NCBI GenBank assembly: GCA_024278415.1
Contig: JAJRTI010000516.1
Location: 1 to 29,762 of the forward strand
Reading direction: 5' to 3'
DNA: 29,762 bases
Source of the DNA: Planctomycetota bacterium
GTDB lineage: Bacteria; Planctomycetota; Brocadiia; JAJRTI01
The first letter of the stretch is position 1. Every line of letters begins with the position of its first letter. The notes under the pieces were generated by a model. It searched no databases, was not told where the DNA came from, and worked only from the letters and a program-made list of their open reading frames with translations. The translations under genes and the position numbers were made by a program. Shown in pieces: positions 1-29,762 of the stretch.

Positions 1-58
1 GGGTTGCGAGCTTCGCTCGCGAACCCTGGGCTGGTTTACGGAAGCCCGTTGGGCTTCC
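1..58. repeat. Two short-loop intergenic hairpins
   Basis: Two strong hairpins stand side by side. The first pairs GCGAGC (6-11) with GCTCGC (15-20) around a TTC loop and is extended by the outer bases 1-5 and 22-26 with one bulged base. The second pairs GGAAGCCC (40-47) with GGGCTTCC (51-58) around a GTT loop. Neither is followed by a T-run, so an intrinsic terminator is not well supported. They resemble the other short-loop hairpins at 4947 and 17812 and are probably a dispersed intergenic structure, possibly marking the 3' end of a gene left of the window. A further 14-base palindrome, CGGCGGCGCCGCCG, lies at 155-168. Confidence 0.6.
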
Positions 59-180
59 CAGAGGCCGAACCCGCCCGGACCGGCCAAAGGCTCAGCCACG
101 TTTTCTGCGCATGGCTGTAGCACTTGGCTGAAATGTTACGCTGCGAGAAAGGGGCGGCGGCGCCGCCGTCGGGCCGCTTG

Positions 181-252
181 TAGTAGGGCGATTCATCGCC
201 CGTCTGCCTCGTGAGGGCAAGGACGTTCGACGGGCAATGAATTGCCCTACTA
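181..252. repeat. Palindromic MITE/REP-like element, family 1
   Basis: The arms TAGTAGGGCGATTCATCGCC (181-200, continuing CGTC to 204) and a near-perfect inverted copy (229-252) face each other across 24 bases that contain their own small hairpin (TGCC/GGCA). Each arm is itself self-complementary (GGGCGAT-TC-ATCGCCC), so it can fold as two hairpins or one long cruciform. A degraded relative lies at 14939-15000. It encodes no protein. Non-autonomous palindromic elements of this kind usually sit between genes and are mobilised, if at all, in trans. Confidence 0.75.
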
Positions 253-282
253 TAAACCACGTTGCCTCGCGCCGCACACATG

Positions 283-296
283 GACAACATGTTGTC
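283..296. promoter_or_regulatory. Perfect 14-bp palindrome, possible operator
   Basis: GACAACATGTTGTC is a perfect dyad located 116 bases upstream of the oxidoreductase start at 412. Its size and symmetry suit a dimeric helix-turn-helix regulator such as a LacI, GntR or MarR type protein, families that often control sugar oxidoreductases. No convincing -35/-10 pair was found beside it and no regulator gene lies in the window, so the operator role is inference. Confidence 0.35.
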
Positions 297-411
297 GTTC
301 GAAAACCGGTAAGCGCCTAACTGAAGTGTTACACGAATCTCAATCGGGCCATGTTTCCGAGGGCCGTCTCGGCACAAGCATCGCGTCTCGCACCATCACG
401 AGGAGAGCAAT

Positions 412-1449
412 ATGTCTCACGCAGAAACGGCGGATATGAACACATCGGAGTTTGGCATTGGCATCATCGGCGTGGGCGGCATCGCGTACAACGCCCATCT
501 GCCCGCGTATCGGAACGCCGGGCTGAAAGTCGTGGCCGCCGCGGATACCAACTCTGAGGCGTTGGACAAGGTGAAGACCGAGTGGGGCATCGAAAAAGTC
601 TTCACGGACTATCGCGATCTGTTGGCCCTGCCGGAAGTCAAGATCGTTGATGTCGCCACGCCGCCATCAGTGAAGCTGCCGCAGGTGCTCGACGCGGCGA
701 AGGCGGGCAAGCATCTGCTCGTGCAGAAGCCGTTCGCCCGCAGTTTCGAGGAGGCGAAGGAGATGGTGGCCGCCGCGGAACAGGCGGGGGTGTTGTTGGC
801 GATCAATCAGCAGGCGCGATGGATTCCAGCGCTTTTGCCGGTGCGAGGGTGGATAGAAGAGGGTTACATTGGCGAGCCCTATTTCTGCTTGGTCACCCTT
901 CGGGGGTACGTGGACATGCGGGCTGGCGCCTGGAAATCCGATTTGGATCCATTCCTCATCATTCAAAACACCATCCATTATCTCGATCTCGTTCGGCATT
1001 GGCTCGGCGACCCGAAGCTCGTTTACGCCATCGCTACCCGGGACAAGACGCAAACCGTCAAGGGCGAAAACCTCGCCGTCATATCGCTGGAGTTCGACGA
1101 CCCGCTGAGGGCCTGTGTGTTCAACGACTGGTGCTACCGCGGCGGCGATCACAACAGCGAGATTTGCATCGAAGGGACCGGGGGCGCAATTGTAGGCGCG
1201 ATTCACGCGCAATCCATCACCTTGCGTTCCGACAAGCTTCCCGCCCCCGGGATAAAGGAACACACCACGGATGGCCCATGGTTCCCCAATGCCTTCTCAG
1301 GCCCGATGCTCGAGCTTATCGCCGCGATACAGCAAGGCCGTGAGCCTCGGACGAGTGGCCGCGACAATTTGAAAACCTTGCAGGTGGTCTTTGCGGCTTA
1401 CAAGTCTATCGCGGAAAAGCGCGCGGTCGCTCCCGATGAGATAAGATAG
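412..1449 (+). CDS. Gfo/Idh/MocA family NAD(P)-dependent oxidoreductase
   Basis: A 345-residue protein of normal family length that probably oxidises or reduces a sugar, inositol or related polyol in the cytoplasm. The N-terminal Rossmann fold shows GIIGVGGIA at about residues 17-25, followed by an acidic strand end (AAADTN) expected to bind the cofactor ribose. The usual EKP motif reads QKP, with Lys106 kept (LLVQKPFA). The catalytic segment IHYLDLVRHWLG carries His189, Asp192 and His196, matching the family pattern. There is no signal peptide. GAGGAGA lies 6-7 bases before the ATG, which fixes the start. The gene stands alone between repeat-rich spacers and ends in TAG with no conserved continuation afterwards. 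Substrate cannot be told from sequence; myo-inositol-type dehydrogenase is only one possibility. Confidence 0.9.
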   Translation: MSHAETADMNTSEFGIGIIGVGGIAYNAHLPAYRNAGLKVVAAADTNSEALDKVKTEWGIEKVFTDYRDLLALPEVKIVDVATPPSVKLPQVLDAAKAGKHLLVQKPFARSFEEAKEMVAAAEQAGVLLAINQQARWIPALLPVRGWIEEGYIGEPYFCLVTLRGYVDMRAGAWKSDLDPFLIIQNTIHYLDLVRHWLGDPKLVYAIATRDKTQTVKGENLAVISLEFDDPLRACVFNDWCYRGGDHNSEICIEGTGGAIVGAIHAQSITLRSDKLPAPGIKEHTTDGPWFPNAFSGPMLELIAAIQQGREPRTSGRDNLKTLQVVFAAYKSIAEKRAVAPDEIR

Positions 1450-1822
1450 TCTCCGGGAGCCTGGGGGGCAGCCTTTGCGGTCTTGGAAGCTGTTGGGCTA
1501 AGCGCCCAACTGTTACACCTGCGCCGTGTGCACGCTCAACACGTACCGAACCTGTGGCGCGCCCGACGCTGGACGGCCGCAACGACCCGCTTCGGTGTGG
1601 CGAGGCGAACCTGATTGGCCGAACCGAACCGAAGCGTTGCCGGGGCTCTTGACGGACCAGCAGGGAACTGCCAAACTCCGGAGTAGAATAATGAACTGGC
1701 GAGACGCCCTATGAGAGGTATGTCTGCAAGATACAACCCCGCGACCAGTGCCCAGTTGTCACCCGCGTCATCCGCGCGATCCGCGGTCTGCTTCGCACGA
1801 AGAACCCAAGGAATCAATCGCC
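1450..1822. other. Intergenic region upstream of the copper ATPase
   Basis: No convincing gene is seen. It holds an inverted repeat CGCTTCGGT (1588-1596) / ACCGAAGCG (1628-1636) and a 10-base palindrome ACTCCGGAGT (1675-1684) directly before a -10-like TAGAAT (1684-1689). A TTGACG at 1649-1654 is too far (29 bases) from that -10 to form a standard sigma70 promoter. The dyads may be sites for a metal-responsive repressor or activator of the downstream ATPase, but no known CueR or CsoR box is recognisable. Confidence 0.35.
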
Positions 1823-4429
<2,607 letters not shown>

Positions 4430-4636
4430 GCGACGAGAGCCTCGCCGCTCGGACCGTTCACGAAAGAATCGGGCTGGCTCGTCTGGCGAAAGTGACAGGC
4501 CTGCCGCCCGCCGCGTGTGCGCCGGCAGAGTGAAGCGGCGACCTGTCTGCGTGCGTTCCCGCACATGCGGGACCGCATATGGCTGGCGCGACCACGCAAT
4601 TGCTCCGCGACGCAAAGGCCGTTCGGAGAACATGAC

Positions 4637-4975
4637 ATGAGGCGGAACGAACGAGAACCGTTTGCTCATTGGCCTGTCGTCACGTTCCTCACGCTGGTCT
4701 GCTGGCCCATGCTTTGTGCTGCTCAGGCGAAGTCACGCGCTGTCAAGGACTGGCTCGCGCGTGTGGTGGCAATCAATAGGATACCGGGATTCGCCGTGGG
4801 CTTTCGAGGGGCGAGAATCCTGATATGCGGCCGACGCTGGGGCTGGTCGATCTGTGGTCTGGTAATTGGTAACATCTCAGCCAAGTGCAACAGGGATAGC
4901 GCCCCCGCCGACCCCGTGTCGGCGGAGCGACGGCTTATGCAACAAAGCGGGCTGCGCCCGCGAGCCTGGAGCTGA
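4637..4975 (+). pseudogene. Signal-peptide stub, possible truncated secreted-protein gene
   Basis: From the ATG at 4637, with GGAG 8 bases upstream, the frame begins like an export signal: basic MRRNERE, a hydrophobic stretch (VVTFLTLVCWPMLC) and an AQA-type cleavage site. After about residue 35 the composition becomes arbitrary, and the frame runs through a dispersed repeat (4870-4888) and two hairpins to a stop at 4973-4975, four bases before the next gene. It is therefore best read as the 5' remnant of a gene cut by repeat insertion or deletion, though a small secreted protein cannot be excluded. No family is recognised. Confidence 0.3.
4870..4961. repeat. Dispersed repeat copy and two hairpins
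   Basis: The 19-base stretch 4870-4888 is the reverse complement of 120-138 with a single mismatch, so a repeat family occurs at both ends of this region in opposite orientation. It is followed by a hairpin with 7-bp arms (CGCCGAC 4906-4912 / GTCGGCG 4918-4924) and a second with a TGC triloop (GCGGGC 4947-4952 / GCCCGC 4956-4961). These lie immediately upstream of the start at 4979 and could shape the 5' leader of that mRNA. Confidence 0.55.
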
Positions 4976-4978
4976 TCC

Positions 4979-5716
4979 ATGGACGGCAGGTCGAGCTTCG
5001 TTCGACGCCGCGAGTTCGCGGCGATGCGCTTGGGGGCCATGTGCTTGTGTCTGGTGGCCGTCACTGGGCGTGGCGCCGAAGACGCCCAGGTCGTGGCGAG
5101 CCGACGACTGGAGTATCTCCACCGATCCCGGGGCCGCGAGTACGGGCGGTCGATTCTGATTCGAGAAAAGCTGAGCGATGGCCGCACTCGATACCGCTGC
5201 GATCTCCGAGGCACGGCGTACGTGCTCACGGCGGATGACAAGGGGCGCCCGCTGACCTACAGCTACAAGAGCTATCGCGGGTACGCGGCCAGCTTTGTCT
5301 TTTCGGATGGCCGCATCGACTGCACCGGACTCCAGCCCAACCAAGAGCCGGAGCCGTACGTGCTCAAGCCCTCCGCGGGTGCGCTCCCCGAGTTCAACTC
5401 GCGGCCCGATCCCTATTTGACCTTGCACTTGCTGCTTCAGGCCTACGATCTGCAACGCCGCGGCAAACAGACGCTGCTCCTGTATGATCTCGACCGGAAG
5501 TGGCGCGGCATCTGTGAGTACCGCACGACGTTCGAGTTGGTCGATGAGGACGGGACACGGCTGCCTAACGGCAAGTTCAAGGCTCGCCACTTCGTGCAGA
5601 TCCAGCAGGAGACGCGCAACACGGGCTACCGCAAGTGGCGAGGCAGTCGGACCGACATCTGGGCCAGTGCCGATGGGACCCTCCTCCGCGTCTTCCGGCA
5701 CCGGGAGCCCTACTAG
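4979..5716 (+). CDS. Exported protein of unknown function, N-terminal part of a TAG-split gene
   Basis: 245 residues up to a TAG. The ATG has GGAG 7 bases upstream (4968-4971). An N-terminal export signal is visible: basic RRREF, then a hydrophobic MRLGAMCLCLVAV stretch, with likely cleavage near GRGAEDA; an internal ATG at 5024 is a less likely start. The mature part is beta-rich and recalls DUF3108/DUF1571-like periplasmic domains (for example a late DIWASADGTLLRVFRHREPY strand), but I do not assign a family firmly. The reading frame continues without a gap beyond the TAG at 5714-5716 into an S41 peptidase that has no export signal of its own. I infer that 4979-7081 was, or still is, one 700-residue secreted protein. 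Confidence 0.72.
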   Translation: MDGRSSFVRRREFAAMRLGAMCLCLVAVTGRGAEDAQVVASRRLEYLHRSRGREYGRSILIREKLSDGRTRYRCDLRGTAYVLTADDKGRPLTYSYKSYRGYAASFVFSDGRIDCTGLQPNQEPEPYVLKPSAGALPEFNSRPDPYLTLHLLLQAYDLQRRGKQTLLLYDLDRKWRGICEYRTTFELVDEDGTRLPNGKFKARHFVQIQQETRNTGYRKWRGSRTDIWASADGTLLRVFRHREPY

Positions 5717-7081
5717 TTGATCCTGCGCAACTACGACGCCCCCGACGCGCTTCTCTCTGCCTCTGAGACGGCGGTAGGCTTGACGCTCGACGCGCCTGTG
5801 CCGGCGGCGATCAAGACCCGGCTCGAGGCGATGCGCCAACCCCGGGGCCGGCCCCGCAGCCAACCCCTGACGGCCAAGACGCCAGCGCACTACGAAGAGG
5901 CGCTCAAGGCGTTCGTGGCGCAGGTGGACTCGACGTACCCCTTTTTCGATCTCAAAGGCATCCGCGCAGATTGGGACCGGTGCAAAGCGGATCTGCTGGC
6001 GCGCGTCAAGACGTGCCGTACGCCCGACACCTTCAGCACGCTGCTTTGGGAGGCCAAGTGCTGTTTGCGGGACGCGCATTTGGGCTTCACCGACTTGAAG
6101 GGCAAAATCGCGTTCCCCGAATACTACTACCCCGGAGTGAGCTTCTTGCCGGCCGCGAAGGGCCAGGTCGTCATCATGGGCGCCCCCAGCGACTATCAAC
6201 CCATGCTCTCCCCTGGCGTCGTGGTCACACACATCGATGGTCAGCCGGCCCGGGCGTTCCTCGAGGCCGAAGCGGCCCGCGCCTGGCGCGAGGGCGGGCC
6301 CTTCTCCAGTCCCCAACGAGCGCGCCTCTTCGCCTTCCGCATGCCGCTCAAGGGCAAACAGGGCGAGACGCATCAACTCACGATTGCGGCCCAGAAGGGC
6401 GTCCAGGTCGTCGCCGTGGCGAGCAAGTGGCCCGTTCGCGGCTGGCCCCATATGTACGCGATGCCAGCCGGGCTACAGCGCTATGGCCGGAGCTGCTGGT
6501 ACGCGCTTTTGGGAAGCGGGTACGGCTACATCTACTTGCGTTACATCGACCGCAGTTTCGTGCCCGGCATCGATGCGGCCATGAAGGCGTTTGGGCAGGC
6601 CAAGGGGGTGATCTTCGACCTGCGCGGCAATGGCGGAGGAGGCTATGGAACGGACTTCCACATGCGGTTCGACAAGAAAGCCGGCCCTCAGCCGGGTGCG
6701 CCCTTCTACGATCGAGAGATCGTCGTGCTCATTGACGCCGGCACGACCTCCGCCGGCGAAACGGTCGCGCGTGACTTGGCCCGGCTTGCAGGCGCGCACG
6801 TGATGGGCTCCCGAACCTCGGGGGCGTCCTCGGCCAAACGCGCGTGGACGCTGCCTTACGGCTTGGGCACGGTCATCTTCTCGACGCGAAGCCGCGGAGG
6901 GATCGGCGGGACGCCGATCGAATACAACGGGATCGCGCCGCAGGAAGAGGTCGAGATCGTGCCCGAAGAACTCCAAGCCGGCCTGAACTCGGGCATCCTG
7001 CGCGCGGAGGAGTACTTGGACCGCAAGCTGCGGCCGGCGAACGAGGGACCGAAGAGAAGGGCAGGGCAAGAGCAGGAGTAG
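5717..7081 (+). CDS. S41-family peptidase, C-terminal part of a TAG-split gene
   Basis: 454 residues in the same frame as the preceding 4979-5716 gene, starting at the codon right after its TAG. A TTG start with GGAG at 5704-5707 is possible, but no signal peptide follows, which is odd for a peptidase type that normally works outside the cytoplasm. An N-terminal helical region (YPFFDLKGI) leads to a PDZ-like stretch (SPGVVVTHIDGQPA) and the S41 core: YIYLRYID, VIFDLRGNGGG, and the nucleophile Ser345 in GTTSAGE. The Lys expected 25 residues later, as in CtpA proteases, is Ala370; the nearest Lys is 374 (SGASSAK). It may therefore belong to an S41 group with a different catalytic set. A tail rich in Lys, Arg and Glu ends the protein. 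Confidence 0.8.
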   Translation: MILRNYDAPDALLSASETAVGLTLDAPVPAAIKTRLEAMRQPRGRPRSQPLTAKTPAHYEEALKAFVAQVDSTYPFFDLKGIRADWDRCKADLLARVKTCRTPDTFSTLLWEAKCCLRDAHLGFTDLKGKIAFPEYYYPGVSFLPAAKGQVVIMGAPSDYQPMLSPGVVVTHIDGQPARAFLEAEAARAWREGGPFSSPQRARLFAFRMPLKGKQGETHQLTIAAQKGVQVVAVASKWPVRGWPHMYAMPAGLQRYGRSCWYALLGSGYGYIYLRYIDRSFVPGIDAAMKAFGQAKGVIFDLRGNGGGGYGTDFHMRFDKKAGPQPGAPFYDREIVVLIDAGTTSAGETVARDLARLAGAHVMGSRTSGASSAKRAWTLPYGLGTVIFSTRSRGGIGGTPIEYNGIAPQEEVEIVPEELQAGLNSGILRAEEYLDRKLRPANEGPKRRAGQEQE

Positions 7082-7616
7082 GCATCTGGTGCTGGACGTC
7101 CGTGCGTGTTCAGCGTGCGCATGCGAAGAAACGAGACGCGTAGCCGCATGCGCCAACATGCAGCCCAACCGACGAGTGGCTCAAGAACGCCCGCATTCTG
7201 GCGAATGCGGCTACCGCCCACGCGAAACGCGCACGGATGTGGGCGAATCAACGGAATGTTGACGGATGGCGCGAATGGGGCTATTCTGCCGCGTGGCGCA
7301 GCGCAAGTCCCTGAGCAAGCCGGGGGCGTTGTGTCCGAGTGGAGTCGTTGGCGAACGTAGCCCGCATTTCTCACGAGTTCAGGCGGGCGCACCTGCAAGG
7401 CGCACGGTGCGAAGGCGTGTTCTTACACGTCGAGTGCCGTGCAACGCAGCAGATGCGCCCGACTGGACTCGCCCGCAGGGCCAGCCCTCCGATCGACCGC
7501 GTCGGCAGACTGTCATCATGCCGGCGTGTTCAGAACGCCGCGAAACCCATCGTACGTTCGCTTCTGCTTACTTTACATCCCGGGCTGGTGAGAAATGCGG
7601 GATAGAGGAGGGACGC
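7082..7616. other. Long intergenic region with a palindromic element
   Basis: No gene is supported in this stretch of about 535 bases. An open frame that extends upstream from the next gene lacks a ribosome site and protein-like composition. The only clear structure is the family 2 palindromic element at 7140-7214. The remainder presumably carries the promoter of the large exported protein, but no strong -35/-10 pair was recognised. Confidence 0.5.
7140..7214. repeat. Palindromic intergenic element, family 2
   Basis: The left arm GTAGCCGCATGCGCCAACAT (7140-7159) and the right arm GCATTCTGGCGAATGCGGCTAC (7193-7214, given here in two parts: GCATTCTGGCG and AATGCGGCTAC) are imperfect inverted copies, about 75 bases in all. 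A related element starts at 11428. It sits between genes and has no coding content, like a REP or MITE-type sequence. Confidence 0.65.
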
Positions 7617-9305
7617 ATGATGGCACGGAGCGCTCGATCCCTGGTGCATCTTCTGATCGCGGCCGCGTTGCTGCACCCCTGCGGATCCACGGCTGGGCCT
7701 GCCAGCGACATCAAAGTGTGGCCCGTTTTCTACCGTGCGTCCGATCCCGTCACCCAAGAGACCCGCACGGAAGTTCTGTGGCCGATCTATGTGCGCCACC
7801 GCACGGACAAGTATGCCGCGAACCAGATTCTCAGCTTCCCGCAGCGCTACCCGAGCGAGTATCCGAGCCAGTTCTACCTCCTCTGGCCGCTCAGCGGCGT
7901 GCGCACCGGCCACGGGCATGATACATGGTTCTTCCCGTTCTTCTGGAGCGGCGCCAAGGCGGACGGCAAGCGGAGCCACTTCGCGCTCTTTCCCGCGTTC
8001 TACTACGGCCGGCGCGATGAAAAGCGCACGCTCAACATCGCGCTGCTCCAGCACAATAGTTGGAGCAAGACGCCGACCCGCGCGAGCCGCTTGCACGCGC
8101 TGTGGCCGATTCTGTGGGCGGATACGTCGAGTTCCGCGTCGAGCCAAAGTTCGTCCCAAGGCCTTCTGCCGCTGATCTGGCTTTCGCACCACAAGAGCGA
8201 TCGCTCCGGCCACCGGTCCGAGTCACGCTCTGGCGGCGTCCTCTTGCTCAATTGGTGGAGCCGCTACAAGTATGACGTCTCCACGCGCAAAAGTGCGAGG
8301 GCAAGTGATGGGTTGTTCCCCGTCTTCTACCGATCGAATTATGACGGCACCTCGGTCTCTGAACGAGAGACTTCTACCGACCATAGCGACGCGTTCTGGC
8401 TCTTTCCCTATTGGCAGTCACACGATGCCAGCAACATCACCAAGACCGGGGCCGCAACCAAGGCTAGCGCCAAGTCCAAGCACGTCTTCCTCCCGCTATG
8501 GTGGGCATGGAGCAGCGAGACGAACAAGAAGGCGCATGCCGGCCACTTGCTCTTTCCGTTCTGGTGGCGCTCATCGGAGAGCCGGGGTGATGAAATCGTG
8601 AAGTCCACAAGCTTCGTCGTTCCGCTTGGGGCGCATTTCTTCAAGAAGGACGAATACGAGACGCACAATCTGCTCGGCCCTATGTTCAATCGCACCGAGA
8701 ACAAGGCGAAGCAATACGTGCGCTACGACGCCTTCTTCCCCCTCTTCTCAGCGACCACGGGCAAGCGACGTTCCGGCGGCCACGTGTTCCCGATCGCCGG
8801 CTGGGGGAGTGAGAGCGGCCGCTATTCGAATCTCTGGTATCTGTTCCCGCTGGGGTGGCGTTGCGAGTCGCAAGAAGGCAAGCCGTATAGCGCGGGGGTT
8901 CCGAGCTTGTGGGCACTCCACATGATGGAGAGCAAGCCGTTTGCGAACGCCCCAGACTGCCCCGACGCCGGGCCGCGGCGCAACGTGGCCTTTTACCCCA
9001 TCGCCTGGTCGAGGCGACAGGCCGATACGCAAACCTCAGGCCTCACCCCCTTCTGGTGGAGCGAGACATGGCGCTCCGGCCGCGACGTGTCCACGGAAAC
9101 CTTGCTGCCGTTGCTCCTCGGCCGCCGCGCGACCGTCGCGCGCGACGGGAAGCAGACCTACGCGCGCCAAGACAGCCTCCTTTCCGTCGTGGCTTGGGGC
9201 AAAGGCGAACGCTTCACGCTTCGCCGCGTCTTTCCGCTCTTCTCGTATGGCGACTGCTACGGTCGTCGCCACGTGCGGGCGCTCTTGCCGCCGTTCTCCT
9301 ACTAG
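7617..9305 (+). CDS. Exported W-P-F/L repeat protein, N-terminal part of a TAG-split gene
   Basis: 562 residues up to a TAG. GAGGAGGGA (7605-7613) precedes two consecutive ATGs (7617 and 7620); the second has the better spacing. A signal peptide is clear (MMARSARSLVHLLIAAALL, cleavage near STAGPAS). The mature chain consists of about two dozen short units, each with an aromatic/hydrophobic-Pro-hydrophobic-aromatic core such as VWPVFY, LWPIYV, FFPFFWSG, LFPAFYYG, FLPLWWAW, LFPFWWRS, LFPLGW and VFPLFSYG, separated by polar turns rich in Ser, Lys and Arg. Such alternation suggests repeated beta hairpins, perhaps an envelope-associated sheet or barrel. No known domain is recognised. The same repeat pattern resumes in frame after the TAG at 9303-9305, so 7617-11420 is inferred to be one gene of about 1267 residues. 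Confidence 0.8.
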   Translation: MMARSARSLVHLLIAAALLHPCGSTAGPASDIKVWPVFYRASDPVTQETRTEVLWPIYVRHRTDKYAANQILSFPQRYPSEYPSQFYLLWPLSGVRTGHGHDTWFFPFFWSGAKADGKRSHFALFPAFYYGRRDEKRTLNIALLQHNSWSKTPTRASRLHALWPILWADTSSSASSQSSSQGLLPLIWLSHHKSDRSGHRSESRSGGVLLLNWWSRYKYDVSTRKSARASDGLFPVFYRSNYDGTSVSERETSTDHSDAFWLFPYWQSHDASNITKTGAATKASAKSKHVFLPLWWAWSSETNKKAHAGHLLFPFWWRSSESRGDEIVKSTSFVVPLGAHFFKKDEYETHNLLGPMFNRTENKAKQYVRYDAFFPLFSATTGKRRSGGHVFPIAGWGSESGRYSNLWYLFPLGWRCESQEGKPYSAGVPSLWALHMMESKPFANAPDCPDAGPRRNVAFYPIAWSRRQADTQTSGLTPFWWSETWRSGRDVSTETLLPLLLGRRATVARDGKQTYARQDSLLSVVAWGKGERFTLRRVFPLFSYGDCYGRRHVRALLPPFSY

Positions 9306-11420
9306 ACTTCCCGCGACCGGTATGAGCCAGAAGCTCGTCGCTCATCCAAGCTTTCCATCCCCTTTCGCTTCCTGCCGTGGTTCGGGTCCAAGACCCGGCA
9401 AGCGGGTCTGAAGTACTCGTCCCGAAAATCGTGGTTCTTCCCTTTCTACAAGCACACGGCCGAGCGCACGCCTGACAGCGACGTGAAGAAGCTGTCCATC
9501 CTCTGGCCCCTGTGGAATGCGGAATGGGAGAACGGCGAGAAGCGAGCGCGCACCTTTGGAGGTTTGACTAGCCGCTACGAGCGCGACGTCAACGGCTTCG
9601 TCGAGCAGCGCATCCTCTACCGCGTCTTCACGCGGCGCACCCGAAGCTGGCTGTCCGAGCACGAATTCATGCCTTTCTACTCGCAACAGAGCATCGAGGA
9701 CGGCGACAGCTATCGGAAGTTCCTAGGCGGGCTGCTGGGCGGCGAGACTCGCGGCGGACGCACCTATCTCCGCCTGCTCTACGCCCCCATCCCCATGGGC
9801 AAGGCGGACGCGCCCAACAAGCGCGCCCACGCCAAGCGGCAGGCCAGGCACGCGGCCCTCGCGCTCAACTACTTGCGCCACGGCCGGCACGACCGCGCCG
9901 CTATCGAGTTCAAGCTCGCCGGCGACGCGCGCAACGACGACCGTGGCTTCCAACTCGCGACCGGCGAGGCCTATCTGAAGGCTGGGCCCGAAGCTGTGAG
10001 CAAGGAGCTGCGCTCCACCATTCCATCGTCCCTCGAATCCCTGGTCGGCAAACGCGGCTACTCCGACACCACCGCGGTCCAGCAGAATCTGCGCAAGCTC
10101 GCGATCCAGCACTTCAGGCGAGCGATCGAGCTTGGCGCGGACGAAGCGGACACGCTGCGCAAGATCGCCCGCGCGCACGCCGACATGAAACAATACGAGC
10201 CGGCATTGCAAGAGCTTGCCAAATCCGACGAACTTCGCCCCAGCTTCGCCACGGCCATGGACCGGCTCGCCGTGCTCGCCGAGTTGCGAGGCGTCAGGCT
10301 CGTGGGCTTGTACGCGCCGGCGCGTCAGCCCCGGCCCCAAGGGAAACTTGCCGAGAGCGCGGGGCGCAAGTGGCGGAAGCTGCTGGCCGAACTCCGCAAG
10401 CGCTATCCCGAATCGCCAACGCTCGCGCTTTGCGAGGCGGAGACGGTCGATTGGTTGCAATACTGCGACGACATCGGGGATAGATACCGCTGCATGTCCG
10501 TGCGGAGCGCTCTGTCCGAATCAACCGAGCAAGCGCTCGCGCTGTACGAACGCGGTGCGCAAATGCGGCCAGGGCCGGACGAGAAGCTGTGGCTCGCCGG
10601 GCGCCCAGCCCCCCGCGTGCTCAATAGTTGGCCAGCGCCCGAACATGTCTGGCGAGAGCGGAAGAGAACAGTTCGCCCTTCGCCGATCTGCGCGGCCCGC
10701 GGCATCATCATCCTAAGCCGCCAGGCTTCGCTTCTGATGGACCAGGAGAAGCTCGGCGAAGCCGAGGCCCGGCTCGCGCGCATCCAGAAACTCATGGGCC
10801 GCGTCTGCCAAAACTGCGATGAAACCGACTATGCGGACGACGTGTCATACGGGCTCTGGCACGCGATGGACAGCCTCGAACGATTGTACGTGAAAAAGCG
10901 GAACTGCCCTCAGACGTACCTCGCGACCGCGGAGGAATGGGTCAAGCCCCTCTGCCCGCGGCACAAGAAGATTCTTGAGCGGCTCGCGGCGGGCGTTCGC
11001 ATCGAACTGCAATACCTCAAGCAATGGCGCATCAGCCCGGTGGCCGGCCGCGACTTCGCGGCCAAGATCTACCGCGGCAAGTTCTTCGATCGCTACGTGG
11101 ACCTCGACGCGATCCTTGGCCATCCCGACCACTGCAAGGTCGCGGCCGAGTGCGTGCTCGTCTCGCCCGACGAGAGAGAGGCCGTTTTGCGGCTGGGCTT
11201 CGATGAAAAGCTGAGCGTGGAGCTGAACGGCGAAACTGTATTCCGCAAGCGATCTCGCCGCGTCGCGGTGCGCGACGAGTTCACGGTCCCCATCCGACTG
11301 CGCAAGGGGGAAAACCGCTTGAAGCTGATCGTCACCGACAAGACGCTCGGCTACGGCTTCTTTGCCCGGCTCTCCGACGAGCGCGGGGACTTCATGGATG
11401 ATGTCACGTACAAGGAGTGA
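9306..11420 (+). CDS. Repeat/TPR/beta-sandwich protein, C-terminal part of a TAG-split gene
   Basis: 704 codons following the TAG at 9303-9305 in the same frame. The W-P-F repeat carries on at once (IPFRFLPWFG, SWFFPFYKH, SILWPLWNAEW, EFMPFYSQ). The first usual start codon that gene finders would take is GTG 9483, which has no ribosome site and would cut through a repeat unit, so independent initiation looks unlikely. After the repeats comes a helical TPR-like region (AIQHFRRAIELGADEADTLR and QYEPALQELAKSDELRPS, roughly nt 10090-10280), a Cys-containing helical stretch (CQNCDETD), and a C-terminal jelly-roll-like domain (VELNGETVFRKR, PIRLRKGENRLKLIVTDKT, GYGFFARLSD) like the sugar-binding modules common in secreted proteins of PVC-type bacteria. 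Its function is unknown. Confidence 0.78.
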   Translation, partial: TSRDRYEPEARRSSKLSIPFRFLPWFGSKTRQAGLKYSSRKSWFFPFYKHTAERTPDSDVKKLSILWPLWNAEWENGEKRARTFGGLTSRYERDVNGFVEQRILYRVFTRRTRSWLSEHEFMPFYSQQSIEDGDSYRKFLGGLLGGETRGGRTYLRLLYAPIPMGKADAPNKRAHAKRQARHAALALNYLRHGRHDRAAIEFKLAGDARNDDRGFQLATGEAYLKAGPEAVSKELRSTIPSSLESLVGKRGYSDTTAVQQNLRKLAIQHFRRAIELGADEADTLRKIARAHADMKQYEPALQELAKSDELRPSFATAMDRLAVLAELRGVRLVGLYAPARQPRPQGKLAESAGRKWRKLLAELRKRYPESPTLALCEAETVDWLQYCDDIGDRYRCMSVRSALSESTEQALALYERGAQMRPGPDEKLWLAGRPAPRVLNSWPAPEHVWRERKRTVRPSPICAARGIIILSRQASLLMDQEKLGEAEARLARIQKLMGRVCQNCDETDYADDVSYGLWHAMDSLERLYVKKRNCPQTYLATAEEWVKPLCPRHKKILERLAAGVRIELQYLKQWRISPVAGRDFAAKIYRGKFFDRYVDLDAILGHPDHCKVAAECVLVSPDEREAVLRLGFDEKLSVELNGETVFRKRSRRVAVRDEFTVPIRLRKGENRLKLIVTDKTLGYGFFARLSDERGDFMDDVTYKE

Positions 11421-11427
11421 GAGGGCG

Positions 11428-11521
11428 GTAGCTGCATGCGCCAGCATGCGGGGCTCTTGCGAACTTGAAGCTATCTGTCGTCCGCCCCGCTGTTCGCCGT
11501 ACGGCGGACGGCTGCGGCTAC
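11428..11521. repeat. Palindromic intergenic element, family 2 relative
   Basis: GTAGCTGCATGCGCCAGCAT at 11428-11447 matches the left arm of the 7140 element with few changes. A counterpart ending GCTGCGGCTAC (11511-11521) closes the unit. The inner part adds a palindrome, CGCCGTACGGCG, around 11496-11507. Its right end contains the TAG stop codon of the minus-strand iron-sulfur gene, so the element may define the shared 3' end of the two convergent transcripts. Confidence 0.55.
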
Positions 11522-12765
11522 AGGCCGCTCTGGATTATTCCCCCGGCCGCGATCTCAAACGTGTGCTTGACCTTGGCGCTCACTCCCGCGGCTTCGAGCC
11601 GGTCGGCCAGTTGCAGCATGCACCCGGGGCAGGTGGTCGCCACGACGTCGGCGCCCGTCTCCCTAATCATGTCCACCTTGTGCTGGGCGATCTTGCAGGC
11701 GTAGTCGTAGTGGAACAGGCTGAACGCACCCCCCATGCCGCAGCAGCGGTCCGGCTCGGCCATCTCGACGAGGTCGGCCGCGGACTGGATGAGTTGGCGC
11801 GGGGGCTCCGTGACGCCTTGGCCGAAGTTCAGATGGCAGGGATCGTGATACGTCACCTTCGGCCGCGTCGCCCCATCCACTGCCGCGAGGCCCAGCTTCT
11901 CGATAGCGCCCTCTTTGGCCAGGAACTCGGTCGCGTCGAACACGCGCGCCGAGAACGCCTTCCCCGCCTCGCCGAGCAACTGCTCGTAGTCGGCCTTCAG
12001 CGTGCGGCCGCAGGACGCGCAGCCGGTGACGATGGTCTCGCAGCCGGCAAACGCCGCGACGTTGATCTTGGCCAAGCGCTTGGCCGCGGCCACCGCGCCG
12101 AAGCCGATGACCGGCGTGCCGCAGCAGACCTGCCCCTGGGGCACAACCACGTCGTACCCCGCGCGGTCAAACACGTCGATCAGCGCGGTCGCGATGTGGG
12201 CGTAGCCGTAGTTGGTGAGGCAGCCGAGGAAGAGGCCGACCTGCGGCCGGCCGCCCTTGGGCTGGTGGCCGCGCAGTTGCTTGAGCGCGCTTCGCCTCGC
12301 GAGCGCGGGGATCGATTGCCGGCCGAGAAACGCGAGGGGCAGGTGGCGCAGCAGGCCCTCGTGCTTGAGGGGCAGCACGTGCTGCGATAGCGCGCCCAGC
12401 CGGACCATCGCGTCGAACAGCCAACGCCGGGGCAGCACGACGCTGAAGATGAATCGCGCAAGCCACGGCACCCCGCGCCGGTTCGCGATCTCGTTGCGCA
12501 TGCCCTGGAGGATCTTCTCGTACGCGACTCCGCTGGGGCACACGCTCGTGCAGCGCAGACATTTGAGGCACGTCCACATGTACGCCTTGACCTTGTCGGT
12601 CAGGTCGAGGCGCCCGTCGATGACGGCCTCCGCGAGCGTGATGCGCCCCCGTGCGACCGCGCTCTCATCGCCCGTCTCGAGGAAGATGGGGCACACGCTA
12701 CGGCACTTGCCGCACTTGGCGCAGCGCGCGATCTCAGAGCGGATGTCGTCGGTGGCGGCGCTCAA
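11518..12765 (-). CDS. GlcF-like (Fe-S)-binding oxidoreductase subunit with two CCG domains
   Basis: 415 residues, cytoplasmic. Two [4Fe-4S] ferredoxin motifs are complete: CAKCGKCRSVCP (Cys15, 18, 21, 25) and CLKCLRCTSVCP (Cys66, 69, 72, 76). Two CCG domains follow, with the hallmark pairs CCGTPV and CCGMGG and their partner cysteines (LGCLTNYG, TGCASCG, HDPCH, TCPGCMLQL). This is the build of glycolate oxidase GlcF and lactate-utilisation or heterodisulfide-reductase-like electron-transfer subunits, which pass electrons from a flavin dehydrogenase; no flavin subunit gene is in the window. The start is a TTG with GGAGGG upstream, and it overlaps by four bases (TTGA) the ancestral stop of the toxin gene before it, suggesting translational coupling. 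The stop lies in a repeat element. Confidence 0.88.
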   Translation of the reverse strand: MSAATDDIRSEIARCAKCGKCRSVCPIFLETGDESAVARGRITLAEAVIDGRLDLTDKVKAYMWTCLKCLRCTSVCPSGVAYEKILQGMRNEIANRRGVPWLARFIFSVVLPRRWLFDAMVRLGALSQHVLPLKHEGLLRHLPLAFLGRQSIPALARRSALKQLRGHQPKGGRPQVGLFLGCLTNYGYAHIATALIDVFDRAGYDVVVPQGQVCCGTPVIGFGAVAAAKRLAKINVAAFAGCETIVTGCASCGRTLKADYEQLLGEAGKAFSARVFDATEFLAKEGAIEKLGLAAVDGATRPKVTYHDPCHLNFGQGVTEPPRQLIQSAADLVEMAEPDRCCGMGGAFSLFHYDYACKIAQHKVDMIRETGADVVATTCPGCMLQLADRLEAAGVSAKVKHTFEIAAGGIIQSGL

Positions 12766-12883
12766 GTTCCCTCCGGGCGATCCTCTGCGTTGTCGGTTGC
12801 GGCGAGAACTGCTTGCACAACGGCGTCACTGAACCAGAACCCCGCTTGGCGAAGGTCGTCTATGGCCTCGGCCAGGGGTTTCT
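12762..12883 (-). other. Out-of-frame C-terminal tail of the DUF3368 toxin
   Basis: This minus-strand frame reads KPLAEAIDDLRQAGFWFSDA and onward to a TGA at 12764-12762. That is the normal C-terminal end of DUF3368 proteins but lies one base out of register with the body of the gene. The two frames meet near AAACCCC (complement of 12875-12881). The terminal TGA overlaps the TTG start of the next gene, as expected in an intact operon. Confidence 0.75.
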
Positions 12884-13267
12884 GAGCAGCCCACGCTTGT
12901 AAGCCAGCTTTAGGATGCCGAGTGTGCCCACGAGAGGGAGGCCGAGTTGTCGGGCGCCAGCTCGCGCCTCGCGGTCGTCGAGGAGCATGAGGTCCGCACC
13001 CAGTTCGTGTCCGAGTGCAAGCGCGTCGGCTTCTCCGAGGCTGAGCGTGCTCTTGGGCAGAGCAGGCGCCGGCGCCTTGGTCACACGGGTTTCGATCCAT
13101 GACGCCTCTGCAACTTCCGATGCGCCCGGGCGCCCCTCGCCGCGGCGGACGACCTCATGGCAAACAGATTCGGGTATGAGTACGCGGCCAAACAGTCTGC
13201 TCAGGAGATGCATCTGCCCGGTGCTGCTGAGCGCGATCAGCACGCTGGCATTGCTGACAACCTTCAC
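12860..13267 (-). CDS. DUF3368 PIN-like toxin, frameshifted near its C-terminus
   Basis: 135 residues as read. The chain starts VKVVSNASVLIALSSTGQ with the PIN-type first Asp replaced by Asn, as usual in DUF3368, then SLGEADALALGHELGADLML carries the central acidic Glu-Ala-Asp, followed by LLDDREAR, the second acidic pair. Such proteins are predicted metal-dependent RNases paired with UPF0175 antitoxins. The GTG start overlaps the antitoxin TGA (GTGA). The frame ends early at TAG 12862-12860, whereas the usual family C-terminus continues in another register to 12762. A single missing base near 12880, or a -1 ribosomal shift, would give about 167 residues. It could be a decayed toxin, a sequencing slip, or programmed frameshifting. 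Confidence 0.75.
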   Translation of the reverse strand: MKVVSNASVLIALSSTGQMHLLSRLFGRVLIPESVCHEVVRRGEGRPGASEVAEASWIETRVTKAPAPALPKSTLSLGEADALALGHELGADLMLLDDREARAGARQLGLPLVGTLGILKLAYKRGLLRNPWPRP

Positions 13268-13536
13268 TTGGCCAGCTTCTCCACGATGTCGTGGTCCCGC
13301 CTCCACTCCTCGACGTCGTAGTTGAGCGGGATGCCCAGCGTCTTGTTGAATTCGAGGAATTCCCAGAGATCGATTCCCGCCAGTTCGCACGCCTTCTGGA
13401 GCGAGATGCGCCCCTCGCGGTACATCTCGAATGCGGCCAGACGGGTGATCTCACGCGGAGCGTCGTGCTCCGATATCTTCGCCGCGGCAAGCAGGTCCTC
13501 GGGCAGCTCAAGTTGTATCGTCGCTGTTGGGCTCAT
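13264..13536 (-). CDS. UPF0175 family antitoxin
   Basis: A 90-residue protein that should bind and neutralise the DUF3368 toxin encoded just downstream, and probably represses their shared promoter. The sequence begins with a short beta strand (TIQLELPEDLLAAA), then helices with MYREGRISLQKACELAGIDL, the UPF0175 signature resembling a helix-turn-helix, and ends DVEEWRRDHDIVEKLAK. ATG start at 13536 with AGGTG nearby; the TGA overlaps the toxin GTG by four bases. Family assignment is by sequence likeness; I cannot show pairing experimentally. Confidence 0.85.
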   Translation of the reverse strand: MSPTATIQLELPEDLLAAAKISEHDAPREITRLAAFEMYREGRISLQKACELAGIDLWEFLEFNKTLGIPLNYDVEEWRRDHDIVEKLAK

Positions 13537-13553
13537 AGCACCTGCCGGGCCTT

Positions 13554-13628
13554 ATTATAGGGCATCTACCACCGCAAGCCTCGACTCGCGAACGCATCCC
13601 ATTATACAGCGCCGCGGGGCATCTGCAA
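13554..13628 (-). promoter_or_regulatory. Candidate promoters of the toxin-antitoxin operon
   Basis: On the minus strand there are two perfect TATAAT boxes: complement of 13601-13606, preceded after 16 bases by TTGCAG (complement of 13623-13628), and complement of 13554-13559, lacking a good -35. The first would give a leader of roughly 60 bases before the antitoxin ATG at 13536. The duplication of -10 boxes is compatible with autoregulation. Confidence 0.4.
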
Positions 13629-13659
13629 GACTGGCCGCGCGCCCATTAACAGGCGCCAG

Positions 13660-14730
13660 CTACACGCTGAACCGGAAGTCGATGATGTCGCCGTCTTGCA
13701 CGACGTATTCCTTGCCCTCCAGGCGCGCCTTGCCCGCGGCGCGCACGGCCTTTTCGCCGCCGAGTTCGCGCAGATCGTCGAAGGAAAACGTTTCCGCGCG
13801 AATGAACCCGCGTTGAATGTCGCTATGCACTTTGCCCGCGGCTTCGACGGCCGGCGTATCGCGGCGGATGGGCCACGCGCGCACTTCGTCCTTGCCCACG
13901 GTGAGGAAGCTGATGAGCCCCATGGCCGCGTAGCAGCTCTGCACGAAGCGGTTCGTGGCCGGCTCCTCGATGCCCAGGTCCGCCATGAACTCGGCGCGGC
14001 TGTCGGCGTCGAGCTGCGCGAGTTCGCTTTCGAGCTTGGCGCACAGGGGCACGATTTCGAGGTCATCCTCGATCACCCCTTCCACGTTGACGGCCTCGCC
14101 AAGCTGGTCTTCCCCGATGTTGACCACCACCATGATGGGCTTGAGCGTGAGCAGCCCCAGCGACTTGATGAGCGCGTGGTCTTGGCCATCGTCGATCAGG
14201 CTTCGCACGGTCTTGCCGGATTCAATGCCCTGCTGGAGCCTCCCGTGCAACGCGAGTTCCGCCTTGTGCTGGGTCTGCATCTCGGTCGGCTTAAGCACGT
14301 CCTTCTCGAGCCGTTCGATCCGGTTGCACACGATCTGGAGATCGGCCAACATGAGTTCGGTCTGCAACTCCGCCAGATCAGCGGCCGCGTCCACTTGCCC
14401 GCGGGAAGGCGGCGCTGCCGCATCCTCGAACGCGCGCACCACGAGCACCAGCATGTCCACTGTGCGCACCTGGTCGAACAGCCGCCGCGCGGCCGCGCGG
14501 CCGGCCGAATCGATGAAGGACAGGCCAGGCACGTCCGCGCATTCGATTGTGGCGTAAACCGTCTTCTTGGGCTCGTACAGTGTCGTGAGCCAGTCGAGGC
14601 GTTCGTCTGGAACAGGCACCACAGTCTCCACGATCTGCGCTCCCCCTCCGGCGCCGGCTTCGCGGCCGCTGATCGCGGAGACCAGCGTACTCTTGCCAGA
14701 CTGCATCAGACCAAGCAAAGCAACCTTCAC
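13660..14730 (-). CDS. ychF: YchF/OBG-type GTPase-like protein with TGS domain
   Basis: 356 residues. The N-terminal P-loop is MKVALLGLMQSGKSTLV, differing from the usual YchF PNVGKS by MQSGKS. The G3 motif DVPGL is present. A coiled-coil-like insertion (about 130-170) follows, and the C-terminal domain (SFLTVGKDEVRAWPI, GFIRAETFSFDDL, GKEYVVQDGDIIDFRF) is the characteristic YchF C-terminal/TGS region. YchF proteins bind nucleotide (often ATP) and associate with ribosomes. The clear changes in the P-loop and G4 region indicate a divergent paralogue and not necessarily the housekeeping copy. Start is GTG with GAGGAG 8 bases upstream. It shares strand with the toxin-antitoxin and GlcF-like genes but is about 120 bases apart. 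Confidence 0.85.
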   Translation of the reverse strand: MKVALLGLMQSGKSTLVSAISGREAGAGGGAQIVETVVPVPDERLDWLTTLYEPKKTVYATIECADVPGLSFIDSAGRAAARRLFDQVRTVDMLVLVVRAFEDAAAPPSRGQVDAAADLAELQTELMLADLQIVCNRIERLEKDVLKPTEMQTQHKAELALHGRLQQGIESGKTVRSLIDDGQDHALIKSLGLLTLKPIMVVVNIGEDQLGEAVNVEGVIEDDLEIVPLCAKLESELAQLDADSRAEFMADLGIEEPATNRFVQSCYAAMGLISFLTVGKDEVRAWPIRRDTPAVEAAGKVHSDIQRGFIRAETFSFDDLRELGGEKAVRAAGKARLEGKEYVVQDGDIIDFRFSV

Positions 14731-15092
14731 AGACGAAACTCCTCGGACGCGCGATCCTGGCGCCTTTGCGATGGCATGGAAAACCCAATAGGATAGCGCC
14801 GCCTGCGACGCGAATCAAGCGACGCGGCCCAGGAGTGTCCCCAGAATACGCAGCGGCCCCACCCCCAGGCCGGTGCGGCCGGCAGGTTGTGACGCCTGTG
14901 ATATGCACACACGCGGAATGGGCGAGCCGAGCGGTTCATAGTAGGGCGGTTTATCGCCCGTTGCTTCGGGCGCGGAGACGGGCGACAAACCGTCTTGCCA
15001 CTGTCAGCCCGCGCCATTGGCCGCTCAGATCAGCAAACCTCCGTGGGGAAACTCTTGACGCGGCCGGCCCATGCGGCAGCCGAAAAGGAAGA
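14731..15092. other. Intergenic region between ychF and the tRNA promoter
   Basis: No gene is supported. It separates the divergent GTPase gene from tRNA-Phe and contains a decayed family 1 palindromic element at 14939-15000. A further TTGACG near 15053 has no matched -10 and is not called. Confidence 0.5.
14939..15000. repeat. Degraded family 1 palindromic element
   Basis: TAGTAGGGCGGTTTATCGCC (14939-14958, then CGT) repeats the sequence of the 181-252 element with a few substitutions. The opposing arm ACGGGCGACAAACCGTCTTG (14978-14997) has drifted, so the outer end no longer pairs. The inner 13 bases still match. It is evidence that this repeat family is dispersed and of mixed age. Confidence 0.6.
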
Positions 15093-15121
15093 TTGACTTC
15101 CGACCCAGCCGGGAATATAAT
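15093..15121 (+). promoter_or_regulatory. Sigma70-type promoter of tRNA-Phe
   Basis: TTGACT (15093-15098), exactly 17 bases, then TATAAT (15116-15121). This is the strongest promoter in the window and lies 29 bases upstream of the mature tRNA 5' end, the usual arrangement for a stable RNA gene. Confidence 0.85.
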
Positions 15122-15150
15122 ATTTCTCTTACGGTTTCGCCTACAAGAGA

Positions 15151-15223
<73 letters not shown>

Positions 15224-15426
15224 CCTTTCTTGCGCACGATGGGGGCGCCGGGGCAGATGAGGCCTTTGTGGCTAAGAGCGATTGGGGGACGCGCGTCCGC
15301 ATACCAGAAGGCATTCCACGGAAGCCGCGGCTGGGGCCTCGGCTCCTGAAACGGCTCAGCAGCGCTGGCGGTTGGCTGCCAGGTGTTGCACGGTTTCTTT
15401 CGCGGCTCGGATAGGAGTTTGTGCAT

Positions 15427-16776
15427 ATGGCGCGCAGCAACCTTACATGGGCATGCCTCATCGCCGGCATCCTCGCTATCGGCATCGCTACGCTTGGCGC
15501 CCAGAATGGCGACGACGACCTCTACCGGCGTTACGATGAGTTCGTACGCGTCGTGCAGAAGGTGCGCGAGAAGTACGTCGACCCCGACGCGGTGGACGTG
15601 GACAAGCTCTTCAAGGGCGCAATCAAGGGCATGCTGCAAACGCTGCCTGACCCGTACAACGTCTACTTTACGGGCCAAGACTTGGAGAACTTCGAGGTCG
15701 ACACCAAGGGCTTGTTTGGCGGCCTGGGCATCGAGATCACATTGACGGACGGCATCCTCACCGTCGTCACGCCGCTCGTGGGCACGCCGGCGTTCAAGGC
15801 CGGCGTCGAGGCAAGTGACCGAATCATCAAGATTGACGGCGAGTCGACGGAAGGCCTGTCCCTGAACGAAGCCGTGAAGAAACTGCGCGGCAAGCCGGGC
15901 GATCCCGTGACCATCACCGTATTGCGCGAGGGCGAGACCAAGCCTCTCGACATCCCCATCGTGCGCGCTGTGATCGTCGTGCCAAGCTTGCGAGGCACGC
16001 GCATGATCGACAAGAAGGCCAAGATTGGGTACGTGTGGATCACGAACTTCCAGCAGCAAACCGCGGAGGACTTGCACAAAGCGCTCAAGGAACTCACCGA
16101 CCAGGGCATGGAGGCGCTCGTGCTCGACCTGCGCTACAACCCGGGCGGGTTGCTCAACGTGGCCATCGAGGTGTCGGAGACGTTCCTCGAAAAGGGCCAG
16201 GTCGTGGTCAAGACCAAGGGCCGGCACGCGAGTGACACCCGCGTGTACAGGGCGAAAGGTACGAGCATCAAGTCGCTGGCCACCATGCCCATCGCGATTC
16301 TCGTGAACAAATCGAGCGCCAGCGCGTCGGAGATCGTCGCCGGGGCGCTGCACGACCACAACCGCGCGATCCTCGTGGGCGAGCACACGTACGGCAAGGG
16401 ATCCGTGCAGACCGTCATCCCCATGGAGAACAGCAAAGCCGCACTCAAACTCACCACCGCGCGCTACTACACCCCCTCGGACACGCCCATCCTCGCCAAG
16501 AAGGGCATCGAACCGGACGTGAAAGTGGAGCTGACCCTGGAACAGGTCAGACGCATGAGCAAGTACTATCGCGAGGAGCACCTGCGGGAGAACAACGGCA
16601 TGAAAGGCGAGGGCAAGACCGACGCCGCGGGCAAGCCGAAGGCGGAAGCGAAGCAGGGCAATGCAAAGGCGGAGGGGCTCACCTGGCAGAATTCGGACCC
16701 GCAACTCGTGCGCGCGGTGGACCTGCTGCGCTTGGGCCGCATCTTCTACGACCGCATGGCCGTGGGCAAGAAGTGA
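15427..16776 (+). CDS. ctpA: C-terminal processing protease (S41A, CtpA/Prc type)
   Basis: 449 residues. The ATG at 15427 has GGAG 9 bases upstream and is better spaced than the GTG at 15421. An N-terminal signal or anchor (MARSNLTWACLIAGILAIGI) directs it to the periplasm or membrane. A helical segment precedes the PDZ domain (GLGIEITLTDGILTVVTPL, then AGVEASDRIIKIDGE), which recognises the unstructured C-termini of substrates. The protease core has YVWITNF, LVLDLRYNPGG, the nucleophile Ser299 in SASASEIVAGAL and Lys324 in YGKGSVQ, with the 25-residue spacing typical of the Ser-Lys dyad. The charged tail after residue 370 is Lys/Ala rich. The TGA overlaps the tsaD start by one base, indicating an operon. 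Confidence 0.92.
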   Translation: MARSNLTWACLIAGILAIGIATLGAQNGDDDLYRRYDEFVRVVQKVREKYVDPDAVDVDKLFKGAIKGMLQTLPDPYNVYFTGQDLENFEVDTKGLFGGLGIEITLTDGILTVVTPLVGTPAFKAGVEASDRIIKIDGESTEGLSLNEAVKKLRGKPGDPVTITVLREGETKPLDIPIVRAVIVVPSLRGTRMIDKKAKIGYVWITNFQQQTAEDLHKALKELTDQGMEALVLDLRYNPGGLLNVAIEVSETFLEKGQVVVKTKGRHASDTRVYRAKGTSIKSLATMPIAILVNKSSASASEIVAGALHDHNRAILVGEHTYGKGSVQTVIPMENSKAALKLTTARYYTPSDTPILAKKGIEPDVKVELTLEQVRRMSKYYREEHLRENNGMKGEGKTDAAGKPKAEAKQGNAKAEGLTWQNSDPQLVRAVDLLRLGRIFYDRMAVGKK

Positions 16777-17792
16777 TGCGCGTGCTGGGTATCGAGTCGT
16801 CCTGCGACGAGACCGCCGCGGCCGTGGTCGAAGATGGCGTGCGCGTGGTGTCGAGCGTCGTCGCATCCCAGGAGCAGTTGCACGCAGAGTACGGCGGGGT
16901 CGTGCCGGAGATCGCCTGCCGCGCACATCTCGAAACCATCGTGCCTGTCGTGGACCGGTGCATCAAAGAAGCCGGCACGACGCTCGACGACGTGGATGCG
17001 GTCGCGGTAACCAACCGGCCGGGACTCATCGGGGCTCTGCTCATCGGCGTGGCCTGTGCCAAGGCCATCGCCTACGGCCGGTCCAAGCCTCTCATCGGGG
17101 TGAACCATCTGCACGCGCACATCTACGGCGGCATCCTCGCGGCTGGCGACCGCATCGAGTTCCCCGTCGTGAGCCTCGTCGTGTCCGGCGGCCACACGAG
17201 CCTCTACATCACGCGCTCGCCCATCGACCACGATCGCATCGGCGCGACCACGGACGACGCGGCCGGCGAGGCGTTCGACAAGGTCGCTAAAATCCTGGGC
17301 TTGGGCTATCCCGGCGGGCCGATCATCGACAAGGTTGCCGCAGCGGGAGACCCAGCGGCCGTGGACTTCCCCCGAACCCGCCTCAAAGATCGGCCCATGG
17401 ACTTCAGCTTCAGCGGCATCAAGACCGCGGTGCTCTACCACTGCCGCGGCCAGGACAAGCACTGGCGCGACGACGCGCCGCCCCTGTCGGCCGATGTCGT
17501 CGCGGACGTGGCCGCCAGTTTCCAAGAGGCCGTGGTCGATGTGCTTGTCGCACGCGCCTGGGCCGCGGTGGAGCACACCGGCGCCAAGGGCCTCTTGCTC
17601 GGCGGCGGCGTGGCCGCGAACAGCCGCCTGCGCGACCGCATGGCCGCCGCGGCCGAGGAGCACGGCCTGCCGGTGCACTGCCCGCCTGTACGCCTGTGCA
17701 CGGACAACGCGGCCATGGTCGCGGGCCTCGCCTACCACCCGTTGCTGGCTGGCCAGCATAGCGGCCTTGATTTGCAGGCCCTGCCGCGGTAA
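16776..17792 (+). CDS. tsaD: tRNA N6-threonylcarbamoyladenosine synthase subunit TsaD
   Basis: 338 residues, the usual length. TsaD transfers the threonylcarbamoyl group from the TsaC product to A37 of ANN-decoding tRNAs with TsaB and TsaE. The ASKHA fold begins VLGIESSCDETAAAVV. Metal ligands are in NHLHAHIYG (HxxxH, where most relatives have HMEGH or HLEGH) and the distal Asp in CTDNAAMVAG. Other signatures are SGGHTSLY, DDAAGEAFDKVAKILGLGYPGG and LLLGGGVAANSRLR. The ATG overlaps the stop of the upstream protease gene (TGATG), so translation is probably coupled. tsaB, tsaC and tsaE are not in the window. Confidence 0.96.
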   Translation: MRVLGIESSCDETAAAVVEDGVRVVSSVVASQEQLHAEYGGVVPEIACRAHLETIVPVVDRCIKEAGTTLDDVDAVAVTNRPGLIGALLIGVACAKAIAYGRSKPLIGVNHLHAHIYGGILAAGDRIEFPVVSLVVSGGHTSLYITRSPIDHDRIGATTDDAAGEAFDKVAKILGLGYPGGPIIDKVAAAGDPAAVDFPRTRLKDRPMDFSFSGIKTAVLYHCRGQDKHWRDDAPPLSADVVADVAASFQEAVVDVLVARAWAAVEHTGAKGLLLGGGVAANSRLRDRMAAAAEEHGLPVHCPPVRLCTDNAAMVAGLAYHPLLAGQHSGLDLQALPR

Positions 17793-17811
17793 TCTGGGGC
17801 GCTCCCCAAGG

Positions 17812-17904
17812 GGCGGCTCGGCCGCCTCAATTGGCCACCGCGCCACTCCAAGGGAGCGGCCCCCGAAGCTTCGGGACCGTCCGTCGGAACGCGAAGGCGT
17901 TCCG
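17812..17904. repeat. Cluster of three hairpins between tsaD and larB
   Basis: GGCGGC-TCG-GCCGCC (17812-17826), the perfect palindrome CCCGAAGCTTCGGG (17862-17875), and CGGAACGC-GAAG-GCGTTCCG (17885-17904) follow one another in a 165-base spacer. None is followed by a T-run. They may attenuate or protect the mRNA inside the cluster, or be dispersed repeats like those at 1-58 and 4947. Confidence 0.55.
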
Positions 17905-17957
17905 CTCCAGGCGAAGATGCGGCCGCCTCAGACTCTACTGGCCCCCAGTCCCTGCCC

Positions 17958-18731
17958 ATGGATGCCCACTTCCTGCACAACCTGCTGAGCCAAGTGCAGG
18001 CGGGCAAGGTGGACGTGGCCGCGGCCGCGGCCCAATTGGCCCAGGCATCGTTCACCGACCTCGGTTTCGCCAAGATCGACGACCACCGCGCGGTGCGATG
18101 CGGCCACCCGGAAGTGATTTTTTGCCAGGGCAAGACCGTGGCCGACGTCGTGGGCATTGCCTCGCACATTATCGACTCCGGCCAGAACCTGCTCGCCACG
18201 CGTGCGTCCCAGGATATGGCGGACGCGGTGCGCGAGCGCTACCCGGACGCGGAGTATCATGAGCGTGCGCGCGTCATCGCGCACCGCACGGCCGCGCCGC
18301 CCCAAGCCGACGGCGTGGTCGTCGTGGTGAGCGCCGGCACGGCCGACATCCCGGTGGCCGAAGAAGCGCGCGTCACGGCCGAGGCCATGGGCAACACGGT
18401 CGAGACGGTGTACGACGCGGGCGTGGCCGGCATCCACCGGCTGCTGCGCCACCAGGACACGCTCCGACGCGCGAGCGTGATCGTCGTGGTGGCCGGCATG
18501 GAAGGCGCGCTTGCGAGCGTCGTGGGCGGGCTGGTCGCCACGCCCGTCATCGCCGTGCCCACGAGTGTCGGATATGGCGCGAGCTTCAACGGCCTCGCGC
18601 CGCTGCTGACCATGCTGAATAGCTGCGCGGCGGGCGTGGCTGTGGTGAATATCGACAATGGCTTTGGCGCCGGCTACATGGCCTCGCTCATCAACCGGCG
18701 CCGAGCGGCCGAGCCTCTGGAGGCGAACTGA
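17958..18731 (+). CDS. larB: Nickel-pincer cofactor biosynthesis protein LarB
   Basis: 257 residues. LarB (AIR carboxylase/PurE-like) carboxylates the pyridinium ring of nicotinic acid adenine dinucleotide and cleaves AMP, giving pyridinium-3,5-biscarboxylate mononucleotide, the first step to the NPN cofactor of lactate racemase-type enzymes. The N-terminal half includes FAKIDDHRAVRCGHPEVIFC and the C-terminal PurE-like half has VVSAGTADIPVAEEA, VVAGMEGALASVVGGLV and VPTSVGYGASFNGLAPLL, all typical. ATG 17958 is the first usable start; no strong ribosome site is visible. larC, larE and larA are absent from the window. It lies two bases upstream of nnrD, tying two pyridine-nucleotide genes together. 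Confidence 0.92.
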   Translation: MDAHFLHNLLSQVQAGKVDVAAAAAQLAQASFTDLGFAKIDDHRAVRCGHPEVIFCQGKTVADVVGIASHIIDSGQNLLATRASQDMADAVRERYPDAEYHERARVIAHRTAAPPQADGVVVVVSAGTADIPVAEEARVTAEAMGNTVETVYDAGVAGIHRLLRHQDTLRRASVIVVVAGMEGALASVVGGLVATPVIAVPTSVGYGASFNGLAPLLTMLNSCAAGVAVVNIDNGFGAGYMASLINRRRAAEPLEAN

Positions 18732-18733
18732 CC

Positions 18734-19654
18734 ATGCGCGAGATCAAGAAGCTGCCCCACCTGTCGCCGCGTCAGCCGAACACCCACAAAGGCGACTACG
18801 GCCGCGTGCTCGTCGTCGCCGGCTCGGTCGGCATGACCGGGGCCGCGTACCTCACGTCCAAGGCCGCGCTCCGCACCGGCGCCGGCCTGGTGATGCTCGG
18901 CATCCCGGAGAGCCTCAACTCCGTCATGGAGGCCAAGCTCACCTGCGTCATGACCAGGCCGCTGCCGGAAACGGACGCGCGCACGCTGAGCAGCGAAGCT
19001 AAGCAGGAACTTCTCGACCTGTCCGAGGATTGCGATGTGATCGCCATCGGCCCCGGCCTGGGCCGGCACCCCGAGACCAAGGGGCTCGTGCTGTGGCTGA
19101 TCCAGATGCTCGACAAGCCCATCGTGCTCGACGCGGACGGCATCAACGCGATCGACAACGACCTCTACGCGATCGAGCGCACCCGCAAGGAGATCGTGCT
19201 CACCCCGCACCCCGGCGAGATGGCCAAGCTGCTGGGGCTCTCGTCGGCCGACGAGGTGCAGAAGCGCCGCATGAAGATCGCAATGAAGTTCGCTGAGAAG
19301 GAAGGCATCGTGCTCGTGCTCAAGGGCCACGAGACGCTGGTGACCGACGCCAAACGCATCTACATTAACAGCACCGGCAACCCCGGCATGGCCACGGCCG
19401 GCGCGGGCGACGTGCTCACCGGCATGATCGCCTCGCTCATCGGCCAAGGCATGCATGCGTTCGACGCCGCACAACTGGGAACGTATCTCCACGGCCGCGC
19501 GGGCGACATCGCCGCACGGCGCCTGGGGCACATGGCCATGACCGCGACCGATATCATCGACGCCCTCCCACGCGCGCTCGCACACTACGCCCGCAAGATC
19601 GAACGTGCGCGCAAGGCCAAGGAAGCTGACGAGACTCAGAAGCTCGAAGAGTAG
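18734..19654 (+). CDS. nnrD: ADP-dependent NAD(P)H-hydrate dehydratase
   Basis: 306 residues, ribokinase-like fold. The enzyme uses a nucleotide to dehydrate damaged (S)-NAD(P)HX back to NAD(P)H. Visible motifs: HKGDYGRVLVVAGSVGMTGA at the N-terminus, IAIGPGLGRHPET, VLDADGINAI, LTPHPGEMAKLLG, LVLKGHETLV and NPGMATAGAGDVLTGMIASL, the last with the GAGD catalytic Asp. The epimerase (NnrE) domain that is often fused in front is missing, so the epimerase must be encoded elsewhere. GGAGG precedes the ATG and only two bases separate it from larB. The extra Lys/Glu-rich tail (about residues 287-306) is unremarkable. Confidence 0.94.
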   Translation: MREIKKLPHLSPRQPNTHKGDYGRVLVVAGSVGMTGAAYLTSKAALRTGAGLVMLGIPESLNSVMEAKLTCVMTRPLPETDARTLSSEAKQELLDLSEDCDVIAIGPGLGRHPETKGLVLWLIQMLDKPIVLDADGINAIDNDLYAIERTRKEIVLTPHPGEMAKLLGLSSADEVQKRRMKIAMKFAEKEGIVLVLKGHETLVTDAKRIYINSTGNPGMATAGAGDVLTGMIASLIGQGMHAFDAAQLGTYLHGRAGDIAARRLGHMAMTATDIIDALPRALAHYARKIERARKAKEADETQKLEE

Positions 19655-19688
19655 CCCCGGCCAACGGCCCACACATCAGGACGTCGCC

Positions 19689-20045
19689 ATGCAAGGATTA
19701 GACCTACAAACGGAAACGATCGACGTGGATGGCCACAAGGCCGCGGTTATCGTGCTCTCGGGCTATCTCGACACCTACACCGCTCCCAGCCTGCTCAAGG
19801 CGCTGCAAGCCGCGGCCGACGAGGGAGCGGTGGACATCGTGTTCGACATGGCCGCGCTGGAGTACATGAGCAGCGCTGGCTTCGGAGTCATCGCGGGAGC
19901 CCATCACCGGGTCGGCGACAAAGGAGGCAAGCTCGTCGTGGCCTGCTTGTCGGACAAACTCCAGAGCATCTTAGACGACCTCGGACTGTCGGAAATCGTG
20001 CCCACGGCCGCGACCCGCGAGGCCGCGATCAGTTTGCTGAAGTAG
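19689..20045 (+). CDS. STAS-domain anti-sigma factor antagonist
   Basis: 118 residues, the size of SpoIIAA/RsbV proteins. A single STAS domain: strand KAAVIVLSGYLDTYTAPSLL, then VDIVFDMAALEYMSSAGFGV with the phosphorylatable Ser61/Ser62 at the conserved site, and a final DKLQSILDDLGLSEIVP. Such proteins release a sigma factor or other target by binding a kinase/anti-sigma partner when unphosphorylated. No kinase or phosphatase gene is adjacent. ATG at 19689 has AGGA about 7 bases upstream; upstream in-frame codons overlap nnrD and look non-coding. Confidence 0.88.
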   Translation: MQGLDLQTETIDVDGHKAAVIVLSGYLDTYTAPSLLKALQAAADEGAVDIVFDMAALEYMSSAGFGVIAGAHHRVGDKGGKLVVACLSDKLQSILDDLGLSEIVPTAATREAAISLLK

Positions 20046-20083
20046 AACACCCCCCCCAAACGATTCATGATTGAGATGGAGCT

Positions 20084-21454
20084 ATGATTCAGAAGGTTGC
20101 CATGCCTCGGTTCGGACAGACCATGGAAGAGGGCACCATCGAGCGATGGGCCAAACAGATCGGCGACGACGTTGAGATAGGAGAAGTGCTGCTCGAGATC
20201 ACCACGGACAAGGCCACGCTCGAGGTCGAGGCGTTCGCGTCTGGCGTGCTGCGCCAGGTGCTGGCCGCGGAAGGCGACGTGGTCAAGTGCGGCCGCGTCA
20301 TCGCTCTCGTCGGCGACGCCGACGACGAACTGCCCGAGATCGATCCCAATGAGACGATCGAGGCCGCGGCCCCAGCCGAGGAGAAGGCGGCCGCGGCGCC
20401 CGAAGCCCCGGCCAAGCCGGCCGCAGCCAGTGCGCCCACACCGGGCCCCGCACCGGCCCCCGCGGCCGCGCCGGCCGCCATGGCCCCCGGTACGGCCGTG
20501 GTTGGCAAGGACCGGCTTTTCGCATCGCCCCGCGCCAAGCGGCGGGCCCAAGAGGAGAAGGTCGCCATCGATTTCATCCGCGGCTCCGGCCCCAACGGCC
20601 GCGTGGTCGAGGCCGACGTGATCGACTACGCCGCGCAGGCCGCGGAGTGCAAGGCGTCCCCGCTCGCACGCGAGGTCGCGTTCCAGCGCGGGGTGGACCT
20701 GCTCGCGGTCAAGGGCTCTGGCCCGTTCGGCCGCATCACCAAGGAAGACGTGGCCGACGCCCCGCCCGCGCTGCCGTCGTACGACTTGGTCGAGCCGCTG
20801 TCCGCCATGCGCCGCGTTGTCGCCAACCGCATGTTCGAGAGCAAGCGCGACATCCCGCACTTCTATCTCATGATCGAGATGGACATGACCGAGTGCATGG
20901 CCTACCGCGCGGAACTCAACGCTCCCGGCGACGTGAAGGTGTCGTATAACGATATCCTCATGAAGGCCTGCGCCATGGCCTTCCGCGACAACCGCGGCAT
21001 GCTCGCTGCCTGGGGCGGCGACAAGGTCGTGATCAAGACACAGATCAACATCGGCCTTGCGGTCTCCATCGACGACGGCCTCATGGTGCCGGTCGTGAAG
21101 GACGTGGACCGCAAAACGCTCGCGCAGATCTCCGTCGAGTCGGCCGAGCTGGTGAAGCGGGCGCGCTCGAAGAAACTCACGCCAGACGAGTACGAAGATG
21201 GCCGGCTCACCATCTCGAACCTGGGCATGATGGACATCGACAACTTCATTCCCATCGTGAACCCCGGGGAGGCCGCGATCATGGGCGTGGGCCGCATCAA
21301 GGAGAAGGTCGTCGCCATCGATGGCGGCATCCGCGTGCGCAACATGATGAACGTGACGCTCTCGGCCGACCACCGCGTCGTGGACGGCGCGGTCGCGGCC
21401 ACGTTCCTCAAGCAGGTGAAAGACCTCATGGAAGCCCCGCGGCAGATCGGGTAA
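20084..21454 (+). CDS. 2-oxoacid dehydrogenase E2 (dihydrolipoyl acyltransferase)
   Basis: 456 residues. It transfers the acyl group from lipoate to CoA in a pyruvate- or branched-chain-type dehydrogenase complex. One lipoyl domain carries the modified Lys43 (EITTDKATLEVEAF). An Ala/Pro-rich flexible linker (about 88-140) leads to two peripheral-subunit-binding domains in tandem (about 145-183, LFASPRAKRRAQ...SGPNGRVVEADV; and 189-225, ASPLAREVAFQRGVD...SGPFGRITKEDV), where one is usual. The catalytic domain (about 235-456) ends with ADHRVVDGAVAATFL (His430, Asp434). GGAG lies before the ATG. E1 and E3 genes are not in the window, so the exact substrate is unknown. A C8 run at 20050-20057 lies in the 5' spacer. 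Confidence 0.93.
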   Translation: MIQKVAMPRFGQTMEEGTIERWAKQIGDDVEIGEVLLEITTDKATLEVEAFASGVLRQVLAAEGDVVKCGRVIALVGDADDELPEIDPNETIEAAAPAEEKAAAAPEAPAKPAAASAPTPGPAPAPAAAPAAMAPGTAVVGKDRLFASPRAKRRAQEEKVAIDFIRGSGPNGRVVEADVIDYAAQAAECKASPLAREVAFQRGVDLLAVKGSGPFGRITKEDVADAPPALPSYDLVEPLSAMRRVVANRMFESKRDIPHFYLMIEMDMTECMAYRAELNAPGDVKVSYNDILMKACAMAFRDNRGMLAAWGGDKVVIKTQINIGLAVSIDDGLMVPVVKDVDRKTLAQISVESAELVKRARSKKLTPDEYEDGRLTISNLGMMDIDNFIPIVNPGEAAIMGVGRIKEKVVAIDGGIRVRNMMNVTLSADHRVVDGAVAATFLKQVKDLMEAPRQIG

Positions 21455-21463
21455 AGCGCTGGG

Positions 21464-22681
21464 CTACACCCACCACCATGGCACAGCCCGAACTCCGGGC
21501 GACACCGCCAACGGCTGGGGAACATTGGCCGCGATGGCTGCCGGGCCATCGGGCTCGCCCGCTAGTTGCCGCCACTTGTGGACATTGGCCGCGTGCCCCG
21601 GCGTGATCGTGGCTGAAGCCTTCACTTCAAGCGGAAATAGCGTTCCGTCGCGGTCGATGAGAAGGTCCACTTCGAGCCCATCCCGCGACCGCCAGAAGTA
21701 CAGCGAGGGCGGCTGGCCCCGATGCTGGAATGCCTTCACCCATCCCGCCACCACCGCGGTCTCCACAAGCGGCCCCACAAACGGCCCGTGCAGCGTAGGC
21801 TCGGCCGAATGGAGCCCGAGCAAGAACGTAGCCAGCGCTGTATCCAGAAAGTACAGCTTCGGACTCTTGATGAGCCGCTTACCAAAACTGCGAAAGTACG
21901 GCTGCAAGAGAAACACCTGGCCGCTCGCCTCCAGCACCGAAATCCACTGCTTGATTGTCGGCGCGGACACGCCCACCTCGCGCGCCAATTCGGAGCAGTT
22001 CAACAACTGTCCTGTTCGGGCGGCCGCTAACCGAAGAAAGCGCTCAAACGCGTTCAAGTCGCCCACGTTCACAATCTGCCGCACGTCTCGTTCGAGGTAG
22101 GTCTGGACGTAGCTTGCACACCAGATGTCCCGGTCCACGCCAGGATTGGCGCGCAACTCAGGGTAGCTGCCGCGCAAGAGCCAATCGGCAAGATCGACGG
22201 GAGGGCAAGGTGCATCGCCGCCATCGAAGACGCGGTGAAGCAGATCGTCGATAGAAACGTCGCCGCTCGGCTGGCCGCCGGCTTCGCCGGCCGAGAACGG
22301 CAGAAGTGTCATGACCGCCACGCGGCCAGCCAATGACTGGCTCACATTCTGCATGACCGGGAAATTCTGCGAGCCGGTCAACAGCCAGCGACCGGGCCTC
22401 CGGTCTTCATCTATGGCGGTCTTGACATAGGAGAGCAGTTCTGGCACATACTGAATCTCGTCGAAAATGACCGGCGCCGGATTCTCGCGCAGGAATCCGA
22501 TAGGATCTGCTACCGCCCGAGCCCGAACATCGGGGTTCTCCAACGAAACAAATCGGTGCGTCTTTCCCCACCCCATCTTGAGCAAGGTCGTCTTGCCAGA
22601 CTGCCGAGGGCCGGTCACGAGCACTGCCGGAAACGTGCGGCAGGCCCTGCGGATGGTATGTTCTAACGTGCGAGCAAACAT
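21464..22681 (-). CDS. AAA ATPase with DUF4143 C-terminal domain
   Basis: 405 residues. N-terminal AAA module: Walker A GPRQSGKTT (24-32), Walker B VIFDEIQ (71-77) and the sensor-like LLTGSQNF. A winged-helix-like middle part (NCSELAREVGVSAPTIKQWI) precedes the DUF4143 domain, whose nuclease-like core shows YFLDTALATFLLG, VETAVVAGWVKAF, YFWRSRDGLEVDLLID and FPLEVKAS. The D...ExK arrangement resembles restriction-endonuclease folds. These proteins are widespread, often recently transferred; their role is unsettled, and defence or toxin-like functions have been guessed. Start ATG at 22681, poor ribosome site. It converges with the E2 gene, with only 9 bases between the two stops, and its 5' end abuts a palindromic element. 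Confidence 0.9.
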   Translation of the reverse strand: MFARTLEHTIRRACRTFPAVLVTGPRQSGKTTLLKMGWGKTHRFVSLENPDVRARAVADPIGFLRENPAPVIFDEIQYVPELLSYVKTAIDEDRRPGRWLLTGSQNFPVMQNVSQSLAGRVAVMTLLPFSAGEAGGQPSGDVSIDDLLHRVFDGGDAPCPPVDLADWLLRGSYPELRANPGVDRDIWCASYVQTYLERDVRQIVNVGDLNAFERFLRLAAARTGQLLNCSELAREVGVSAPTIKQWISVLEASGQVFLLQPYFRSFGKRLIKSPKLYFLDTALATFLLGLHSAEPTLHGPFVGPLVETAVVAGWVKAFQHRGQPPSLYFWRSRDGLEVDLLIDRDGTLFPLEVKASATITPGHAANVHKWRQLAGEPDGPAAIAANVPQPLAVSPGVRAVPWWWV

Positions 22682-22689
22682 GAAGAAAC

Positions 22690-22743
22690 GCTACCACATG
22701 GCGGATGAAAAGTCAAACTTTCAATCCGCCATGTGCCGGTAGC
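22690..22743. repeat. Palindromic intergenic element, family 3
   Basis: The left arm (GCTACC then ACATGGCGGAT, 22690-22706) and the right arm (ATCCGCCATGTG then GGTAGC, 22724-22743) are inverted copies differing only by a three-base bulge, with inner GAAAG/CTTTC continuing the stem. The unit lies between two divergent genes and contains the first in-frame ATG (22705) of the downstream gene, which argues against that ATG being the real start. It may act as a bidirectional regulatory structure or be a mobile palindromic repeat. Confidence 0.7.
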
Positions 22744-22767
22744 CTCGCTGGCCACGGGAGGTCCACG

Positions 22768-25182
22768 ATCAGACACGAGACTTCGCGATCGCCGTGGGCA
22801 ACGCTCCGCGTGGCGTTCTGCCTCATGGCGCTCACCACGGCCGCCCGCGCCGCGGACACGCTTTTCAGCGACAACTTCGCATCCGCCGCCGCGTGGCAAG
22901 TCGTGCAGGGCAAGTTCGAAGCCGCGGCAGGCCGGCTCGTGGCGCAGGGCCACGACGCGGCCGTGGCGGTGCTGAAGGGCCGTCGCTTCGACAACTTCGT
23001 GCTCGACGTCGACATGCTTCGGCCGGCGCGAGGTTACGTGGGCGTGGCCCTCCGGCGCCAGAGCGAGAGCAAGCCTTGGAGCGACGCGTATCACCTTTGC
23101 TCGCTCCGGCCGGGCCACTTCCGCATCATCGCCAAGCGCGGTGGCCGCTACGACGCGCCCCTCTTCGACTCGTCGCGCGTGGCCGAACTCCAGCCCGGCG
23201 CCGTGGTGCACCTGCGCGTGTGGATCAAGCGCGGCCACCTGCGCGTCTGGATCAACAATCGCCTGGTGGCGAACGTGCGCGACGAGAGCCCTCTCCCCGC
23301 GGGCGGCATTAGCCTCAACGTGGGCAGCGGCGGCGCCAAGCCGAGGGCCGAGTTCCGGCGCGTGGTCGTGCGAACCGCCGACGCGGTCCCGCCCCCTCGG
23401 CCCGACGAGATCCCTCCTGCCAGCTTGGCCGAGATCGTCGCGCAGGGCGAGGCCGAGCTGCGGAAGCGCATCCCGTCGGTCAAGAAGCAACTCGCATCGG
23501 CCAAGGGACGCGCATTGTCCGATGCGGAGCTTCAGGACCGCGCCAGCCAGGCGCACGCGCTCCTGTGGCGCTACTACTACGCCCCGCGCACGCACATGGT
23601 GTACACGATCATCGAGCCGCACACGGGCCAGCCCGTCCTGCCCACCATCGAGGAGGTGCGACGCGGCCGGCCCAACAAGAACGGCTGGGCCACGCCGATC
23701 GAGGACTGCGCCGGCTACGGCAATGGCAAGCATCTCGCATGGCTCGTCGAGCGATACGAGGCCACTCACCGCGCCGAACACGCGGACGACGCGCGGCGCG
23801 TGCTTGCCGGCGCGCTGCATCTGGGGGAAATTCGGCCCGCAGATGAGCACGGCTTTGCCGAGGTGGTGCGCGGCGTGCTGCCCGACAACACCACGTACTA
23901 CGAAGGCCGCGGCAGAGGCAGCAGCGGAGACAACTACAACGGATACAGCTACGGCCTCTGGCGATACGCGCGGTCAACGCTTGCAACGCCAGACGAGAAG
24001 GCGCGCATCGCCAATGTGATGCGCCGAACCTGCTACCCCGGCGCAACCATCTTCAGCGCCATGGCCGGCGACGTAACGCAAGACCCCAAGTGGAGGCAGG
24101 TCTACCTCCGCCGCGCCAAGGCGACCGCGCGAAGCATGGCGGGCTGGACTGTTGAGTCCCGCCAAAACGACGCGTCGTGGACGGCTGTGCAGCAGCAAGT
24201 CCGGCTCGCGGCTCTCGCCGCGATCGAGAGCGATCCCACGCGCCGCGCCGCGTATCGGCTCGCCCTGCGCGTGAACGCGTGGAGCCGCTGGAAGGACGTG
24301 CTGGCCGGGCTGACGTACGACCCGGCTAACGACGCGTACGTGCACCGCGTCAACACGGTGCGCCGTCCCCTGGACGGCATGCTCACGGTCATGTTGGCCG
24401 GCGACCGGGAGGCCATCGACGCGTTTCTGCCGGCCTTCCGCCGCGTCGTGGCCGGCTACGACTTCCGCGACTTTCGCGACCAGCGGCAATTGACGCCGTT
24501 TATCGGCGCGTATTGGCTGGGTGTGCGGCAATCGGCGCTTCGCTACGACCCGGGCCGGCCGGCGTGTGCGCACGTCGCACTCAATCCCCTCGATCCGAAG
24601 CGCGACCTCGTGCTCACGTACTTCCCCAACTGCAACGCGTACGCGAGCGGCGTGACATGGCGCGGGCCGGGCCAGCCGGACGGCCCGAACTGGAGCGCTC
24701 GCCTAAATCGGGCCAAGATCGATGCGGCCGACGGCGCCCTCCGCGTCCGTACGCAGCCCGATGGCGAAGCCCGATTCGAGGCGGTCTCCGCGCCTTGGGT
24801 GAGGTACGCGGATGCGGCCTCCGGATACACGATCACGTTCCGGGCGCGAGTCGTCGATGGCATACTGGCCGTGCACGTGGACGATGGCTCGTTCGCGGCC
24901 GAGCTGCGGCTGACCCGGTCGCAAGTGCGCATCGCGGGGCAGCGCACCGTCGCCGTTCAAAGCAACACGGACTGGCGCGACTACCGCGTCGAGTCGCGGA
25001 ACGGGGCGCTCGCGCTTCAGATCGATGAGCAACCCGCGGCCACCGTGCGGATGGCGAAGTCGAAGGGGCCGCGCCGCCTTTGGTGGGGCGGGGGGCAAAC
25101 GGGAGGGCCGAACCATTTCCTTTGCGCCGCGTTCGGCTTTGAGACTCGAGAACCGTTCAGATATCCCGCTGCGAAACGGTAA
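22768..25182 (+). CDS. Large exported protein with laminin-G/DUF1080-like and helical domains
   Basis: About 804 residues from the proposed start. A signal peptide is obvious (TLRVAFCLMALTTAARA, cleaved before ADTLFSDNF). GGGAGG at 22756-22761 stands 6 bases before an ATC at 22768, which would give the right n-region; the only ATG upstream (22705) lies inside a palindromic repeat, and GTG 22810 would truncate the signal. Residues about 35-205 form a beta-sandwich like 3-keto-disaccharide hydrolase/LamG domains (FDNFVLDVDMLRP, YVGVALRRQSE, VHLRVWIKRGHLRVWINN). The centre is helical, like alpha/alpha-barrel polysaccharide enzymes, and a second beta-sandwich ends the chain (YTITFRARVVDG, NTDWRDYRVESRNGALALQI). 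The function is probably binding or breakdown of a polysaccharide outside the cell, by inference. The esterase gene follows 90 bases downstream. Confidence 0.72.
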   Translation: MRHETSRSPWATLRVAFCLMALTTAARAADTLFSDNFASAAAWQVVQGKFEAAAGRLVAQGHDAAVAVLKGRRFDNFVLDVDMLRPARGYVGVALRRQSESKPWSDAYHLCSLRPGHFRIIAKRGGRYDAPLFDSSRVAELQPGAVVHLRVWIKRGHLRVWINNRLVANVRDESPLPAGGISLNVGSGGAKPRAEFRRVVVRTADAVPPPRPDEIPPASLAEIVAQGEAELRKRIPSVKKQLASAKGRALSDAELQDRASQAHALLWRYYYAPRTHMVYTIIEPHTGQPVLPTIEEVRRGRPNKNGWATPIEDCAGYGNGKHLAWLVERYEATHRAEHADDARRVLAGALHLGEIRPADEHGFAEVVRGVLPDNTTYYEGRGRGSSGDNYNGYSYGLWRYARSTLATPDEKARIANVMRRTCYPGATIFSAMAGDVTQDPKWRQVYLRRAKATARSMAGWTVESRQNDASWTAVQQQVRLAALAAIESDPTRRAAYRLALRVNAWSRWKDVLAGLTYDPANDAYVHRVNTVRRPLDGMLTVMLAGDREAIDAFLPAFRRVVAGYDFRDFRDQRQLTPFIGAYWLGVRQSALRYDPGRPACAHVALNPLDPKRDLVLTYFPNCNAYASGVTWRGPGQPDGPNWSARLNRAKIDAADGALRVRTQPDGEARFEAVSAPWVRYADAASGYTITFRARVVDGILAVHVDDGSFAAELRLTRSQVRIAGQRTVAVQSNTDWRDYRVESRNGALALQIDEQPAATVRMAKSKGPRRLWWGGGQTGGPNHFLCAAFGFETREPFRYPAAKR

Positions 25183-25272
25183 GATGGGGGCATGTCGAAG
25201 GCGAGTCCGTAAGGCAATGGAGCCTCCGCCTCTCCCCATCCCTCCCATGAGTCGAAGACTGGAGCCAGGGTC

Positions 25273-27000
25273 ATGCACCAACGCCTAGCCACACGTGCAA
25301 TCGCCATAGTCGTCGCTCTCTCCGCCGCGGCGGCCGCGAGCGAACGCTTGCCCAACCCCTGGGCCGAGCTGGAGCCGATGATCGCTCAGCCGGTCCAGAC
25401 GCGGCCGATCAAGAAGTGGACCAAGAACGGCGCGGAACTGGAGTCGTTCCGTTTCAACTCGCACCAATGGAAAGGCAAGTGGATTTGGGCGTACGCGATC
25501 TACGGCAAGCCCAAGGGCAAGGGGCCGTTCCCGGCGGTCCTCCACATCCACGGCGGCGGCCAAACCGCGTCCGAGGCGAACGTGCTCGACTGGACGCGGC
25601 AAGGGTACGCGTGCATGTCCTTCGACTGGACCGGCCCCATGCCGAAACGCAACCGGCCGCCGGAAACGACAACCCCTATGCCCAAGGGCGTGGCGAACCC
25701 GCGCACGGACAAGCCCACGATCCGCTACAGCAAGATCTGGCACGCGGTAGTCATGTCCCGGCGCGCGCTCACGCACATGCTTGCCCGGCCCGAAGTCGAC
25801 GCGAGCCGCGTGGGCAGCTATGGCATCTCCTGGGGCGGGTACACCATGTGGCTGGTCAACGCGATGGACCACCGGCTCAAGGCCGCGTGCGCGATCTACG
25901 GCTGTGGCATTGTCGCGGGCCGCAAAGGAGCGGACAAGTACATCGACCACGAGTGGAGCGCCGCGTTCGAGCCGATCCACTACGCGACGCGGCAGCGCGC
26001 GCCGATCCTTTACCTCGGCGCCACGTGCGACTTTTTCGGCTGGGCGCCCACGTACGCAGCCGTGTCCAAGAAGGTCACGGTCGATCAGCGGTCCGCCTGG
26101 GCTGTGAACGAGGACCACCACTGCGCCCCGGCTGCGGCGACCGCGTACCGCTGGATGGATTGGCGCGTGCGCGGCGGCAAGCCCATGCCGGCCGCGCCCG
26201 CGCTGCAACTGAAGGCCGAGGCCGGCAAGCTTGTCGCACACATGGCCGCGCCCCAGGCCGCGAAAGTCGGCGTGATCTTCAGCATGGGCAACGCCTCCTC
26301 GCCGAACCGCCTGTGGCAACGCCGCCCCGCGCAACGGATGGGAGGCGAGTGGCGCGCGGTGTTGCCTGTGGCAGACGCTAACGCCCAGGTATGGGCCATG
26401 GCCGAGGCCACGTACCCGGAAGGCTACTACCTGAACTCGCAGCCCGTCTTTCAAGTGCCGGCAAAGTTGGGCAGAATTGAAACGACCCGCCTGCCGGCAC
26501 GTATTGTGTATGACCCGAACATCGACGGCGATACGATCACGCGCTCCACGGGCACCGAATTGTACGCAAGCCGGTACGACGTGCGCATCGCCGCCGGAGG
26601 CCCGGACGGCGGCAAGTGCGTGGAGGTGAGGTCGCTCGTGGCGACCGACCGCGGCTGCCGCGCACTGCTGCGCCACCCGGCCGACCCCGCCCGCCAAGGC
26701 AAGCCCGGCGAAGCGCTGGCGATCTGGGTCGCGAAGAACAAAGACAATCGCGTCGCGCTTACGGCCGCCACCGCCAGGCGCGGACAGGCTCCGTTCGTCG
26801 TTCGCCTTCAACTCGATCCAAAGGGCCCGGAGTGGCAACGCCTTGTCGTGAAGCGCGAGCAGTTCGTGCGCACCGGCAAGGACAAGACGCTCCAGACACT
26901 ACCCGCCTGGAACCAGATCTACACACTCGGAGTCCACGTCGCTAACGCTCCGCGGAACCCCTCTCGGTTCGCTCGGATCGAGTGTACACCTGCACCTTGA
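25273..27000 (+). CDS. Exported alpha/beta-hydrolase (acetylxylan-esterase/dienelactone-hydrolase-like) with C-terminal beta domain
   Basis: 575 residues. The signal peptide (HQRLATRAIAIVVALSAAAA) ends near AAASE. The hydrolase core has the oxyanion segment LHIHGGGQ, the nucleophile elbow YGISWGGYT with Ser186, the acid Asp253 in ATCDFFGW, and the base His282 or His283 in NEDHHC, in the correct order for an alpha/beta hydrolase. From about residue 395 a separate beta-sandwich-like domain (TRLPARIVYDPNIDGDTI, CVEVRSLVATDRG, EWQRLVVKREQFV, YTLGVHVANA) looks like a carbohydrate-binding module. It likely removes acetyl or other ester groups from a glycan in the periplasm or outside the cell. GGAG precedes the ATG. 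Together with the preceding gene it may form a small polysaccharide-use unit. The TGA is part of a promoter for the next gene. Confidence 0.83.
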   Translation: MHQRLATRAIAIVVALSAAAAASERLPNPWAELEPMIAQPVQTRPIKKWTKNGAELESFRFNSHQWKGKWIWAYAIYGKPKGKGPFPAVLHIHGGGQTASEANVLDWTRQGYACMSFDWTGPMPKRNRPPETTTPMPKGVANPRTDKPTIRYSKIWHAVVMSRRALTHMLARPEVDASRVGSYGISWGGYTMWLVNAMDHRLKAACAIYGCGIVAGRKGADKYIDHEWSAAFEPIHYATRQRAPILYLGATCDFFGWAPTYAAVSKKVTVDQRSAWAVNEDHHCAPAAATAYRWMDWRVRGGKPMPAAPALQLKAEAGKLVAHMAAPQAAKVGVIFSMGNASSPNRLWQRRPAQRMGGEWRAVLPVADANAQVWAMAEATYPEGYYLNSQPVFQVPAKLGRIETTRLPARIVYDPNIDGDTITRSTGTELYASRYDVRIAAGGPDGGKCVEVRSLVATDRGCRALLRHPADPARQGKPGEALAIWVAKNKDNRVALTAATARRGQAPFVVRLQLDPKGPEWQRLVVKREQFVRTGKDKTLQTLPAWNQIYTLGVHVANAPRNPSRFARIECTPAP

Positions 27001-27026
27001 CGATAAGCGAGGACCGGGGCTATACT
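26997..27026 (+). promoter_or_regulatory. Candidate sigma70 promoter for the 27117 gene
   Basis: TTGACG (26997-27002), 18 bases, TATACT (27021-27026). The -35 overlaps the TGA stop of the esterase gene. It would give a leader of about 85 bases ahead of the ATG at 27117, so that gene can be transcribed separately from the hydrolase pair. Confidence 0.55.
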
Positions 27027-27116
27027 AGGGTATGGGGTGGCCGAGTGAGCGCAGGTCCTCGCTGACAACAAAACGCGGCGCCGCCATATCGGCTAGCCGC
27101 AGAAAGGACCACGGCC

Positions 27117-28193
27117 ATGACACGCTTCACACGAATCCTCGCCGCTGGCCTCGTGTTGGGCATCACGAGCGCCGCGATGGCCCAGGACCGGGACAAGGCC
27201 CCAGACCGCGAGACGTACAACAAGCTGTGGGACGCGTCGCTGAAGGTGATGAAGGCGCGCTTCTTCGTGCGCTATGCGAGCAAGACCGGCCGGCGCATCG
27301 TCGCCGAGTCGCCCCTGCGCGTGCGCATGCTCGACAAGTCGCGGCAGAAGGTCGAGGCGCGCATTGTTCGTGACGAAGACTTCTACTGGGACGTGGAGGT
27401 CCGCGTGACGAACCAAGTCGATGTCTCCCAAGCGACCAGCATGACCCGTTACTCCCCCAAGTACGACTGGCGCGCGGTCACGTTCGACCACGACATGGAA
27501 GCCGAATTGGTCAACGCGATCAAGACGGAGGCCTTCGGCGCGATCCAGCCGGTGAAGGGCACCTTCATGCCCGTGGGCTCGCCCAAGGGCAAGACGTATC
27601 CCACGGGCCGGGTGATCATCCCTAGCGAGGCGTCGCAAGCCGCGAAGGGCAAGGGCGCCCAGACGAATTACGCGCCCCCGCGCACTCCGAGCTTTCTCAT
27701 CCTGATCTTCGCGCCCAAGCGCCAGCCCAACGACAAGGTGGTCCCACTGGTGGTGAAAGGCGAGCGCCAATTCCGCGAGGGCCAATACGAGAAGGCCTCG
27801 GCCACGTTCCGAGAGGCGCTCCTGACCGACCCGCTCCCGGCCGTGAAGGTCGCGCTGGGCCACGCGCTCTTCGCCACCGGCGACTACGCGTTCGCTTCAG
27901 CCTCGCTGCGCGAGGGCCTCCACGACGTGCCGGACCTCCCGCGCAAGCACATCGACCCGCGGGAGTTCTATGGGGCGAAGAAGGACTTCGACGCGCAGGA
28001 GAAGCGGCTGGCCCTGTGGATCGAAAAGCACCCAGACGACGAACCCGCGCAGTTCCTCATGGGCTACCTCAAGTATTTCAGCGGCGACCGCGGAACGGCG
28101 CGTGTGATCTTCGACAAGCTGCTCGATGAGAACCACGACGACGCGGAGGCCAAGCTCCTCCGCGCGTCGATCGTGCGAACGGCCGCGGAGTGA
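27117..28193 (+). CDS. Exported TPR-like protein of unknown function
   Basis: 358 residues. A signal peptide (MTRFTRILAAGLVLGITSAA, cleaved near MAQ) is followed by a mixed domain of no recognised family (YNKLWDASLKVMKARFFVRY, EARIVRDEDFYWDVEVRVTN). From about residue 205 the chain shows tetratricopeptide-like helices (ERQFREGQYEKASATFREAL, ALGHALFATGDYAFASASLR, FLMGYLKYFSGDRGTARVIF), suggesting a scaffold for protein contacts in the periplasm. AAAGGA lies upstream of the ATG. The following PilT-like ATPase gene is 153 bases away; whether it works with this protein is not known. Confidence 0.75.
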   Translation: MTRFTRILAAGLVLGITSAAMAQDRDKAPDRETYNKLWDASLKVMKARFFVRYASKTGRRIVAESPLRVRMLDKSRQKVEARIVRDEDFYWDVEVRVTNQVDVSQATSMTRYSPKYDWRAVTFDHDMEAELVNAIKTEAFGAIQPVKGTFMPVGSPKGKTYPTGRVIIPSEASQAAKGKGAQTNYAPPRTPSFLILIFAPKRQPNDKVVPLVVKGERQFREGQYEKASATFREALLTDPLPAVKVALGHALFATGDYAFASASLREGLHDVPDLPRKHIDPREFYGAKKDFDAQEKRLALWIEKHPDDEPAQFLMGYLKYFSGDRGTARVIFDKLLDENHDDAEAKLLRASIVRTAAE

Positions 28194-28346
28194 GCAAGGC
28201 GAACGGCTCGCGCTGGACGGCCTCGTCCAGCGCGGCACTGCGCGCCGCTTGGGCCGCTGGAGAGAATGCTCTGGCGGCCCGTTGCGCTCCAAGGTAGGAT
28301 ATGGGCCGTCGGAGCAACCGCTGCTTGGCGCCAAGGAGAATGCGAC

Positions 28347-29519
28347 ATGTCCATCGACGATGACGACGGGTTCGAGGATGGCGACCTGCTGGAGCATGGG
28401 TCGCGGGAGCCGCGGCGGAAGCAGCCTCCTCGGCTCGCCCGGTTTTTCAAGTTCATGAGCCAGAAGGGCGCGTCAGACCTGCACGTGAAGGCCAGCCGGC
28501 CACCGCTGCTGCGCATAGGGGGCCAACTGCGGCCGCTCGACATGGACAGCTTCACGCCCGAGCAGGCGGAGCGCTATATTCGGGAGATCCTCACCGATGC
28601 ACAGGAGGCCACGCTCGATAAACGGGGCAGCGTGGACTTCGCGTACGAGTTCGGGGACAACGAGCGGGTGCGCGTGAACGCGTTCAAGCAGCGCGGCTCG
28701 CTCAGCCTCGCCGCGCGTCTGGTCAAGAACGAGATCCCCAACTTCGAGCAGCTCAACCTGCCGCCCGCGGTGGAAAAGCTCACGACGTATCGGCAGGGGC
28801 TCGTGCTCGTGTGCGGCGTGACCGGCAGCGGCAAATCGACCACGCTTGCCGCGATCATCGAGGACATCAACGCGGCGAGGCGTTGCCACATCCTCACCAT
28901 CGAGGACCCCATCGAGTACGTGTACGCCGACAAGAAGGCGGCCATCAACCAGCGCGAGATGGGCATCGACGTGTTCGACTGGTCCGAGGCGCTCACCGCC
29001 GCGGTGCGAGAGGATCCCGACGTGATCCTCGTGGGCGAGATGCGCGACCGCGAGACGTTTGCGGCCGCGCTGGCAGCGTCCGAAACCGGCCACCTCGTGT
29101 TCGGCACACTCCACGCCTCCAGCGCGGCGCAGGTCTTCGGCCGCATTCTCGATATGTTCCCGCCCGATGAACGCGACGGCGTGCGCAAGGGCCTCGCGTT
29201 CAACCTCCAAGCCGTGATCTGCCAGAAGCTCGTGCCCTCGTGCATGCACGGCACGGACATGGCGCCGGCCGTGGAACTCGCGTTCTGCACGCCCACCGTG
29301 CGCGAGTTGATCCGCAAGGGGCAGGACAAGGCCATCACCGATGCGATCCGAGCCGGCGCACAAGACGGCATGCAAGACTTCACCGCGTCGCTCGCGGACC
29401 TCGTGGGCAAGAGCCTCATCACCGGCGAGACCGCGCTCGAAATCGCACCGAACCCAGACGAACTGAAGATGGCGCTCCAGGGGATCCGCGTCAGCACGCG
29501 GGGGCTCGTGGGCAGCTAG
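28347..29519 (+). CDS. pilT: PilT-like twitching-motility ATPase
   Basis: 390 residues. PilT hexamers power retraction of type IV pili. AAGGAG 8 bases before the ATG at 28347 fixes the start; an upstream in-frame ATG lacks one. The acidic N-terminus (MSIDDDDGFEDGD) is followed by FFKFMSQKGASDLHVKA, the N-terminal PilT/PilU domain. The ATPase domain has Walker A GVTGSGKST (157-165), the Asp box IEDPIEYVY, Walker B VILVGEMRD and the His box ETGHLVFGTLHA, then GRILDMFPPDER. The C-terminal AIRKG-type PilT motif is altered, and a long C-terminal segment follows. PilU or another paralogue is an alternative. No pilin or pil genes are adjacent. Confidence 0.9.
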   Translation: MSIDDDDGFEDGDLLEHGSREPRRKQPPRLARFFKFMSQKGASDLHVKASRPPLLRIGGQLRPLDMDSFTPEQAERYIREILTDAQEATLDKRGSVDFAYEFGDNERVRVNAFKQRGSLSLAARLVKNEIPNFEQLNLPPAVEKLTTYRQGLVLVCGVTGSGKSTTLAAIIEDINAARRCHILTIEDPIEYVYADKKAAINQREMGIDVFDWSEALTAAVREDPDVILVGEMRDRETFAAALAASETGHLVFGTLHASSAAQVFGRILDMFPPDERDGVRKGLAFNLQAVICQKLVPSCMHGTDMAPAVELAFCTPTVRELIRKGQDKAITDAIRAGAQDGMQDFTASLADLVGKSLITGETALEIAPNPDELKMALQGIRVSTRGLVGS

Positions 29520-29762
29520 TGCGAACGGGTGTTCGGTTATCGGTGTTTGGCTCTCGCGCGGGTCGTCTACCCGGCGTTGCTGAAAACACTGCTGAATCCC
29601 ACTGGCTTGTCCAGTGGATCCTTAGTGCCTTAGGCATCAGTAACCGCGACAAAAAACAAGAAGTTGGTGTACGCCGTCCGCGCAAGTTGTTGCAAAAACA
29701 TGCCGTTATGACTGGGATGGTCGCATTCCGTTGCCGTCCAATTCCGTTGCCAGTCTGCTTCA
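29520..29762. other. Intergenic region at the window end, with hairpin
   Basis: No gene is supported. A perfect 7-bp hairpin CCACTGG (29599-29605) / CCAGTGG (29611-29617) with a CTTGT loop lies about 80 bases after the pilT-like stop; there is no T-run, so terminator function is uncertain. An 11-base direct repeat ATTCCGTTGCC occurs at 29725-29735 and 29741-29751. Composition is visibly more AT-rich than the rest of the window, consistent with non-coding or repeat sequence. Confidence 0.5.

Follow-up and report, generated by a model that had tools for sequence, protein, structure and literature searches.

A large repeat-protein gene on the forward strand (7617..11420) is interrupted by an in-frame TAG at 9303..9305, which, with a probability of about 0.55, we take to be a genuine nonsense mutation of recent origin at codon 563. 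The stop looks like an ordinary recent mutation or an assembly fault, not a new reading of the code. On the favoured reading, translation would most likely stop at codon 563, and the resulting 562-residue fragment would lack the final repeats, the TPR region and the C-terminal domain, a loss that probably leaves the gene inactive in the strain that was sampled. We infer that the base is real, that termination at it is efficient and that the fragment is non-functional. In what follows, the window is the whole analysed stretch of 29,762 nucleotides.

From the ATG at 7617 to the TGA at 11418-11420, the gene forms a single reading frame whose sole break is the TAG at 9303-9305; outside this codon, all 1,266 codons of 7617-11417 are sense. 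A strong Shine-Dalgarno sequence, GAGGAGG (7605..7611, forward strand), precedes the ATG. The first part (7617..9302, 562 codons) opens with what looks by eye like a signal peptide and goes on with a long run of aromatic-proline repeats made of W-P-F/L units. The rest (9306..11420, 704 codons) carries the last repeats, which by eye extend about 130 residues past the TAG, then a TPR-like stretch, a C-terminal domain and the TGA. Third-position GC remains at 0.74-0.90 in segments along the entire 7617-11420 frame, indicating one coding frame throughout. The TPR-like stretch gave weak Pfam hits, all below the cut-off, and positions 823-880 of the repeat-protein profile matched solved TPR proteins. 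The first part had no Pfam match up to E 0.1, and no Pfam or NCBIfam model matched the repeat part in the scans made. A preliminary description of this DNA had proposed an in-frame TAG within a continuous repeat protein. This was confirmed, as the TAG is in frame with both the ATG and the TGA, and the residues quoted there (LLPPFSY, TSRDRYEPEARRSSK, IPFRFLPWFG and WFFPFYKH) are all present. The gene probably encodes a cell-envelope protein. Uninterrupted, its product would be one long exported repeat protein of about 1,267 residues, perhaps an outer-membrane-type beta protein with a TPR region and a small C-terminal domain behind it.

For the 704 codons that follow the TAG, protein matches reach E = 2.0e-195, 1.2e-172 and 1.0e-168, and the segments 5' and 3' of the stop align to identical single proteins, gap-free at the site. 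With such matches downstream and both parts aligning to single proteins, continuity of the frame past the TAG is far beyond chance. The protein search was made with the downstream part only as query and returned eight proteins among 7,997 candidates scored, one being the window's own. Five of the seven non-self matches cover the site (P0002, P0003, P0004, P0006 and P0007); P0005, which begins beyond the site, and P0008, a weak TPR match, were not aligned. When 84,980 species genomes were scanned by pattern, 76 stretches matched, and five of these encode a relative. These full-length loci (L001-L005) are each open from stop to stop over 1,244-1,358 codons, end stop included, and all five are free of internal stops. 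All ten relatives aligned over the site carry a sense residue in place of the TAG (E, D, T, H, K, S, D, E, S and E); the column is variable and mostly polar. Compared with these intact relatives (sense codon in 10/10, open locus in 5/5), the in-frame stop is premature and the gene is nonsense-interrupted.

We also looked at 194 genomes in the phylum of L005. Matches were found in 31 of them; three match along the length, one being L005's own genome, while in 21 the C-terminal stretch is the only matched part. No internal stop was present among the matches listed from these 194 genomes. Long relatives occur in assemblies of Lentisphaerae, Verrucomicrobia, the PVC group and Desulfobacteraceae, and no DNA in the viral contigs scanned for relatives matched the patterns. 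For the window's TsaD there is a relative at 78% identity, and the first match that carries an organism name, at 61%, belongs to what we read as Planctomycetota. Among the TsaD matches listed from 387 genomes in the phylum of L005 none exceeded 56%, and three of four genomes of relatives contained a TsaD match, with identities of 53% or less. The ten relatives aligned across the site support the earlier proposal that the signature of the protein continues past the stop. What had been named as speaking against it were relatives that terminate at FSY and have the downstream part as an independent gene; none was found among the proteins retrieved with the downstream query, the five loci or the three genomes with lengthwise matches.

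Two further lesions lie within about 7 kb. The first is another in-frame TAG on the forward strand (5714..5716), which separates a DUF3108-like part (4979..5713) from an S41 peptidase part in the same frame (5717..7081). The DUF3108-like part has no Pfam match of its own, and 8 of the 129 proteins compared match it, at 26-32% identity. All eight (P0059, P0062, P0081, P0099, P0104, P0105, P0111 and P0121) are longer, and in them this part precedes an S41 peptidase, the same order as in 4979-7078 read across the first TAG. A Pfam scan of five of these fusions found Peptidase_S41 and DUF3108, the latter above the cut-off in one of the five. The fusion proteins are uninterrupted and have glutamate at the site in 8/8, whereas the window's gene has TAG. 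Judged from these alignments, TAG 5714-5716 probably interrupts a DUF3108-S41 peptidase fusion gene, although the fusions are no more than 26-32% identical to the upstream part and 47-51% to the S41 part, which is nearer to free-standing S41 proteins (up to 61%). The other lesion is on the reverse strand, in a gene (12762..13264) that we take, partly on its DUF3368 match, to be of PIN/DUF3368 type. The DUF3368 end (PF11848, E = 1e-4, below the cut-off, positions 21-43 of 46) lies in another frame, so the gene appears to change frame near 12875-12895 (~12,880). Its first frame has no Pfam match, and its UPF0175 partner is intact. The neighbouring TAG and the shift of frame in a third gene suggest that these are lesions.

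The terminators of the surrounding genes bear directly on whether TAG could be sense here. Our hand-made list of the window holds 21 frames, of which two end at internal TAGs and a third where the frame changes. The remaining 18 gene ends comprise 8 TAG, 7 TGA and 3 TAA, making TAG the commonest terminator. Among the TAG-ended genes, YchF ends at position 368 of 368 of its model, its last residue, with a score just under the model's cut-off. NnrD reaches model position 275 of 277 with 24 residues to spare, PilT 343 of 343 with 18 and a STAS protein 106 of 106 with 5. Recoding is not supported, since no other codon serves more often as a genuine terminator in the window and the TAG of YchF stands just where its model ends. 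Genome-wide reassignment of TAG is ruled out as far as one contig can do so.

A narrower alternative is context-dependent readthrough, in which TAG after TAC is decoded at useful efficiency and TAG elsewhere terminates. It would account for two adjoining long frames with TAG in identical CCTACTAG context and conserved protein beyond both, and for a downstream-to-upstream rate equal to that of an intact sister lineage (below). We nevertheless consider it improbable. The stop is not conserved at either site (0/10 relatives at 9303, 0/8 at 5714), and the matches listed in the phylum of L005 contain none. The frame change in the third gene would be left unexplained, TAG ends more genes in the window than any other stop, and the window's only tRNA, which is also its sole Rfam match at gathering scores, is a tRNA-Phe. 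According to the Codetta paper, moreover, the bacterial code changes then known all reassign UGA (PMC8629427). In the 100 bases after each TAG, the RNA shows no more folding than shuffled sequences do (z -0.63 and 0.39), which gives no sign of a stimulating structure there. Known stop readthrough does not always need RNA structure. Readthrough of the TAG is therefore unsupported, given the 8 of 18 gene ends, YchF, the aligned relatives and the folding. As for the shared context, both internal TAGs follow TAC within the octamer, which occurs only these two times in the window; TACTAG occurs three times. Among the 687 single-step nonsense changes possible in the two frames, 22 follow TAC, which makes the shared context a coincidence of roughly one in thirty. 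We regard it as a mild coincidence, noticed after the fact. It is very doubtful that in this uncultured, perhaps planctomycete-like lineage UAG after UAC is regularly decoded as an amino acid while other UAG codons terminate, two adjacent envelope genes being made as long proteins by way of dual-meaning stop codons. If peptides were to show readthrough, the stop would count among the rare context-dependent ones that occur naturally in bacteria.

It is highly improbable that the sequence around 9303 represents two genes, one giving a complete protein upstream and the other starting its own translation downstream. The in-frame starts up to 9905 are GTG 9483, TTG 9564, ATG 9669, ATG 9795 and TTG 9873, and all five, within 600 bases after the TAG, lack a ribosome site that could serve. 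A GGAGG is present only at TTG 9564, one base from the codon and thus too close to be used; GTG 9483, already described as lacking a ribosome site, indeed has no Shine-Dalgarno sequence. The repeat array also spans the gap at 9303, and we found no clearly free-standing downstream relative, since the shorter P0002 and P0005 may be fragments (contigs of 3,017 and 2,385 bases). A split gene at 9303 was rejected, as there are neither a start signal nor split relatives. What can be said for two genes comes from the neighbouring TAG 5714. There, TTG 5717 directly abuts the stop with GGGAG nine bases upstream, so that separate translation of the S41 part is possible, and of the 119 other S41 relatives listed only 8 match the part upstream of the TAG, which leaves room for re-initiation at this site. 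However, the fused relatives keep the residues that the GGGAG encodes, and no signal peptide of its own is seen by eye in the S41 part.

The nonsense mutation that we favour would have to be young. The two interrupted genes together contain 1,965 sense codons without a further stop or frame break. Under neutrality, at the 95% level, one would expect such a break by about 0.5% divergence if one event in ten is an indel, and by 1.3-1.4% if there are no indels. If unselected, the genes have thus been so for less than roughly 0.5-1.4% divergence. In a tree of seven full-length sequences, the window branch measures 0.473 upstream of the TAG and 0.725 downstream, a down/up ratio of 1.53. The intact sister L001 has 0.403 and 0.612, a ratio of 1.52; the ratio is 1.67 for L004 and 1.22 for the whole tree. 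The agreement with L001 means that no acceleration is visible beyond that of intact relatives, which suggests that the lesion is recent, or an allele, or a consensus error. In a cruder count, which leans slightly the other way, the window breaks 3/110 otherwise invariant columns before the TAG and 18/169 after it (Fisher p = 0.018), but the intact L003 has 5/112 and 17/168. Long neutral decay was rejected, as there is no second stop or frame break and the rate pattern resembles that of the intact sister.

The same observations are compatible with a sequencing or assembly error, in which case the living organism has a sense codon and an intact gene. This is unlikely in our estimation, yet it has several points on its side: the frame is otherwise open, the downstream acceleration is no greater than in the intact sister, and an imperfect consensus would fit a 29.8-kb record that holds three lesions, a frame change among them. 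Furthermore, we found no second copy of the window's sequence, and its own protein is the sole member of its cluster, on one contig. On the other hand, if two stops arose from substitution errors, many silent errors of that kind would be implied as well. A tryptophan that is present in all ten relatives two codons past TAG 9303 is also changed in the window. All three lesions fall in accessory-type genes and none in YchF, TsaD, LarB, NnrD, PilT or E2, a weak argument with n=3.

The main outcome is that a false lead is settled. A pair of in-frame TAGs on a single contig does not amount to a new code: TAG terminates the largest share of the surrounding genes, and relatives have sense residues at both sites. 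Pyrrolysine is inserted at UAG by a system that includes pylS and a UAG-reading tRNA. The interrupted gene shares with that system a UAG inside a frame, but it is no known pyrrolysine protein and its relatives have ordinary residues at the site. Stop reassignments of the kind screened for by Codetta likewise present as in-frame stops in aligned protein columns (PMC8629427). Here, in contrast, TAG also terminates more genes than any other stop, and no meaning can be inferred from as few as two sites. A further likeness is to the in-frame stops in conserved bacterial genes that Belinky et al. 2021 (PMC7918605) describe as widespread, for the most part as short-lived as polymorphisms and, on their assumption, mostly not functionally recoded. 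Those authors required the stop in orthologues of at least two species, whereas ours is in one record only. As in their cases, a single in-frame stop is flanked by conserved sequence on both sides, shows no further decay and is presumed to be short-lived.

The first in-frame TAG in the window, at 5714-5716, probably interrupts a gene in which a DUF3108-like part is fused to an S41 peptidase. In all eight uninterrupted relatives that carry both parts, the position of this TAG is occupied by glutamate. The octamer CCTACTAG is common to this site and to 9298-9305 in the W-P-F/L repeat protein.

The repeat protein's C-terminal domain (window about 11080-11390, about residues 1155-1258), represented also by loci L013-L019, was assigned to no named family by a Pfam scan of the window. 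It occurs without the repeats in 21 of the 31 matching genomes from the phylum of L005, a full-length locus related to the repeat protein.

By eye, the short, GC-rich intergenic stretches at 7137-7165 and 11427-11450 (GTAGCnGCATGCGCCAnCATGC) resemble each other; they are absent from the listed repeat families and are perhaps a small dispersed repeat. A 25-base inverted repeat has arms at 115-139 and 4869-4893, 92% complementary and 4.7 kb apart, both in stretches without a recognised gene.

On the minus strand, the PIN/DUF3368-type gene (12762-13264) appears to change frame near 12875-12895, with its C-terminal DUF3368 stretch in a different frame, and adjoins an intact UPF0175 gene. Finally, the heavy-metal P-type ATPase carries tandem duplications (1819-2129 and 2191-2406) of its YHS domain, with copies 97% identical at the DNA level, and of its HMBD domain (93% identical), both apparently recent.
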